From NCBI RefSeq assembly GCF_002224365.1, contig NZ_CP022437.1, positions 1,426,001-1,490,000 of the forward strand: a stretch of DNA of 64,000 nucleotides, written 5' to 3'. Shown here one piece after another: positions 1-64,000 of this stretch. How positions within the stretch are numbered: position 1 is the stretch's first letter; every line of letters begins with the position of its first letter. The notes beneath the pieces were generated by a model, which did no database searches, was not told the origin of the DNA, and saw nothing but the letters and a program-made list of their open reading frames with translations. The DNA comes from Virgibacillus necropolis (GTDB lineage: Bacteria > Bacillota > Bacilli > Bacillales > Amphibacillaceae). The translations under genes were made by a program, and so were the position numbers.

Positions 1-471
1 ATTTAATTCAGCCCTGGCAGTTTGGTCAGGTGTTACAACCTGGATTCCGCGTTGATCTAAACTATCATGATAAAAATCTTCTTCCATCGTATAGCGTGTA
101 CCAAGTAATCCTATTTTTGAAATGTTGTCCTCACTTATAGCCTCACTTGTTGCTTCGCCAATGTGAATAAGAGGAACTTTGATCGCTTCTTGAACATGAC
201 TAGCTATTTTATGCATGGTATTTGTACAAATCAATACACAATCAGCACCTACAGATTCAAGTTTCTTAGCAATGTTGACTAGTATGGTTGCTGCCTTATC
301 CCATTCATTATTCCGTTGCAGGTATTCAATCTCAGCAAAATTAACGCTATACATGATGCATTCTGCTGAGGTGAGTCCTCCAGCCTGATTGTTTATTCTT
401 TTATTAATAATTCGGTAGTATTCTAATGAAGACTCCCAGCTCATTCCACCTATTAGACCGATTGTTTTCAA
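1..471 (-). CDS. Aspartate/glutamate racemase family protein (3' part beyond window)
   Basis: The 157 visible codons give an Asp/Glu racemase fold protein of the RacX/YgeA type, which epimerises amino acids without cofactor using two cysteines. The N-terminus has the family opening GLIGGMSWESS and the first catalytic Cys lies in VLICTNTMHK (about residue 83); the second Cys would lie beyond position 1. No ATG is available, so I chose TTG at 471, which sits 8 nt after GGGGAGG. The gene is transcribed leftwards, away from the MFS gene at 699. The substrate cannot be told from sequence; a racemase making D-amino acids for wall or biofilm turnover is one possibility. Confidence 0.88.
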   Translation of the reverse strand, partial: MKTIGLIGGMSWESSLEYYRIINKRINNQAGGLTSAECIMYSVNFAEIEYLQRNNEWDKAATILVNIAKKLESVGADCVLICTNTMHKIASHVQEAIKVPLIHIGEATSEAISEDNISKIGLLGTRYTMEEDFYHDSLDQRGIQVVTPDQTARAELN

Positions 472-625
472 AATGAATGCCTCCCCTAAGCTATTATTCC
501 ATTTTAGACCTCCAAACGAAAAACGTCTAATAAAAATACATACGCAGATTAAATCCACGCATGATTTGCTGGTTATATTGCATTTTCATTTGTTAACTTG
601 ATCTTGCAACTGTAATAATCCGGTT

Positions 626-653
626 TTGTAACGACTAAATCTAGAGATATGCT
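626..653 (+). promoter_or_regulatory. Possible sigma-A promoter for the 699 MFS gene
   Basis: TTGTAA (626-631) and TATGCT (648-653) are separated by 16 bp and precede the MFS start by 46 bp. Matches are imperfect. The rest of 472-698 holds nothing recognisable beyond the racemase ribosome binding site. Confidence 0.4.
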
Positions 654-698
654 ATAGTAGAGTTCAGATAGTAGATATTAAAGGATGTTGAATTTCTG

Positions 699-1895
699 AT
701 GACAATGGATTCAAAGCGATATTACCGCGTTTTATTAGTGTTAGGCATTATTTTTGTGGCATTTAACCTCCGTCCTGCGATTACCTCGGTTGGACCTGTG
801 ATGGGTATTATTCGTGATGATATTGGTTTATCAAACTGGAGTGTGGGGCTTTTAACGAGTCTGCCGCTAATTGCGTTTGCCATAATGTCACCGCTCGCCC
901 CTAGGCTAGGGAATAAATATAGCAATGAACGGGCTATGTTAATTGGGCTTGTTTTATTGTTGATTGGTTTAATGGTTCGTTCGATTTCTGCATTAGTTCT
1001 TCTATTTACTGGGACTGTGTTTATCGGACTTGGAATTGCCATATGTAATGTTCTTTTACCAGGGTTAATTAAAGAAAAGTTTCCTGCAAAAGTTGCTTTA
1101 ATGACAAGTTTATATTCAACGGCAATGGGGATTTTTGCCGCAACTGCTTCCGGACTAAGTATCCCGTTAGCACGAGGTGCAGACTTGGGCTGGCAGCTTA
1201 CTTTATTATTTTGGTCAATTCCGGCTGTGATTGGGATTGTTATATGGATTTTTCTAAGTAAGCGTGATAAATCGAGTCAGTCTGTTGAGATGAGTTATGT
1301 GCAGCCATCCAATAATCGTATGTGGCGCTCTCCGCTCGCGTGGTATGTAGCTTGCTTTATGGGGTTACAGTCTTTTATGTTTTACGTAACGGTTTCTTGG
1401 TTACCAGAGATATTACATGATTATGGTGTAAGCATGGCAACTGCAGGATGGATGCTGTCGTTTACACAATTTGTTGGATTGCCAGCCAGTTTTTTTGTCC
1501 CAGTCATTGCAAATAAATATAAATCACAGAGTTTGATGGTCGTCATTCTTACATTCTTCGCCATAGGTGGGTATACGGGTTTGCTCGTTGGTAATTCCTA
1601 CACCATAATGATTATTAGTATTATCAGCCTTGGAATCGCATTAAGTGGAAGTTTTAGTTTAGCACTAGCGTTTTTAGGAATGCGTGCACGGACAGCAAGG
1701 CAAGCTGCAGAGTTGTCTGGGATGGCGCAATCCTTAGGGTACACCCTCGCAGCGTTAGGACCAATGTTTATCGGATTTTTATTTGATATTACACATGCAT
1801 GGTCGGTTCCACTTATTACGTTGATTTGTGTGGCGATCTTAGTTCTATTCTTCGGTTACGGTGCAGGTCGAAATCAATATGTTCTGGATGAATAG
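699..1895 (+). CDS. MFS transporter, CynX/NimT (YycB) type
   Basis: A 398-residue twelve-helix major facilitator carrier. The N-terminal stretch NLRPAITSVGPVMG followed by SVGLLTSLPL is characteristic of the CynX/NimT branch (cyanate and 2-nitroimidazole exporters; Bacillus YycB). Membrane helices run through both halves with a short basic central loop near residues 185-205 (SKRDKSSQ). ATG at 699 follows AAAGGATG by about 11 nt. The gene stands alone, followed by a 21-bp tandem repeat cluster. The family suggests export of a small anion or drug-like compound, but the substrate is unknown. Confidence 0.85.
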   Translation: MTMDSKRYYRVLLVLGIIFVAFNLRPAITSVGPVMGIIRDDIGLSNWSVGLLTSLPLIAFAIMSPLAPRLGNKYSNERAMLIGLVLLLIGLMVRSISALVLLFTGTVFIGLGIAICNVLLPGLIKEKFPAKVALMTSLYSTAMGIFAATASGLSIPLARGADLGWQLTLLFWSIPAVIGIVIWIFLSKRDKSSQSVEMSYVQPSNNRMWRSPLAWYVACFMGLQSFMFYVTVSWLPEILHDYGVSMATAGWMLSFTQFVGLPASFFVPVIANKYKSQSLMVVILTFFAIGGYTGLLVGNSYTIMIISIISLGIALSGSFSLALAFLGMRARTARQAAELSGMAQSLGYTLAALGPMFIGFLFDITHAWSVPLITLICVAILVLFFGYGAGRNQYVLDE

Positions 1896-1900
1896 AAAAC

Positions 1901-1980
1901 TCAAGCTGATCGAAAGGAACTTAAAGTTGATCCACATTCCAAGCTACTTGATCAGCATTTACAGGAAAGTTGATCGACAA
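1901..1980. repeat. Degenerate 21-22 bp tandem repeat cluster, TTGATCG type
   Basis: Four copies of a unit with core TGATC start at about 1907, 1928, 1949 and 1971, so the period is 21, 21 and 22 bp. The first copies are flanked by AAG/AAA and the core reads CTGATCG, GTTGATCC, CTTGATCA, GTTGATCG. The cluster fills the gap between two MFS genes. A related cluster lies at 5114-5172. Confidence 0.75.
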
Positions 1981-2018
1981 ACATGCTACAATTATTAAAG
2001 TTAGACGGATGTGAGTTT

Positions 2019-3209
2019 ATGCAGTATTCAATAAGAGACTTTTATTTTTGGAAAATAACCATGAGTTTAGCAATGGCATCTTTTTTTGTCTTTGCTAGTA
2101 TGTATGCCGTACAACCGCTTCTTCCAGTATTTGTGGATGAATTTGATGTAACGGTATCAACGTCTAGTTTATCGTTATCGCTAACTATTATTGGCTTGAT
2201 TATCGGACTAATCGTGTTAGGCTTTTTTTCTGACCGAAATGGGCGAACGTTTTACATAAAATTTGCTTTAGTGGGATCGATCATTCCATTTTTCTTAATA
2301 CCATTAACGGACTCTTTCATCATGCTTTTAGTATTACGGTTTATCCAAGGATTTGCCTTGGCAGGACTACCAGCGGCATCGATAGCTTATATTAGTGAGG
2401 AGATAGACAGAAGAAGTGTCAGTGTTGCAGTGGCATTATACATCTCGAGTAATGCTCTTGGTGGAATGATGGGGAGGGTTGTGACTGGATATATTACTGA
2501 TCATTATTCATGGGAGACTTCCTTTTATTTTCTAGCATCAGTCGGTGTCGTTGTGTTGATAGCTGTTTTTCTAATGCTTCCGAAATCAAATCGTTTTGAA
2601 GCTAGTAATCTATCTTTTTCACGTGATTTGGAAGCCTTTTTATTTCATTTAAAAAATCCAGCATTACTACTCGTATTTGGCTTAGGGATTGTTCTGCAAA
2701 GCTCATTTACAGGAATATGGACATACTTGCCATTTTATCTCGAAGGGCCACCATTTTCATTATCTCTTCAAGTTATTTCTTATACATTTTTCGCTTATGG
2801 ACTTGGGGTAGTTGGCTCACCGTTTGCAGGATGGCTAGCAGGGAAATTTGGTTTAAAGATTGTTCGGATCATTGGGATTATCACCTTTGCCGCCGGGATA
2901 TTTCTAACATTAAGCAGTTCGTTAGTAGTTTTAATTATTGGCTTATGTGTTAGTTGCCTAGGATTTTTCACAGCGCATTCGTTATCGGCAGCGTCTGTTA
3001 GTGAGCAAGCTACACACCATAAAGGTAGTGCATCAAGCTTGTATCTAGTATCCTATTACATAGGTGTTGCAGTAGGTAGTACAGCTATCGGACCTCTGTA
3101 CAGCTCGATAGGTTGGCAAGGCTTTGTGTTAGTGGCTGGGTGCATTCCACTCATTTATATCATTTTTGTAATTGTTTTATCAAAGCGAATTACTAAAAAA
3201 GCAACATAA
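2019..3209 (+). CDS. MFS transporter, YnfM/YgaY-like
   Basis: A 396-residue major facilitator carrier with twelve predicted helices. Visible family marks are the loop 2-3 motif GFFSDRNGR and the C-terminal signature GSASSLYLVSYYIGVAVGS near residues 335-355, typical of YnfM/YgaY-like drug or metabolite exporters. An upstream in-frame ATG at 1983 lies in the repeat tail without a ribosome binding site, so I chose the ATG at 2019 after GGATGTGAG. A strong terminator follows directly. Three unrelated MFS genes within 6 kb suggest an accessory transport cluster; no substrate can be inferred. Confidence 0.83.
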   Translation: MQYSIRDFYFWKITMSLAMASFFVFASMYAVQPLLPVFVDEFDVTVSTSSLSLSLTIIGLIIGLIVLGFFSDRNGRTFYIKFALVGSIIPFFLIPLTDSFIMLLVLRFIQGFALAGLPAASIAYISEEIDRRSVSVAVALYISSNALGGMMGRVVTGYITDHYSWETSFYFLASVGVVVLIAVFLMLPKSNRFEASNLSFSRDLEAFLFHLKNPALLLVFGLGIVLQSSFTGIWTYLPFYLEGPPFSLSLQVISYTFFAYGLGVVGSPFAGWLAGKFGLKIVRIIGIITFAAGIFLTLSSSLVVLIIGLCVSCLGFFTAHSLSAASVSEQATHHKGSASSLYLVSYYIGVAVGSTAIGPLYSSIGWQGFVLVAGCIPLIYIIFVIVLSKRITKKAT

Positions 3210-3238
3210 AAAACGATGGAGTGAAATCCATCGTTTTT
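3210..3238. terminator. Rho-independent terminator (bidirectional)
   Basis: AAAACGATGGA, loop GTGAAA, then TCCATCGTTTTT: a perfect stem with a T-run on the plus strand and an A-run that serves the opposite strand. Confidence 0.9.
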
Positions 3239-3254
3239 CTAATGTTGTTCCCGT

Positions 3255-3376
3255 GATCTAGCTGCGGCTCCTAGCGATTAGCAAATAGTTAGTCCTGATG
3301 AAAGGTACGTAAAGTTCAACGTACTTTCCCAGTCCTATCTATTTGTACATCGCTAACCAGTCGCCTCCGCTTTTCT
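3255..3376. repeat. Dispersed repeat, CTAGCTGCGGCTCC family (copy 1)
   Basis: Begins GATCTAGCTGCGGCTCC and ends CAGTCGCCTCCGCTTTTCT. The first 70 bp are nearly identical to the copy at 38811, including TTAGTCCTGATGAAA and the inner inverted repeat GTACGTAAAGTTCAACGTAC. TAGCGATTAGC and GCTAACCAG at the two ends pair. No coding content. Confidence 0.8.
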
Positions 3377-3379
3377 AAT

Positions 3380-5023
3380 CTACTTAAATGTTTCTGGTAG
3401 GTTTGTTAAATCTATTCCCCAAGCTAGTGGTAGATAGAAGTAGACTGCTAGTGTTACCAAAATTATACCTAAGATGTTCAAGAGGAATCCTGCTTTTGCC
3501 ATATCTGGAATCCGTAAATAGCCAGAACCAAACACAACCGCGTTAGGCGGTGTTGCAACTGGTAGCATGAATGCACAGGATGCAGCTACTGCAGCAACAA
3601 TCATTACAGAGAATGGGTGAATATTCAGTGCCAATGCTAGGGCAGCCATAATTGGATACATCATGGAAGCTGTTGCAGTATTTGACGTCAACTCGGTTAA
3701 GAAAATAACGAGCGTTGCAACTACTAACAAGACAAGAAACATGTTAACTCCTTCTAGAGCGCTCAGTTGATTTCCAATCCAATCAGATAACCCTGATGAA
3801 ACAAACCCTGCTGCAACTGCAAGACCCCCACCAAATAATAATAGGATTCCCCAAGGTAGCTTAACAGCAGTATCCCAGTCTAATAGATGGTCTCCTTTTT
3901 TGTTAATAGACGGAATAATGAATAGAATAATAGCAAAAGTCATCGCGATTATCGCATCGTTTATATTTTCGCTAATATGTACAAGCAAAAATGACCGAGT
4001 TATCCAGGAAAAAGCCGCAAGTATAAAGACAACAAAGACTGCCTTTTCCTCAAAGGAAGGAGCTCCAAGTTTCTTTTTCTCTGATTGAATTAGTTCTCTT
4101 CCACCTGGCAGTTTCTTAACTTTGAGTGGAAATGCCACCTTTACCAAATAGAACCACGCGATTATAATGAAAATCCATGCAATTGGAACACCGAACAGCA
4201 TCCACTTTGCAAAGGACAGCTCGACTCCATAAAATTCATCGATAGCGGCTGCTAAAGCTGTGTTCGGTGGTGTACCGATTAAAGTTCCAATTCCACCAAG
4301 CGATGCTGAGTAGGCAATCCCTAACATCAATGCTTTTCCAAATCCGAAATTTTCTTTTGAAGTATCAACCGAATCATTATCTTTTAATGCTTCAGATACT
4401 TGGTAGATAATTGCAAGACCGATTGGTACCATCATCATAGCTGTTGCAGTATTTGATATCCACATCGACAAAAATCCTGTCGCAACCATGAAACCTAGAA
4501 TAATCCGGTCTGTATTGGTACCTATCATCGAGATAATAGTAAGTGCAATTCGTTTATGCAGGTTCCACTTTTCCATTGCGAGCGCTATCATGAATCCGCC
4601 CATAAATAGAAAAATTGTGTCATCTCCATAAGAAGCTGTAGTTGTTCCAATATCTAATCCGCCAGTAATTGGGAATAGAACAATAGGTAGCAACGATGTA
4701 ACTGGGATTGGAATTGCCTCAGTTATCCACCAAACAGCAATCCAAATCGTACTTGCCAAAACAGCTTTTCCATCACTTGACAATCCTTCAGGTGAAAAAA
4801 CTGTTAAGGTTAAAATAAATAAAATAGGCCCAAGAAAAAGTCCAATTAATTGTGGAGTATTATAACTTCTCTTCTTACCATTACCATTACCGCCAGATGA
4901 ATCGGCAGTTGAATCTGCCTTCTCTTTACTCAAGTTTGATGCGTTTGGTCGAACAAAAAAGCTCAATAAATCTTTAGCTTGATCATGTTTGTCCCATAAC
5001 CAATTCCATGTAGCAGCAATCAT
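3380..5023 (-). CDS. sdcS: Sodium-dependent dicarboxylate symporter (DASS/SLC13 family)
   Basis: A 547-residue inner-membrane symporter expected to import succinate, fumarate or malate with sodium. Two SNT motifs, SNTATAMMMVP and TSNTATASMMYP, mark the repeated sodium/substrate sites, and ATPPNAVVFGSGYL near the C-terminus is the family signature. The first 80 residues are a cytoplasmic stretch with a Ser/Gly-rich linker. A longer frame reaches 5080, but ATG at 5023 follows AAAGGAGG at 6-nt spacing and is preferred. A sigma-A promoter and a cre-like site lie just upstream, suggesting CcpA control. Exact substrate is inferred from the family. Confidence 0.88.
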   Translation of the reverse strand: MIAATWNWLWDKHDQAKDLLSFFVRPNASNLSKEKADSTADSSGGNGNGKKRSYNTPQLIGLFLGPILFILTLTVFSPEGLSSDGKAVLASTIWIAVWWITEAIPIPVTSLLPIVLFPITGGLDIGTTTASYGDDTIFLFMGGFMIALAMEKWNLHKRIALTIISMIGTNTDRIILGFMVATGFLSMWISNTATAMMMVPIGLAIIYQVSEALKDNDSVDTSKENFGFGKALMLGIAYSASLGGIGTLIGTPPNTALAAAIDEFYGVELSFAKWMLFGVPIAWIFIIIAWFYLVKVAFPLKVKKLPGGRELIQSEKKKLGAPSFEEKAVFVVFILAAFSWITRSFLLVHISENINDAIIAMTFAIILFIIPSINKKGDHLLDWDTAVKLPWGILLLFGGGLAVAAGFVSSGLSDWIGNQLSALEGVNMFLVLLVVATLVIFLTELTSNTATASMMYPIMAALALALNIHPFSVMIVAAVAASCAFMLPVATPPNAVVFGSGYLRIPDMAKAGFLLNILGIILVTLAVYFYLPLAWGIDLTNLPETFK

Positions 5024-5051
5024 AGTTTTCCTCCTTTGTATGTGTACCATT

Positions 5052-5080
5052 ATTATACAAATTGTTTGATAAATCGACAA
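5052..5080 (-). promoter_or_regulatory. Sigma-A promoter of sdcS
   Basis: On the minus strand TTGTCG and TATAAT are separated by exactly 17 bp; the -10 lies about 28 bp upstream of the sdcS start. Confidence 0.7.
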
Positions 5081-5088
5081 GGAAAAAG

Positions 5089-5102
5089 TGCTAACGCTTT
5101 CC
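5089..5102 (-). promoter_or_regulatory. cre-like site upstream of sdcS
   Basis: The minus strand reads GGAAAGCGTTAGCA, matching the CcpA consensus TGWAANCGNTNWCA at all but two fixed positions. It lies just upstream of the -35 box, a position that would favour activation rather than roadblock. Two mismatches make it tentative. Confidence 0.4.
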
Positions 5103-5113
5103 TATCTAAATGC

Positions 5114-5172
5114 TAAAACTTGATCGAACTAGTAGTAAAGTTGATCGTAAACATATAAAAGTCGATCGGGAT
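5114..5172. repeat. 21-bp tandem repeat cluster, TTGATCG type
   Basis: Three copies, AACTTGATCG, AAGTTGATCG and AAGTCGATCG, with a period of 21 bp. Read on the plus strand they encode the heptads KLDRTSS, KVDRKHI and KVDR. The gap 5024-5385 (362 bp) otherwise holds the sdcS promoter region and AT-rich DNA. Confidence 0.75.
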
Positions 5173-5385
5173 ACCACAGACTCATCTTCAAATATGCTGA
5201 TAACCGTATCTACCCGTGTCCTGAATGTAATTAATCACCTGTTTCTCCCAATAATAATCATAATGTATTTGTTAACATTTATCCTACTAACAATAAAAGT
5301 AAACGATTAAAAGATACCCTATTGCTTAGTCACTCGAAATAGTTTAAAATAGCTTGAATGATAACGGAAAAAGCGAGATGACAAC

Positions 5386-6570
5386 ATGCCAAGATACATA
5401 TGGCTATTAGCAATAGCTACTACGATTAACGTAACAGGGGCCTCTTTTCTGTGGCCACTGAATACCATTTATATGCATAACGAACTCGGCAAAAGTTTAG
5501 CTTTTGCGGGGTTTATTTTGATGTTTAATCAAGGAGCATCGATTGCTGGGAACATGATTGGGGGCGCTTTATTTGATAAATTAAGTGCATCCCGGACGAT
5601 TTTAATCGGTATGTCGATTGCATTTGTAGCGTCAGTAACTATGTGCTTTTACCATACGATTGTACCCTATTCTATTTTGCTTGTTTTAATTGGGTTTGGT
5701 GCAGGTATGACCTGGCCAGTAATGTTTGCGATGGCCGGTTCTGTTTGGCCTGAAGGTGGAAGACGTGCGTTTAATGCTATTTATGTTGCTCAAAATTTAG
5801 GTGTTGCACTTGGGGCATCTATTGGTGGTTATATTGCGAGCTTCTCATTTAATTATATATTTATTGCAAATGCTACATTATTTGCTGTATTTTTACTAAT
5901 TGTATTAACATCATTTCGAGGAATGGATAAAGAGCGCGATCGTCAAATGCATACCACTATAATCAAGCAGAATAAGGGAGTTAAAAACAAATCAGCATTT
6001 ACTGCGCTCTTCCTATTATGTGGTGGATTCTTGGTCTGTTGGATTGCGTACAGTCAATGGCAATCAACCATTGCGTCCTATACGCAAGATCTTGGAATTG
6101 GTCTAGAACAATATAGTATGCTATGGGCGATTAATGGTTTTCTTATCGTTTTGGGTCAACCTCTGTTAAAATTGATTACAGATCGTGTAACATCTACGAA
6201 AAAACAAATTTACATTGGAAATTCAATTATTATAATGGCTTTTGCAATAACTATGTTTGCGGAAGCATTTACGTTATTTGCAGTTTCGATGGTTATTTTA
6301 ACAATAGGTGAAATGATTGTGTGGCCTGCAATTCCAACACTCGCTAATGAATTAGCACCTAAAGGACGTATTGGATTTTATCAGGGGATTGTTAATAGTG
6401 TTGGTGCAGCTGGACGAATGATTGGCCCCCTGCTAGGTGGGGTGATTGTGGATCTGTACAATATTCAATTACTGTTTTTCGTCTTGTTAGCATTATTGGT
6501 TATCCCGTATTTCACCACACATTTGTATGATCGTAATTTAACGAAAGAACAATCGTCTCAAACAAGCTGA
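5386..6570 (+). CDS. yttB: MFS transporter, YttB-like
   Basis: A 394-residue twelve-helix carrier whose N-terminus (MPRYIWLLAIATTINVTGAS, then FLWPLNTIYMHNELGKSL) resembles Bacillus YttB. A basic cytoplasmic loop around residues 185-200 separates the two six-helix halves, and GFYQGIVNSVGAAGRMIGPL marks helix 11. The ribosome binding site is weak (AAGCGAG), and another ATG 8 nt upstream is out of frame. The gene lies 14 nt before the HAD phosphatase start, so the two are probably co-transcribed. YttB substrate specificity is not known. Confidence 0.8.
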   Translation: MPRYIWLLAIATTINVTGASFLWPLNTIYMHNELGKSLAFAGFILMFNQGASIAGNMIGGALFDKLSASRTILIGMSIAFVASVTMCFYHTIVPYSILLVLIGFGAGMTWPVMFAMAGSVWPEGGRRAFNAIYVAQNLGVALGASIGGYIASFSFNYIFIANATLFAVFLLIVLTSFRGMDKERDRQMHTTIIKQNKGVKNKSAFTALFLLCGGFLVCWIAYSQWQSTIASYTQDLGIGLEQYSMLWAINGFLIVLGQPLLKLITDRVTSTKKQIYIGNSIIIMAFAITMFAEAFTLFAVSMVILTIGEMIVWPAIPTLANELAPKGRIGFYQGIVNSVGAAGRMIGPLLGGVIVDLYNIQLLFFVLLALLVIPYFTTHLYDRNLTKEQSSQTS

Positions 6571-6584
6571 AGAGGAGAATGAGT

Positions 6585-7331
6585 ATGCACAAATTAGAAA
6601 AGCCAATTAGGCTTATTGCACTTGATATGGATGGAACGTTATTAACAAGTGATGAACAAGTTACAGAACGCACACGCAAAGCAATTAAACAAGCAATGGA
6701 AAAAGATGTACATGTGGTGATCAGCACAGGACGCTGGTTAGGATCGTGTTATCCTTATGCGGAATCTCTAGGATTACAATCTTACCTCGTGACCAGTAAT
6801 GGTGGAGAAATTTGGACAATGGAAAAGGAACTGATTGAGCGACATACAGTTGACCCAGAGGTAATGGAAAAAATGTGGAACCTTGGTGAAAAGTATGATA
6901 TGGGATGCTGGATGATTGCTACAGATGCTGTTTGGCGAGGAGAGCGTCCAAATGACTTCTCAAAGCCAGAATGGTTGAAGGTTGGGTTTGATTCACACAT
7001 TCCTAGTAATTTAGAAAAGTTTATGCAGGAGCTTTCTTATTTTGACGGATTGGAATTAACGAATTCACAGCCACATAACGTAGAGGTTAATCCAAAAGGT
7101 GTACACAAAGCAAGCGCTTTACATAAGGTTTGTGAAAAACTTGGCACTACCATGGAAGAAGTAATGTCAGTAGGTGATAGTTTAAATGACATGAAAATGA
7201 TTCAACAGGCTGGACTGGGTGTAGCCATGGGAAATGCGCAAGAAGCAATAAAAAAAGCAGCCGATTTTGAAACAGATACAAATGATCGTGATGGCGTAGC
7301 AAAAGTCATCGAACATTTTGTGCTTGATTAG
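6585..7331 (+). CDS. Cof-type HAD phosphatase
   Basis: A 248-residue HAD-superfamily IIB (Cof) phosphatase acting on phosphosugars or nucleotides in the cytosol. Motif I is ALDMDGTLLTSD (nucleophile Asp near residue 14), motif II ISTGR, motif III Lys in NPKGVHKASAL, and motif IV GDSLNDMKMI. An ATG at 6579 is too close to AGGAGA; ATG at 6585 has proper 7-nt spacing and is preferred. It sits 14 nt behind the yttB-like gene. Substrate unassigned. Confidence 0.85.
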   Translation: MHKLEKPIRLIALDMDGTLLTSDEQVTERTRKAIKQAMEKDVHVVISTGRWLGSCYPYAESLGLQSYLVTSNGGEIWTMEKELIERHTVDPEVMEKMWNLGEKYDMGCWMIATDAVWRGERPNDFSKPEWLKVGFDSHIPSNLEKFMQELSYFDGLELTNSQPHNVEVNPKGVHKASALHKVCEKLGTTMEEVMSVGDSLNDMKMIQQAGLGVAMGNAQEAIKKAADFETDTNDRDGVAKVIEHFVLD

Positions 7332-7344
7332 TAAATAGCCCTTC

Positions 7345-7469
7345 TTTGTCCAGCTGCGGCTCTTAGAAGCTGCCGTCATAAGCAATGAACACTTCGAACG
7401 CCAAACCCGTGCGTTCTACGGTTCCTTGCTTATGCGTCCGCTTCTGAACAGTCGCCTCCGCTTTTCTTT
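7345..7469. repeat. Dispersed repeat, AGCTGCGGCTC family (copy 2)
   Basis: Opens TTGTCCAGCTGCGGCTC and ends ACAGTCGCCTCCGCTTTTCT like copies 1 and 3, but the centre differs. Its own arms pair: TTAGAAGC with GCTTCTGAA and CATAAGCAA with TTGCTTATG, so the whole unit folds as one long hairpin. It fills the gap between the HAD gene and the YdjO-like gene. Confidence 0.8.
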
Positions 7470-7560
7470 TTTGTCGGATTGCTTCTAAATTTGTCAGTGC
7501 CTTTCATTGTGTGCAAGAAAGGAGTATAATAGAGGAAGTAAGATGAAAGGGGTTTTGTTG

Positions 7561-7743
7561 ATGTCTTTTTCACGCGGTCCTAAAGAGCCATTACCAGAGG
7601 TAGAAACAAAAGTGTGGACTTGTTCTAGCGAAGAATGTCAAGGGTGGATGAGAGAATCATTTAGCTTTGAAGAAGAGCCAAAATGTCCACTATGCAAATC
7701 TTCAATGGAAACGGAAACACGTATGTTACCTGAATTAAAATAG
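7561..7743 (+). CDS. ydjO: YdjO-like small cysteine-pair protein
   Basis: A 60-residue protein with two CxxC-like pairs, WTCSSEECQGWMR and PKCPLCKSSM, matching the layout of the B. subtilis cold-inducible protein YdjO. The pairs suggest one bound zinc (inference). An in-frame ATG further upstream lacks a ribosome binding site; ATG at 7561 follows GAAAGGGG by 8 nt. TATAAT at 7525-7530 lies in the upstream gap. Molecular function is unknown. Confidence 0.75.
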   Translation: MSFSRGPKEPLPEVETKVWTCSSEECQGWMRESFSFEEEPKCPLCKSSMETETRMLPELK

Positions 7744-7878
7744 GTTGCTTGTATCAAATAGGATGAATTAATGCTTTTTTTTATGCTTATATATTTTCAC
7801 TTAGGATGTCTGATTTGGCATCTTTTTTATATATGTTTAAGCAAAAGGATGCATGATTAGCAAGACCTATAGCTTTAG

Positions 7879-7917
7879 AAAACCCCTTAGCCAGAATAAT
7901 TGGCTAAGGGGTTTTTT
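7879..7917 (+). terminator. Rho-independent terminator
   Basis: AAAACCCCTTAGCCA, short loop, TGGCTAAGGGGTTTTTT: a 12-bp stem with a T6 tail. It isolates the YdjO-like gene from the aldehyde dehydrogenase. The other DNA of 7744-8052 holds that gene's promoter and cre site. Confidence 0.93.
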
Positions 7918-7942
7918 AGTAAATGAACAAAAAGTCTAATAG

Positions 7943-7972
7943 TTGCAAAAAATTATAAATGATTGATATAAT
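7943..7972 (+). promoter_or_regulatory. Sigma-A promoter of the aldehyde dehydrogenase gene
   Basis: TTGCAA and TATAAT separated by 18 bp, with an extended -10 (TGATATAAT). The predicted start of transcription is near 7979. Confidence 0.7.
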
Positions 7973-8014
7973 TTCTAATAGAGGTTACGTCTTAGACAAA
8001 CTCATCAGTTCACT

Positions 8015-8028
8015 TGTAAACGGTTACA
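8015..8028 (+). promoter_or_regulatory. cre site (CcpA operator)
   Basis: TGTAAACGGTTACA fits the catabolite-responsive consensus TGWAANCGNTNWCA at every fixed position. It lies about 35 bp downstream of the predicted transcription start, so CcpA with HPr-Ser-P would act as a roadblock. Confidence 0.75.
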
Positions 8029-8052
8029 ACAATACGAGGAGGAATGTATAAC

Positions 8053-9573
8053 ATGCAGTATGCAAATCCAAACACTGACGGGGCTAAAGTCGCATTTAAA
8101 GAACGGTATGATAACTTCATAGGGGGAGAATATCGACCTCCCGCTAATGGAAAGTATTTTGAAAATGTAAGCCCTGTTACAGGTAAAGTCTTCTGTGAGA
8201 TGGCACGATCAACCAAAGAAGATGTAGAAGCGGCAGTTGATGCAGGTCATGTAGCAGCAGAAAAATGGGGTCAAACATCGGTAGCTGAACGGGCAAATAT
8301 TTTAAATAAGATTGCAGATAGAATGGAACAAAATTTAGAAACACTTGCTGTAGCGGAGACGTGGGATAATGGTAAAGCAGTTCGTGAAACACTTGCAGCG
8401 GATATACCCCTTGCCATTGATCACTTCCGCTATTTCGCGGGAGCAATTCGTGCACAAGAAGGAGGATTAAGCCAAATTGATAATGACACAGTTGCCTATC
8501 ATTTCCATGAACCATTAGGAGTAGTTGGGCAAATTATTCCTTGGAACTTCCCGATCTTGATGGCTACATGGAAGTTAGCACCAGCGCTAGCAGCTGGAAA
8601 CTGTGTGGTTTTAAAGCCCGCGGAGCAAACGCCAGCATCGATTCATGTTTTACTGGATCTGATTCAAGATCTACTCCCAGCAGGTGTTCTGAATATCGTT
8701 AACGGATTTGGTGTAGAAGCAGGCAAACCACTAGCATCTAACAGCCGTATTTCCAAAATTGCATTCACAGGTGAAACAACTACAGGTCGATTAATCATGC
8801 AATATGCTTCAGAAAATATTATTCCAGTAACACTTGAACTTGGTGGGAAATCACCGAATATTTTCTTTGAAGATGTCATGGACCTAGATGATGGATTTTT
8901 AGATAAAGCGATTGAAGGGCTTGTCATGTTTGCCCTTAACCAAGGGGAGGTTTGTACATGTCCATCCCGAGCATTAGTTCATGAATCGATTTACGAGGAA
9001 TTTATGGAACGAGCAGTTGAGCGAGTTAAACAAATCAAAATTGGTCATCCACTCGATACAGAAACAATGATGGGTGCTCAAGCATCACAAGAACAATTAG
9101 AAAAAATTCAATCCTATCTTTCAATTGGAAAGGAAGAAGGCGCTGAGGTTCTTGTTGGTGGTAATACAAATAAATTGGAAGGTGATATGGAAAACGGTTA
9201 TTATGTCGAACCTACTATCTTCATGGGACACAATAAAATGCGTATTTTCCAAGAAGAGATATTCGGTCCAGTACTTTCTGTTACAACTTTTAAAGATAAG
9301 GAAGAAGCAATGGAAATTGCAAATGACACATTATATGGATTAGGTGCGGGTGTTTGGACACGTAATATTAATACAGCATATCGTTTTGGACGAGGAATTC
9401 AAGCAGGACGTGTTTGGACTAACTGTTACCACCAATACCCAGCACATGCGGCGTTTGGTGGATACAAAAAATCAGGTATTGGCCGCGAAAATCACTTAAT
9501 GATGTTGGATCATTATCAACAAACAAAGAACTTACTTATCAGCTATTCGGAAGCGCCGGCTGGTTTATTTTAA
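8053..9573 (+). CDS. NAD-dependent aldehyde dehydrogenase, AcoD/ExaC type
   Basis: A 506-residue cytosolic ALDH oxidising acetaldehyde or similar short aldehydes to acids. Visible are the NAD-site Trp/Asn in [10 protein letters not shown], the glycine-rich FTGETTTG, the catalytic Glu in LELGGKSPN and the catalytic Cys in [11 protein letters not shown]; the CTC tandem is typical of the AcoD/ExaC group. ATG at 8044 is only 1 nt from GAGGAGG, so ATG at 8053 (10 nt) is preferred. The DUF779 gene next downstream is a usual partner of this ALDH type. A sigma-A promoter and perfect cre site imply repression on preferred sugars. The exact aldehyde is inferred. Confidence 0.92.
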
Positions 9574-9606
9574 AGTTAGTATGAGGGGAACAGGAGAAAG
9601 TAATCG

Positions 9607-9890
9607 GAGGTCACTGAAAAAGTTAAGTATAGTACAAAATATGTGGATCTACCGTCGCATCCTCGAATATAACTTCGCGCACCTTAGGGCGAGTGGCGAG
9701 CCTCCTCGGACTGCCGTCCTCCGGGGTCTCGCCGATCTCTTATTTCCCGCAGGATAAGGAAGGCTTCCCTGAAAAGGCATTGCACGAAGAAAAATTTCTT
9801 TTCTTTTTCGAGGAGTCTCCGTATATTCGAGGATGCTAAGTTAAAGTGAAAAGTTAAATTTTTAAAATCCACCACTTTTTCAGTGGCCTC
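9607..9890. mobile_element. 284-bp MITE-like element with 9-bp target duplication
   Basis: The ends are 17-bp terminal inverted repeats, GAGGTCACTGAAAAAGT and ACTTTTTCAGTGGCCTC (16 of 17 pair). The element is flanked by perfect direct repeats AAGTAATCG at 9598-9606 and 9891-9899. The interior is GC-rich (about 9680-9740) and folds back on itself; it has no transposase. It sits between the ALDH gene and its DUF779 partner, so a recent insertion mobilised in trans is inferred. Confidence 0.88.
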
Positions 9891-9946
9891 AAGTAATCGA
9901 ACGTGGAGTACCATTTTTTAATATACTGTGTAAAGGAGTGTGAAAA

Positions 9947-10303
9947 ATGGTCGAGCGAGTAACGGTGACAGATGAAGCGTTAGATCTTATCAAATCTCTA
10001 ATAGAGGTTCACGGGGATTTAATGTTTCATCAATCCGGTGGCTGTTGTGATGGTAGTTCACCAATGTGTTATCCGAGAGGCGAATTTCGTACGGGAGATT
10101 CGGATGTTCTGCTTGGGGAAATAGGTAATACACCATTTTATATGGCAAAGGATCAGTATGAATATTGGAAGCATACTCAAATTATTGTAGACGCAATAAA
10201 TGGACGCGGTGGCATGTTTTCTTTGGAAGGTCCAGAGGGCAAGCGCTTTTTGACAAGATCACGAGTCTTTACAGACGAAGAACGAGCAGAATTAGCTAAA
10301 TAG
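9947..10303 (+). CDS. DUF779 family protein
   Basis: A 118-residue cytosolic protein with the DUF779 hallmark SGGCCDGSSPMCYPRGEF (residues about 29-46), a cysteine-rich segment that could bind metal or thiol. The family is repeatedly encoded next to AcoD-type aldehyde dehydrogenases, as here, which implies a role in maturation, activity or protection of the dehydrogenase; this is inferred from context. GGAGTGTGAAAA precedes the ATG. The MITE now separates it from the ALDH gene by 370 bp, so it may depend on readthrough or its own promoter. Confidence 0.85.
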   Translation: MVERVTVTDEALDLIKSLIEVHGDLMFHQSGGCCDGSSPMCYPRGEFRTGDSDVLLGEIGNTPFYMAKDQYEYWKHTQIIVDAINGRGGMFSLEGPEGKRFLTRSRVFTDEERAELAK

Positions 10304-10316
10304 ATATATAATAGGG

Positions 10317-10354
10317 AAAAATCATCAGCTAATTTATCATAGTTGATGATTTTT
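10317..10354 (+). terminator. Rho-independent terminator
   Basis: AAAAATCATCA ... TGATGATTTTT after the DUF779 gene, with inner pairing GCTA/TAG. It closes the aldehyde operon. Confidence 0.85.
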
Positions 10355-10384
10355 CTCATTAAAGACAATAGGAGGGAGTTAACT

Positions 10385-11167
10385 TTGAAACATAAAATTG
10401 CGATGATTCAACTTGATATTCACTATGGCGATACACAAACAAATTACACTCGGGCTTCAACATTTATCGACAAAGCGGTAAAGTCGGGTGCTGATATAAT
10501 TCTTTTGCCCGAACTTTGGACATCTGGGTATGATCTGACAAGACTTGATGAAATTGCAGATGATCAGGCTAAAGAATCGATAGCCTTTTTACAAGAACAA
10601 GCGAAAAAGTATAATGTCAGTTTAGTAGGAGGTTCTGTAGCCGAGAAATGCGACGACGGGGTACGGAATACGTTGCTAGTTGTAGATAGCAAAGGAAAAC
10701 TCGTGCACAAGTACAGCAAATTGCATTTATTTCAATTAATGGATGAACACGTTTATTTAGAGGAAGGTAACGATAAAACGGAATTTGAATTAGATGGAAC
10801 GGACTCAGCTGGGTTTATTTGCTATGATATCCGCTTTCCAGAATGGATGAGGAAATCTGCATTGAATGACGCAAAAGTAATGTATGTTGTTGCGGAATGG
10901 CCGAAATTGAGGATTGATCATTGGCGTATATTATTACAAGCACGAGCTATTGAAAATCAATGTTATGTGATTGCTTGTAACCGAAGCGGATCCGATCCTA
11001 AAAATGAATTCGGTGGTATGTCACTAATTATTGATCCATGGGGAGAAGTAGTTGCAGAAGGTGGACTAGAGGAAGAGATAGTAATTGGCGAAGTCGACTT
11101 CTCATTGGTGGAAGAAGTGAGAAAGCGGATCCCCGTATTTGGTGATCGGAGGGAGGAGCGGTATTAA
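10385..11167 (+). CDS. Nitrilase-superfamily carbon-nitrogen hydrolase (omega-amidase/MtnU-like)
   Basis: A 260-residue cytosolic amidase with the Glu-Lys-Cys triad: Glu in ILLPELWTSGY, Lys in YSKLHLF and Cys in GFICYDIRFPEW. Length and motifs resemble Bacillus YkrU/MtnU and eukaryotic Nit2, which hydrolyse alpha-keto acid amides left by glutamine transamination. No mtn genes lie nearby, so the pathway is open. TTG at 10385 follows AGGAGGGAG by 5 nt; the in-frame ATG at 10343 lies inside the preceding terminator and is rejected. Confidence 0.87.
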   Translation: MKHKIAMIQLDIHYGDTQTNYTRASTFIDKAVKSGADIILLPELWTSGYDLTRLDEIADDQAKESIAFLQEQAKKYNVSLVGGSVAEKCDDGVRNTLLVVDSKGKLVHKYSKLHLFQLMDEHVYLEEGNDKTEFELDGTDSAGFICYDIRFPEWMRKSALNDAKVMYVVAEWPKLRIDHWRILLQARAIENQCYVIACNRSGSDPKNEFGGMSLIIDPWGEVVAEGGLEEEIVIGEVDFSLVEEVRKRIPVFGDRREERY

Positions 11168-11182
11168 ATTGTAGAAAAAAGT

Positions 11183-11211
11183 TTCACACATCCGCCCACT
11201 TCACATACACT
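11183..11211 (+). promoter_or_regulatory. Possible sigma-A promoter
   Basis: TTCACA and TACACT separated by 17 bp, 33 bp upstream of the TTG start at 11245. Confidence 0.45.
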
Positions 11212-11244
11212 AATAAAGTGAAAAAGCTGAAAGGATGTGTTAGC

Positions 11245-12273
11245 TTGTCTGAAAGAAAATATTATATGTCTGGACATACAGCGCAAGGTCTAAAAAGTTT
11301 TTCTGAATCAAATTTGCAGGACATAGAAAACGTTTTTACTTTAAATCATCCATCCACGTCATTAAAAACTGAAATTTTCAAACAAATCATTAGTGACTTT
11401 GACGATACATGTGACATTGAGACAATTAAGAGCATACATGGGAATGAGTTCATAGATGGAGTTATTATTCGGGATAAGTCATTAGCTGTAATTTCAGAAC
11501 AACTATCTAAGTCTGAGGATATAAGTGAGGTAGATTTGAAAAATAATACGGATTTGGATGAACTTGAAGAGCAGTTTGCTAAGCAACAATCATTAACAAA
11601 CGCAGCTTACGAAGATTTTGTGACCGGTTTAAAAGTTCATGATGATCTTGAGGAAATCTATATAAATGAAATGGACTTTACTAAAGCGGATGAAGTGACA
11701 GCTGGTTTTATTGGGAAACTTGTTACATCTACATCAAAAAGTGGGGGAGAGGGCTATATTTACCACCGCTTGTTCGGGACTAACACGAAAGATGGCGTGG
11801 TAAATGTTGTATCAGAACTCATTGAAAGTGTTTCAAAAACATACTTCATCAAAGGGCGTGCGGGTACAGGTAAATCTACATTTATGAAAAAAATAGCTAA
11901 TGCATGTACAGACCAAGGTTTCGATGTAGAAATGTATCACTGTAGCTTTGATTCCAATAGTATTGACATGGTTCTTGTTCGTGAGTTAGACTTTTGTATT
12001 TTTGACAGTACAGATCCACATGAGTTTTTCCCTGAACGAGAAAATGATGAAATTATAGATTTGTATGAGGAGTTAGTCACACCTGGAACGGATGAGAAAT
12101 ATGCAACGGAAATTGACAAACTGAACAATGAGTATAAATCTTACATGAAAAAAGGAATTGAACATTTAAAAGAAGCTGGGTTTTATCAAAGCCAGCTTGA
12201 GGAAAAATTTAAAAGTGTTGATGAAGCAGATGTAAATGAAGTTATCGATTACATTTTCAATCAAATAAAGTAA
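11245..12273 (+). CDS. P-loop ATPase/nucleotide-kinase-like protein (PRK06851-like)
   Basis: A 342-residue protein that looks like the two-P-loop Firmicute family PRK06851. The first half opens YYMSGHTAQGLKSF, where the normal Walker A is replaced by LNHPSTSLKTE. The second half carries an intact Walker A, KGRAGTGKSTFMKKI (about residues 208-222), and a possible Walker B LDFCIFDST. An acidic, helical linker joins the halves. TTG at 11245 follows AAAGGATG; a GTG at 11218 has no ribosome binding site. The function of the family is not known. It stands alone between a possible promoter and a weak hairpin. Confidence 0.7.
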   Translation: MSERKYYMSGHTAQGLKSFSESNLQDIENVFTLNHPSTSLKTEIFKQIISDFDDTCDIETIKSIHGNEFIDGVIIRDKSLAVISEQLSKSEDISEVDLKNNTDLDELEEQFAKQQSLTNAAYEDFVTGLKVHDDLEEIYINEMDFTKADEVTAGFIGKLVTSTSKSGGEGYIYHRLFGTNTKDGVVNVVSELIESVSKTYFIKGRAGTGKSTFMKKIANACTDQGFDVEMYHCSFDSNSIDMVLVRELDFCIFDSTDPHEFFPERENDEIIDLYEELVTPGTDEKYATEIDKLNNEYKSYMKKGIEHLKEAGFYQSQLEEKFKSVDEADVNEVIDYIFNQIK

Positions 12274-12285
12274 ATTTAAATAACG

Positions 12286-12314
12286 CCGTCAATTTTAAAA
12301 AATAAAATTGACGG
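12286..12314. terminator. Hairpin, possible weak terminator
   Basis: CCGTCAATTTTA and TAAAATTGACGG form a 12-bp stem 13 bp after the ATPase stop, but no T-run follows. Confidence 0.45.
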
Positions 12315-12460
12315 TAACCTTATACTGGGTCTACACTTACGCTTGTCATAAAATATTTATTTTCAAATCGACAAACTTCTCTCTTGTATTTTCATAGGAA
12401 ATTAGGTAAAATTAATTAACTGAAAATTTAAATTAAGTTAATCTCAGGAGGTGGAGAAAA

Positions 12461-12898
12461 GTGCTAACGGTTAAAATGTTAAAGCCTTATTATATAAAAG
12501 CTGATGGAGATTATGTTCGTGTCATTCTTGCATATCAGTACTTTGCATTATTTATAAATGAAAAGGTTTACCAGTTTGTTCCAACAAAGTCGAAAGAAAT
12601 TCGTATTAATCGAAGGACACAAGAGGTAGTAAATACAGACGCATTGTTCGCTTTTCAAAAAGGTAAAGATGTCATTCAGGTAGCTATGAGTGAGCTTGTA
12701 TCCATTCCTGATTTTTTATTACAGCTTAATGAAATTGCAAAGCCGTATTATGTTAGGGAAGAAGAAATAATTCATGAAAAAAATGAAAACGCTATCATTA
12801 TAGGTGAGCTAGAATATGAAAATGTAAAACGACTTATTGACAAAGCCTTAGATGAACGTGATAAAAATGCTTTCGATAAGCTTGTGGAACTCTTATAA
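12461..12898 (+). CDS. IDEAL-domain protein
   Basis: A 145-residue protein with a C-terminal IDEAL domain, seen as RLIDKALDERDKNAFDKL (about residues 124-142), the short helical module found in Bacillus YpiB/ReoY and relatives. The first 90 residues are mixed beta-rich and I do not recognise them. GTG at 12461 follows AGGAGGTGGAGAAAA. It lies between the ATPase and the convergent PBP gene, with a shared bidirectional terminator. An adaptor role in protein turnover is possible by analogy with ReoY but is not shown. Confidence 0.7.
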   Translation: MLTVKMLKPYYIKADGDYVRVILAYQYFALFINEKVYQFVPTKSKEIRINRRTQEVVNTDALFAFQKGKDVIQVAMSELVSIPDFLLQLNEIAKPYYVREEEIIHEKNENAIIIGELEYENVKRLIDKALDERDKNAFDKLVELL

Positions 12899-12904
12899 AT
12901 AATC

Positions 12905-12943
12905 AAAAGCTACTCCATTATTTCAGGAGTAGCTTTTGTCTTT
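12905..12943. terminator. Bidirectional terminator
   Basis: AAAAGCTACTCC ... GGAGTAGCTTTT, a perfect 12-bp stem between the convergent IDEAL gene and pbpC. Confidence 0.88.
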
Positions 12944-14965
12944 CTACTTAATTTCTTTTAAAATGTTTGTTACCTTTTTAACAGCATAAGAACTACCGTT
13001 TTTATCTTCAGCATGTTCAATCATCATCGCGATCAAGATATCTTGTGATTCAGATGGATATCCAACAAACCAGACATTTTCTTGACCAGATTCCTGATCT
13101 TTAGATTTTTTCAATTCAGCAGTAGACGTTTTTCCTGATATCGGAAAGTCGGCTTTTTGTGCATCTTTAGCAGTACCTTTTGGTGAGGTAACAACCTTTC
13201 GTAAGATGTCGCGTATGAGTGTTGCTTGATCTTTTGTTATTAAATCTTTTTTCCAAACCTGACCAGTTTCTTCATTTTTAAACAAGATTGGCTTAATCAT
13301 ATTCCCTTTATTTAGAAAAGTTGTATAAGCAGTAGCCAAATGAAGTACACTCATTTGCATCTCACCTTGACCGTAAGCCGTATTAGCGAGTAATACTTTG
13401 TCATTTAGTTTACCATCAGTTGAAACGGTAGATGTTTGGATTGGATAGGAAAAAGGAAACTCTTCACCAAATCCGAAATTTTGTAGTCCATTTACAAAAG
13501 TTTCACTTCCCATATCAAGTGCTTTCATAGCAAAGTAAATATTGTCGGATCTGATTAAAGCGTCTGCAAGATCAACTGGGCCGTCCGATTCAGATACTCT
13601 GTGTATTTCGTAGTTACCAAATTCTTCTCCAGGGCTCCAGGTTAATCCATTTATTTCAACACCTTTATTTGGATCTAGTGTACCACTCTGCAATCCGATA
13701 GATGCAGTTATCGGTTTAATAGCAGAACCAGGAACATAAGTTGCTGAAAATTTATTGATGAGCGGTTGTTTCGGATTTTCTTGTAATTCTGTTAGTCTAG
13801 ATTGTGAGATTCCATATACGAATTCATTTGGGTTAAATGATGGACTGCTAACAAGAGCCAATGCTTCACCAGTTTTCGGATTGATTGCAGCAGTTGTTCC
13901 TGGTTCGCCGTCATATACTTGATAAATTTTCTGTTGTATTTCGGCATCGATTGTAAGCGTTAAGTTTTCACCATCTTTAACGGGTTGTTCCGCCAAGACA
14001 ACATCTTCTTCTCCTTCTTGTTTGACACTAATTTTTATACCTTCTGTGCCGCGTAAGCGCTTGTCGTACAATTTTTCAAGTCCGCGTTTACCAATCATAT
14101 CATTTGGAGACAATGTTTTATCGTCACTCTTTTTTAGGTCTTCCGCAGTAACTTTTGCAATGTAACCAACTAAATGTGCTGTTGATTCACCATAAGGATA
14201 AACACGCCCGGTTACTTCCTTACCAGAAACAGCTCCAGTTGCCCACAATTTCTCTAAGTTTTTATTTGTTGTTGGAACTTTTGTTATAGGTACGAAAAGA
14301 TCAGGTTCAACCCAATTTGCATTTAACTTACTATTAATCGTTTCTACATCCATCCCAAGCAAATCAGCAATTTCTTTTTTCATTGCCTCAGGTGAATCTC
14401 CTAATTTACTAGGGATGATACCTATCTCCCAGACAGTGTCATTGATTGCTAATGGCATTCGATTCCTATCGAGTATTTCCCCGCGTCTTGGTTTCTCTGT
14501 TTCAAATTTTATCTCCCCACCATCACGCAGCGCTGGAAAAATAAATCCTGGATCCCATTTCACATACCAATTTTTCTTTTCTTCTTCACCTTGTTGGACA
14601 AGTTTTGCTTCATAATCAAAGGTAATCGGCCCAGCAATTGTATTCATTTCAACAGAAAATGGGTAAGTAGCTTTTCCGTTTTCAAGCGCAGCCTCGACTT
14701 CTTTTTCGTCCAGCTTTTCATAGGTGATTTTAAGATCAGTTACACCCAGATCCTTATAAATTTTCTTATATCGATCAACAAATTCCTCAGTTGGGTAAGT
14801 AGACTTAGATTTATTTCCAACCATTTCATACATTTTTGAGAATTCCTTGTCATTCCAGTTCTTTACGTATGTATCAAAGCGATCATTGGGTGATACCTCA
14901 TCATTGGAACAAGCTGCTAAAAGGATACATAGTAACATGGACAACAATAAAACGATTTTCTTCAT
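12944..14965 (-). CDS. pbpC: Penicillin-binding protein 3 (class B transpeptidase, lipoprotein)
   Basis: A 673-residue class B PBP cross-linking peptidoglycan outside the membrane. It has a lipoprotein signal with lipobox LLAAC near residue 19, an NTF2-like MecA_N domain (about 25-145), a PBP dimer domain starting PRRGEILDRN, and a transpeptidase domain. Active-site boxes are SAIK with Ser414, SDN in IRSDNIYFAM, and the KTG box, which reads K612-T613-S614 (SGKTSTAEL) rather than KTG. ATG at 14965 follows GGTGGGGG; a longer frame from 15004 lacks one. MecA_N PBPs often have low beta-lactam affinity. The gene lies 63 bp downstream of the tagU-like gene on the same strand. Confidence 0.9.
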   Translation of the reverse strand: MKKIVLLLSMLLCILLAACSNDEVSPNDRFDTYVKNWNDKEFSKMYEMVGNKSKSTYPTEEFVDRYKKIYKDLGVTDLKITYEKLDEKEVEAALENGKATYPFSVEMNTIAGPITFDYEAKLVQQGEEEKKNWYVKWDPGFIFPALRDGGEIKFETEKPRRGEILDRNRMPLAINDTVWEIGIIPSKLGDSPEAMKKEIADLLGMDVETINSKLNANWVEPDLFVPITKVPTTNKNLEKLWATGAVSGKEVTGRVYPYGESTAHLVGYIAKVTAEDLKKSDDKTLSPNDMIGKRGLEKLYDKRLRGTEGIKISVKQEGEEDVVLAEQPVKDGENLTLTIDAEIQQKIYQVYDGEPGTTAAINPKTGEALALVSSPSFNPNEFVYGISQSRLTELQENPKQPLINKFSATYVPGSAIKPITASIGLQSGTLDPNKGVEINGLTWSPGEEFGNYEIHRVSESDGPVDLADALIRSDNIYFAMKALDMGSETFVNGLQNFGFGEEFPFSYPIQTSTVSTDGKLNDKVLLANTAYGQGEMQMSVLHLATAYTTFLNKGNMIKPILFKNEETGQVWKKDLITKDQATLIRDILRKVVTSPKGTAKDAQKADFPISGKTSTAELKKSKDQESGQENVWFVGYPSESQDILIAMMIEHAEDKNGSSYAVKKVTNILKEIK

Positions 14966-15028
14966 TAGATCCCCCACCTTAATAGATAGAAAAGTCATTC
15001 CCATGTACAGAATGACTTCTCGTTGTTA

Positions 15029-15970
15029 TTAATTTTCCATATGTTCTTTGATTGCTTGTGTTATTCTGTTCATTTCTTGATCTGGCACAACGTAATAATA
15101 AATACCATTAATTGTTTCTCCACTTCCATCGATCTCTAGTGTCTCAATATTATTTCTTGTATCTCGATAATCAGTGAGAAGGGTTTGCATTTTGTCCATA
15201 TTCAGGTTAGTTGTTACATTGTCCCCAAGAATGCTAAGGATGTTACTAACTTTAGTAATGCTTGTAAAACTTGCGGCTTCATCCATTGCTGCTTTGATTA
15301 CAGCGCGTTGCCGCTCGTTTCGACCTAAGTCACCTCGCGGATCACCTTTACGCATACGAATATATTTTAAAGCTTCTTCACCATTTAGATTAATCGTGCC
15401 CGTTTGGAAGGTTTCGCCACCTTGTGAAAATGCCTGATCATTTGTGACGGTAACTCCACCAAGTGCATTAATTCCTTGTTTGAATCCCTCCATGTTTACC
15501 TTTACATAAAAATGAACAGGAATATCAAATGTATTCTCAACGGTTTTTACAGATAAATCAATACCGCCAAATGCGTACGCATGGTTAATTTTGTCCATTC
15601 CTCTTCCAGGGATATTCACATAAGTATCACGTGGAATACTAACCATAATCATCTTATTTGTGCGTGGATTGAGTGACATAAGTATCATTGTATCGGAACG
15701 ACCTACATCATTTTCACGTTGGTCAACACCAAGTAATAGTACATTTATTGACTTTTTATTCTTCACAATAGTTTCTAGTTCTTGTTTTCTGTTTGGATCT
15801 TCGTCACGCGAGAGTGGTTCATGCATGTCTGCTACTGTATCTTCAACTTTATCGTATAAATAGAAAAGGTATATTCCTACAGCCAAGATTAGTAGAACGA
15901 TAATTCCACCAACCCAATAGGGCCATTTGCGTTTTTTCTTCGCCTGTCGCTTTTCACTTCTTGTATCCAC
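15029..15970 (-). CDS. tagU: LytR-CpsA-Psr (LCP) family wall-polymer ligase
   Basis: A 313-residue type II membrane protein: a basic cytoplasmic tail, one helix (about residues 20-42, WVGGIIVLLILAVGIYLF) and an extracellular LCP domain. LCP marks are NVLLLGVDQREND, RSDTMILMSLNP, SIPRDTYVNIPG and the arginine-rich EALKYIRMRKGDPRGDLGR. These enzymes transfer lipid-linked teichoic acid or other glycopolymers to peptidoglycan. GTG at 15970 follows GAGGAG at 8 nt. It is followed by pbpC on the same strand, a coherent wall-assembly pair. Which of the TagTUV paralogues it corresponds to is not certain. Confidence 0.87.
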   Translation of the reverse strand: MDTRSEKRQAKKKRKWPYWVGGIIVLLILAVGIYLFYLYDKVEDTVADMHEPLSRDEDPNRKQELETIVKNKKSINVLLLGVDQRENDVGRSDTMILMSLNPRTNKMIMVSIPRDTYVNIPGRGMDKINHAYAFGGIDLSVKTVENTFDIPVHFYVKVNMEGFKQGINALGGVTVTNDQAFSQGGETFQTGTINLNGEEALKYIRMRKGDPRGDLGRNERQRAVIKAAMDEAASFTSITKVSNILSILGDNVTTNLNMDKMQTLLTDYRDTRNNIETLEIDGSGETINGIYYYVVPDQEMNRITQAIKEHMEN

Positions 15971-16584
15971 TGTAATTCTCCTCTAATGTATCTCGAAATA
16001 GTCAGTACGTGGTTAAATTATAACGAATTCTAGCTGGTACGTCTATCAATTTTAGTCTTATTTTACTAGCATTTGTAATTATTTGGCGAGTTTAATTAAT
16101 AATGCTTTACGAATACATCTTCTTGAGGATTCATTACTTTAGGAAAACTAGTAATAACTGTATGCGTAAGAAATATAGTGTATAAGGATAAAATAACAGT
16201 GTAGATATCATTTATTGGGCATTTTTCATTGTTTTTGGGACTTTTAGAACAAATTACGATAGGTTATAATCAAGTTTAACGTTTCTTATAAAGTACATAT
16301 TACATTTTAAAACGAACAAAAATAGCTCCTCTAAATAAATTATGCCGAGCCACTATATATATGCGTGTAATAACTAGAACTTTCTTTTATAAAATAGGTC
16401 AAAATAGTTAGATTTATGAATAGGATAAAAGTATGGTGAATAACCATCGAAAAAAATTCAAGAGAAATGATGGGTGAAGGTTAAAACTGCTTAACCAGCA
16501 GAGTTTAGTAAGAAAGTCTTAGTTAGTACGTGACTTTTAAGAATTTTTCGTATATACTAACTTTAACTTACAAAACTAGTTGCA
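15971..16584. other. AT-rich non-coding region upstream of sinI
   Basis: No supported gene is seen in these 614 bp on either strand. A possible sigma-A promoter, TTTAGA (16243-16248) and TATAAT (16265-16270) with a 16-bp spacer, has no ORF within 480 bp downstream. A small hairpin GGTTAA/TTAACC lies at 16479-16496. The region could hold a small RNA or a long sinI leader, but nothing specific was recognised. Confidence 0.5.
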
Positions 16585-16585
16585 T

Positions 16586-16594
16586 TTTGACAAA
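16586..16594 (-). promoter_or_regulatory. Spo0A (0A) box at the sinI promoter
   Basis: The minus strand reads TTTGTCAAA, fitting the Spo0A consensus TTTGTCRAA at every position. The same bases form TTGACA (16587-16592), a candidate -35 box, with TATCAT at 16608-16613 as a poorly spaced (15 bp) -10 and TACAAT at 16626-16631 as an alternative. In B. subtilis the sinI promoter is activated by Spo0A~P, so the location fits. Confidence 0.6.
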
Positions 16595-16648
16595 ACAAGA
16601 CACCCACTATCATTTCTGCATATAGTACAATAGTAGTGTATAAATTGC

Positions 16649-16739
16649 TTCCTCAGAAAAGGGCAAACTTACTGAAAAGTATGGACGCAAAATCACAGGT
16701 CTAAAGCTAATTAGCTACGGCGGCTGGGTTACCCAGGAA
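16649..16739 (+). promoter_or_regulatory. Cyclic-di-GMP-I (GEMM) riboswitch aptamer
   Basis: The order of conserved blocks fits the GEMM-I consensus: GGGCAAAC (16661-16668), a stem capped by a GAAA tetraloop (ACTGAAAAGT), GGACGCAAAA (16683-16692), ACAGGTCTAAAG, a short hairpin AGCTAATTAGCT, and the receptor strand GGCGGCTGGGTTACC (16719-16733). The closing stem is TTCCT (16649-16653) with AGGAA (16735-16739). It ends 6 nt before the sinI Shine-Dalgarno sequence. No terminator follows, so translational control is likely. Confidence 0.85.
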
Positions 16740-16758
16740 AATAAAATGGGGGCTAACA

Positions 16759-16899
16759 ATGATAAAAATAGTCAAACAAGTAGGTCTTGATAACGAATGG
16801 GTTGAGTTGCTACAGGAAGCAAAGAGTCTAGGAATAACTATAGAGGAGGTCAGATTGTTTTTAAATGAAGTAAATAATGGTGAAAAAATCAATCAATAA
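16759..16899 (+). CDS. sinI: SinI-like anti-repressor of SinR
   Basis: A 46-residue protein, too short for most ORF callers. LDNEWVELLQEAKSLGI followed by EEVRLFL matches the SinI dimerisation helices (B. subtilis LDQEWVELMVEAK). SinI binds the C-terminal domain of SinR one-to-one and removes it from matrix-gene promoters. The C-terminal tail after the second helix is about 11 residues shorter than in B. subtilis. ATG at 16759 follows ATGGGGG at 6 nt. It lies 66 bp before sinR on the same strand, behind a c-di-GMP riboswitch and a Spo0A box. Confidence 0.85.
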   Translation: MIKIVKQVGLDNEWVELLQEAKSLGITIEEVRLFLNEVNNGEKINQ

Positions 16900-16932
16900 A
16901 ATGTGCTTAATATAGAACCACACACTTTTTTG

Positions 16933-16941
16933 TGATATAAT
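16933..16941 (+). promoter_or_regulatory. Extended -10 promoter of sinR
   Basis: TGATATAAT just downstream of sinI gives sinR its own extended -10 promoter; no good -35 is seen. Separate transcription of sinR independent of sinI matches the B. subtilis arrangement. Confidence 0.6.
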
Positions 16942-16965
16942 CTCACTGAAGGTAGGTGTGTGTCC

Positions 16966-17298
16966 TTGATTGGTGAAAAAATTAAACAACTGCGCCAAGA
17001 TAAAAATATGTCTATATCGGAACTTGCAGAAAAAGCTGGTGTAGCAAAATCATACTTAAGCTCAATTGAACGAAATCTTCAGTCGAACCCATCGATCCAG
17101 TTTATCGAGAAAATTGGTGTCGTATTAGGTGTCACTGTAAATGATATAATACGTGAAGATCAAGCAACTAGTACAGACACACAATTAGATGGTGAGTGGT
17201 TGAAAATCGTACAAGAAGCAATGGATTCTGGAGTATCAAAAGAACAGTTCAAAGAATACCTTGAGTTTAACAAATGGAGAAAAAAACAGGATAATTAA
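16966..17298 (+). CDS. sinR: SinR, HTH-type biofilm repressor
   Basis: A 110-residue repressor (B. subtilis SinR is 111). The N-terminal XRE helix-turn-helix reads ISELAEKAGVAKSYLSSIER, nearly identical to SinR, and the C-terminal SinI-interaction domain includes LDGEWLKIVQEAMDSGVSKE and QFKEYLEFNKWRK. It represses matrix operons as a tetramer and is antagonised by SinI. TTG at 16966 aligns with the SinR Met-1 (IGEKIKQ) and follows AGGTAGGTG; GTG at 16960 is the alternative. A terminator follows, so sinI-sinR is a closed unit. No tapA/tasA or eps genes lie within the window. Confidence 0.93.
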   Translation: MIGEKIKQLRQDKNMSISELAEKAGVAKSYLSSIERNLQSNPSIQFIEKIGVVLGVTVNDIIREDQATSTDTQLDGEWLKIVQEAMDSGVSKEQFKEYLEFNKWRKKQDN

Positions 17299-17309
17299 AT
17301 TTTTGTCTT

Positions 17310-17345
17310 GACCGTAGAGCTTAATTAGCATACGGTTTTTTTATT
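17310..17345 (+). terminator. Rho-independent terminator of sinR
   Basis: ACCGTA ... TACGGTTTTTTT with an inner GCTTAATTAGC palindrome. Confidence 0.85.
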
Positions 17346-17368
17346 GTAGAAAGTGGGGCTAATTTAAC

Positions 17369-18091
17369 ATGAACTATTTTTCACATATACAGAAGTTACT
17401 TCAAACAGTTGAAGTGCATGAAAGTAAGACTATGACGCAAGCTGCTGAAAAAATCGCTAATTCAATCAAACAGGATGGAATCGTTCATTTGTTTGGTTGT
17501 GGGCACTCCCATATATTAACAGAAGAAACTTTTTATCGTGCCGGTGGACTCGTTCCTGTGCATCCCATTTTCCATGAGCCATTAATGCTACACGAAGGCG
17601 CTACTCGATCCTCCACACTTGAACGAAAAAATAATTATGCGAAAAAGTTTATGGAAGATCAGGACATCCGAGTAGGCGATATAATGATTGTAGTCTCTAA
17701 TTCTGGACGAAATCCGGTTCCTGTCGACGTGGCACTGATTGCAAAAGAAAAAGGTGCAACAGTGATTGGTATCACCTCAATTACATATGCAAAAAGCCAA
17801 CCATCCCGGCATATAAACAGCAAATATCTACATGAGGTAGTGGAAGTTGTCATTGATAATCATGCTCCAACAGGTGATGCTGTATTAAGCCATCCAGAGG
17901 TATCAGTTAATTATGGGCCTGTTTCAACAGCAATTGGTGCAACAATTATTAATAATGTATTCGCTGAAGCTATCACATTATTAGCAGATCAAAAAATGGA
18001 AGCACCTGTATTCCTAAGTGGAAATTTGGAAGGCGCTGATCAACATAATAAAATGATGATGGAAAAATATAAAGATCGAATAAAATTTTAA
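17369..18091 (+). CDS. SIS-domain protein (UPF0309 family)
   Basis: A 240-residue cytosolic sugar-isomerase-fold protein. SIS marks are GIVHLFGCGHSHILTEE near the start, MIVVSNSGRNPVPVD (phosphosugar-binding Ser-rich loop) and VIGITSI. The UPF0309 group is thought to bind or isomerise phosphosugars, but the reaction is not known. AGTGGGGC precedes the ATG. It sits between sinR and the amino-sugar genes nagE, nagA and nagB, which is consistent with, but does not prove, a role in amino-sugar phosphate metabolism. The VanZ-like gene follows after 13 bp. Confidence 0.82.
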   Translation: MNYFSHIQKLLQTVEVHESKTMTQAAEKIANSIKQDGIVHLFGCGHSHILTEETFYRAGGLVPVHPIFHEPLMLHEGATRSSTLERKNNYAKKFMEDQDIRVGDIMIVVSNSGRNPVPVDVALIAKEKGATVIGITSITYAKSQPSRHINSKYLHEVVEVVIDNHAPTGDAVLSHPEVSVNYGPVSTAIGATIINNVFAEAITLLADQKMEAPVFLSGNLEGADQHNKMMMEKYKDRIKF

Positions 18092-18104
18092 GTGTGGTGT
18101 TTTC

Positions 18105-18593
18105 ATGAAAAAAATGAAGTATTGGCTTCTACCAGTGGGTTGGATGGGAGTTATTTTTAACTCGTCTGCAACGCCTTATCAGGAACAAGATATTAAACCT
18201 TTGTTGTCGGATAGCCTTGATCTTTCTTTTTTAGTTCCAGTCGTTCAACATATCTCTTTTTATTATCATCATTCAGAAGTAAGTGTAGCCGCGCTTGGTA
18301 TTGAAGGGTTTATTGAGTTTTTTATCAGGAAAGGCGCACATATTTCTGTATATTTTATTTTGATGTGTTTGTTTTACCTTGCTTTTAAAAAAACAATACG
18401 AGCTTCTATGAAGACAAGGTTACTGCTTTCGTTTATTTTTACAAGCTTATATGCTGCTCTAGATGAATTTCATCAAGGATTCACCCAAAACCGTACACCA
18501 TATGTCGGTGATGTTGGGCTGGATATGTTTGGTGCCTTGCTTGCATTTATACTGATAGTTGTTTCTTTCAAGGTAAGAAAAAGACGCGTTTAA
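18105..18593 (+). CDS. VanZ-like family membrane protein
   Basis: A 162-residue protein with about four membrane helices. VanZ-family marks are IRKGAHISVYFILM (after the first helix) and AALDEFHQGFTQNRTPYVGDV with its DEFHQ motif. The family is named after the teicoplanin resistance factor VanZ, but most Bacillus members are uncharacterised and not resistance genes. ATG follows AGTGTGGTG. It is 13 bp behind the SIS-domain gene and probably co-transcribed. A dispersed TTCAAAAAGTC repeat abuts the 3' end. Confidence 0.83.
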   Translation: MKKMKYWLLPVGWMGVIFNSSATPYQEQDIKPLLSDSLDLSFLVPVVQHISFYYHHSEVSVAALGIEGFIEFFIRKGAHISVYFILMCLFYLAFKKTIRASMKTRLLLSFIFTSLYAALDEFHQGFTQNRTPYVGDVGLDMFGALLAFILIVVSFKVRKRRV

Positions 18594-18595
18594 GA

Positions 18596-18748
18596 GGATG
18601 TTCAAAAAGTCACCAAATGATAAATGGCGAATCTCTTCGTTACTCGGTTTTTCCGGTCCTCACGTATTAAAGGGCATACGTTCCGGTCCTCAGAACTCTC
18701 GTGCCTCGACCTTCTTATTTCTAATTCGGCGACTTTTTGAACACACAC
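18596..18748. mobile_element. MITE-like repeat, TTCAAAAAGTC family (copy 1, 153 bp)
   Basis: Opens GATGTTCAAAAAGTCACC and closes GACTTTTTGAACACACAC, so the ends are inverted. TTTAAGA occurs on both sides (18589-18595 and 18749-18755), a possible 7-8 bp target duplication. The centre carries TTTTTCCGGTCCTCACGTATTAAA, shared with the copies at 34213, 49457 and 58493. Confidence 0.85.
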
Positions 18749-18754
18749 TTTAAG

Positions 18755-18785
18755 AAAAACACTTTTCTCATTAAAGTGTTTTTTA
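18755..18785 (+). terminator. Rho-independent terminator
   Basis: AAAACACTTT, loop, AAAGTGTTTTTT, between the repeat and the nagE operator. Confidence 0.8.
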
Positions 18786-18789
18786 GTAT

Positions 18790-18812
18790 AGTTGTATAGA
18801 CAACTATATAAT
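18790..18812 (+). promoter_or_regulatory. NagR operator overlapping the nagE promoter
   Basis: AGTTGTATAGACAACT (18790-18805) is an imperfect palindrome of the NagR/YvoA and DasR type. The 17-mer GTATAGACAACTATATA is repeated exactly at 21688-21704, upstream of nagA. It overlaps TATAAT at 18807-18812, so bound NagR would block RNA polymerase. Confidence 0.75.
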
Positions 18813-18833
18813 GCGGTGATATACTATTTTCAT

Positions 18834-18847
18834 AGAAAGCGATTTCA
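18834..18847 (+). promoter_or_regulatory. cre site upstream of nagE
   Basis: AGAAAGCGATTTCA differs from TGWAANCGNTNWCA only at the first base. It lies between the promoter and the ribosome binding site, a roadblock position for CcpA. Confidence 0.6.
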
Positions 18848-18869
18848 AGATAAGAAGAGGGGTTTATAT

Positions 18870-20807
18870 ATGTTAGGTTATTTGCAACGACTCGGAAAAT
18901 CGTTAATGCTTCCGATTGCGATGCTACCAGCTGCAGCATTGTTGTTACGTCTTGGTGCAGAGGATGTTTTTGATATTCCGTTTGTATCTGCTGCAGGTAG
19001 TGGTATTTTAGATAATTTGGGCCTTATATTTGCTATTGGTATAGCTATTGGTTTTTCGCGTGATGGAAATGGAGCTGCTGCACTATCAGGTGCTGTAGGT
19101 TATCTGGTACTTAATGGTGGGTATAAAGCAATTAATGACGAGCTTGATCTCGGGGTATTTGCTGGGATAATTGCTGGTATAGCTGCTGGACATTTGTATA
19201 ATAAATTTCATGATATCCAGCTACCAGAGTTCCTGGCGTTCTTCGGGGGTAAACGTTTTGTACCAATTGTAACTTCGGTTGCGATGGTTATTATATCGGG
19301 ACTAATTGGATTATTATGGGGGCCTGTACAAGATGGAATTAATGCATTAGGTAGTTGGTTTATTAATTCTGGTGCTATTGGTGTCGGAGCATATGGATTC
19401 TTTAATCGATTATTAATTCCGATTGGGTTACATCACGTGGTTAACACATTAATTTGGTTTGACTTTGGAACATTTGTCGATGCCGCTGGTGATGTATGGC
19501 ATGGTGAAATTAATCGATTCCTACATGGTGATCCGAACGCTGGATTCTTTATGGCTGGGTTCTTCCCAATCATGATGTTTGGTTTACCTGCAGCGTGTTT
19601 GGCAATGTATGCTACAGCGAAAAAACATCGTAAAGCAGCTGTTGGAGGATTCCTCGGAAGTATCGCTTTAACATCGTTCCTAACAGGAATTACTGAACCA
19701 ATCGAATATTCTTTTATGTTTCTAAGTCCTTTATTGTATGTTGTTCATGCAATATTAATGGGACTATCCATGATGGTATCCTATTGGTTGGAAATCAAGC
19801 ATGGTTTCGGCTTTTCGGCAGGGCTTATCGATTATGTTCTCAATTTCGGGATTGCATCAAGACCATTACTACTTCTTGTGCAAGGTTTAGTCTTCGGATT
19901 TATATATTTCGTGGTTTTCTATGTACTAATCAAGAAACTTGATTTGAAAACACCTGGTCGAGAGGATGAGGATGAAGAATTTGTTGAAGAAAATGAACAA
20001 ACGGGAACACCTTCAAGTGGAAAAGGTCGTAAGAATTATGATGGAAAAGCGTATCATTATTTGGAAGCCTTAGGTGGTCTTGAAAATATAAAGACGCTAG
20101 ATTATTGTGCAACTAGACTTCGCTTACAAATGAATGATATGGAAAAGGTTGATGAAAAAGCGTTAAAACGCCAGGGAGCTAATGGTGTGATGAAAGTAAA
20201 CAAAAAGAATTTACAAGTTATCGTAGGAACAACGGTTGAATTTTTAGCGGATGCAATGCGAAAAAGAATGGATCAAGGAAATATGCAAGCCCCTGAGGGT
20301 TCAAAGGTTGTAACAAAGACTACCGATGAAGCAGTTTCCATACAAAAGTTTAACGCAGATGACTTTGTAATGCCTGTAAAGGGTAAGATTCTTCCTATCA
20401 GGGAAGTACCAGACCAAGTATTTTCAGAAAAAATGATGGGAGATGGTTTTGCAATTGAACCTGAAGATGGCACATATCTATCTCCTGTGGATGGTGAAGT
20501 CATCAATGTATTTCCAACAAAACATGCAGTAGGAATTCGGTCGGATACTGGTCTAGAAATACTGGTACACATTGGATTAGATACTGTCGAGTTAAAAGGT
20601 AAAGGATTTGACGTACATGTTAAAGAGGGGGACAAGATCAATAAAGGTGACGCTCTCGTTACAATTGATTTAGCCTATATTAAAGCAAATGCGACATCGC
20701 ACATATCACCTATTGTGTTCACAAATTTAGGTGAAAATGAGCGTGTTAGTCTGCTCCAATCAGGAACAATCGAAGCGGGTAATAGAGGGATTATTGAGAT
20801 TAACTAA
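18870..20807 (+). CDS. nagE: PTS N-acetylglucosamine transporter, EIICBA
   Basis: A 645-residue membrane PTS permease taking up and phosphorylating GlcNAc. Domains in order: EIIC (about 1-365, with GITEPIEYSFMF), a charged linker with EDEDEEFVEENEQ, EIIB with phospho-Cys413 in LDYCATRLRL, and EIIA with phospho-His567 in LVHIGLDTVEL. The fused C-B-A order is like E. coli NagE, whereas B. subtilis NagP lacks EIIA. The longer frame from 18792 runs through the operator; ATG at 18870 follows GAGGGG at 7 nt. A NagR operator and a cre site lie upstream. A terminator follows. Confidence 0.93.
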   Translation: MLGYLQRLGKSLMLPIAMLPAAALLLRLGAEDVFDIPFVSAAGSGILDNLGLIFAIGIAIGFSRDGNGAAALSGAVGYLVLNGGYKAINDELDLGVFAGIIAGIAAGHLYNKFHDIQLPEFLAFFGGKRFVPIVTSVAMVIISGLIGLLWGPVQDGINALGSWFINSGAIGVGAYGFFNRLLIPIGLHHVVNTLIWFDFGTFVDAAGDVWHGEINRFLHGDPNAGFFMAGFFPIMMFGLPAACLAMYATAKKHRKAAVGGFLGSIALTSFLTGITEPIEYSFMFLSPLLYVVHAILMGLSMMVSYWLEIKHGFGFSAGLIDYVLNFGIASRPLLLLVQGLVFGFIYFVVFYVLIKKLDLKTPGREDEDEEFVEENEQTGTPSSGKGRKNYDGKAYHYLEALGGLENIKTLDYCATRLRLQMNDMEKVDEKALKRQGANGVMKVNKKNLQVIVGTTVEFLADAMRKRMDQGNMQAPEGSKVVTKTTDEAVSIQKFNADDFVMPVKGKILPIREVPDQVFSEKMMGDGFAIEPEDGTYLSPVDGEVINVFPTKHAVGIRSDTGLEILVHIGLDTVELKGKGFDVHVKEGDKINKGDALVTIDLAYIKANATSHISPIVFTNLGENERVSLLQSGTIEAGNRGIIEIN

Positions 20808-20814
20808 ATTCACT

Positions 20815-20860
20815 AAAAAACGGACCACCTACAAGAAATAATGTGGGTGATCCGTTTTTT
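20815..20860. terminator. Bidirectional terminator between nagE and nagR
   Basis: AAAAAACGGACCACC ... GGTGATCCGTTTTTT with one C-A mismatch; it serves both convergent genes. Confidence 0.88.
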
Positions 20861-20880
20861 AGGAGTTTGTCCTTTTCTAA

Positions 20881-21609
20881 TCATCTCCGCATTTGCAGCT
20901 TAAACTTATATTTGTCCGCGCGATATGCGGATTTTACATATTCAAGTGGTGTTGCACTTTCATCAGACAGGTAACTGGTACGTTGCATTAATAGTATCGG
21001 TTCACCATCGTTTACGTTCAAATTTTCAATTTCAAAAGCATTTGCCAGGACAGATTCTATCATCTGGTCACCATATGCAATGTTTAGATTAAGATTTGTT
21101 TCTATATAATGATAGAATGATTCTTCTACATTTTCTTGAGTCAAGTTCCCGACTAAGCGCTTAGGTGTGTAGATTGTTTCAACTGCAACAGGCGATTCAT
21201 TCGCATACCGTATCCGTTTTATTTCAAAGACTTTTTCATTTTTATCTAATCGCAAAATCTCTGCTATACGCTCATTTGCATCTAGTAACTTAAAGCTGAT
21301 TACTTTGTTAGAAGGTGTTAAACCGCGTTCTCGCATGTCTTCGCTAAAACTAGTTAACCCTTGTAAATCCTGTTCGAATTTTTTATCTGAAATAAATGTT
21401 CCTCGCCCTTTTTGGCGGTACAACAATCCATCAGAAGCCAAGTTGTTAATTGCTTGGCGGACAGTCATACGACTAATATTATAGCGCTCAGCATATTCCC
21501 GTTCGGAAGGTAATAATTCACCAGGCTTTAGTTTTTTTGTTTGGATTAGTAGTCGAATCTCTTCTTCAAGTTGATAATAAATAGGTAAGGGTGAATTTTT
21601 ATTAATCAT
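20881..21609 (-). CDS. nagR: GntR/HutC-family repressor NagR
   Basis: A 242-residue regulator with an N-terminal winged HTH (SEREYAERYNISRMTVRQAI, residues about 40-60, and the wing YRQKGRGTFIS) and a C-terminal UTRA effector domain from about 90. The HutC-type NagR/YvoA binds GlcN-6-P or GlcNAc-6-P and then releases its operators. ATG at 21609 follows AAGGAG; a longer frame from 21633 lacks one. It is divergent from nagAB and convergent with nagE, and matching operators lie before both targets, which supports the assignment. Confidence 0.88.
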   Translation of the reverse strand: MINKNSPLPIYYQLEEEIRLLIQTKKLKPGELLPSEREYAERYNISRMTVRQAINNLASDGLLYRQKGRGTFISDKKFEQDLQGLTSFSEDMRERGLTPSNKVISFKLLDANERIAEILRLDKNEKVFEIKRIRYANESPVAVETIYTPKRLVGNLTQENVEESFYHYIETNLNLNIAYGDQMIESVLANAFEIENLNVNDGEPILLMQRTSYLSDESATPLEYVKSAYRADKYKFKLQMRR

Positions 21610-21687
21610 CGTATTCTCCTTCCAATCGATCACATTAATAATTAAATAGTACCAAAATCATAGGAGGTTGTATACACTCATCTTAAT

Positions 21688-21704
21688 GTATAGACAACTA
21701 TATA
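21688..21704 (+). promoter_or_regulatory. NagR operator in the nagR-nagA intergenic region
   Basis: GTATAGACAACTATATA, identical to 18794-18810 upstream of nagE. It lies in the divergent gap between nagR and nagA, where it could control both. A weaker relative, GTTGTATACACT, lies at 21667-21678. Confidence 0.75.
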
Positions 21705-21750
21705 TTTATATGCTAACGTAAAAGATATAGAAAGGATTGAGGACGCACCC

Positions 21751-22932
21751 ATGATAAATGTATTAGTTTTTACGAACACAAAAATTTATATGGAAAATAA
21801 CCTAATTGAAGATGGTTGTGTTGTCATCGTTAATGAGAAAATCCAAGCGATTTACCATAAAAATGATGTGCCTGCTGATTTTCCTGAAAATGCAACCATA
21901 ATTGATGGGACAGGGAAAAGCTTGATTCCTGGTTTTATTGATGGCCATATACACGGTGCGAATGGTGCCGACGTAATGGATGCTACAGAATCTGCGCTTG
22001 ATAAAATTGCGGAGATACTCCCAAACGAAGGTACAACATCCTTTCTCGCAACCACAATTACCCAATCAAAAAAGCTAATTGAAGCTGCAATTGAAAATGT
22101 TGCTAACTATAGAAATAAACCTGGATATGCAGAAGTTATTGGTATTCACTTAGAAGGACCATTTATCGAAAAAAGTAAGGCTGGTGCACAGCCAGTTAAT
22201 CATATTTTGCAACCCGATTGTGATCTATTTCGCGAATGGCAAGAACTATCTAATAATCAAATTAGGACAATCACTATGGCACCCGAACATGATACAAATG
22301 GGAACTTTATACAGTTTCTCCATCAATCAGGCGTTAATGTGTCTGCAGGACATACTAGTATTGGATATTCTGCTATGAAAGAAGCTGTGAAGCATGGGGT
22401 AACACAGGTTACTCATATTTGTAATGCAATGTCTGGGATTCATCATCGTGATATTGGCGTTGTAGGTGCTGCTATGAAGATTTCAGAATTACGTGCTGAA
22501 CTAATTGCAGATGGGATTCATGTTTCGAATGAAATGATGCAATTGATTTATGACAATATGGGAAGTGAGCGTCTGATTTTGATAACAGATGCCATGCGGG
22601 CAAAATGTCTTCATCCCGGTAATTATGAGCTTGGAGGGCAACCTGTTATCGTTTCAGATGATCGTGCATTGTTGGAGGATGGTACGTTAGCAGGCAGTAT
22701 TTTAAAAATGAATGATAGTGTAAAAAATATGTTAAAGCTGTCTAATGTTACGATGGCGAACATTATTGAAATGGCTTCTGTCAATCCAGCTAAACAAATC
22801 GGAATGTTTCATAAAAAAGGGAGCATTGAGGCTGGGAAAGATGCAGACCTTTTACTAGTTGATGACACGTTAACGATTTATTACACCATTTGTAAAGGAA
22901 TTATTGCACGCAGAAAGGAAGAGGCTGAGTGA
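21751..22932 (+). CDS. nagA: N-acetylglucosamine-6-phosphate deacetylase
   Basis: A 393-residue amidohydrolase removing acetate from GlcNAc-6-P. Visible marks are the metal motif PGFIDGHIHGANG, metal ligand Glu in GIHLEGPFI, His in SAGHTSIGYSAM and VTHICNAMSGIHHRDIG, and the catalytic Asp in LILITDAMRAK. ATG follows AGGATTGAGG. Its stop overlaps the nagB start by 4 nt (GTGA), so the two are translationally coupled. Confidence 0.95.
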   Translation: MINVLVFTNTKIYMENNLIEDGCVVIVNEKIQAIYHKNDVPADFPENATIIDGTGKSLIPGFIDGHIHGANGADVMDATESALDKIAEILPNEGTTSFLATTITQSKKLIEAAIENVANYRNKPGYAEVIGIHLEGPFIEKSKAGAQPVNHILQPDCDLFREWQELSNNQIRTITMAPEHDTNGNFIQFLHQSGVNVSAGHTSIGYSAMKEAVKHGVTQVTHICNAMSGIHHRDIGVVGAAMKISELRAELIADGIHVSNEMMQLIYDNMGSERLILITDAMRAKCLHPGNYELGGQPVIVSDDRALLEDGTLAGSILKMNDSVKNMLKLSNVTMANIIEMASVNPAKQIGMFHKKGSIEAGKDADLLLVDDTLTIYYTICKGIIARRKEEAE

Positions 22933-23654
22933 AGGTTTTAAAGGTTAAAAATTATGATGAAATGAGTGAACAAGCTTGTTCTATATTAGTGGATAAAATA
23001 AATAACATGAAGCATCCTGTATTAGGACTTGCTACTGGCTCAACACCTGAAGGATTATATAAAAAATTAATTGAACAGTATAATCATGGGCACGTTTCAT
23101 TTAAAGATACAACAACGTTTAACTTAGATGAATATATTGGTCTTTCAAAAAATCATCCAAACAGTTATCACTACTATATGAAGAATCATTTATTTCAACA
23201 TATTGATATCAATATGGATCAGGTACACGTTCCAAAGGGGGATGTCATTGATATTCAAAACGAATGTGTAGAATATGAAAAGGCAATCCTTGATCATGAC
23301 AAAATTGATGTACAAATTTTAGGGTTAGGGACAAATGGTCACATTGGCTTTAATGAACCCGGGACATCATTTACAAGTAGAACACATATGGTAGATTTAG
23401 CTGAATCAACCCGTCAGGCAAATGCTAGGTTTTTTGAGTCATTAAACGATGTGCCAACTAAAGCTATTACCATGGGAATTGAAGCAATCATGGAAAGTAA
23501 AGAAATTATTGTACTTGTATCAGGAGACAGAAAAGCTGATGCGTTAGCGCGATTTATGAACGGAGATATCAGTGAAGATTTTCCTGCTTCTATTTTACAA
23601 AATCATAAACAAGTAACCATTATTGCAGACGAAGCAGCGTTATCTAAAATATAG
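22929..23654 (+). CDS. nagB: Glucosamine-6-phosphate deaminase
   Basis: A 241-residue cytosolic isomerase/deaminase converting GlcN-6-P to fructose-6-P and ammonia. LATGSTPEGLYKKL (phosphate loop), FNLDEYIGL with the catalytic Asp, and GLGTNGHIGFNEPG are all intact. Length matches the short Bacillus NagB. GTG start overlaps nagA by 4 nt. With nagE and nagA it completes GlcNAc import to glycolysis. A strong terminator follows. Confidence 0.95.
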   Translation: MKVLKVKNYDEMSEQACSILVDKINNMKHPVLGLATGSTPEGLYKKLIEQYNHGHVSFKDTTTFNLDEYIGLSKNHPNSYHYYMKNHLFQHIDINMDQVHVPKGDVIDIQNECVEYEKAILDHDKIDVQILGLGTNGHIGFNEPGTSFTSRTHMVDLAESTRQANARFFESLNDVPTKAITMGIEAIMESKEIIVLVSGDRKADALARFMNGDISEDFPASILQNHKQVTIIADEAALSKI

Positions 23655-23694
23655 AATCCATCAAAAGAGTATCATACTCTCTTGATGGATTTTT
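23655..23694. terminator. Bidirectional terminator between nagB and yvyE
   Basis: AATCCATCAA-AAGAGTAT and ATACTCT-CTTGATGGATTTTT form a long stem. Confidence 0.92.
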
Positions 23695-23704
23695 CTTTTT
23701 TATA

Positions 23705-24340
23705 TTAATTTCTATCAATTTCTATATAAGCGTGATCCTTATCATCAATAGCTACTTGATCACTCGTCAAATCCACGACCCAATCCTTAAATTCCTGCAC
23801 ATTTTCGACTTTTACATACATATGAAAAACTACCTGATCTAAATAATCAATTTTTGATAGTACATGTTCAGACGTGCGGAATACATTTTCAAGCTTTCCG
23901 ATGAGCCCGTAATCAACCGTCACCACTATTCCTTGCATTAATTGACGCTCTACAACACCAGTCGATTTTATAACTTCAGAGGCAGAACCGCCATAAGCTC
24001 TGATTAACCCACCAGCACCTAACTTTATTCCGCCAAAATAGCGTGTCACCACGATGACGGTATCCTTCAGCTTCTGTTTTTTTAGAACCTCTAAGATAGG
24101 CACGCCAGCAGTACCACTTGGTTCGCCGTCATCGTTTGCTTTTTGTATGTGATCATGTTCTCCAATTATGTAGGCAGAACAGTTATGGTTAGCATCATGA
24201 TATTTTTTCTTAATCTCCGCAATGAAGGTCTGTGCTTTCTCTTCTGTTTCTACACGTTTCACATGACCGGTAAATCGGGACTTTTGTATAACAACTTGAC
24301 TCGATCCTTCTTGTTTAATGGTATAATAATAAGACAGCAT
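23705..24340 (-). CDS. yvyE: YvyE/YigZ, IMPACT-family protein
   Basis: A 211-residue cytosolic protein. The N-terminal UPF0029/IMPACT domain carries KSRFTGHVKRV, NCSAYIIGEH, DGEPSGTAGVPILEVL and VTRYFGGIKLGAGGL, and a DUF1949-type domain occupies the last 65 residues. Relatives bind ribosomes or regulate translation, but the Bacillus protein's role is not settled. ATG at 24340 follows AGGAGG at 10 nt. It is divergent from degS, as expected from B. subtilis synteny. Confidence 0.9.
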   Translation of the reverse strand: MLSYYYTIKQEGSSQVVIQKSRFTGHVKRVETEEKAQTFIAEIKKKYHDANHNCSAYIIGEHDHIQKANDDGEPSGTAGVPILEVLKKQKLKDTVIVVTRYFGGIKLGAGGLIRAYGGSASEVIKSTGVVERQLMQGIVVTVDYGLIGKLENVFRTSEHVLSKIDYLDQVVFHMYVKVENVQEFKDWVVDLTSDQVAIDDKDHAYIEIDRN

Positions 24341-24516
24341 GTTGCATTAACCTCCTATGTTAACATTATTATAGATGGGGTATAAGTGCAAATAAGAAAT
24401 AAAAGAGCTGTACCTTTATAACTAGAAAAAAGAAAAATATACCAGTAAGTGTGCTAAAAGACCCTATTAAAAAAGTAATGGATTACGAAATATATACACA
24501 TAGGTTGGTGAATTTT

Positions 24517-25653
24517 ATGGTGATGAAAACGTGTGAAAAGGCTTTAGATGGTGTTATTGATGAGATGGTCGAAGTTGTTGAACACAGCAAAGATGAAATT
24601 TTTAACATTAGTGAAGAATCCCGAAAAGAGTACGAACTTTTGACACAGGAATTGCTAGAAACCAAGACTCAAGTCATTGAACACATCAGTAATGGAGATA
24701 AACTTGAACAAAAGGTTCGGTTTTCAAGGAAAAAGTTATCAGAGGTTAGCAAATATTTCGAACGCTATTCTGAGACTGAAATACGAAAGGTATATGAAAA
24801 CACACATGCCATGCAAACTGACCTTGCTATGATTCAGCAACAGGAAAAAGCTTTACGTGCGAGGCGTGATGATCTAGAACGTCGTTTACTCGTTTTAGAC
24901 CAAACGATTGAACGTGCTGAGGGATTAGCTGGTAAAATCACCGTAATTCTAACCTATTTAAATGATGATTTTAAACAAGTAAATGAATTAATTGAAGATG
25001 CCAAGGAAAAACATGAATTTGGCCTAAAAATAATTGAGGCCCAAGAAGAGGAAAGAAGAAAGATATCAAGAGAGATTCATGATGGACCTGCACAAATGCT
25101 TGCGAATATACTGCTCCGTTCAGAAATAGTAGATCGGACTTTCCGTGATGGCGATATGGATCATGTTCGAAAAGAGATTAGTAATATGCGTAAAATGATT
25201 CGTACATCCTTATACGAAGTACGTAGAATAATTTATGATTTACGACCAATGGCATTAGATGATTTAGGATTAGTTCCTACATTAAAAAAATATATTGCTA
25301 ACGTTGCAGAATATACAGGACTCAAAATAGAGTTTGTATCAATTGGAAATGAGCAACGCTTTAATCAGAAGTATGAGGTAGCTTTTTTCCGTCTCGTTCA
25401 AGAAGCGGTTCAGAATTCAATCAAACATGCTGAGGCATCACACATTGTAGTTAAATTAGAGATAAAGAGAAACTACCTGATGATGATTGTTAAGGATAAT
25501 GGTAGAGGGTTTGATCCTAATATAAAAACAACTAATTCGTTTGGGTTGATTGGGATGCGTGAACGAGTTGATATGCTTGAGGGTACCTTCAAAATAAATT
25601 CTATCATAAATGAAGGAACTGCAATTTTTATAAGTGTTCCACATAAAGAATAG
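24517..25653 (+). CDS. degS: Two-component sensor histidine kinase DegS
   Basis: A 378-residue cytosolic kinase (B. subtilis 385). Order: long N-terminal coiled-coil sensor (about 1-165), HisKA_3 with the phosphoacceptor His in EERRKISREIHDGPAQM, and HATPase_c with VQEAVQNSIKHAEAS, DNGRGFD and FGLIGMRERV. There is no membrane segment, as in DegS. It phosphorylates DegU. The frame could start at 24451, but ATG at 24517 after GGTTGGTG fits the family length. degU follows after a 188-bp gap. Confidence 0.94.
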   Translation: MVMKTCEKALDGVIDEMVEVVEHSKDEIFNISEESRKEYELLTQELLETKTQVIEHISNGDKLEQKVRFSRKKLSEVSKYFERYSETEIRKVYENTHAMQTDLAMIQQQEKALRARRDDLERRLLVLDQTIERAEGLAGKITVILTYLNDDFKQVNELIEDAKEKHEFGLKIIEAQEEERRKISREIHDGPAQMLANILLRSEIVDRTFRDGDMDHVRKEISNMRKMIRTSLYEVRRIIYDLRPMALDDLGLVPTLKKYIANVAEYTGLKIEFVSIGNEQRFNQKYEVAFFRLVQEAVQNSIKHAEASHIVVKLEIKRNYLMMIVKDNGRGFDPNIKTTNSFGLIGMRERVDMLEGTFKINSIINEGTAIFISVPHKE

Positions 25654-25841
25654 AGTATTAGGCTAATATGTGGTATAGTCAGAATTGTAAGACTTAGGAA
25701 AGTTAGGAAATAATTCCTAGACCATGTAAATGGTATTTTATGTATACTGAATTTATACCGATAAAAATAATATAGTTAATCATCTATGTAATAGGTAGAG
25801 ATAAAGATAAAATAGAAAAACTTGTAGGAGGAACAAAATTG
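25654..25841 (+). promoter_or_regulatory. degS-degU intergenic region with inverted repeat
   Basis: AT-rich 188-bp spacer. TAGGAA-ATAA-TTCCTA forms an inverted repeat at about 25704-25719, a candidate regulator site for a separate degU promoter. B. subtilis degU is known to have its own autoregulated promoters; no specific promoter could be fixed here. Confidence 0.35.
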
Positions 25842-26534
25842 ATGGTAAAAAAGGATCTTACAAAAATTGTATTAATAGATGATCATAAACTCTTTCGAGA
25901 AGGAGTAAAACGTATACTAGAGTTTGAATCTTCATTTGAAATAATAGCAGAAGGTGACGATGGAAATGTAGCAGCACAATTAGTTGCTAAGCATAAACCT
26001 GATGTTGTCTTAATGGATATCAATATGCCTGATATGAATGGAGTACAAGCTACTGCGAATCTCATTAGGCATCATCCAGACACAAGTGTTATCATTTTAT
26101 CCATTCATGATGATGAAAGCTATGTTACACATGCATTAAAAACTGGTGCGCAAGGCTATTTATTAAAAGAAATGGATTCTGATTCACTAATTGAGGCAAT
26201 TAAAGTTGTAAGTGACGGTGGATCTTATTTACACCCACGTGTAACCCATAATTTAGTTCAGGAATTTCGTCGACTAGCAAAAGAGTCCACTTCCAATCGG
26301 TCTGAAATTGGTGCTGATTATCGTAAACCACTACATTTGTTGACTCGCCGTGAGTGTGAAGTTTTACAGTTATTAGCTGAAGGTAAAAGTAATCGCGGGG
26401 TTGCAGACTCGTTATATATTAGTGAAAAGACAGTAAAAAACCATGTCAGTAATATCCTTCAAAAAATGAATGTTAATGATCGAACTCAAGCGGTTGTTTC
26501 AGCAATCCGCAAAGGTTGGGTAGAAATACTATAA
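25842..26534 (+). CDS. degU: Response regulator DegU
   Basis: A 230-residue NarL/FixJ regulator. The receiver has [13 protein letters not shown], the phosphorylated Asp in [13 protein letters not shown] (near residue 57) and Lys in LLKEMDSD; the LuxR-type HTH at the C-terminus reads [20 protein letters not shown] with [16 protein letters not shown]. It controls secreted enzymes, competence, motility and biofilm. TTG at 25839 and ATG at 25842 both fit GTAGGAGGAACAAAA; I took ATG. Confidence 0.95.
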
Positions 26535-26598
26535 GACTATAGCTATTAACCCAATACAAACAATTTGAATTTGTTCCTCATTTTATCGTCTGTACGAT

Positions 26599-26635
26599 AT
26601 ATGCCTTGACGCTTTATGTGTCAGGGCATATTTTT
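26599..26635 (+). terminator. Rho-independent terminator of degU
   Basis: ATATGCCTTGAC ... GTCAGGGCATATTTTT, long stem with one wobble. Confidence 0.88.
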
Positions 26636-26728
26636 ATACTTAGTGATGCTTTTTTTCTGTGTTTGCTGTAAACTGTGAATCAATAGATTATAAATTACTA
26701 GGGCAGATCAGGGTGAGGTGAATTTTCA

Positions 26729-27571
26729 ATGAAAGTTGCTGTAATGACAGATAGTACAGCATATATTCCAAAACAGCTCAGGGAAAGCGAATCGATTCAT
26801 ATGGTGCCGTTAAGTGTTGTTTTTGGTGACGTGTCCTATCAAGAAGAAGTGGATCTAACAACAGAAGAATTTTATAGAATGGTAAAAGATGCAGAAAATC
26901 TACCAAAAACATCGCAGCCCTCTATTGGATATATCATAGAAATGTTAGAAAAACTTGCAGTTGATTACGATGCAGTTGTATCCATACATCTCTCAAGTGG
27001 TATAAGTGGAACCTATCAAGCAGTTGCTCGTGCTGGAGAACTAGTTGATGGAATTACGGTTTATCCTTTTGACTCTGAAATTAGTTGCTTACCCCAAGGT
27101 TTTTACGCGTTGGAAGCTGCTAAGATGGCTAGGGATAATAAACCGCCTGAAGCTATTATCAATCGTTTAGAACAAATGAAGCAGGGTATGCGTGCCTATT
27201 TTATGGTTGATGATTTAAACCATTTACATCGTGGGGGAAGGCTAAATGGTGCGCAGGTGCTTGTAGGTAGCTTGCTTCAAGTGAAACCAATCCTGCATTT
27301 TGTTGATAAGAAGATCGTTCCTTTTGAAAAGATACGTACGCGGAAGAAAGCGTTAAACCGGATTATCAGTTTACTAGAGGAAGACATTACTAAAGGGAAG
27401 CCTCATAAAGTGGCAATCATTCATGGAAACTGTGAACCAGCTGCATTGGCTCTGAAACAAGAGTTAGAAGAAAAACATCCTTCATTAGATTGTGCAATTA
27501 GTTATTTTGGTCCTGTAATTGGTACCCATTTAGGTCAAGGATCTATTGGTATCGGCTGGTATACGAAATAA
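26729..27571 (+). CDS. degV: DegV family fatty-acid-binding protein
   Basis: A 280-residue DegV protein. The family binds a fatty acid in a cleft between two domains, often as FakB of a fatty acid kinase. Marks are MTDSTAYIP at the N-terminus, KTSQPSIGYI, SIHLSSGISGTYQAV and LHRGGRLNGAQVLVGSLLQVKPIL. The ATG follows AGGGTGAGGTG. Gene position between degU and comFA is conserved with B. subtilis. Whether it serves FakA or another partner cannot be told. Confidence 0.92.
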   Translation: MKVAVMTDSTAYIPKQLRESESIHMVPLSVVFGDVSYQEEVDLTTEEFYRMVKDAENLPKTSQPSIGYIIEMLEKLAVDYDAVVSIHLSSGISGTYQAVARAGELVDGITVYPFDSEISCLPQGFYALEAAKMARDNKPPEAIINRLEQMKQGMRAYFMVDDLNHLHRGGRLNGAQVLVGSLLQVKPILHFVDKKIVPFEKIRTRKKALNRIISLLEEDITKGKPHKVAIIHGNCEPAALALKQELEEKHPSLDCAISYFGPVIGTHLGQGSIGIGWYTK

Positions 27572-27638
27572 ATGAATAATGATAGAGCTACCAGTCTTGG
27601 TGGCTCTACATAAAAATATAGATAGGAGTGAATTTTAC

Positions 27639-29045
27639 TTGAATAAGGTCCCCTTGGATGACCCTGCAATCCTCTCAAATCGCTTTTCAGGAAAACTATT
27701 ATTGCGAAACGAAATCCCCATTGATGATCTTACATTTCAACGACTACTTAACCAACAACAATTTTTCGCACAACCTTCTATTATAAAAAAACTTGGATCG
27801 ATTCAATGTTTACGGTGTAACAACCAAAAACGATCATTATTTGGAATGCTTCCATGTCAAAATTGCAGTAAGCCTCATTTTTATTGCCGTAAATGTATTG
27901 AAATGGGGAGGGTACTTGAATGCGAGCCGCTTTACAGTTGGAGTGGTCCTGAACCAGATTGGCTACATCACGCACAGCCGTGTAGTTGGGATGGCGTGCT
28001 GACAGAACGTCAAAAGTTGGCTAGTGAACGCATTGCTTCCGCAGTAACGAATCAAGAGTCGGAACTTTTGGTCTGGGCTGTTTGTGGGGCAGGTAAAACT
28101 GAAATGCTTTATGAAGGTATAACGAACGCACTTAAATTAGGAAAGCGAATTTGTTTGGCAACCCCCCGTGCAGACGTGGTACGGGAACTCTTACCACGCT
28201 TTAGTCAGGCTTTCTCTTCTGTACCTATTCAAGGCCTTTATGGTGGAAGTAAGGAAAATGATGGAACAGCTCAACTGATTCTAGCTACAACCCACCAACT
28301 GCTCCGTTTTCAAAAAGCCTTTGATATGATGATTATTGATGAAGTTGATGCATTTCCCTTTCATGCTGATGCTTCCTTGCCGTACGCCACAAATCGTGCG
28401 AAAAATGATAAAAGCTCAACAATATATTTGACTGCAACCCCTCGAAAAGACCATCGTAAACAAATTTCAAGAAAGAGTTTACCTCATATCTTTGTGCCTG
28501 TTCGATTTCATGGACACCCATTACCAGTACCAACGATGAAAATGTGCTTTACACTACGAAAAAGTTTACAAAACTATTCTCCTCCTGCTTCTTTTTTTAC
28601 TTGGTTAAAAAACCGGAATACACCGAGTCGCCAACTACTAATTTTTGTTCCTACCATCAACTTAGCAACAAAGATGAAGAATAATTTGGAGGATAAGCTT
28701 GTAGCCACTGGAAATATCAAATCCAAACAGGAATTAATCACTGTACATGCTTCGGATGAAAATAGAGAAGAAAAAGTTATTCAATTTCGTAATAAAGAAA
28801 TTTCCGTTTTAATTACAACGACTATTTTAGAACGGGGTGTAACATTCCCTTCTGTTGATGTAGCTGTGATTGATGCTGGACATGAAGTGTTTGACGAAGC
28901 TGCTTTAGTTCAAATATCAGGGCGTGCTGGTCGAAGTTATGATGACCCTAATGGAGAGGTAGTGTTTTTCCATGATGGTAAAACAAATGCAATGGTAGAA
29001 GCAATTCAATCCATTAAATCGATGAATAAACGGGGAGGTTTTTAG
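27639..29045 (+). CDS. comFA: Competence ATPase/helicase ComFA
   Basis: A 468-residue DEAD-box-like translocase driving single-stranded DNA uptake at the cytoplasmic face of the competence channel. A four-Cys zinc finger (CLRCNN ... CQNCSKPHFYCRKC, about residues 45-90) precedes Walker A AVCGAGKTEM, the DEVD box in MMIIDEVDAFPF, motif III YLTATPRK, and helicase C motifs TTTILERGVTFP and QISGRAGR. ATG at 27579 would place 20 extra residues over a hairpin; TTG at 27639 after AGGAGTG is preferred. comFB, which follows comFA in B. subtilis, is absent. Confidence 0.92.
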   Translation: MNKVPLDDPAILSNRFSGKLLLRNEIPIDDLTFQRLLNQQQFFAQPSIIKKLGSIQCLRCNNQKRSLFGMLPCQNCSKPHFYCRKCIEMGRVLECEPLYSWSGPEPDWLHHAQPCSWDGVLTERQKLASERIASAVTNQESELLVWAVCGAGKTEMLYEGITNALKLGKRICLATPRADVVRELLPRFSQAFSSVPIQGLYGGSKENDGTAQLILATTHQLLRFQKAFDMMIIDEVDAFPFHADASLPYATNRAKNDKSSTIYLTATPRKDHRKQISRKSLPHIFVPVRFHGHPLPVPTMKMCFTLRKSLQNYSPPASFFTWLKNRNTPSRQLLIFVPTINLATKMKNNLEDKLVATGNIKSKQELITVHASDENREEKVIQFRNKEISVLITTTILERGVTFPSVDVAVIDAGHEVFDEAALVQISGRAGRSYDDPNGEVVFFHDGKTNAMVEAIQSIKSMNKRGGF

Positions 29046-29049
29046 TAGG

Positions 29050-29730
29050 ATGGACTGTTTGTGGTGTGACGAGGAAATAATGGAACAAATGACGTGGAGT
29101 GATTTTTTGTTATTACCTTCAAAACGTTCGCTTTGCGCAAATTGTGCAGCAGGTCTTGAATTCATAAGCGGATCACGTTGTTCTATTTGTAGTCGCTCTT
29201 CTGAAGAAACGCTATGTCTTGATTGCCAAAAATGGAAAAAGGCGGAGGGTGAAGATGTCCTTACTAAAAATCATTCCATTTTCACTTACAATACAACGAT
29301 TCAAGAGATGATTACAAAATGGAAATATCGTGGTGACTATTGCTTGGGAGAGATTTTCAAAGATACCGTTGTTCAATCCTTTGAAACTGCCTTTGGTTAT
29401 GTTGAACGTGACTTAATTGTGGTGCCAATTCCTTTGAGTCAGGAGCGGCTTACGGAGCGCGGATTTAACCAAGCAAAAATGTTGACTGACTTTTTACCAG
29501 TAGAAACAAAAGAAATCTTAACACGTATTCACAGTGAAAAACAATCAAAGAAAACACGAAAAGAACGGATTACAACCAGAAACCCATTTTCCCTTCAAGA
29601 AACAGTTAAGAAAAACGTTATTCTCGTCGATGATATATATACAACAGGAGCAACTTTACGCCATGCTGCAAGACTTTTAAGGGAAGCGGGATGTCCTCAG
29701 GTGTACAGCTTTACGCTAATTAGAGGATAG
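29050..29730 (+). CDS. comFC: Competence protein ComFC
   Basis: A 226-residue ComF/GntX protein with a phosphoribosyltransferase fold. The N-terminus has zinc-binding pairs CLWCDEE, CANCA, CSICSR and CLDCQKW; the PRTase motif is NVILVDDIYTTGAT near residue 200. It is needed for transformation, probably helping ComFA and ssDNA handling. Only 4 bp separate it from comFA. ATG follows GGGGAGGTTTTTAGTAGG. Confidence 0.9.
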   Translation: MDCLWCDEEIMEQMTWSDFLLLPSKRSLCANCAAGLEFISGSRCSICSRSSEETLCLDCQKWKKAEGEDVLTKNHSIFTYNTTIQEMITKWKYRGDYCLGEIFKDTVVQSFETAFGYVERDLIVVPIPLSQERLTERGFNQAKMLTDFLPVETKEILTRIHSEKQSKKTRKERITTRNPFSLQETVKKNVILVDDIYTTGATLRHAARLLREAGCPQVYSFTLIRG

Positions 29731-29772
29731 GTCCCTGTATGTTATACTATTAGGAAAATGAGGGGAACTACG

Positions 29773-30195
29773 ATGGGTGAATTAGCGAATTGCACTCGGT
29801 GTGATGAACTATATGTAAAACAAATGCGTGATATATGTAAAAGTTGTTATGACGAAGAAGAAAATGCGTTTAGGATGGTTAGCCAATTTTTACGTTTGCG
29901 AAAGAATAGAGAAGCAACTTTACCCGAAGTCGTCGAAGAAACGGGTGTAAGCAAAAAGCTGATTACAAGATTCATTAAAGAAAAAAGACTACTGACCTCC
30001 CAGTTTCCGAAGCTTGCTTACCCATGCGAAACCTGTGATAAAAATATTATTTCTGGTAAAATTTGTTCAGCATGTTCAAAAGAATTATTGCGTGATTTAG
30101 ACAATGAAACCCATGAAGAAGAACGCGCAATGCGCTTAAAAGAATTGGAGAATAAACAATCAGCCATTTATTATTCCTTTAAGGGTGATCAATAA
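29773..30195 (+). CDS. yvyF: Flagellar operon protein YvyF
   Basis: A 140-residue protein matching the YvyF family, always next to flgM in Bacillus. Two cysteine clusters, CTRCDELY with CKSCYDEEE at the N-terminus and CETCDK with CSACSKE near residues 90-110, flank a helix-turn-helix-like middle (LPEVVEETGVSKKLITRFIKE). Zinc binding and DNA or protein contact are inferred. ATG at 29773 follows GAGGGG at 7 nt; ATG at 29758 has no ribosome binding site. It begins the late flagellar cluster. Confidence 0.85.
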   Translation: MGELANCTRCDELYVKQMRDICKSCYDEEENAFRMVSQFLRLRKNREATLPEVVEETGVSKKLITRFIKEKRLLTSQFPKLAYPCETCDKNIISGKICSACSKELLRDLDNETHEEERAMRLKELENKQSAIYYSFKGDQ

Positions 30196-30203
30196 ATTTC
30201 GGC

Positions 30204-30230
30204 TTTACATTTTACTAAAAGAGCCGATAT
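30204..30230 (+). promoter_or_regulatory. Sigma-D promoter upstream of flgM
   Basis: GCCGATAT (30223-30230) is the exact sigma-D -10; a degenerate -35 TTTA lies 15 bp upstream. FlgM-FlgN-FlgK-FlgL are sigma-D genes in B. subtilis. Confidence 0.65.
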
Positions 30231-30294
30231 AAGATAGGAGAAGAAAGTTTACGGTAATAGAATGTATTGACTAAACCAAAGAGGTGAGCAACAA

Positions 30295-30558
30295 ATGAAA
30301 ATCCAAGGGGCGAACCATACAAATTTTAATCCATATAAAAATCAAATTCAGAAGCAGGCGGATATGAACAAGGAAGTGAATCAAAAGGATCAGCTACAGA
30401 TATCCAGCCAAGCGAAAGAATTGCAGGGAAATGAAAAGTCAACTAATGAACGAAAGGCTTATGTGCAAGAAATAAAAAATGCTGTACAGTCTGGCGAATA
30501 TAGAGTGAATCCTGAAAAAACTGCAAGTAAAATGATTGCATTTTGGAATAAACGCTAG
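30295..30558 (+). CDS. flgM: Anti-sigma-D factor FlgM
   Basis: An 87-residue protein that holds sigma-D inactive until the hook is finished. The N-terminus is unstructured and Asn/Gln-rich (MKIQGANHTNFNPY), then DQLQISSQAKELQ; the C-terminal sigma-binding helices include RKAYVQEIKNAVQSGEYRV and EKTASKMIAFW. AGAGGTGAGC precedes the ATG. It leads the flgM-flgN-flgK-flgL cluster behind a sigma-D promoter. Confidence 0.93.
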   Translation: MKIQGANHTNFNPYKNQIQKQADMNKEVNQKDQLQISSQAKELQGNEKSTNERKAYVQEIKNAVQSGEYRVNPEKTASKMIAFWNKR

Positions 30559-30571
30559 TAAGGAGGGGGAA

Positions 30572-31060
30572 ATGTTGTCCCTGCAAATTATAAAATCGAT
30601 GGAAAAACTCATTATGTTACATGAAAGTCTTCTAGTTATTTCGGAACAAAAGACAGTTGCTATTAAAGAAGGTAACATGGAAAAGTTGCAGCCTTTACTG
30701 GTTAAGGAACGTAAGCATGTACAAGCGTTGGAACAAATGGAAACAAGCCGGCAAAAAGAAGTGAAGGCTTGGTTTGAAGTAAACAACTTACAAGGCAAAA
30801 ATGAAACGATAACGACTATGCTTGAAATGATAGATGATAAAGAACAGCAAAAGGTGCTTGAGGATGTAACAATCCATCTGACTCACTCTGTTACAAACTT
30901 GAAACGGCAAGAACAGTTAAACCAGGCACTTATCCAACAATCCTTGCAATTTGTGGAACTGTCATTGGATATGATGAATCCATCAATCACTAATTTAAAT
31001 TACGGAAACACAAAGGAAACGGAATCAATAAAACGTTCGGTATTTGATTCAAAAGCATAA
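30572..31060 (+). CDS. flgN: FlgN family flagellar chaperone
   Basis: A 162-residue all-helical chaperone (YvyG) that keeps FlgK and FlgL unassembled for export. The helical hairpin ESLLVISEQKTVAIKEGNME and LVKERKHVQALEQME are typical of FlgN; the C-terminal third is amphipathic. ATG at 30572 follows AAGGAGGGGG; TTG at 30575 is also possible. It is 13 bp from flgM and 28 bp before flgK. Confidence 0.85.
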   Translation: MLSLQIIKSMEKLIMLHESLLVISEQKTVAIKEGNMEKLQPLLVKERKHVQALEQMETSRQKEVKAWFEVNNLQGKNETITTMLEMIDDKEQQKVLEDVTIHLTHSVTNLKRQEQLNQALIQQSLQFVELSLDMMNPSITNLNYGNTKETESIKRSVFDSKA

Positions 31061-31088
31061 TGTTTTCCTTCCTGAGAGGAGTTAGGTA

Positions 31089-32600
31089 ATGAGTACATTT
31101 CACGGGTTAGAAATGGCAAAGCAAGCTCTATTTGCCCAGCAATCAGCGCTATACACAACAGGTCATAATATTTCAAATGCGAACACAGAAGGATACACGA
31201 GACAGCGCGTGAACTTTGCAACGCAATCACCATTTCCAACTGCTTCTAGAAACCGACCGGAAATCCCGGGGCAAATGGGAACGGGCGTTGAAGCGGGGTC
31301 TGTCCAACGTGTACGTGATCAATTTTTGGATTACCAGTTTCGTGCAGAGAATAGTAAGGCTGGGTTTTGGACATCAAAAACAGATTCAATTGCACGGATG
31401 GAAAGTTTAATGAACGAACCATCTGAAAATGGTCTTTCCAAAACGATGGACCAATTTTGGCAATCACTTCAGGATCTTTCTGTTAATCCAAAAAACGCAG
31501 GTGCTAGATCTGTTGTTGCGCAAAGAGGGCTTGCTGTTGCTGAAACATTTAACTATTTATCTAGTTCTTTAAGTAGTATGAGAACAGACTTAAAGAGTCA
31601 GATTGATGTTACCGTGAAAGATGCAAATTCCATACTTTCTCAAGTGAATGAAATCAATAAACAAATTCAGGCAATTGAACCACATGGATATTTGGCCAAT
31701 GATTTATACGATGAACGTGATCGTTTAATTGACGAGTTGTCCGGTATCGTCACTATTAAAGTTACCTATACAAAGAGCGGTGAAAACTCTCCAGCTATTG
31801 CAGATGGATTGGCAACGATTGAATTAGTAGACGATAAAGGTAAAGGAATTGGGGTAACGTTGGTTGACGGTGAATCTGGAGAAATTAATGAGTTCGCAGT
31901 TGATTATTCGGAGGATAACAAATTTGCGGTTACTTCGATTCGTGTTGGTGATGAAAAGATCCAAACAGGAAACTTCAATTCGAATGGATCACTTTATGGA
32001 TTTATGGAATCGTATGGATATGAGGATGCTAATGGGTCTATAAAAGGTACATATACGAATATGCTTGCGAGTTTAGACAAAATGGCAATTGAATTTGCTG
32101 GAAAGTTTAATGAAGTTCATGAGAATGGACAAGATCTAAAGGGCAATCAAGGTGGTGTTTTCTTTGTGGGAGTTGTTCAGGAAACGGGTGCAGCCGCATC
32201 ATTGACTGTATCTGATGCTATTATGGAGGATCCCGATCTAATTGCTGCTAGTGAGGACGGAGATCTTGGAAATGGTAATAATGCCAGTGCATTAGCGGAT
32301 GTATTTGACGAACCATTGGATGGATTAGGTGAGAACACTTCAGTGAAAACCTTTTACGAATCATTAATTGGTGAATTAGGTGTTCATGCACAAGAAGCCA
32401 ATAGAATGGCGGGAAACACGATAATTCTTAAGTCGCAGGTTGAAAACCAGCGAATGTCTGTAAGCTCTGTTTCTTTAGATGAAGAGATGTCTAATATGAT
32501 TAAATATCAGCACGCATATAATGCTGCAGCACGTAGTTTGACAGCTGTTGATGAATTACTCGAGCGTATCATAAATAACATGGGGATAGTAGGAAGGTAG
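31089..32600 (+). CDS. flgK: Flagellar hook-associated protein FlgK (HAP1)
   Basis: A 503-residue hook-filament junction protein. The N-terminal rod motif is ALYTTGHNISNANTEGYTRQ and the C-terminal coiled coil ends SNMIKYQHAYNAAARSLTAV, both D0 helices of axial proteins. The centre (about 180-400) is the variable surface domain. GAGAGGAGTTAGG precedes the ATG. flgL follows after 9 bp. Confidence 0.95.
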   Translation: MSTFHGLEMAKQALFAQQSALYTTGHNISNANTEGYTRQRVNFATQSPFPTASRNRPEIPGQMGTGVEAGSVQRVRDQFLDYQFRAENSKAGFWTSKTDSIARMESLMNEPSENGLSKTMDQFWQSLQDLSVNPKNAGARSVVAQRGLAVAETFNYLSSSLSSMRTDLKSQIDVTVKDANSILSQVNEINKQIQAIEPHGYLANDLYDERDRLIDELSGIVTIKVTYTKSGENSPAIADGLATIELVDDKGKGIGVTLVDGESGEINEFAVDYSEDNKFAVTSIRVGDEKIQTGNFNSNGSLYGFMESYGYEDANGSIKGTYTNMLASLDKMAIEFAGKFNEVHENGQDLKGNQGGVFFVGVVQETGAAASLTVSDAIMEDPDLIAASEDGDLGNGNNASALADVFDEPLDGLGENTSVKTFYESLIGELGVHAQEANRMAGNTIILKSQVENQRMSVSSVSLDEEMSNMIKYQHAYNAAARSLTAVDELLERIINNMGIVGR

Positions 32601-32609
32601 GGGAGACAT

Positions 32610-33491
32610 ATGCGAATTACACAAGGAATGTTATCCAATAATATGCTAAGGAACCTATCCAACAGTTACTCCACATTAGATACATATATGAATCAATTAT
32701 CAACTGGTAAAAAGATTAATAAACCATCAGATGACCCCGTAATTGCTATGAAGGGCATGAATTATCGTTCACAGATTATTGAAGTAGAACAATATACACG
32801 CAACACCAATGAGGTACATAATTGGATGGATAATTCAGATGCGGCTTTAGATAAGGCGACACAGGCTTTACAAAAGATGCGTGAATTAGCTGTTCAGGCC
32901 AGCAATGATACGTATGGGGACGAAGAGCGTGAAAATATCATGGAAGAAGTAAAGCAGCTAAAAAACCATATTATTGACATTGCTAATACAAACGTAAATG
33001 GTAAATTTATATTTAACGGTACGAAAACAGATACAAAGCCAATTACTGTTACTGATGATGGCACGATAACTATTGATCAAAATGGAAGTCCTGTCATGAT
33101 TGAGGTATCTAGTAATACGAAGCTTCAAGCAAATGTTGCTGGATCAGAAGTTTTTTCATCGGAACTGTTTGACAAAATTGATAATTTCGTTAGCGCGCTT
33201 GATACAAACAATCAGTCTGAAATTGAAGCTAGCATTGCTGATTTAGATGGCAGTATAAATAATGTAATCAATGCTAGAGCCGATTTAGGAGCGCGGATGA
33301 ATCGCCTAGATTTAATTGAAAATCGATTGAGTTCACAAGAAATAAACGCAACACGAATGATGTCTAACAATGAAGATATTGATTATGAAAAGGTAATAAC
33401 AAAGTTGATTGCGCAGGAAAGTGTTCATCGTGCTGCATTGTCTGCAGGGTCGCGAATCATTCAACCGACCTTATTAGATTTTTTACGTTAA
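32610..33491 (+). CDS. flgL: Flagellar hook-associated protein FlgL (HAP3)
   Basis: A 293-residue junction protein with flagellin-like ends: MRITQGMLSNNMLRNLS, NQLSTGKKINKPSDDPV at the N-terminus and the C-terminal helix VITKLIAQESVHRAALSAGS. The middle domain is short. GGGGAGAC precedes the ATG. It is last in the flgM-flgL run and is followed by a terminator. Confidence 0.95.
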   Translation: MRITQGMLSNNMLRNLSNSYSTLDTYMNQLSTGKKINKPSDDPVIAMKGMNYRSQIIEVEQYTRNTNEVHNWMDNSDAALDKATQALQKMRELAVQASNDTYGDEERENIMEEVKQLKNHIIDIANTNVNGKFIFNGTKTDTKPITVTDDGTITIDQNGSPVMIEVSSNTKLQANVAGSEVFSSELFDKIDNFVSALDTNNQSEIEASIADLDGSINNVINARADLGARMNRLDLIENRLSSQEINATRMMSNNEDIDYEKVITKLIAQESVHRAALSAGSRIIQPTLLDFLR

Positions 33492-33580
33492 GTATTAGAA
33501 AACTTGGTATCGTCAAGCCTTAATGGCGAAATTCTTAGTTGCACTTATGTGGTAGGATTTAGCTTTTAACTACCAAGCAT

Positions 33581-33620
33581 AGCCCTGACCACTTTTGGTG
33601 GGTTAGGGCTTTCGTTTTAT
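33581..33620 (+). terminator. Rho-independent terminator of flgL
   Basis: AGCCCTGACC ... GGTTAGGGCTTTCGTTTT, closing the flgM-flgL transcript. Confidence 0.8.
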
Positions 33621-33644
33621 CTAACTATTGAAGGAGGATACTTG

Positions 33645-34211
33645 ATGCAACTACCTCAGATACGAATGCAGTCGCAAATGGCCCATATTAGCATTCAACA
33701 AACTAGTGGAAAACAAACAATACAACAATCTGAAGCAACCTTATCGATTCAGCAACCAAAGGCTGAAATAAAAATCCAAACAACTCCTTCTAAGCTCCAA
33801 ATCGATCAAAAAAAAGCTTGGGAAGATATGAATCTCCTGCATGTTTTTAAACGAATTGAAAAGTTTGCAAATGAGGGACTCCAAGGTGCGAACAAAGGAA
33901 CTGCTAGACGTGTACAGCAAGGCGATGCATTGATGAGGATTGAAAATAAAGGAAATCCCATTGCCAGTCAAGCTATCCAAAATAGCTTCGACCAAATGAA
34001 GCAATTAGGAATTAAGTTTATTCCATCGGCTTCTGCAGTAAAGATTAACTATCAGCCTTCTGACGTAACGGTTGATGTTCAAACAAATAAGCCGATTATC
34101 CAAGCAGAGGAGAATCAACCTGTTCATACTTATTTACCTAGATCAGTTGAAATAGGAATGAAAAATTACCAAAGCTTAGAAATTGATTTTGAAAATCTCT
34201 TTTTTACTTAA
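33645..34211 (+). CDS. yviE: YviE-like protein (DUF6470)
   Basis: A 188-residue protein in the yviE position between flgL and fliW. Repeating IQQ/IQT beta strands (ISIQQTSGKQTIQQSEATLS, then AEIKIQTTPSKLQIDQ) open it, and KGNPIASQAIQN lies mid-protein. The family is confined to Bacillales flagellar loci and has no known role. AAGGAGG precedes TTG at 33642 and ATG at 33645; I took the ATG. A dispersed repeat starts just after the stop. Confidence 0.82.
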   Translation: MQLPQIRMQSQMAHISIQQTSGKQTIQQSEATLSIQQPKAEIKIQTTPSKLQIDQKKAWEDMNLLHVFKRIEKFANEGLQGANKGTARRVQQGDALMRIENKGNPIASQAIQNSFDQMKQLGIKFIPSASAVKINYQPSDVTVDVQTNKPIIQAEENQPVHTYLPRSVEIGMKNYQSLEIDFENLFFT

Positions 34212-34212
34212 A

Positions 34213-34368
34213 ATGCGTGTTCAAAAAGGAGGATAAAAAGGACCGAGAAGTTCGAGGCAGCGTAGCTTTGAGTACCGGAACGTATGCTATTAATACGTGA
34301 GGAACGGAAAAGCAAGCTAACGAAGAAATTCGATGTGTCATTTTTACCGGACTGTTTGAACAACCTCT
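34213..34368. mobile_element. MITE-like repeat, TTCAAAAAGTC family (copy 2, 156 bp)
   Basis: GCGTGTTCAAAAAGG at the left and GGACTGTTTGAACAACCTC at the right, inverted relative to copy 1; the middle has ATTAATACGTGAGGAACGGAAAA and AACGAAGAAATTCG. The ends are more decayed and no target duplication is clear. It separates yviE from fliW, which are close together in B. subtilis. Confidence 0.8.
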
Positions 34369-34408
34369 ATTAATATAAAAAATGGTTCAAAAGGATGGTA
34401 ATGCTAAG

Positions 34409-34858
34409 ATGAGAATACAAACAAAATATTTGGGAGAAGTTGATTCAAACGAGGAGCTGGTAATCAACTTTTTTAGTGGTTTACCAGGGTTTACTAATGA
34501 GTCCAAATTTATGTTGCTCGATTTACCAGGAAATCCAGTTTTTCAAATCTTGCAATCTATTATAACGCCAGATATCGCATTTGTGCTAACAAATCCATAT
34601 CATTTTCACCAAGATTATGCATTTGAACTTGATTCAACTGTAAATGAAAGCTTAAAAATTACTAATGAAAAAGATGTAACCGTATTTTCCATCGTTACAT
34701 TAAAAGATCCATTTGAAAATAGTACCTTAAACTTGAAGGCTCCAATCATTATCAATCCTACTAGTAAACTGGGAAAGCAATATATTTTAAATGTAGACAA
34801 TTATTTAACCAAAACATCGATTACACAAGTTAAATCCTCTGTAGTGAGGGGCGTATAG
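34409..34858 (+). CDS. fliW: Flagellar assembly factor FliW
   Basis: A 149-residue protein that binds flagellin or CsrA in a partner switch. Marks are [16 protein letters not shown] and the conserved [24 protein letters not shown] near the C-terminus is typical. The frame opens at 34382, but ATG at 34409 fits the usual N-terminus [11 protein letters not shown]. csrA starts 2 bp after its stop. FliW sequesters CsrA when flagellin is low and so couples hag translation to secretion. Confidence 0.93.
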
Positions 34859-34860
34859 TC

Positions 34861-35091
34861 ATGTTAGTACTTACGAGAAAGCTAAATGAATCTATTCAAG
34901 TTGGAGACGATATTGAAATTAAGGTATTAGGCATCGAGGGTGACCAAATTAAACTGGGAATAGCCGCGCCTAAATCGGTCGAAATCTATCGAAAAGAAAT
35001 ATACATAGAGATACAAGAGCAAAATAATGAAGCGGCTAATCTATCTACTGATTTGTTAGGACTATTAGGGAACAAAGACGACAAGAAATAG
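34861..35091 (+). CDS. csrA: Carbon storage regulator CsrA
   Basis: A 76-residue RNA-binding dimer. [20 protein letters not shown], then [16 protein letters not shown], is the canonical CsrA core. In Bacilli it binds the hag mRNA leader to block flagellin translation and is antagonised by FliW. GTGAGGGGC precedes the ATG. It is coupled to fliW with a 2-bp gap. The flagellin gene normally next is missing here. Confidence 0.96.
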
Positions 35092-35092
35092 T

Positions 35093-35120
35093 TAAACAAT
35101 GGTATAGATAGTGCCGATAT
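35093..35120 (+). promoter_or_regulatory. Strong sigma-D promoter upstream of fliD
   Basis: TAAA (35093-35096), 16-bp spacer, GCCGATAT (35113-35120): both boxes match sigma-D consensus exactly. In B. subtilis the promoter at this place drives hag; here the next gene is fliD, 102 bp downstream. Confidence 0.8.
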
Positions 35121-35222
35121 AAAAGGAAACAAAGTACGAGGAGTTGCATTGGCAATCGGCTTGATATGTATGCATTTATGGGGCTACTGGTGGATGAAAT
35201 GATATAAAGGAGTTGAAACCGT

Positions 35223-36725
35223 ATGCGTATTGGTGGGTTGGCGACAGGAATGGACATTGATCAGCTTGTGGGTAAGTTAATGAAAGCTGAGAGAATGCCA
35301 TTAGACCGTATGGAGCAGGATAAAATAACCTTGACTTGGAAACGGGATGCATTTCGGGATGTTAATAAGAAACTATTAGAATTAGATAACATGATGCTAG
35401 GTATGAAGTACGATTCTACCTATAATGCAAAATCAGTTACTTCTTCTATGAAAGATGCTGTTATAGCGACAGGAACTGCTAGTTCTTCGAATGGAGTATA
35501 TGATATTGAAGTTACACGGTTAGCGGAGTCTGCGATTAATATAGGTGGAGTTATTGGTACTAGCATTGATCCGAATGCTAAACTTGCTGATCAAACCTTT
35601 ACTGGAGGATTTGTTGAGGAAACGTTTGAATTTTATACCTTTTTTGATAAAGACGGTAATAAGGAGACTCATTCATACAAGGTTAGCGGAGATGACACAT
35701 TAAACGATGTATTAAACAGAATTACAGAGGATGACAATAATGTTCGTGCATTTTTTGATCAACAATCAGATAAGATAGTACTGGAAACCACACGAACAGG
35801 TGATTACAACCAATCAGCTGAGTACGGTGGAGCAGAAATTGGGTTCGATACTAATAATGAATTTTTTACTAATACACTAAAATTAGCAACCGCTGAGGAA
35901 TCTGGTGGAAAAAACGCTGAATTTATTTATAATGGTGCATTAACAATTAATTCAAAGGAAAATAACTACACATTGAATGGTATCACCTTTGAATTCAAGG
36001 ATGTAACAAATGGTAAAAGCGCTAAACTAACTGTTGATAACAATGTAGACGCATCGTTTGAATCGATCATGAAATTTGTGGACAAATATAATGATGTTGT
36101 TGAAACGCTAAATGAATCACAACGTGAGGAAACATATCGCGATTATAAACCGCTAACAGATAAACAGCGGGAAGAATTATCTGAAGATGAAGCTAAACTT
36201 TGGGATGAAAAAGCAAAAAGTGGGATTCTTAGCAATGAATCAATTATTTCAGATGGTATGTTTTCAATGCGACGCAGCTGGTATGCCAACGTTGAAACAG
36301 GCGGTGATTATACCTCATTAACCCAGGTAGGCTTAACAACTTCCAATGATTATATGGACGGCGGAAAGCTGATTGTTGATCCAGTAGAATTAAAAAAAGC
36401 ATTATCGGAAAATCCAGATGCTGTCCAAAAGTTATTTTCAAATAGTGAAGAGGGAGCAAGTCGGGGTATCGTAAATCGGCTGGAGGATTCACTTGAGTCA
36501 ACTATGGGGCGAATTGAAGAACGAGCAGGTGGAGGCTCAGACACGCTTGAAAATTATACGCTGGGTAAGCGTATGAAAGATTTAAATGAGCAAATTTCGG
36601 CGTTTGAAGACCGGCTGGTACGAGTGGAAACTCGTTATTGGGGTGAATTTACAGCGATGGAAAAAGCGATTCAACGGATGAATCAACAGTCGGCACAGCT
36701 AATGTCTCAATTTGGCGGTGCTTAA
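35223..36725 (+). CDS. fliD: Flagellar filament cap protein FliD (HAP2)
   Basis: A 500-residue cap protein at the filament tip. The N-terminus MRIGGLATGMDIDQLVGKLM is the HAP2 signature; the middle carries SMRRSWYANV and YMDGGKLIVDPVELKKALSE; the C-terminal coiled coil includes LEDSLESTMGRIEER and VRVETRYWGEFTAMEKAI. AAAGGAGTTGAAACCGT precedes the ATG. fliS and fliT follow as its chaperone partners. Confidence 0.95.
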   Translation: MRIGGLATGMDIDQLVGKLMKAERMPLDRMEQDKITLTWKRDAFRDVNKKLLELDNMMLGMKYDSTYNAKSVTSSMKDAVIATGTASSSNGVYDIEVTRLAESAINIGGVIGTSIDPNAKLADQTFTGGFVEETFEFYTFFDKDGNKETHSYKVSGDDTLNDVLNRITEDDNNVRAFFDQQSDKIVLETTRTGDYNQSAEYGGAEIGFDTNNEFFTNTLKLATAEESGGKNAEFIYNGALTINSKENNYTLNGITFEFKDVTNGKSAKLTVDNNVDASFESIMKFVDKYNDVVETLNESQREETYRDYKPLTDKQREELSEDEAKLWDEKAKSGILSNESIISDGMFSMRRSWYANVETGGDYTSLTQVGLTTSNDYMDGGKLIVDPVELKKALSENPDAVQKLFSNSEEGASRGIVNRLEDSLESTMGRIEERAGGGSDTLENYTLGKRMKDLNEQISAFEDRLVRVETRYWGEFTAMEKAIQRMNQQSAQLMSQFGGA

Positions 36726-36759
36726 GCGTAAGGTGAGGATGGATTTCAAAGGAGAGTGT

Positions 36760-37164
36760 ATGTGGATGTCATTAAATAAATATCAAACCTATCAGAATAA
36801 TGCTGTTAACACAGCCTCTGGGGTAGAGTTAACCATGATGCTTTATAATGGCTGTATCAAGTTTATCAAGCAGGCAAAAAAGAACATGAATGAAAAAGAA
36901 TATGAAGCTAAAAACGTTAATATTCAAAAGGCGCAAAATATCATTCAAGAATTAATGCTAACGCTAGATCCAGAAATAGAACTATCCAATGAAATGCTAC
37001 CATTATATGAATATATGCTTTACCAATTAAAAGAAGGTAACATTAAAAATGACGTTACATTATTAGATGAAGTGTTATCTTTCGCAACTGAATTCAGAGA
37101 TACTTGGAAGGAAGTTATATTAAAAACACGTCAAAGTCAATATGCGCAAGGTGCAAAATTCTAA
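36760..37164 (+). CDS. fliS: Flagellin export chaperone FliS
   Basis: A 134-residue helical chaperone that binds the flagellin C-terminus. YQTYQNNAVNTASGVELTMM and LYNGCIKFIKQAKKNM are FliS hallmarks. ATG at 36760 and ATG at 36766 both fit AAAGGAGAGTGT. The stop overlaps the fliT start by one base (TAATG). Flagellin itself is encoded elsewhere. Confidence 0.94.
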   Translation: MWMSLNKYQTYQNNAVNTASGVELTMMLYNGCIKFIKQAKKNMNEKEYEAKNVNIQKAQNIIQELMLTLDPEIELSNEMLPLYEYMLYQLKEGNIKNDVTLLDEVLSFATEFRDTWKEVILKTRQSQYAQGAKF

Positions 37165-37517
37165 TGGTCAGGCTTAAAGCATTAGTGAAGATTACGAAAG
37201 AACTAGAAGAAGTACTAAATCAACCCATCATTACTAAAAACCGTGAATCAGTTATTGAACAAATTAATCTTTTAATTGAAAAAAGAGGTAAATTGATGGA
37301 TAGCGTAAAACCGCCATTTACGGAAGAAGAAAAAGTGATGGGCAAGAAACTCATTATCCTAAATGAATCCATTCAATTAAAAATGACTGAAGTATTGGAT
37401 GTGTTAAAGGTAGAAATGAAACAGCTTAAAAAACAAAAAAAGTCGAATCAAAACTATGTCAATCCATACAAAGATGTGCGAACCATGGATGGGATGTTTA
37501 TGGATAGTAAAAAATAA
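37164..37517 (+). CDS. fliT: Flagellar protein FliT
   Basis: A 117-residue helical protein in the fliT position. ITKELEEVLNQPIITKNRES and NLLIEKRGKLMDSVKPPFTE are Bacillus FliT-like; the tail is Lys-rich (QLKKQKKSNQ). It is a chaperone for FliD. Its ATG shares one base with the fliS stop, so I reject the longer frame from 37104. Confidence 0.85.
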   Translation: MVRLKALVKITKELEEVLNQPIITKNRESVIEQINLLIEKRGKLMDSVKPPFTEEEKVMGKKLIILNESIQLKMTEVLDVLKVEMKQLKKQKKSNQNYVNPYKDVRTMDGMFMDSKK

Positions 37518-37628
37518 GTAAAACTCCTGAATTACTGGAATCTTTTATTTTGCTAAATGCCTATCACCTAGTCATTTAGCGCACTCGACATAATTCTACA
37601 TCGATTTCCATGATTTTTTTTGGTTTAA

Positions 37629-37658
37629 GCAGGAATTGGACAGGGTATTGTAGAATAT
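37629..37658 (+). promoter_or_regulatory. Sigma-H promoter of hpf
   Basis: GCAGGAATT, 12-bp spacer, GTAGAATAT: matches RNAGGAWWW-N12-RNNGAATWW at every fixed base. The B. subtilis homologue yvyD is known to be transcribed by sigma-H (and sigma-B). Confidence 0.75.
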
Positions 37659-37691
37659 GTACCTACATAAGGATGAAAGGAGGACACTTTT

Positions 37692-38243
37692 ATGAAATAC
37701 AACATTCGTGGTGAGAATATTGAGGTGACAGGTTCGATACGTGATTACGTACAAAAGAAAATAGGTAAGCTAGAACGTTATTTTGATACACCTCCAACTT
37801 CTGATGTACATGTAAATCTAAGTGTCTATAATGATGAGCAGAAAATTGAGGTAACCATTCCAATGACGAACTTATTGCTTCGCGCAGAGGAACAGCATAT
37901 TGATTTATACGCTGCCATCGACCTTGTGGTGGATAAGTTAGAAAGACAGATTCGTAAATATAAAACAAAAGTAAATCGTAGGTACCGTCAAAATGGAGCA
38001 GCAAAACATGTTTTTGCAGAACTTGAAAAAGAACCACCAGAAGATGATGTAGAATCAGATGAAATTGAAATTGTAAAAACAAAACGATTTGATTTAAAGC
38101 CAATGGATTCAGAAGAAGCTGTATTGCAAATGGATATGTTAGGACACACCTTTTATGTATTCACAAATTCCATTTCAGGTGATACAAATGTTGTTTATCG
38201 TCGTAATGACGGGCGATATGGAATCATTGAGCCAAACAGTTAA
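37692..38243 (+). CDS. hpf: Long-form ribosome hibernation promoting factor
   Basis: A 183-residue factor (YvyD) that dimerises 70S ribosomes to 100S in stationary phase. The N-terminal HPF/RaiA domain opens MKYNIRGENIEVTGSIRDY and carries KIGKLERYFD; the C-terminal dimerisation domain contains KRFDLKPMDSEEAVLQMDM, LGHTFYVFTN and VVYRRNDGRYGIIEP. AAAGGAGGACACTTTT precedes the ATG. A sigma-H promoter lies upstream. Confidence 0.95.
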   Translation: MKYNIRGENIEVTGSIRDYVQKKIGKLERYFDTPPTSDVHVNLSVYNDEQKIEVTIPMTNLLLRAEEQHIDLYAAIDLVVDKLERQIRKYKTKVNRRYRQNGAAKHVFAELEKEPPEDDVESDEIEIVKTKRFDLKPMDSEEAVLQMDMLGHTFYVFTNSISGDTNVVYRRNDGRYGIIEPNS

Positions 38244-38260
38244 AATAAATTTAAAGCAAG

Positions 38261-38292
38261 GGCGATCCTGTTTAACACGGGGTCGCCTTTTT
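38261..38292 (+). terminator. Rho-independent terminator of hpf
   Basis: GGCGATCC ... GGGTCGCCTTTTT. Confidence 0.85.
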
Positions 38293-38520
38293 GGTATGCA
38301 AGGAATATACATGTCGAATTTTGTAGAACGTTTTACCGGAAATAGATTTTAGACTGCAAAAATGCTGTTATTTTGTTTGGAAATGTGAGTTTATCTGCAT
38401 AAAATAGCATATTAGAATGCAAATTTTGTCGAATGCACACCTATTATCAGAAAATGGTAATTAGCTTTTTATTTTGAAACCATGGTATAAGTAAGTATGC
38501 AAAAAAAAGGAGTGATGTTT

Positions 38521-38685
38521 GTGAATGATCAGAACCGTGTTTCATATGATTCGCTAGTGACCAAAGTGCATCAGCAGGAAGAAACGATTACGCAATTACT
38601 TGTCATAATCGCAGCAACAAACCGTAAACTATCTGACCTAATAGAAGCACAGAATCAGCCGAAGCATTCTCTTACTCATTCCTAA
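38521..38685 (+). CDS. Small hypothetical protein
   Basis: A possible 54-residue protein, MNDQNRVSYDSLVTKVHQQE onwards, with a heptad-like helix (VHQQEETITQLLVIIAATNRKL) and a polar tail. GTG at 38521 follows AAGGAG at 8 nt, which is the main support; the upstream ATG at 38515 is too close. It lies between hpf and secA, followed by a good terminator, so it looks like a real transcript. I do not recognise the family and no function is proposed. Confidence 0.55.
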   Translation: MNDQNRVSYDSLVTKVHQQEETITQLLVIIAATNRKLSDLIEAQNQPKHSLTHS

Positions 38686-38744
38686 CGTCCTCCCAAGTAA
38701 GGAAACTTCAATTTCCCCCAATAGCCTCATACTTACCTCATTAC

Positions 38745-38778
38745 AAAGAGTTGCTCATCCTCGGGCTACTCTTTTTTT
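38745..38778 (+). terminator. Rho-independent terminator
   Basis: AAAGAGTTGC ... GGCTACTCTTTTTTT after the small hypothetical gene. Confidence 0.8.
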
Positions 38779-38782
38779 AATC

Positions 38783-38997
38783 GTTAACGAGTCGCCTTCG
38801 CCTTCGCTTTTCTTTGTCTAGCTGCGGCTCCTAGCGGTTAGCAAATATTTAGTCCTGATGAAATGTACGTAAAGTTCAACGTACTTTTCACATGCCCTAC
38901 AGGATGTAGGGTAGTTCGACGTTGCCGCAGGACGTGGCGGTCTTAGTCGAACTTCTCTTACGTTTGTACACCGCTGACCAGTCGCCTTCGTTTTTTC
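38783..38997. repeat. Dispersed repeat, CTAGCTGCGGCTCC family (copy 3) with nested hairpins
   Basis: A stray 3' end fragment (CGTTAACGAGTCGCC) precedes a full copy, CTAGCTGCGGCTCCTAGCGG ... CGCTGACCAGTCGCC. Its first 70 bp match copy 1. Two hairpins are added inside: CCCTAC/GTAGGG (38895-38911) and TAGTTCGAC/GTCGAACT (38912-38951). With the terminator this accounts for most of the 408-bp gap before secA. Confidence 0.8.
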
Positions 38998-39093
38998 CTT
39001 CTAGTTGTCATACTTGTTTAGAAAATGTTATTATTGATAATGGACTAAAGTATTGGATAAAGATGATTTGAACATTATTGAGGAGCGTTAATT

Positions 39094-41607
39094 ATGCCTG
39101 GACTATTAACAAAAATTTTTGGTGATGGTAACCAAAAACAACTTAATCGCCTGCAAAAGATTGTAGATAAAATCGAAGTATTGGAACCAGAATTTGAAAA
39201 ATTAGCAGATACAGATTTTCATAAAAAAACAGAAGAATTTAAGGAACGATATAGAAATGGTGAAACCCTTGATGATATGCTAGTTGAGGCATTTGCTGTC
39301 GTACGGGAAGCTTCAAAACGTGTCTTAAAAATGCGTCCATTTCCTGTACAGTTGATGGGTGCAATTGCATTACATCAAGGTAATATTGCTGAGATGAAAA
39401 CAGGGGAAGGTAAAACATTAGCTTCTACCATGCCAGCCTATTTAAATGCAATTTCTGAAAAAGGTGTACACATTATCACTGTCAATGATTATCTAGCAGA
39501 ACGTGATGCGAAAGAAATGGGTGAACTATACCAATTTCTTGGCCTAACAGTAGGGCTAAATGGTAATGGGTTAACAAAAGATGAAAAACGTGATTCCTAT
39601 TACTGTGATATCACGTATGGAACAAATAACGAGTTTGGATTTGATTATTTACGCGATAATATGGTGCTTTATAAAGAGCAGATGGTACAACGACCACTCA
39701 ATTTCGCAATTATAGATGAGGTCGATTCGATTTTAATTGATGAAGCTAGAACACCATTAATTATTTCAGGTAGTGCAGAGAAGTCAGCATCGATGTATCA
39801 ACGAGCAAATGGCTTTGTGACCACATTACAAAATGAAACAGACTATACGTATGATGTGAAAACAAAAGGTGTTCAGCTAACTGAGGAAGGTATCAACAAA
39901 GCTGAGCGTTATTTTACGATTGAAAATCTATTTGATCTAAATAATGTTTCATTAACGCATCATATTAATCAAGCTTTAAAAGCAAAAGCATCGATGCACC
40001 GTGATACAGATTATGTAGTTGAAGAAGGCGAAGTAGTTATTGTTGACCAATTTACTGGACGTTTAATGAAAGGTCGTCGGTACAGCGATGGATTACACCA
40101 AGCTATCGAGGCAAAAGAAGGTCTACAAATTCAAAACGAAAGCATGACACTCGCATCGATAACATTCCAAAACTTCTTTAGAATGTATCAAAAATTATCT
40201 GGCATGACTGGTACAGCCAAAACAGAAGAAGAAGAATTCCGTAATATTTATGCAATGGATGTAATTGCCATCCCGACCAATCAATCTATCGTACGTGACG
40301 ATAAAGCTGACATGATTTACAAGTCAATGGAAGGTAAATTCCATGCTGTTGTAGCTGACATTAAGGAACGTTATGAAAATGGCCAACCTGTGTTGGTAGG
40401 TACGGTAGCGGTAGAAACCTCCGAGTTAATTGCCCAGTTACTGAAAAAAGCTGGTGTGAAACATAACGTATTAAATGCCAAAAACCACTATCGTGAAGCG
40501 GAAATCATTGAAAACGCTGGGCAGCCGGGTTCAGTAACGATTGCCACAAACATGGCTGGTCGTGGTACAGACATCAAATTAGGTGAAGGTGTAATAGAAC
40601 GTGGTGGTTTAGCGGTAATTGGTACAGAACGTCATGAATCAAGACGTATAGATAATCAGTTACGTGGTCGTTCTGGGCGTCAAGGTGATCCTGGTATGAC
40701 CCAATTTTTCCTATCGATGGAAGACGAATTAATGCGTCGTTTTGGTTCGGATAATTTACGAAATATGATGGAACGTCTTGGAATGGACGATTCCCAACCA
40801 CTTGAAAGTAAAATGGTTTCACGTGCTGTGGAATCAGCGCAAAAACGCGTGGAAGGAAATAACTTTGATGCGCGTAAAACAGTCTTGTCCTATGACGACG
40901 TCCTTCGTCAGCAACGCGAAATTATTTACAAACAGCGTTTTGATGTAATTGATTCCGAAAACCTACGTGAGATTATTGAAGAAATGATTAAATCTACTGT
41001 TGAGCGTGTTGTGAAATCGCACATGTTTGAAGATGAGGAAAATCAAGAACTTTCTTCTATCATTGATTACTTACATGGAAACTTGCTAGATGTCGAGGAT
41101 ATTTCCTTATCTGATATTGAAGGAAAAGATACGGATGAAATTATAGAAGTTATCATGGATAAGGTGAAGGTTAAATATGATCAAAAAGAAGTAGAATTAA
41201 CATCAGAGCAAATGCGAGAATTTGAAAAGGTTATTCTACTCCGTACGGTTGATTCCAAATGGATGGATCACATTGACCAAATGGATCAGCTTAGACAAGG
41301 AATTCATCTTCGTGCATATGGACAAAATGATCCATTACAAGAATATCAAGCAGAAGGATTCGCGATGTTCGAACAAATGGTAATTTCTATTGAAGAAGAA
41401 GTATCAAAATACGTGATGAAAGCACAAATTCGTGAAAACCTCCAACGTCAAGAGGTAGCAAAGAATACGCAAGCAGTTTCAGGCGGCGATGATAGTGATG
41501 GTAAGAAAAAATCTAAAAAGCCGTATATTAAAAAGGAAGACATCGGAAGAAATGAACCGTGTCCTTGTGGTAGTGGGAAAAAGTATAAAAATTGCCACGG
41601 AAAATAA
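39094..41607 (+). CDS. secA: Preprotein translocase ATPase SecA
   Basis: An 837-residue motor that pushes preproteins through SecYEG. Walker [18 protein letters not shown], Walker [20 protein letters not shown], the helicase II motifs [12 protein letters not shown] and [13 protein letters not shown], and the C-terminal zinc motif [15 protein letters not shown] are all intact. GAGGAGCG precedes the ATG. It precedes prfB as in B. subtilis. Confidence 0.97.
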
Positions 41608-41614
41608 ATGGCTG

Positions 41615-41643
41615 ACACTCTCAAGCGATTGGGAGTGTTTTAT
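41615..41643 (+). terminator. Short hairpin between secA and prfB
   Basis: ACACTC ... GAGTGTTTTATT; a weak terminator allowing partial readthrough into prfB. Confidence 0.55.
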
Positions 41644-41676
41644 TGATAGTAAAAACAAAAAAATGAGGTGGGTATT

Positions 41677-42781
41677 ATGGAACTAGCAGAAATTAAAAAT
41701 GAGTTAGATAAAATGAATACACGAATAGAAGACTTTAGGGGGTCCCTTTGACTTAGATGTTAAAAGAAGCCAAATAAAAGAGCGTGAACTAGAAATGACA
41801 GCTCCTGATTTTTGGGATGATCCACAGACAGCACAGAAAGTTATAAATGAGACGAACGGAATAAAGGAGTATGTTACCAGTTTTGAAGGATTAGAAGAAC
41901 GCCTTGAGAATATAGAAGTTAGTTATGAATTAGTAAAGGAAGAACAAGATCAGGAACTTTTCCAGGAACTAGAAAAGGAATTAGCAGCGTTTCGCACAGA
42001 CATAAACAATTTTGAATTACAAATGCTTTTAAGTGATCCATACGACGCAAATAATGCATTGTTGGAATTGCATCCAGGTGCAGGTGGTACCGAATCACAG
42101 GACTGGGCGAGTATGTTGCTTCGAATGTACCAAAGATGGGCCGAATCGAAAAATTTCAAGGTAGAGACCCTTGACTATTTACCTGGGGATGAAGCTGGTA
42201 TTAAAAGTGTTACGTTAAATATTAAGGGCCATAATGCTTATGGATATTTAAAAGCGGAAAAGGGTGTCCATCGCCTGGTGCGTATTTCCCCATTTGATTC
42301 ATCTGGGCGTAGACATACATCATTTGCTTCTTGTGATGTAATGCCCGAATTTGGTGATGATGTGGAAGTAGATATTAAAACAGAGGATATAAAGGTTGAT
42401 ACCTATCGAGCAAGTGGAGCTGGAGGACAACATGTTAACACGACCGACTCCGCAATACGGATAACACATTTACCAACGAATGTAATCGTTACATGTCAAT
42501 CGGAGCGTTCGCAAATTAAAAACCGCGCAACTGCAATGAAAATGCTTAAATCGAAATTATATCAACTTGAACTGGAAAAGCAGCAACAAGAACTAGATGA
42601 AATTCGTGGTGAACAAAAAGAAATTGGGTGGGGAAGTCAAATTCGTTCGTATGTTTTTCATCCGTATTCTATGGTGAAGGACCATCGAACAAACCTTGAT
42701 GTTGGTAATGTACAAGGTGTAATGGACGGGAATGTTGATCCGTTTATTGATGCATTTCTTCGCTCACAAATAAATAACTAA
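41677..42781 (+). CDS. prfB: Peptide chain release factor 2, with programmed +1 frameshift
   Basis: RF2 (367 residues) terminates at UGA and UAA. Translation starts at 41677 (after GAGGTGGG), reads 24 codons to CTT and meets an in-frame TGA at 41749-41751; the reading frame then continues from GAC at 41750. The shift site AGGGGG TCC CTT TGA C is the classical RF2 autoregulatory site with an internal Shine-Dalgarno. Domain marks: [23 protein letters not shown] and the catalytic GGQ in [10 protein letters not shown]. Low RF2 raises frameshifting and restores RF2. The coding join is 41677-41748 plus 41750-42781. Confidence 0.96.
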
Positions 42782-42812
42782 TAAACTAAAAAAACGAATA
42801 GAGGATTCACGA

Positions 42813-43139
42813 ATGAAAAAATGGATCATTATGCTACTAGTTGGGGTTGCATTAGTGTTGAGTGCTTGTGGAGGAAATGAAAGTGCAAGTGATCAAGCAA
42901 AAGATAGCGGCGGCGATACGATAACAAAAGCTGAAGAGGTATTCCAAAATAATTGTGCTTATTGCCATGGTTCCGATTTGTCAGGTGGAGCAGGGCCAGA
43001 TTTAACAGAGGTCGGCTCACGGTATTCTAAAGAGGAGATTACTGAGATCATAATAAATGGAAAAGGTGCAATGCCTGCTGGATTAGTAGAAGGAGAGAAT
43101 GCAGATATACTCGCTTCTTGGTTAGAAAAGAAAAAATAA
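42813..43139 (+). CDS. cccB: Cytochrome c-551, lipoprotein
   Basis: A 108-residue membrane-anchored monohaem cytochrome c. Lipobox LVLSAC near residue 19, haem motif CAYCH at about 48-52, and the axial Met in GKGAMPAGLV. It carries electrons outside the membrane to a terminal oxidase. GAGGATTCACGA precedes the ATG. It lies between prfB and ftsE as in B. subtilis; a terminator follows. Confidence 0.94.
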   Translation: MKKWIIMLLVGVALVLSACGGNESASDQAKDSGGDTITKAEEVFQNNCAYCHGSDLSGGAGPDLTEVGSRYSKEEITEIIINGKGAMPAGLVEGENADILASWLEKKK

Positions 43140-43163
43140 AATAGGTTTATAGTGGTAAGAGAG

Positions 43164-43200
43164 TGATCAACAGGGAACTTTTCCTGTTGATCATTTTTGT
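43164..43200 (+). terminator. Rho-independent terminator of cccB
   Basis: TGATCAACAGG ... CCTGTTGATCATTTTTGTTT, perfect 11-bp stem. Confidence 0.92.
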
Positions 43201-43223
43201 TTGTTTGAAAATAGAAGATGATC

Positions 43224-43245
43224 CAAACAATTGTTTGAGTATAAC
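43224..43245 (+). promoter_or_regulatory. Perfect palindrome next to a -10 box upstream of ftsE
   Basis: CAAACAATTGTTTG (43224-43237) is a perfect 14-bp palindrome followed by TATAAC (43240-43245). It could be an operator over a promoter for the ftsEX transcript. A second palindrome, GCCCAAAATTTGGGC, lies at 43305-43319, just before TATACT at 43330-43335. Confidence 0.45.
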
Positions 43246-43268
43246 AAAAATTTCAGGGAGGTTAAAGA

Positions 43269-43295
43269 ATGGCGGTCTTTGAAACACAAATGTAA
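43269..43295 (+). CDS. Possible 8-codon leader peptide before ftsE
   Basis: ATG GCG GTC TTT GAA ACA CAA ATG TAA, 8 nt after a strong GGGAGG. Good ribosome binding site spacing is the only support. It lies between the two palindromes of the ftsE leader; translation and function are unproven. The rest of the 304-bp gap 43140-43443 has no other supported gene. Confidence 0.25.
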   Translation: MAVFETQM

Positions 43296-43443
43296 TATTT
43301 TTATGCCCAAAATTTGGGCTGAAAGATGTTATACTATAAAAGAATTAGTCGGAAAAAGTCGAAATGACGTTGTGGCTAAGGATAACTTACCTAGAAGAAT
43401 CTTGCAGCAAGAACAACGATAATAATTAAAAGGTGATACATAT

Positions 43444-44130
43444 ATGATTAAAATGAATGATGTATATAAAACATATTCCAATGGGGTTACCGCTCTAAAT
43501 GGGATTAATATTGAAATAGGACAAGGTGAATTCGTTTATTTAGTCGGACCTAGTGGAGCTGGAAAGTCAACATTTGTCAAATTGATGTACCGCGAAGTAA
43601 AGCCATCAAGAGGGACAATTCATATAAATGAAACAGATTTGAGTTCTATTAAAGAAAAGAGAGTTCCATATCTAAGAAGAAACATTGGCGTTATTTTTCA
43701 AGACTTTAAATTGTTGCCAAAACTAACAGTCTTTGAAAATATCGCTTTTGCTTTGGAGGTTATTCAAGAATCTCCTCGTAATATTAAGAAACGTGTTATG
43801 GATGTTCTTGATCTTGTAGGATTAAAGAACAAGGCACGTTTTTTACCTGATGAATTATCAGGTGGGGAGCAGCAACGTGTATCAATTGCGCGTGCTATTG
43901 TGAATCATCCAAAAGTTGTTATCGCGGACGAGCCAACTGGTAATCTAGACCCGGATACCTCTTGGGAAATCATGCGGGTGTTTGAAGAGATAAATGCACG
44001 TGGTACAACGATTATTATGGCTACACACAATAAGGAAATAGTCAACACGATCAAAAAACGAGTAATTGCAGTTGAAGATGGTTTAATTGTTCGTGACGAA
44101 CATCGAGGTGAATACGGATATGATATTTAG
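43444..44130 (+). CDS. ftsE: Cell division ATP-binding protein FtsE
   Basis: A 228-residue ABC ATPase partnering FtsX. Walker A VGPSGAGKSTFVKLMY, Q-loop VIFQDFKLLP, signature LSGGEQQRVSIARAI, Walker B VVIADEPTGNLD and His-switch MATHNKE are intact. It powers FtsX to activate peptidoglycan hydrolases at the wall. AAAGGTGATACATAT precedes the ATG. It overlaps ftsX by 11 bp. Confidence 0.95.
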   Translation: MIKMNDVYKTYSNGVTALNGINIEIGQGEFVYLVGPSGAGKSTFVKLMYREVKPSRGTIHINETDLSSIKEKRVPYLRRNIGVIFQDFKLLPKLTVFENIAFALEVIQESPRNIKKRVMDVLDLVGLKNKARFLPDELSGGEQQRVSIARAIVNHPKVVIADEPTGNLDPDTSWEIMRVFEEINARGTTIIMATHNKEIVNTIKKRVIAVEDGLIVRDEHRGEYGYDI

Positions 44131-45013
44131 AACATCAAAAAGACACCTTCGAGAAGGTATTAAAAATATTTTAAGAAATGGCTGGATGACAGTAGCTTCA
44201 GTCGGAGCAGTAACAACAACGTTAATCCTAGTAGCGGCATTTCTTGCATTGGTTTTTAATTTAAACCAAATGGCTGCCGAAGTAGAAAATGATGTAGAAA
44301 TAAATGTGTTGATAAATCTAACGGCGGATGAAGAGCAAATAAATGAGTTAGGTAATAAGATCACAGCAATAGATGAAGTAGATACTGTTGATTTCTCCTC
44401 AAAAGATGAACAACTGGAAAGCCTCATTGATAGCATGGGGAAAGAAGGCCAATCATGGCAACTTTTCGAACAGGATAATCCACTTAACCATGTATATGTA
44501 GTTAAAGCGAAAAACCCTACTAGTACAATGAGTATTGCTAAAGAAATCAAAACGCTTGATGCAGTTCAGGAAGTTAATTATGGAAAAGACGTCGTACAAC
44601 GCTTATTTGAATTCAATAAATACGCAAGAACAATTGGGTTAGTGCTTATTGCAGGCTTAGTCTTTACTGCTATATTCCTTATTTCAAATACTATTAAACT
44701 AACAATTATGGCTCGAAGTAAAGAAATTGGAATTATGAAGTTAGTAGGAGCAACAAACGGATTTATCAGATGGCCATTTTTTATTGAAGGTATGTTTTTA
44801 GGGATATTAGGTTCTATTATTCCAGTAGCAGCTATTCTTGGCGGCTATTATTACCTAGATACTTATGTTAGTGGCCAAATTGATTTTGATTTCGTGAAGA
44901 TATTACCATTTAATCCATTTGCATGGCAGCTTTCATTAATTGTCTTAGCAATAGGAGCATTGATTGGCATTTGGGGAAGTGTCATGAGCGTGCGTAAGTT
45001 CCTAAAAGTATAA
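44120..45013 (+). CDS. ftsX: Cell division membrane protein FtsX
   Basis: A 297-residue four-helix type VII ABC permease. The cytoplasmic N-terminus MIFRTSKRHLREGIKNILRN leads to helix 1, a large extracellular domain (about 50-165), then helices 2-4 with the mid-loop MARSKEIGIMKLVGAT. ATG at 44120 follows GAGGTG inside ftsE. The extracellular domain would contact a hydrolase, and the next gene encodes one with a coiled coil and M23 domain. Confidence 0.93.
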   Translation: MIFRTSKRHLREGIKNILRNGWMTVASVGAVTTTLILVAAFLALVFNLNQMAAEVENDVEINVLINLTADEEQINELGNKITAIDEVDTVDFSSKDEQLESLIDSMGKEGQSWQLFEQDNPLNHVYVVKAKNPTSTMSIAKEIKTLDAVQEVNYGKDVVQRLFEFNKYARTIGLVLIAGLVFTAIFLISNTIKLTIMARSKEIGIMKLVGATNGFIRWPFFIEGMFLGILGSIIPVAAILGGYYYLDTYVSGQIDFDFVKILPFNPFAWQLSLIVLAIGALIGIWGSVMSVRKFLKV

Positions 45014-45073
45014 GAAATTAAAAGGAACAAGTTAAAAGAGGATGTTCGAAAAGAGAAAAAAGGAGAATACGAG

Positions 45074-46486
45074 ATGAATAAAATTATTTCTTTTGTTTTA
45101 ATTGCAGTATTAATTACGACTAGTACTCTATTAAGTATACAATCTGTTTCTGCATCAACAATTGAAGATGCGAAAAAAAAGATGGATGAGATTGAGTCAA
45201 AGAAAGAACAAGTAAATGAAAAACAAAAAGATGTTAGTCATAAAAAAGAGGAAACAAAAGAGGATATTAATACAAACCTTACAAAGCAAGAAAAGGTAAC
45301 AAATGAAATAGAAAAAATTAATGACAAATTAGCAAAAACGAAGTCTTCCATTCAAGAAAAAGAACAAGAAATTACGGATACAAATAAAGAGATTGAACAA
45401 CTTAAAATTGATATTAAAGAGTTGAAAGAAAGTATTAAAAAGCGAGAGAAACTTTTAAAAAAACGTCTACGTACGATCCAGCAAAATGGTGGAGACATGC
45501 GTTACATAGAAGTAATTCTTGGCTCACAAAACTTTGGAGATTTTGTCAGCCGCTCATCTGCGGTAAACACAATAATGGACCAAGATAAAAACATCATGGA
45601 AACACATATGGCTGAGAAAAGAGAAGTAGAAGCGAAGAAAAAAGAAGTTGTAAGTAAAAAAGAGGCATTAAAAGATCAAAAGCAAGAATTAGTTTCACTT
45701 AAAAATCAATTAGATGATCAAATAGCTAAAAAAGAAGAGCTAATGGCACAGTTAGAGGCTGAACATGTTAATCTAGAAAACCATAAAGAAACTCTTGAGA
45801 GTAAAGAATTAGACCTGCATGATCAAGAAGCTGAATTGCAACAGTCTATGAAAGCGGCAGAAGACGAGATAGCAAGATTACAACAAATCGCACTAGAAAA
45901 AGCTAGAAAAGCAAAAGCCGCACGTGAACAGGCAGCCAAGGAAAGAGCAGCGGAACAGGCTGCTAAAGAAAAAGCAGCAGAACAAGAAGCAGTAGAACGG
46001 GATACCAAGGAAAGTGAACCTGTTCAGAAAGAGTCTAGCAATCTACAACAGCTTGCTGAGGAACCAGCTCCATCCAATGCTAATTTTATTTGGCCTGCAG
46101 CTGGTAGCCGAGTATCTAACTACGGCATGCGTGCTCACCCAATTTTACCAATTTCAAGATTGCATGCTGGTGTTGATATATCTGGCCCTATAGGTACACC
46201 GATTTATGCTTCAATTTCTGGCTATGCAATGCCTGTGAATTACGCTAGTTCATTTGGCAACCATGTTATTGTTGCAGGAACTATAAAAGGCACTGACTAT
46301 ACTACTCTATATGCACATATGTCTAGTACTGCAATCGGAGGCGGACGTTACGTAGAGCAGGGAGAAATAATCGGCTATATGGGTAGCACTGGATTATCTA
46401 CTGGCTCCCACTTGCATTTTGAAGTTCATGTTGGCACTTACAGAGGAAATTCAAGTTCTGTTAACCCAGCACAATATCTAAATTAA
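45074..46486 (+). CDS. Secreted coiled-coil M23 (LytM) peptidoglycan endopeptidase
   Basis: A 470-residue exported hydrolase. A signal peptide ends near VSASTIEDA (residue 28), a long Lys/Glu coiled coil spans about 30-300, an Ala/Lys/Glu-rich linker (AREQAAKERAAEQAAKEK) follows, and the M23 domain fills the last 130 residues. Zinc ligands are intact: HAGVD (HxxxD) and HLHFEV (HxH), plus YAHMS. The architecture is that of EnvC but with an active metal site. AAAGGAGAA precedes the ATG. Position after ftsEX suggests it is the FtsEX-activated hydrolase, the role CwlO plays in B. subtilis (inference). Confidence 0.9.
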   Translation: MNKIISFVLIAVLITTSTLLSIQSVSASTIEDAKKKMDEIESKKEQVNEKQKDVSHKKEETKEDINTNLTKQEKVTNEIEKINDKLAKTKSSIQEKEQEITDTNKEIEQLKIDIKELKESIKKREKLLKKRLRTIQQNGGDMRYIEVILGSQNFGDFVSRSSAVNTIMDQDKNIMETHMAEKREVEAKKKEVVSKKEALKDQKQELVSLKNQLDDQIAKKEELMAQLEAEHVNLENHKETLESKELDLHDQEAELQQSMKAAEDEIARLQQIALEKARKAKAAREQAAKERAAEQAAKEKAAEQEAVERDTKESEPVQKESSNLQQLAEEPAPSNANFIWPAAGSRVSNYGMRAHPILPISRLHAGVDISGPIGTPIYASISGYAMPVNYASSFGNHVIVAGTIKGTDYTTLYAHMSSTAIGGGRYVEQGEIIGYMGSTGLSTGSHLHFEVHVGTYRGNSSSVNPAQYLN

Positions 46487-46527
46487 GTAGCATGTATTTG
46501 CAATTGTTTGGCATAAACTATAATATT

Positions 46528-46562
46528 AAAGGCATCGCACATTATGGTGTGATGCCTTTTTA
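46528..46562 (+). terminator. Rho-independent terminator
   Basis: AAAGGCATCGCAC ... GTGTGATGCCTTTTT, closing the ftsEX-M23 unit. A fragment of the dispersed repeat (GCTCCAGCGCTTTTCTT) lies at 46627-46643. Confidence 0.92.
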
Positions 46563-46672
46563 TAAATAAACGAAATATAAGATAATGTCATAGGGTGATT
46601 ACAGGATGCATGAACTTTGCTGCATAGCTCCAGCGCTTTTCTTATTAGTCTAAAGTTAATAGGGGTGAGTCA

Positions 46673-48130
46673 ATGAATTTTAAAAAACAACACATTGTTT
46701 TGGTGTTAATTGGTGCTCTAATTTTAGGGTTCGGTGGTGCATATTTTGGAGTTCAATTAGCACAATCAAATCAAACTCAAAATACAGAGAAACTTGTACA
46801 AAATAATTCAGGTGAAGGTCAGGATGTACCGTCTGAAAAACCAAAAGATATGGATAAGGTTGTCCAGGCCTATAACTTAATTAAACAAAATTATTTAGAA
46901 GATGTGGAAGGACAACAATTAATAGAAGGAGCAGTACAAGGGATGCTTGATACACTTGAAGATCCTTATAGTACATATATGGATGTAGAAACCATGAAGA
47001 ACTTCAATGAAACAATCGAATCTTCTTTTGAAGGTATTGGTGCTGAAGTAAGCATGGTTAATGACACTGTTACTATCATTGCTCCTATAAAAGATTCACC
47101 TGCAGAAGAAGCTGGATTACGTCCAAATGATCAGGTATTAAGTGTAGACAATGAAAGTATTCAAGGTCTTGATTTATTTGAAGCAGTTGAGAAAATTAGA
47201 GGGAAAAAGGGTTCAGAGGTTGTTCTGGAAATTAAGCGACCAGGTGTATCGGAACCGTTTAATGTTACACTTACTCGAGATAATATACCACTCGAAACTG
47301 TTTATTCTGAAATGAAAACAATTGACGGTAAAAAAACAGGTGTAATTGAAATCACAACATTTTCTGAGAAAACAGCTGAAGATTTTAAGAAGCAACTTTC
47401 AGACCTTGAGGATAATGGAATAGAAGGATTAGTTATTGATGTTCGCGGCAATCCAGGAGGGTTGTTACAGTCTGTCGAAGAAATATTGAAGCAATTTATA
47501 ACTGAAGATATGCCATATGTTCAGATTGAAGACGGGAATGGTAAAAAAACACCTTATTATTCCCAGTTAAAAGAGAAAAAGCCATACCCAATAAGTGTAT
47601 TGGTAAATGAAGGTAGTGCTTCTGCTTCTGAGATCCTTGCCGTAGCAATGAAAGAAGCAGGCTATGACGTAGTGGGTACAAAGAGTTATGGTAAGGGAAC
47701 GGTTCAAAAAGCAATTCCATTCGGTGATGGAAGTACCATTAAATTAACATTTTATAAATGGCTTTCTCCTGAAGGGAATTGGATCCATGAAAAAGGTGTC
47801 AAACCAACCATAAAGGTAGAACAACCTGATTATTATTACTCGAATCCAATCCAAATAAAGGAACCATTAACCTATAATCATACGGGAGAAAAAATAAAGA
47901 ACATTCAAATCATGCTTCGTGGGTTAGGATATAATCCAGATAGAAACGACGGTTATTATAATAAAGAAACAGTAGAGGCCGTGAAAAGCTTCCAATCTGA
48001 CTTTGATTTAGAGGTAACCGGTGAAGTTGATAAAGAGACTGCTGGACTAATTGAAAGTAAGATAGTTGAAAAAATTAGCAGCGGTAAAGATGATAAACAG
48101 CTTGAAAAAGCATTAAATAGTTTGTATTAA
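46673..48130 (+). CDS. ctpB: Carboxyl-terminal processing protease CtpB (S41)
   Basis: A 485-residue exported serine protease. One N-terminal helix (about 7-27), PDZ domain from about 110 (GIGAEVSMVNDTVTII), and S41 catalytic region with VIDVRGNPGGLLQS, nucleophile Ser in NEGSASASEILAVAMK and Lys in SYGKGTVQ. A peptidoglycan-binding domain (IQIMLRGLGYNPDRNDGYY) ends the protein. In B. subtilis CtpB acts in the SpoIVFA sigma-K checkpoint. GGGGTGAGTCA precedes the ATG. A terminator follows. Confidence 0.92.
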   Translation: MNFKKQHIVLVLIGALILGFGGAYFGVQLAQSNQTQNTEKLVQNNSGEGQDVPSEKPKDMDKVVQAYNLIKQNYLEDVEGQQLIEGAVQGMLDTLEDPYSTYMDVETMKNFNETIESSFEGIGAEVSMVNDTVTIIAPIKDSPAEEAGLRPNDQVLSVDNESIQGLDLFEAVEKIRGKKGSEVVLEIKRPGVSEPFNVTLTRDNIPLETVYSEMKTIDGKKTGVIEITTFSEKTAEDFKKQLSDLEDNGIEGLVIDVRGNPGGLLQSVEEILKQFITEDMPYVQIEDGNGKKTPYYSQLKEKKPYPISVLVNEGSASASEILAVAMKEAGYDVVGTKSYGKGTVQKAIPFGDGSTIKLTFYKWLSPEGNWIHEKGVKPTIKVEQPDYYYSNPIQIKEPLTYNHTGEKIKNIQIMLRGLGYNPDRNDGYYNKETVEAVKSFQSDFDLEVTGEVDKETAGLIESKIVEKISSGKDDKQLEKALNSLY

Positions 48131-48134
48131 CTGG

Positions 48135-48169
48135 AAATTCGCGGGGGAACTCGCGAATTTTATTTTTTT
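48135..48169 (+). terminator. Rho-independent terminator of ctpB
   Basis: AAATTCGCG ... CGCGAATTTTATTTTTTT. Confidence 0.88.
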
Positions 48170-48284
48170 CTAGGGCAATTAGCGCTATACTAGTAGTAGA
48201 TGCGTGTTTGAGTTATCGTAGGGGAAAACGATCTATGGCGAATACGTAAAAGAGTGTAGAGTAGTTTTATTGGAAGGTGATTAT

Positions 48285-49478
48285 TTGGTTGAAGCATGGG
48301 GCATCGAAATAATAAAAGGCATAGGTAAATTATTTTTAAATCCATTAACATACTGGATCTTTATACTATTCTTATTTGCAGGACTGCGTAGAATTCGGAA
48401 GGAACGTACCAATTTTGGCGTAAAAATATTTAATGTTTTTTCTGAATGGAAGGGCACTGGGTTCATTTCCATTATAGCAGGTATACTTGTTTCGGGAATT
48501 TGTATTGGTGTAGGAATCATGTTTTCTTATGAAACATTGGCTTTAATTTGTTTAGTAAGTATTTTATTAAGCTTAACATTACGTTTTACCTTGCTTTCTC
48601 CAAGTTATACAATAGGAATCACGTTGTTAGTGCTATTATTTATACCTACCATTATTGAAAATCAATCATATGTTGACACTGAATTGTTTACTGACCTTAA
48701 CTTTGTAGGTTTTTCCATACTTATTGGTTTATTTCTACTTGTAGAGGCATTTTTAACATATCGAATCAAGCGGCGTGAGGCTTATCCCGATTTAGCATTG
48801 GGATCTAGAGGGAAATGGATTGGTCTACATCACCTTAGAAAGCTAAGTATTATCCCTTTTTTCACATTGGTACCGACTGGCTTAATCACTCCATTCGCGT
48901 CCTATTGGCCACATATTTCAGTGGGCGGCGAAACTTATAGTCTTTTGTTAATTCCATTTATAATAGGTTTTAATCATTCCGTTAAAAGCATATTACCTGA
49001 AAAAGCCGCTAAACAACTTGGTAAAAAGATTGGTGTATTAGGAATACTGGTGTTAGTACTTGCAGTGGGCAGTATTTATTTCTGGGGTTTATCCATAGTT
49101 GCAGCTATCTTGGCAATTTTAGGACGTGAGTTTATCAGCTATAAACATCGTGTGATGGATAGTGGAAGACAATCCTATTTTAGCAGGAACCTTCGTGGGT
49201 TGACGGTTATTGCAATTATTCCAAATACACCTGCAGACAGACTTGAAATACAGATTGGTGAAACAATAAATAAAGTAAATGGAAAACGGATTCGTGATGT
49301 TAATGAATTCTACTATTTTCTTCAAAAAAGTGGAGCATTTTTTAAACTCGAGGTGCTAGATCTTGCTGGTGAAGTAAGGTTATTACAAAGTGCCTTTTAT
49401 CAAAACGATCATCATGAGTTAGGCCTTATCTTTGTAAAGGACAAGTATCCTCCAAGTGCGTGTTCAAAAAGTCGGTAA
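48285..49478 (+). CDS. minJ: Cell-division topology protein MinJ (PDZ, polytopic membrane)
   Basis: A 397-residue protein in the minJ (yvjD) place between ctpB and uvrBA. Six or more membrane helices occupy residues about 15-290 and a PDZ domain the last 100 (GLTVIAIIPNTPADRLEI, INKVNGKRIRDVNEF). MinJ bridges DivIVA and MinD at the division site. TTG at 48285 follows GGAAGGTGATTAT; TTG at 48270 lacks a site. The last codons (ACSKSR, stop) lie in the dispersed repeat beginning at 49457, so the native C-terminus has been replaced. Confidence 0.83.
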   Translation: MVEAWGIEIIKGIGKLFLNPLTYWIFILFLFAGLRRIRKERTNFGVKIFNVFSEWKGTGFISIIAGILVSGICIGVGIMFSYETLALICLVSILLSLTLRFTLLSPSYTIGITLLVLLFIPTIIENQSYVDTELFTDLNFVGFSILIGLFLLVEAFLTYRIKRREAYPDLALGSRGKWIGLHHLRKLSIIPFFTLVPTGLITPFASYWPHISVGGETYSLLLIPFIIGFNHSVKSILPEKAAKQLGKKIGVLGILVLVLAVGSIYFWGLSIVAAILAILGREFISYKHRVMDSGRQSYFSRNLRGLTVIAIIPNTPADRLEIQIGETINKVNGKRIRDVNEFYYFLQKSGAFFKLEVLDLAGEVRLLQSAFYQNDHHELGLIFVKDKYPPSACSKSR

Positions 49479-49669
49479 ATTAGAAACAAGAAGTTCAAGG
49501 CGCGAAGATTTTGAGGACCGGACTTGCGCGTGTTGTGCTGACTTCTACGTTGTCCACAGGACGTGGACGGTTTTAGTAGAAGTTCCTCATGCTTTTAATA
49601 CGTGAGGACCGGAAAAACTGCGCAACGAAGAAATTCGCCGTTTATCATTTGGTGACTTTTTGAACATCC
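49457..49669. mobile_element. MITE-like repeat, TTCAAAAAGTC family (copy 3, 213 bp)
   Basis: GCGTGTTCAAAAAGTCGG at the left and GGTGACTTTTTGAACATCC at the right form inverted ends. Imperfect direct repeats flank it (CCTCCAAG left, TCTTCAAG right, 6 of 8). A palindromic hairpin of 46 bp is nested inside at 49540-49585 (GACTTCTAC ... GTAGAAGTTC). The left end overlaps the last codons and the stop of minJ. Confidence 0.88.
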
Positions 49670-49701
49670 TCTTCAAGTAAAAGTCTATAAAATGCAAAGT
49701 A

Positions 49702-49735
49702 AAAGCATCAGCCATAGTAGCTGATGCTTTTACTT
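49702..49735. terminator. Bidirectional terminator
   Basis: AAAAGCATCAGC, loop CATAGTA, GCTGATGCTTTT, between minJ and the convergent lipoprotein gene. Confidence 0.92.
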
Positions 49736-50485
49736 CACTTCTATTTTAAATTCCTTGTGCGTGTGTATTTCCTCTTTTTCTACATGAACTGTGATATGGT
49801 AGGATCCCTTTTCTTCTAGTACCATCTCTGATCGATAGGTACCTGTTTCCGATTCATTTAAATTCACATAATTGTGTTTTTCACTACCATCTTTCCACAC
49901 TTCCAAACGTACAAGTGCATTTTCTAGAGGAGTACCTTTATGCGTTACGACTGTGACATAGGTTGATGCTTCTTTTGCAGTAACCATTTCTGGTAGTTGA
50001 AAGTCAACCGTTGTGTTTCCATGGTGGTGTTGGTCTTCACTAGATTCCGAGGCATTTTTCTGGTCCATAGCTGAGTCCTCAGTTACTTCCCCAATCGTAA
50101 TTTCAGACTTAGGCATGGTATGCATATTACGAGCAGTTACATGCGATTGGACAGAATAAATCCCATTTTCTTTAAATACTTTTTCGGCAGTATAAATACC
50201 GTCTTTTTGATGTTTTGCCTTGATCATTTCGCTTTCTTCTTTTTCACCATTTTTCCAAACCTCAAATTCAATATCGTTTGCATCTTTAACAGCTTCCCCG
50301 TCTTGGGTGACGGTTACTGAAAATGTAACAGGTTCATTTATATCCGCTTTTTTCGGAACTTCAAGTCCCGCATCAATTGGTTTGGCAATCATATCACCAT
50401 CTGTGCTTTGTGCGGATTCATCGCTTTTACCACAAGCGCTCAGCAAAACAATGATTATTGCTAGAAACAAGAGTTTTTTCATCAT
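49730..50485 (-). CDS. YtkA-like/FixH-like domain lipoprotein
   Basis: A 251-residue lipoprotein: signal with lipobox IVLLSACGK near residue 18, then two related immunoglobulin-like YtkA domains. Each has the pattern FEVWKNGEKEESEMI or LEVWKDGSEKHNY followed by G-Y-x-A/S-E-x-VF/VL and a closing strand. They are joined by an acidic His-bearing linker (SSEDQHHHGN). Relatives may bind copper or help oxidase assembly, but the role is unknown. ATG at 50485 follows AAGGATTTTT. It is convergent with minJ and divergent from uvrB. Confidence 0.8.
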   Translation of the reverse strand: MMKKLLFLAIIIVLLSACGKSDESAQSTDGDMIAKPIDAGLEVPKKADINEPVTFSVTVTQDGEAVKDANDIEFEVWKNGEKEESEMIKAKHQKDGIYTAEKVFKENGIYSVQSHVTARNMHTMPKSEITIGEVTEDSAMDQKNASESSEDQHHHGNTTVDFQLPEMVTAKEASTYVTVVTHKGTPLENALVRLEVWKDGSEKHNYVNLNESETGTYRSEMVLEEKGSYHITVHVEKEEIHTHKEFKIEVK

Positions 50486-50622
50486 AAAAATCCTTTCAAC
50501 TAATGCTCTTCTTATGTTCGATTATAGAGGATAATGATGCCATAAACAATTGAACCCTTTGTGAACGATTTTAAATACGATAAAGTGGGTATTATTGTTA
50601 ATAGGATAGCAATCATAATTAT

Positions 50623-50636
50623 CGAATATTTGTTCG
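50623..50636 (+). promoter_or_regulatory. LexA (SOS) box upstream of uvrB
   Basis: CGAATATTTGTTCG matches the Bacillus SOS box CGAACRNRYGTTYG except at two positions. It lies 69 bp before the uvrB start. The B. subtilis uvrBA operon is known to be LexA (DinR)-controlled. Confidence 0.7.
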
Positions 50637-50704
50637 TGTTTATGTTAAAATAATTATACAACTATGATAAACTAATGATAGGAATCAGAACGGAGGCTTG
50701 CTTT

Positions 50705-52687
50705 ATGAAAAATAAATTTGAACTTGTTTCCCAATATAAGCCAAGCGGAGATCAACCGAAAGCTATTAAAGAGTTAGTTGAACGAATCAAGGCAGGACAA
50801 AACCATCAAACATTGCTAGGTGCAACTGGAACAGGCAAAACGTTTACCGTTTCAAATGTTCTGACAGAAATAAATAGACCAACATTAGTTATTGCACATA
50901 ATAAAACCTTAGCAGGCCAATTGTATAGTGAGTTCAAGGAATTTTTTCCAAATAATGCTGTAGAATACTTTGTTAGTTTTTACGACTATTATCAACCTGA
51001 GGCATATGTACCATCTAGTGATACTTTTATTGAAAAAGATGCAAGCATTAATGATGAAATAGATAAATTACGACATTCGGCGACATCCTCCCTTTTTGAG
51101 AGGAACGATGTATTGGTCGTTGCCAGTGTATCCTGTATCTATGGTTTGGGTTCACCTGAAGAATATGGAAGTCACGTTCTTTCACTCAGAATGGGTATAG
51201 AAAAAGATCGGGACCAATTGCTACGTGATTTAGTAGATATACAATATGCAAGAAATGATATTAACTTTCAGCGTGGAACATTTCGTGTGCGTGGGGATTC
51301 AGTAGAAGTAATTCCAGCATCCAGAGAAGAGCACTGTATTCGGATTGAATTTTTTGGCGATGAAATCGATCGGATTCGTGAGGTAGATGCGTTAACTGGA
51401 GAAATAATAGGGGATCGTGAACATGTTGCTATTTATCCAGCCTCCCACTTTGTTACACGGGAGGAAAAGCTGAAAATTGCAATTAAAAATATCGAAGCAG
51501 AGCTAGAAGAACGGTTAAAGGTGCTACGATCTGAAAATAAACTTTTAGAAGCGCAACGAATTGAACAGCGTACGAATTATGATATCGAAATGATGCATGA
51601 AATGGGTTATTGTTCAGGTATCGAAAACTATTCAAGACACTTAACGCTACGCGAGGAAGGCGCCACCCCATATACATTGTTTGATTACTTTCCAGATGAC
51701 TTCTTAGTGGTGGTAGATGAGTCACACGCGACACTTCCACAAATCAGAGGTATGTTTAATGGGGACCAAGCTCGGAAACAAGTTTTAGTAGATCATGGTT
51801 TCCGGTTACCATCAGCACTTGATAATCGTCCGCTTAGGTTCGGGGAATTTGAGGAGAAGACAAATCAACTTATTTACGTATCAGCAACACCTGGCCCGTA
51901 TGAGCTGGAACATTCACCAGATATGACTGAGCAAATCATTCGCCCTACAGGATTGCTTGATCCTAAAATAGACATTCGGCCAATTGAAGGCCAAATCGAT
52001 AATTTGATTGGTGAAATAAATAAACGATCAGAGCGTAAGGAACGCGTCTTGGTAACAACGCTGACAAAAAAGATGTCAGAGGATCTCACCGATTATTTAA
52101 AAGAACTTGGAATTAAAGTTGCGTATTTGCATTCGGAGATTAAAACCCTGGAACGGATTGAAGTCATTCGCGATCTGCGGGTTGGTAAATATGATGTATT
52201 AATAGGTATTAACTTACTACGTGAGGGACTTGATATTCCAGAGGTTTCCCTTGTCGCAATATTGGATGCAGACAAGGAAGGTTTCTTACGTTCTGAGCGC
52301 TCTCTAATTCAAACAATGGGACGTGCAGCGCGTAATGAGAATGGTGAAGTTGTGATGTATGCAGATAAAATAACGAAATCGATGCAAGTTGCAATTGATG
52401 AAACAACAAGAAGACGTGAAAAGCAAACTGCATACAATGAGGAGCATAACATTACACCTACAACAATTAACAAAGAAGTGCGTGATGTGATTCGAGCTAC
52501 TGTTGTGGCTGAAGATGAAACCGAATATGAAGAAAAAACGAAAAGCCTTTCTAAGCTAACGAAGAAAGAAAAAGGCAAAGCGATTCAAAATATGGAAAAA
52601 GAAATGAAAGCTGCTGCCAAAGCACTTGATTTTGAAAAGGCTGCAGAGCTACGTGATATCTTACTTGAACTTAAAGCGGAAGGATGA
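50705..52687 (+). CDS. uvrB: Excinuclease ABC subunit B
   Basis: A 660-residue helicase-like DNA repair protein. Walker [18 protein letters not shown], the beta-hairpin [17 protein letters not shown]-type region, DEXH box [14 protein letters not shown], and motifs [17 protein letters not shown] and QTMGRAARN are intact, with the UVR/UvrC-binding motif [16 protein letters not shown] at the end. The frame opens at 50675, but ATG at 50705 follows GGAGG at 8 nt. uvrA starts 7 bp downstream. Confidence 0.96.
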
Positions 52688-52694
52688 CAGGTAA

Positions 52695-55568
52695 ATGGTA
52701 AGTAAATCAATTGAAATTAAAGGTGCCAGAGCAAATAATTTAAAAAATATCGATATAACTATTCCAAAGAATAAACTGGTTGTTATGACAGGATTGTCGG
52801 GTTCTGGTAAATCCTCTCTGGCTTTTGACACGATCTATGCAGAAGGTCAACGTAGATATGTTGAATCATTATCAGCATATGCACGTCAGTTTTTGGGTCA
52901 AATGGATAAACCAGATGTTGACTCAATTGATGGTCTATCACCGGCTATTTCGATTGATCAAAAAACAACAAGCAAAAATCCTCGGTCAACGGTTGGTACC
53001 GTTACAGAGATTTATGATTATTTACGCCTGCTTTTCGCTCGGGTGGGTCGACCTACTTGTCCAAGACATGGGATAGAAATCAGTTCACAAACGGTTCAAC
53101 AAATGGTAGATCGTATCCTGGAATATCCAGAAAGAACAAAGATGCAGATCCTTGCACCGGTTGTTTCTGGACGTAAAGGGGAACACGTAAAAACCTTCGA
53201 GCGTTTGAAGCAAGAAGGCTATGTAAGAATTCGTGTAGATAATGAAATGCGGGAAGTAAACGATGAATTCAATCTCGAGAAAAATAAAAAGCATTCGATT
53301 GAGGTTGTAGTTGACCGGATAGTGGTTAAAGATGGTGTGGCCACGAGGCTTGGTGATTCAATCGAAACAGCTTTAAGGCTAGGGGAAGGAAACCTTATCG
53401 TAGACGTTATTGGTGAGGAAGAACTGAAATTCAGTGAAAATCATGCATGTCCTATCTGCGGATTTTCGATTAGTGAATTAGAACCACGCCTATTTTCATT
53501 CAATAGTCCATTCGGTGCCTGCCCAACGTGTGATGGATTAGGGACGAATTTAGAGGTAGACCTTGAGTTAGTTATTCCTGATTGGAACAAATCGTTAAAG
53601 AAACATGCAATCGCTGCTTGGGAACCGATTAGTTCGCAATACTACCCAGAGCTCTTAAAAAGCGTATGTAAGCATTATGATATCAATATGAATACACCTG
53701 TTAAAGACTTGCCAAAAGATCAAATGGACAGAATTTTATATGGTAGTGGTAAGGAGAAAATTCATTTTCATTACGTAAATGACTTTGGTGCAGTTCGTGA
53801 TAACAATGTCGAGTTTGAAGGTGTGTTAAAAAATATTGAGCGACGTTACAGAGATACATCGTCTGATTTCATCCGTGAGCAATTAGAAAAATACATGGCT
53901 CAAAAACATTGCCCAACCTGTAAAGGATATCGTTTGAAAGAAGAAGCGCTTGCAGTGTTGATTAATAATCAGCACATAAGTATGATAACAGACTATTCCA
54001 TTACAGAAGCGATGGAGTTCTTTTCCAACCTTGATTTGTCGGAAAAGGAAAAGACAATTGCTCATATGATTTTGAAAGAAATATGTAACCGACTGGATTT
54101 CTTAGATAATGTAGGACTTGATTATCTTACATTGTCACGCGCTGCAGGAACATTATCAGGCGGTGAGGCACAACGAATTCGATTAGCAACACAAATTGGT
54201 TCAGCACTTACTGGTGTATTATATGTACTTGATGAGCCATCAATTGGCTTGCATCAGCGTGATAATGATCGGTTGATTGAAACATTGAAACGGATGAGAG
54301 ATTTAGACAATACATTAATCGTTGTGGAACACGATGAGGATACAATGCTAGCCGCAGATTATTTAATCGATATTGGACCAGGTGCTGGTGAACATGGGGG
54401 AGAAATTGTAGCAAGTGGTACACCGGAAAAAGTTATGAAAAATAAATCCTCCTTAACAGCGGAATATTTATCTGGTAAAAAATATATTCCTTTACCTACG
54501 AAGCGGCGCAAACTGAAGAAAAACGCAGTAGAAGTTGTTGATGCAAAGGAAAATAACTTGAAAAATGTTTCAGCTAAATTTCCAATCGGATTAATGACGG
54601 TGGTAACTGGGGTTTCTGGTTCAGGGAAGAGTACGCTGGTCAATGAAATTTTATATAAAGGTTTAGCTAAGTCGCTTTATCGTGGGAAACATAAACCCGG
54701 TAAGCATAAAAAAATTAATGGTTTGAAAAACATCGAAAAAGTAATCGATATTGATCAGTCACCAATCGGACGAACTCCACGGTCAAATCCAGCAACTTAT
54801 ACTGGTGTATTTGATGATATACGTGATGTTTTTGCTCAAACAAATGAAGCAAAAGTAAGAGGCTATAAAAAAGGACGCTTCAGTTTTAATGTTAAGGGCG
54901 GTCGTTGTGAAGCATGCCGTGGTGATGGAATCATTAAAATTGCCATGCATTTCCTGCCGGACGTTTATGTGCCATGTGAGGTGTGTCATGGTAAGCGGTA
55001 TAATCGGGAAACACTTGAAGTGAAATATAAAGGAAAAAGTATTGCTGAAATCTTAGCTATGACAATTGAAGAATCGGTTGATTTCTTTGCCAATATACCT
55101 AAAATTAGTCGCAAACTACAAACAATATTAGATGTTGGGTTAGGTTATATTAAGCTGGGTCAGCCTGCAACTACCCTTTCTGGTGGGGAAGCGCAGCGTG
55201 TTAAATTAGCTAGTGAGCTACATCGACGTTCAACAGGAAAGTCGTTTTATATTTTGGATGAACCTACGACAGGATTACATGTGGACGATATTAGACGATT
55301 GTTAACGGTGCTTCAGCGATTAGTTGATAATGGAGATACTGTTTTAATTATTGAACACAATTTAGATGTGATTAAAACGGCTGACCATATTATTGATCTT
55401 GGTCCTGAAGGCGGCGATCGAGGTGGACAAATCATTGCTACTGGAAGTCCCGAGCATATCGCGGAACAAGAAGAATCCTATACAGGGCATTATTTAAAGC
55501 CTATCCTTGAGCGTGATAAGAAGCGGATGGAAGCAGACATGGCAGCAAAAGAAAAGGTTGGATCTTAG
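52695..55568 (+). CDS. uvrA: Excinuclease ABC subunit A
   Basis: A 957-residue damage-sensing ABC ATPase. Two ATPase modules: Walker [17 protein letters not shown] near residue 30 and [15 protein letters not shown] near 640, with signatures [16 protein letters not shown] and [16 protein letters not shown]. Zinc fingers CPICGFS ... CPTCDG and CEACRGDG ... CEVCHG are complete. It loads UvrB at lesions. GGATGACAGGT precedes the ATG. A strong terminator ends the operon. Confidence 0.97.
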
Positions 55569-55604
55569 AAAAACGGTAGGCTCGTTGATGAGCCTACCGT
55601 TTTA
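55569..55604 (+). terminator. Rho-independent terminator of uvrBA
   Basis: AACGGTAGGCTC, loop GTTGAT, GAGCCTACCGTTTTATT. Confidence 0.94.
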
Positions 55605-55612
55605 TTAGTACA

Positions 55613-55770
55613 AAAATTTGACTTTGGACAGTAAAGTATCTAGTTTGGCAAGTAAGTTGCCGAGAATTGACAGTAAATGTACGCGTGCGGACAGTAAAAC
55701 AAACAAGTATGACGTTGAACAAATTCTAAAGAGTGTAATCCATCGCAAGGACAAAATTTTTGACGAGTCC
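55613..55770. repeat. 21-bp tandem repeat cluster, GGACAGTAAA type
   Basis: About five to seven degenerate 21-22 bp units with core TTGGACAGTAAAGT: cores at about 55624 (GGACAGTAAA), 55646 (GGCAAGTAAG), 55669 (TGACAGTAAA) and 55689 (GGACAGTAAA), fading afterwards. On the plus strand they translate to heptads LDSKVSS, LASKLPR, IDSKCTR, ADSKTNK. It fills the gap between uvrA and yojF. A minus-strand frame of 105 codons across it is a repeat artefact. Confidence 0.75.
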
Positions 55771-55821
55771 TCGTGATTTGGGTAAGGTGAATAGAGAAGG
55801 TAGTTTTGGGAGGAACAGTAG

Positions 55822-56175
55822 ATGAAACCAATTGAATTAAATAACGTACAACAAATACTAGAAAACTTCTGCAATAAAGAAGTTTACGTGCATTTAGAAA
55901 CAACAAATGGCGCATATGCAAGCCATTTTGATGATAAAGCATACACTGTGGGTGCATATATTCGTAATGCTAAGGTGACTTTTTCACAAGCTAAAATCGT
56001 TGGAAATGGCAATACCTATCGAACAGGATTGAAAATGGAGCTTGGGTGGATTTACGCTGAGGGGCTAACGGATTGGGTATTGGATCATGATAATCGCTTA
56101 TTAATGGCTGGTCATGACCGTGAAGGCCGCCTTATGGTATCACTTGAAATTAGTGAAACACCGTTTAAGTATTAA
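55822..56175 (+). CDS. yojF: YojF family protein (DUF1806)
   Basis: A 117-residue cytosolic protein of the YojF family, encoded next to the bacillithiol deacetylase yojG/bshB2 as here. MKPIELNNVQQILENFCNKE starts it and WVLDHDNRLLMAGHDREGR is conserved near the C-terminus. Its activity is unknown; constant pairing implies a role in bacillithiol synthesis or control (inference). GGGAGGAACAGTAG precedes the ATG. bshB2 follows 32 bp on. Confidence 0.85.
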   Translation: MKPIELNNVQQILENFCNKEVYVHLETTNGAYASHFDDKAYTVGAYIRNAKVTFSQAKIVGNGNTYRTGLKMELGWIYAEGLTDWVLDHDNRLLMAGHDREGRLMVSLEISETPFKY

Positions 56176-56207
56176 AATCGCAATTAGAAAAAGGAATGGT
56201 GAATAAA

Positions 56208-56879
56208 ATGGAAAAACACGTAGTAGTCATATACCCACATCCGGATGACGAGTCTTTTGGTGCCTCAGGAACGATTACAAAGTTTCGCGAACAAGGAGTT
56301 CCTGTCACCTATTTATGTGGAACACTTGGAGAAATGGGACGTAATATGGGTTCACCAACGTTTGCTAATCGAGAAACATTGGCGGAAATTCGGAAAGAAG
56401 AACTTATTCAAGCCTGCCAAATTCTTGATATAGATCTACGGATGCTAGGGTACCGTGATAAAACACTTGAATTTGAGGATCGTATGGAAGTAGCAAGAAA
56501 TCTAAAGAGTATCCTTGAAGAAATCGAACCAAGTCTAGTCATTACCCATTATCCAGAACATGCTGTACATCCTGATCATGATGCATTAGGTGCTGCAACA
56601 ATAGAAGCGGTAGGTTTAATGGATCCAGAAAGTCGTCCAACTGTATGGGCACAGCCAATCACGAATACATTTGTTGAAGACTTAGGTGAACCAGATGTTC
56701 GAAACGATATTTCCAATTACTTTGATAAAAAAATGGAAGCTATATCTGCACATAAATCGCAAGCAGATGGAATATTAGGCAAATTTCGGGAAAATCCTGA
56801 AATTGCAGCAGATATAAAAGAAGAAGCGAAAAAAAGATTAGGTAAAGAGCGATTTTATATTTGGAAATATGACGGATAA
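56208..56879 (+). CDS. bshB2: Bacillithiol biosynthesis deacetylase BshB2
   Basis: A 223-residue LmbE-like zinc deacetylase that turns GlcNAc-malate into GlcN-malate in bacillithiol synthesis. The metal motif PHPDDESFGASGT near residue 11 and the second ligand loop HYPEHAVHPDHDALG are intact. ATG at 56208 (MEKHVVV) follows GGTGAATAAA; ATG at 56196 overlaps the AAGGA site. It is the second deacetylase type (YojG), usually backing up BshB1. Confidence 0.92.
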   Translation: MEKHVVVIYPHPDDESFGASGTITKFREQGVPVTYLCGTLGEMGRNMGSPTFANRETLAEIRKEELIQACQILDIDLRMLGYRDKTLEFEDRMEVARNLKSILEEIEPSLVITHYPEHAVHPDHDALGAATIEAVGLMDPESRPTVWAQPITNTFVEDLGEPDVRNDISNYFDKKMEAISAHKSQADGILGKFRENPEIAADIKEEAKKRLGKERFYIWKYDG

Positions 56880-56900
56880 CAATGAGGAGGTATATAAATT

Positions 56901-57095
56901 ATGAAGCGTCTAACGAGATTAAATTCAGATCGTATGGTTGCGGGCGTTTTAGGTGGATTAGCTCAATACTTTAGTATCGATTCAACGATTGTACGAGTAG
57001 TCTTTGTAATCCTAACGATTATGAGCGTATTTGTATTGTTGCTAATTTATTTCGCGGCAATGATTATTATACCAAAAGAACAGGAAATACGTTAA
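56901..57095 (+). CDS. yvlC: PspC-domain membrane protein YvlC
   Basis: A 64-residue PspC-domain protein: RLNSDRMVAGVLGGLAQYF then one helix (VRVVFVILTIMSVFVLLLIY). AGGAGG precedes the ATG at 9 nt. Its stop overlaps the yvlD start by one base. PspC proteins take part in envelope-stress sensing; only the yvlCD half of the B. subtilis yvlABCD operon is present. Confidence 0.88.
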   Translation: MKRLTRLNSDRMVAGVLGGLAQYFSIDSTIVRVVFVILTIMSVFVLLLIYFAAMIIIPKEQEIR

Positions 57096-57454
57096 TGTTC
57101 TTGCGTTGGTTTATATCAATATTTCTGAATGCTATTGCACTGATCGCTGTTGCCCAATTATTTGCCGACTTTCAATTGGAAGGCTTTGGAACAGCGCTTA
57201 TTGCGAGTTTAACTCTTTCCATTTTAAATATTATTGTTAAGCCAATACTAATCATACTGACACTACCTATAACGTTTGTGACATTCGGGTTATTCTTATT
57301 TGTAATTAACGCTATTACATTAATGATTACCCAAGTACTTATGGGAGATGCATTTATCATTAATGGATTCGGTATAGCACTTATCGCATCCATCATCATT
57401 TCTATTTTAAATTTACTCTTAAATCAGTTAATAAAAGATACTATAAGAAGATAA
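57095..57454 (+). CDS. yvlD: Phage holin family 4 membrane protein YvlD
   Basis: A 119-residue protein with four hydrophobic helices and little else, matching YvlD. IASLTLSILNIIVKPILIIL and IALIASIIISILNLLLNQLI look like internal repeats. It overlaps yvlC by one base (TAATG). The family name holin is historical; the Bacillus protein belongs to envelope stress operons. Confidence 0.88.
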   Translation: MFLRWFISIFLNAIALIAVAQLFADFQLEGFGTALIASLTLSILNIIVKPILIILTLPITFVTFGLFLFVINAITLMITQVLMGDAFIINGFGIALIASIIISILNLLLNQLIKDTIRR

Positions 57455-57458
57455 GGAG

Positions 57459-57489
57459 AAATCGCGGGCTCTAGTTCTCGCGATTTTTT
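57459..57489 (+). terminator. Rho-independent terminator of yvlCD
   Basis: AAATCGCGGG ... CTCGCGATTTTTT. Confidence 0.85.
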
Positions 57490-57558
57490 CGTTCTTCATC
57501 TGTAAAATATATGCTACAATGAAAATCAGTTAGGTTTGATCAAGCGGAGGGACATAAT

Positions 57559-58488
57559 ATGACAATTGTTCGCACAGGAGATCTTTTAGATAATTTTAAT
57601 TTAAAACTAATAGCAGGGAAAGATGGTATACATAGGGAAATAACAACGAGTGATATTGCACGTCCAGGAATTCAAATTACCGGTTTCTTTAAGTATTATC
57701 CCGAGGAACGGTTACAGTTAATAGGCAAGACGGAAATGGCTTATTTCTTGGAATTAAGTGAAAAGCTACAAAGAGAACGTTTTGAACGTCTTTGTACGGA
57801 TGTTACACCAGGAATTGTAGTAACCCGGGACATGGAGATCCCAACTATTATGATTGAAGCTGCTAACCAATCTGGTGTACCAATTTTACATTCACCGCGA
57901 AAAACTACACGCGTGATAAGTAGATTAACGAATTACTTAGAAGCAAAATTTGCTCCATCGACAGCAATCCATGGTGTTTTGGTTGATATTTATGGAATTG
58001 GTGTTTTGATAACTGGGCAAAGTGGTGTTGGTAAAAGTGAAACAGCTCTTGAGCTTGTGAAACGCGGTCATCGCCTGGTTGCTGATGATAGTGTAGAAAT
58101 TCGTCAGGAGGATTATGATAGTCTAATCGGTAATTCACCTCCGCTTATTGAGCATTTATTAGAAATCCGCGGTTTAGGAATCATCAATGTAATGACATTG
58201 TTTGGGGCAGGATCAGTTCGTAATTTTAAAAAAATCTCATTTATTATCGATTTGGAAATATGGGATCAAAAAAAGCAATATGATCGTTTAGGACTCGACG
58301 AGGAATATATGAAAGTTATGGATGTTAGCATTCCAAAGGCAGTCATCCCAGTAAGACCCGGACGAAATTTAGCAGTCATTATTGAAGTTGCAGCAATGAA
58401 CTTCCGCTTAAAACGAATGGGAGTCAATGCAGCAGAAGAATTTTCGGAACGGTTAACAAGTATGATTGATCAAGGAAAAGAGAAATAA
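57559..58488 (+). CDS. hprK: HPr kinase/phosphorylase
   Basis: A 309-residue bifunctional enzyme that phosphorylates HPr on Ser46 and so drives CcpA catabolite repression. Walker [21 protein letters not shown], catalytic VADDSVEI and the C-terminal signature [21 protein letters not shown] are intact. GCGGAGGGACATAAT precedes the ATG. The cre sites at 8015 and 18834 would depend on it. A 276-bp repeat separates it from lgt. Confidence 0.96.
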
Positions 58489-58492
58489 TAGA

Positions 58493-58768
58493 GGTTGTTC
58501 AAAAAGTCACCAAATGATAAACGGCGAATTTCTTCGTTCCTTGAAAAAGAAGAACACTTTTTCTGCGTGCGAAGTAATGCTTCGGGGGTAATTCGAGTGC
58601 TCAGTTTTTCCGGTCCTCACGTATTAAAAGCATAGAGGAACTTCTACTAAAACCGTCCACGTCCTGTGGACAACGTAGAAGTCAGCACATCCTGTGCAAG
58701 TCCGGTCCTCAAAATCTTCGTGCCTTGAACTTCTTGTTTCTAATTTGCCGACTTTTTGAACACACACT
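58493..58768. mobile_element. MITE-like repeat, TTCAAAAAGTC family (copy 4, 276 bp)
   Basis: The longest copy. GTTGTTCAAAAAGTCACC and GACTTTTTGAACACACAC are inverted ends, and an 8-bp direct repeat TAATAGAG flanks it. An extra hairpin (CCTTGAAAAAGAAG to CTTCGGGG) lies near 58550-58590, and the 46-bp palindromic module lies at 58638-58683. It splits hprK from lgt, and the lgt ribosome binding site lies directly after it. Confidence 0.88.
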
Positions 58769-58788
58769 AATAGAGTGGAGTGATTGAA

Positions 58789-59637
58789 ATGACTTGTAGT
58801 GCGCCAACACTTGACCGCGTGTTAATTGAACTTGGTCCATTAACCATTTATTGGTATGGGTTAATCATTGCGTTTGGAGCCTTTCTTGGTCTTTATTTAG
58901 CTACAAAAGAATCGGATCGTTTAGGACTAAAAAAAGATATATTTGTAGATCTTGTGGTTTTTGCGATACCTATTGCAATTATTAGTGCACGTGCGTACTA
59001 TGTTATTTTTGAATGGGAAGAATATGTTGGAGGCCCTTGGTGGGATGTTTTCGCTATATGGAACGGCGGGATTGCTATCCATGGTGCATTAATTGGCTCC
59101 GTTCTTACCGCTATTGTCTATGCACGTGTTAAAAAGGTATCTTTTTGGCAGCTTGTTGATATTGCTGCACCAGGTATCATTCTAGGACAAGCTATTGGGC
59201 GTTGGGGTAATTTTATGAACCAAGAGGCACATGGCGGTCCAATTTCGGAAGCTACATATACGAATTTTCATCAATACCTATCAGACTTTATTATGAACCA
59301 AATGTGTATTGGTGGAACGATGTATCATCCTACTTTTTTATACGAGTCAGTTTGGAATATACTCGTGTTAATATTCCTACTTATTTTACGAAGATATAAT
59401 CCATTGCGCGGTGAAGTATTTTTAAGCTACGTAATTACTTATTCAGTTGGCCGTTTCTTTATCGAGGGAATGCGGACAGATAGTCTGTATGTCATTGGAC
59501 AGCTGCGAGCAGCACAATTAATTTCGGTTATATTAGTGGTAGGTGCAGTTGCGCTAATTGCATATCGTAGAAAGTCAAGCATGGCTAATAAAAGGTATGA
59601 TGGTACAAAGATTAAAACGAAGAGAAAGAAAAAATAG
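58789..59637 (+). CDS. lgt: Prolipoprotein diacylglyceryl transferase
   Basis: A 282-residue seven-helix enzyme that adds diacylglycerol to the lipobox Cys of prolipoproteins. The signature [14 protein letters not shown] (about residues 137-150) and [10 protein letters not shown] are present, and [13 protein letters not shown] carries the essential Arg. GTG at 58780 has no spacing; ATG at 58789 follows GTGGAG. The lipoproteins PbpC, CccB and the YtkA-like protein in this window would be substrates. Confidence 0.95.
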
Positions 59638-59667
59638 CAATTTTATCAGCAGGAAGAGGGAGCTAGT

Positions 59668-60627
59668 GTGTACGGAATTTTACAAAGGGGTTTACAGCAA
59701 GGATTACAGGTTACATGGACATTAGGTAAAGTTATTTTCCCAATAACTTTACTTATAACGATTCTTCAATATACACCAGTTTTGCCATGGATTATTAAAC
59801 AAATAAGCCCAGTTATGGGGTTGTTCGGACTGTCGGGGGAAGCGGCAGTTCCATTGGTTTTAGGAAATGCATTGAATTTATATGCAGGGATTGCTGCGAT
59901 TGTCTCTTTTGACTTTTCAGTGAAAGAGGTCTTCATTATGGCCATGATGCTTTCGTTTTCCCATAATCTATTCATTGAGTCAACTGTTGCATCAAGGGTT
60001 GGTGTGAGTGCGTGGCTAATTGGAGGGATTCGGATAACATTAGCTATTGTTGCTGGTGTTGCGATTAATTTACTGTGGGACGGTGGAGCCGAACAAGCTC
60101 AATATGGGCTAATTTCATCTCAACCAGAAACGCTGAATGGTTGGAGTGAAATTGGATTATTAGGTGTTCAAACAGCACTCATCGCGGTTGTTCAGCTTGC
60201 GCTAATTGTTATTCCTCTTATGATAATCATGCAATTTTTACGTGAAAAAGGATGGTTAACTAAGTTCTCAAACGGATTAGCACCTTTCACAAAACTATTA
60301 GGTATGGAAAAAAATACATCGATGACACTCGTTGCAGGGCTTACAATTGGGTTAGCTTATGGAGCTGGATTGATGATTCAAGCTGTTAAAGAGGACAACG
60401 TGTCAAAACGGGATATGTACCTGGCGCTGATATTTCTCGTATCATGTCACGCAGTTGTAGAGGATACGCTTATCTTTATCCCACTTGGCATACCGGTTTG
60501 GCCATTACTTGCTATCCGTCTCATTACAGCGATTTTATTGACAATGGCTGTCTCTCTACTATGGAAACGCACCGATCATGAACGAAGGAAGGAAACGTCA
60601 AATGAAAATTCATACAATACTTTTTGA
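59668..60627 (+). CDS. yvoD: YvoD, nucleoside-recognition domain membrane protein
   Basis: A 319-residue protein with eight or so membrane helices and Gate/nucleoside-recognition motifs, [20 protein letters not shown] and [16 protein letters not shown]. Position between lgt and ppaX is as in B. subtilis. GTG at 59668 follows GGAAGAGGGAGC. Related proteins (SpmA/SpmB, FeoB gate domains) suggest transport, but the substrate is unknown. It overlaps ppaX by 26 bp. Confidence 0.85.
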
Positions 60628-61237
60628 CCTTGATGGAACATTGATTGATACAAATGAATTAATTATCGCATCTTTTTTGCATACCTTTGAGCATTATAAA
60701 TTACCAATCACTCGAGAAGAGACATTGCCCTTTATTGGTCCAACTTTAAAAGCTACGTTTGATAAAGTTGACCCGACTAAATCTGAAGATATGATTCAAG
60801 TGTATCGGGATCATAATTTATATCACCATGACAATTATGTTAATGCATATCCATTTGTCGTTGAAACGTTAAAACGACTAAAGGAAAAAGATATTAAATT
60901 AGGTATCGTTACAACCAAAATGCGTACTGGTACTAACATGGGCTTAAAGCTTGTAGGGCTTGATAAACTGTTTGATACAGTCATTACCCTTGATGATGTG
61001 ACCAACGCAAAACCACACCCTGAACCAATCGTAAAGGCAATGAATGAGCTTGGAGCGGATGCTACTTCTACATTAATGGTTGGTGACAACTTCCATGATA
61101 TTGAGGCTGGGCAAAATGCTGGTGTTCAAACCGCTGGTGTCGCATGGACTATTAAAGGAAGAGAAACATTAGAGAAATTAAACCCAACCTATATGCTCGA
61201 GGATATGCGTGATTTGTATACAATTGTAGGGGTGTGA
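60602..61237 (+). CDS. ppaX: Pyrophosphatase PpaX
   Basis: A 211-residue HAD phosphatase that hydrolyses the pyrophosphate released by HPrK/P when it dephosphorylates HPr. Motif [13 protein letters not shown], motif II VTTKM, and motif [16 protein letters not shown] are intact. ATG at 60602 follows GGAAGGAAACG within the yvoD end. Co-location with hprK supports the assignment. Confidence 0.9.
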
Positions 61238-61240
61238 CAA

Positions 61241-61762
61241 ATGCGGAAAACAACGCGTTATCGTGTGGAAAAGGCTAATTCCCTATGGCAGATTTATGAT
61301 ACGGTTTCTTTTTGGAAGGTAATGAAAAATTTTATTATTATTCAATTAGCACGATATTCACCATTTTTATCGTTGAAAAATTGGTTGTATCAAACATTCC
61401 TGAAAATGAAGGTAGGAAAAAAAACAGCCTTTGCTTTAATGGTAATGCCTGATATCATGTTTCCTGAAAAAATAACAATTGGCACAAATACGATTATCGG
61501 CTATAATACAACGATTCTAGCGCATGAGTACTTAATTAAAGAATACCGAATCGGGGAAGTTAACATTGGTGACAATGTGATGATTGGTGCTAATACAACG
61601 ATTCTTCCTGGTGTTACAATTGGCAATCAAGCAATTGTTTCAGCTGGTACATTAGTGCATAAGGATGTACCAGCAGGTTGTTTTGTAGGAGGAAACCCGA
61701 TGAAAGTTATCTACACAAAAGAAATGATGGAAAAAAGATCAATAATAGATGATACATTTTGA
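61241..61762 (+). CDS. yvoF: Hexapeptide-repeat acyltransferase YvoF
   Basis: A 173-residue left-handed beta-helix acetyltransferase. Hexapeptide repeats start near residue 80 (ITIGTNTIIGYNTTI, NIGDNVMIGANTTILPGVTI) with the family close AGTLVHKDVPAGCFVGGNPMK. The first 70 residues are basic and hydrophobic. GGGGTGTGACAA precedes the ATG. Acceptor substrate unknown. It follows ppaX by 3 bp. Confidence 0.88.
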   Translation: MRKTTRYRVEKANSLWQIYDTVSFWKVMKNFIIIQLARYSPFLSLKNWLYQTFLKMKVGKKTAFALMVMPDIMFPEKITIGTNTIIGYNTTILAHEYLIKEYRIGEVNIGDNVMIGANTTILPGVTIGNQAIVSAGTLVHKDVPAGCFVGGNPMKVIYTKEMMEKRSIIDDTF

Positions 61763-61782
61763 CTTTAATGGAGGGTGTCTAA

Positions 61783-62322
61783 TTGAATTTGCCATCCGGT
61801 ATACTACCCGCAGTTCGCACAATGAAAGACTTTGATAAAGCACTAGTGGCTAAGTCGGAAACGATGGTTTTATTGGAAACACGGCTATCCCAATTAAAAA
61901 ATTTAGTTGAGTACGCCCATCGTTCAGATAAAAAAATAATCATTCACTTTGATCTAATTCAAGGGTTAAAGACAGATGAATATGGTATGGAATATATTTT
62001 ACGAGAGATAAAACCTGATGGAATTATTTCCACAAGAGGAAATGTCATTGGATTAGCAAAGAAACAACAAATACTGGCAATTCAGCGTATTTTCTTGTTA
62101 GATAGTTTAGCAATTGAGCATAACCGTGCCTTAATTGAACGTATCAAACCAGATTGTATTGAGGTTCTCCCTGGTTTAATACCGAGATTTATAAAAACCT
62201 TTTCTCAAAAAACGTATACACCAATAATTGCCGGTGGACTGATTACCGAAAGAAAAGAAGTTGATGAAGCATTGGAAGCAGGTGCAATTGCTGTTTCAAC
62301 ATCTAAAACAGATTTATGGTAA
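61783..62322 (+). CDS. glpP: Glycerol-3-phosphate-responsive antiterminator GlpP
   Basis: A 179-residue RNA-binding antiterminator. With glycerol-3-phosphate it stabilises the glpD (and glpFK) leader against termination. Marks are LPAVRTMKDFDKAL, IIIHFDLIQGLKTDEYGMEY, IISTRGNVIGLAKK, CIEVLPGLIPRFI and IIAGGLITERKEVDEAL. TTG at 61783 follows GGAGGGTG. The only target in view is the adjoining glpD. Confidence 0.92.
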   Translation: MNLPSGILPAVRTMKDFDKALVAKSETMVLLETRLSQLKNLVEYAHRSDKKIIIHFDLIQGLKTDEYGMEYILREIKPDGIISTRGNVIGLAKKQQILAIQRIFLLDSLAIEHNRALIERIKPDCIEVLPGLIPRFIKTFSQKTYTPIIAGGLITERKEVDEALEAGAIAVSTSKTDLW

Positions 62323-62379
62323 ATTGCTTGGAAGGCGTAGATGAAAGTAACGAATTATATAAAAAAAGAACTTTTTCCT

Positions 62380-62407
62380 TTTAGAAAAATATTCTTTATG
62401 ATATGAT
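62380..62407 (+). promoter_or_regulatory. Possible sigma-A promoter of glpD
   Basis: TTTAGA-like -35 (62380-62385) and TATGAT (62402-62407) with a 16-bp spacer, placed just before the leader terminator. Confidence 0.45.
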
Positions 62408-62443
62408 GAATCTAAGTTAATAGTATTGGTCGGAGAGAAGGAG

Positions 62444-62493
62444 AAACCACAAAACACTAATGTGTGCACATTAGTTTGTTTTGTGGTTTTTTT
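62444..62493 (+). terminator. GlpP-controlled leader terminator of glpD
   Basis: AAACCACAAAA-CACTAATGTG, short loop, CACATTAGT-TTGTTTTGTGGTTTTTTT: a very long stem with a T-run, 84 bp before glpD and inside its predicted leader. Such a leader terminator is the known target of GlpP antitermination. Confidence 0.85.
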
Positions 62494-62576
62494 ATATTCC
62501 ACCGTACATGAATGCCTATTATTAGGGTAATTGTATAATTAGATGAAATTTCACATCGGATATAGGAGTGAATAAG

Positions 62577-64000
62577 ATGACCTTATTTTCAAGTCATAAG
62601 CGAAACGATATCTATCAAAATTTAACAGAGCAACAATTAGATTTATTGGTAATTGGTGGCGGAATTACTGGTGCTGGAATCACATTAGACGCTGCTACAA
62701 GAGGACTTCGAACAGGAATCATTGAAATGAACGATTTTGCAGCTGGAACGTCTAGTCGCTCTACCAAGCTTGTCCATGGTGGGTTACGTTATTTAAAGCA
62801 ATTTGAAGTAAAAATGGTTGCAGAAGTTGGAAAAGAACGGGCGATTGTATATGAAAATGGACCACATGTGACAACACCTGAGTGGATGATGCTTCCCTTT
62901 CATAAAGGAGGAAATTTTGGCCCATTAACTACTAATTTAGGACTAAGAGTATATGATTTCTTAGCCGGTGTAAAAAAGGATGAGCATAGAAAAATGTTTA
63001 GTCCAGCGGAAGCATTGAAACGTGAACCACTTATTAAAAAGGATGGACTAAAAGGCGCGGGATACTATGTAGAATATAAAACGGATGATGCTAGGTTAAC
63101 CATTGAAGTAATGAAAAAGGCAGTTCAACATGGAGCACATGCAATCAATTACGTGAAAGCAGTGGACTTTTTATATGACGAGGACAAAAAAATTAATGGT
63201 GTCCTTGTGGAAGATCAGCTTACAGGTGAAAAACGAAAGGTCTATGCAAAAAAGGTAGTGAATGCAGGAGGACCGTGGGTAGATGTTCTTCGTGAAATTG
63301 ACGGATCCAAAAAAGGTAAAACACTTCACTTAACAAAAGGGGTACACCTTGTATTTTCTCAAGAACAATTTCCATTACAACAAGCAATTTATTTTGATAC
63401 ACCAGATAGCCGGATGATTTTTGCCATCCCACGTAATAACAAGACATATGTTGGGACAACGGATACTACCTATGAGGGAGATATTGAGCATCCAACTATG
63501 ACGGAGGATGATCGCGATTACTTAATTCAAGCCATTAATTATATGTTTCCATCCCTTACTATGACGGTAGAAGATGTTGAATCCAGCTGGGCGGGGTTAA
63601 GACCACTGATATCAGAAGAGGGGAAAAATCCTGATGAAATCTCACGAAAAGACGAAATTTTTATCTCTAATTCAGGTTTACTTTCAATGGCTGGTGGCAA
63701 GCTCACTGGATACCGGAAAATGGCTGAACATGCGGTAAACACGGTTGTTGACCAGTTGCAAAAAGAGGAACATATTATGTATACGAAATCAGAAACGCAT
63801 AACTTGCCAATTTCTGGTGGAGAAGTTGGTGGATCGAAAGGATTTGCAGCGTTTAAAAAGTTGAAAATTGCTGAAGCTGTTGGATTGGGAATCAAGGAAG
63901 AAACAGCTGAATTACTCGTTCAAAAGTACGGTGCGAATACAGATGTATTATTCTCCTTTTACGAAAATAAACAAGCAGAAGCGAAACAAGCAAGTATTGA
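62577..64000 (+). CDS. glpD: Aerobic glycerol-3-phosphate dehydrogenase (3' end beyond window)
   Basis: A membrane-associated FAD enzyme oxidising glycerol-3-phosphate to dihydroxyacetone phosphate and reducing quinone. The visible 474 residues include the FAD motif [57 protein letters not shown] and [23 protein letters not shown] precedes the ATG. It has no in-frame stop before position 64000. GlpP and the leader terminator give substrate induction. Confidence 0.95.

Follow-up and report, generated by a model that had tools for sequence, protein, structure and literature searches.

A c-di-GMP-I aptamer before sinI in Virgibacillus necropolis and the strands that may control its Shine-Dalgarno sequence

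SinI and SinR decide between motility and matrix in B. subtilis. In Virgibacillus necropolis, a c-di-GMP-I aptamer is located directly before sinI, which raises the question whether the ligand acts on the ribosome binding site, in which direction, and via which strand of the leader. The original prediction proposed a translational ON switch in which the aptamer strand GTTACCC captures the Shine-Dalgarno (SD) sequence. Here, we evaluate this proposal in the window, i.e., the whole stretch of 64,000 nucleotides of contig NZ_CP022437.1 to which all positions refer, and in orthologous leaders. The explanation that we prefer, and to which we give about an even chance of being correct, is a c-di-GMP-I riboswitch that controls sinI translation, most likely as an ON switch, by strand exchange at helix P1. 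If this holds, c-di-GMP feeds directly, through RNA, into SinI/SinR in Virgibacillus/Oceanobacillus-type bacteria.

The sinI locus and its relatives

The features of the locus are, from 5' to 3':
16570-16596, + strand: conserved upstream elements ACAAAACTAG ... TTTTGACAAAAC, before the -10 region
16623-16631, + strand: likely -10 region TAGTACAAT
16652-16736, + strand: c-di-GMP-I (GEMM-I) aptamer, RF01051, 72.2 bits (gathering score 35)
16748-16752, + strand: SD of sinI, GGGGG; SDs of the UGGGGGA type recur in relatives
16759-16899, + strand: sinI, 46 codons (46 aa), ATG at 16759, PF08671 with E=3.8e-12 and 46.2 bits
16966-17298, + strand: sinR-like gene, PF01381 (HTH_3) plus PF08671 (SinI domain), adjoining sinI

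Both identities presupposed by the original prediction, the c-di-GMP-I aptamer and sinI, are borne out by these matches. The NCBIfam SinI equivalog model yields 34 bits for the window sinI and does not reach its cut-off of 80; the assignment as SinI anti-repressor follows from a SinI domain that adjoins a sinR-like gene. In the list of open reading frames, the sinR-like frame opens with GTG at 16960. We prefer the TTG at 16966 because the resulting start, MIGEKIKQLR, fits SinR.

The aptamer is the only RF01051 match in the 4.34-Mb genome and ends 11 nt from the SD. Its pocket residues G16662, A16689 and C16732 are canonical and correspond to G20, A47 and C92 of Vc2, a correspondence taken from the accessible part of PMC11218506; they point to c-di-GMP as the probable ligand. 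c-di-GMP is plausibly produced in this organism, since its genome carries GGDEF domains: three of the matches lie in open frames, and a further one (G000:C1:3306459-3306683) is broken by two stop codons.

Among the 60 aptamer leaders aligned below, ACAAAACTAG is present in 46 and GACAAAAC in 40, and ACAAAA-type matches are concentrated at two distances before P1. TTTTGACAAAAC resembles a reversed Spo0A box. A pattern similar to the -10 region occurs in 29/60 leaders, mostly 27-33 nt before P1, and implies a likely RNA start at approximately 16638. The original prediction pointed out that no T-run follows the aptamer, and the stretch 16500-17400 contains 0 terminator-like sites. An out-of-frame ATG at 16746 was considered as the start of a conserved leader ORF and rejected, as the congener has no ATG there.

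The original prediction also extended the switch to lower SinR activity and more matrix. An effect on SinR may be expected, and one on matrix production would follow by analogy to B. subtilis. PF12389 (Peptidase_M73), a family that gives matches in B. subtilis as a search control, has no match in the whole V. necropolis genome, although SinI and SinR are present; a matrix output of SinR in this genome is thus putative.

SinR orthologues (E<=1e-25) were found in 106 of 159 family genomes. An aptamer is located upstream (model R1, E<=1e-10) in 58 of the 109 family sinR loci fetched, which represent 109 of 111 rows, the sinR matches G151:C20 and G080:C16 being left out. All 80 named loci were searched with model R1, and 60 of them were also run against Rfam. 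Out of these 80 loci, 29 carry the aptamer before sinI on the sinI/sinR strand, and they belong mostly to Virgibacillus, Oceanobacillus, Lentibacillus, Ornithinibacillus, Aquibacillus or Gracilibacillus. Merging identical leaders reduced the collection from 90 to 62. The 60 full matches among them, with the degenerate L178 and L187 below the cut-off, form the model-fitted alignment A2. Alignment A1 comprises 30 rows and is unfitted, and 34 leaders under 80% identity serve as representatives.

Covariation in these alignments gives P2 and P3 strong support. Double changes occur at 14/25 pairs of A1, all of them in P2/P3 (shuffled mean 6.8), and at 15/21 pairs outside P1 in A2; with P1 included, A2 reaches 19/25 (shuffled mean 10.9). 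P1 is less secure. RNAalifold did not predict it, and it was entered into the covariance model by hand. In the model-fitted A2, it shows double changes at 4/4 pairs and is 92% paired, compared to 0/4 pairs and 79% in the unfitted 30-row A1. Leaders such as L169 and L172, which carry CUAU/AUAG instead of UCAG/CUGA in P1, are included in A2 and absent from A1. The window itself forms P1 in a shifted register, UUCCU/AGGAA.

Strands that may compete for the SD

Four elements of the leader are relevant for the pairing of the SD:
16649-16655, + strand: P1 5' strand UUCCUCA, the proposed anti-SD strand and best SD partner by alignment column
16735-16739, + strand: P1 3' strand, AGGAA in this genus, pairing with 16649-16653
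16728-16757, + strand: helix of the original prediction, GTTACCC with GGG, bulged C, TAAC; possible, about 0.5-3% populated
16732-16750, + strand: window-specific hairpin, CCCA (16732-16735) with UGGG (16747-16750), from folding prediction

According to our preferred explanation, the SD, which reads UGGGGGA in many relatives, would pair with the P1 5' strand UUCCUCA when the ligand is absent; in the window, CCCA at the aptamer's 3' end would be a further partner. Each of these pairings would open P1 or withdraw the ligand-binding C16732. Binding of c-di-GMP would close P1, keep both strands within the aptamer and leave the SD free, and SinI would rise.

The helix of the original prediction can be formed exactly as described. 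GTTACCC occupies 16728-16734 and finds seven Watson-Crick partners in GGG (16750-16752) and TAAC (16754-16757) with the C at 16753 bulged. The claim that it covers the SD holds for three of the five SD guanines, while the other two lie outside the helix. GTTACCC does overlap conserved aptamer positions, namely three P3 base pairs, C16732 (Vc2 C92) and the next C, and the helix would thus exclude the ligand-binding residue. It is also the sole 7-pair former among the 89 heptamers of 16640-16734 when these are paired with 16735-16775 allowing at most one bulge. Across the leaders, at least 5/7 pairs form in register in 45/60, often through G-U, and 7/7 is reached in one leader besides the window, L126. 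When G-U is allowed, any register with one bulge gives 6 or 7 pairs in 40/59 leaders, as opposed to 19% for random heptamers of the aptamer, and the register of the helix is 71.3% paired versus 43-62% when slid.

Nevertheless, several results argue against this helix as the mechanism. Structure prediction assigns its seven pairs a probability of approximately 0.005-0.03 in four constructs (ends 16761, 16770, 16800 and 16830), and of 0.01-0.02 at further transcript lengths (ends from 16752 to beyond 16800). The closest relative, a single congener, carries GTTACGA opposite an unchanged SD side, GGGGGCTAAC, and retains 5/7 pairs. Among 2000 dinucleotide shuffles of 16735-16775, 3.1% also reach 7/7 with at most one bulge. 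Compensatory changes, which the original prediction proposed as a check, do not exceed expectation: across the 60 leaders, own partners pair no better than permuted ones (71.3% versus 71.5%), double changes number 10 versus 14, and 4487 of 5000 permutations give a duplex energy as good as or better than the own one. The complementarity of this region to the SD is real in general and pyrimidine-driven, and nothing specific maintains this particular helix. We consider it highly improbable that it is the main ligand-free structure of a translational ON switch, and we rejected it as the main switch on its low probability, the congener mismatch, the lack of covariation and the frequency among shuffles.

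By comparison, the P1 5' strand appears from the alignment to be the best-supported SD competitor, and a better conserved one. The mean duplex energy of 10-mers with their own SD is lowest at columns 7-10 of A2, which represent this strand (-6.0 to -6.5 kcal/mol); the region of the original prediction comes second with -4.7 kcal/mol. In 32/60 leaders, the strand outdoes every other non-overlapping 13-mer tested. The consensus UUCCUCA forms 6 or 7 of 7 in-register pairs with UGGGGGA in 39/60 leaders, with 6/7 in the window and 5/7 in the congener, and in-register pairing amounts to 81.7% as opposed to 53-65% when slid by 1-3 columns.

Conservation extends beyond P1 itself. The information content is 0.72-0.79 bits at columns 11-13, just outside P1, compared to 0.03-0.45 at columns 4-10 and 0.66 at column 3, while the U preceding the G-run of the SD reaches 0.88 bits. 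A pyrimidine triplet at columns 11-13 is present in 41/60 sinI leaders and 23/34 representatives, and is absent from 19/60, compared to 4/31 other family GEMM-I aptamers, which are called non-sinI solely since none adjoins a sinR match by coordinates. This control set was drawn from 29 of 30 family loci, L020 being omitted as it lies by sinR. Covariation of the anti-SD helix gives a mixed picture: own duplex energies were equalled or surpassed in 137/5000 permutations for all 60 leaders and in 1064/5000 for the 34 representatives, and any run of pyrimidines can pair with an SD rich in G.

An extended P1 was considered as the sole reason for the conserved CC. Column 13 is paired with 123 in 30/60 leaders (shuffled mean 23.1) and column 12 with 124 in 17/60 (13.0), as C13-G123 in 14/60 and as C12-G124 in 4/60. 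This small excess over shuffled alignments is not sufficient and explains part of the conservation at most.

The window adds a second predicted competitor. Here, the original claim that the CCC of the aptamer sequesters the SD survives in a shorter register, 16732-16735 with 16747-16750, and not in the helix first proposed; the P1 5' strand is the better conserved partner. The mean pair probability of this CCCA/UGGG hairpin depends on transcript length, with 0.92 at end 16752, 0.20-0.24 at ends 16758-16770, 0.54-0.71 at 16780-16800 and 0.12-0.15 beyond 16800. At ends 16758-16770, the SD is mostly paired with 16648-16652 (0.73-0.78). Once the transcript extends to 16815-16830, the coding region takes up most of the SD (competing stretch 16785-16791); in the 16830 construct, 16785-16788 pairs with the SD at about 0.67.

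It is conceivable that this hairpin, with P3 partly intact, is the main anti-SD element of an ON switch here. Such a reading is nested in our preferred explanation, and its probability is not exclusive of the latter. The hairpin engages the pocket residue C16732, it is well populated at the first and third of these length ranges, and its four standard pairs can be formed in 36/60 leaders. However, its probability is low at ends 16758-16770, the window alone among the 60 leaders has 4/4 Watson-Crick pairs, the register shows no covariation in these leaders, and the congener lacks the CCC. All in all, we regard it as unlikely to be the main element.

Predicted accessibility and the direction of control

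For constructs that extend 15 nt past the SD, the mean unpaired probability of the SD across the 60 leaders is 0.28 in the free ensemble versus 0.64 with aptamer and P1 enforced, part of this exposure being built in, as enforcing P1 takes the 5' strand out of the pool of partners. Accessibility gains exceed 0.2 in 43/60 leaders, and a loss of that size occurs in none. Lengthening the tail to 40 nt gives 0.34 free and 0.56 enforced, with 30 leaders rising and 5 falling.

Exchanging the 13-nt 5' flank is independent of an enforced P1. When the flank was swapped for those of other GEMM-I aptamers (12 of 31 flanks drawn per leader), free accessibility increased from 0.28 to 0.45, and when it was shuffled (10 times per leader), it was 0.43. 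Compared to the swapped flanks, the native flank gives the lower value in 44/60 leaders (Wilcoxon p=2e-6) and in 23/34 representatives (p=0.003), p values which are optimistic as the leaders are related.

For the window alone, the swap raises SD accessibility from 0.04 to 0.14, a small effect in line with two competitors. The window is nearly flat in the 60-leader enforcement test, going from 0.06 to 0.07, as its P1 departs from the consensus register. With the core aptamer closed together with its own P1 (16649-16653/16735-16739), the SD is 0.67-0.96 unpaired. This state lies approximately 10 kcal/mol above the free ensemble, calculated without ligand or tertiary terms; therefore, transcription kinetics or ligand energy would have to carry the switch.

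Regarding the direction, folding thus predicts what the original prediction had assumed, an SD that is paired in the free leader and exposed once aptamer and P1 are closed; the ON sign has the standing of such a prediction. The opposite sign, translational OFF, would result if the ligand-bound aptamer hindered ribosome loading on an SD 9-11 nt away. The P1-to-SD distance is indeed this tight, 9-11 nt, in 44/60 leaders. Moreover, the best-known translational GEMM-I switch, Vc2 (V. cholerae tfoY), is OFF and masks a distant RBS in the bound state, according to the accessible parts of PMC7371385 and PMC9262584. By these sources, our leader would share with Vc2 the c-di-GMP-I aptamer, translational control and P1 as the switching element; in contrast to Vc2, closure of P1 is predicted to free a nearby SD. 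Since closing aptamer and P1 is predicted to expose rather than hide the SD in most leaders, we consider translational OFF rather unlikely. Should translational ON be correct, the leader would give the c-di-GMP-I class a compact platform for translational ON control, in contrast to the OFF switch Vc2.

The leader might also act mainly on mRNA stability or processing, with incidental pairing of the SD. The title of a cited paper reports c-di-GMP-dependent RNA stability for Vc2, and such an effect would fit this view. The conserved spacing between aptamer and SD points to the SD instead, and we judge a main role in stability or processing to be improbable.

Pocket divergence, lost aptamers and known systems

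In the 60 sinI leaders, the pocket triad (A2 columns 30, 58, 117) reads GAC in 36, including the window, GAU in 14 (e.g., L037, L048, L050) and AAC in 10 (e.g., L034, L035, L039). The position of G20 is thus occupied by A in 10/60 leaders and that of C92 by U in 14/60. The accessible part of PMC9262584 assigns the G20 position a role in selecting between cyclic dinucleotides, and a crystal structure of a G20A GEMM-I RNA with cGAMP is cited in that of PMC6274999. The AAC triad equals this G20A change linked to cGAMP. A broader and more speculative proposal, which we hold to be unlikely as a whole, is that translational ON switching is conserved among the orthologous sinI leaders while their pocket has diverged. 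Via a P1 strand with a second role as anti-SD, one and the same SinI/SinR decision would then respond to different cyclic dinucleotides, or to c-di-GMP with different tuning, in sister genera. Test material exists in nature in the form of leaders with a G20A or C92U pocket, with lost aptamers or in another gene order (B. methanolicus type).

Of 16 listed sinI leaders that lack a model match, several (e.g., L043, L057, L081) keep UGGGGG. The idea that UGGGGG is retained for riboswitch pairing is weakened by this persistence; as such SDs occur where no aptamer was found, UGGGGG alone cannot count as evidence of pairing. None of the 16 has a UUCC-type motif 85-107 nt before the SD, where aptamer leaders carry it. 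Nearer to the SD, UUCC is found at 69-70 nt in L043 and L064, and UCCUC at approximately 50 nt in L063; therefore, the loss of the strand is not clean. L040, L043, L044, L057, L070, L081 and similar leaders, which have no aptamer match, carry GGGGG or GGAGG SDs, some with apparent aptamer remnants. Many of the sinI leaders without an aptamer match keep ACAAAA promoter-like elements.

Another gene order is found in six more loci (L084, L087, L096, L097, L103, L106) from Bacillus methanolicus, Robertmurraya and others, where the aptamer precedes a SinI-like ORF, judged by eye, that is convergent to sinR. These loci have their own c-di-GMP-I aptamer and an AGGGGG or GGGGGG SD, and both the 5' flank and the spacer are different. 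L103 (B. methanolicus DE0196) and L106 differ from the window in the convergent orientation, the absence of UUCC and the spacer. As B. methanolicus-type leaders lack the UUCC strand, the platform would be lineage-specific.

The association of c-di-GMP riboswitches with sinI is already known: the accessible passages of PMC4342826 (2015) list a putative c-di-GMP riboswitch directly before sinI in B. methanolicus MGA3, a position shared with the window aptamer, and these passages give no switching mechanism. In the open-access literature on sinI/SinR and Oceanobacillus, with subscription papers mostly outside this scope, we found no account of the mechanism of a sinI c-di-GMP riboswitch. Among the characterized systems, Bc2/cbpA of the B. 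cereus group is likewise a c-di-GMP-I ON switch, which acts on transcription according to the part of PMC7423583 at hand, unlike the translational control predicted for the window. Bc1/mcpE of the same group is described in the accessible part of PMC11218506 as a dual c-di-GMP-I switch with a long platform and two terminators, whereas 16500-17400 of the window has no terminator-like site. The pilM cGAMP switch shares the GEMM-I class and the ON direction predicted here, and differs in being transcriptional and in its ligand, as far as covered in PMC9262584.

Two further observations concern other RNA elements. Locus L067 contains a second c-di-GMP-I aptamer (2035-2114, 56 bits) downstream of sinR. 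In the window, three Bacillaceae-1 RNAs (RF01690) are located at 38896-38962 (- strand), 49525-49592 (- strand) and 58631-58698 (+ strand).
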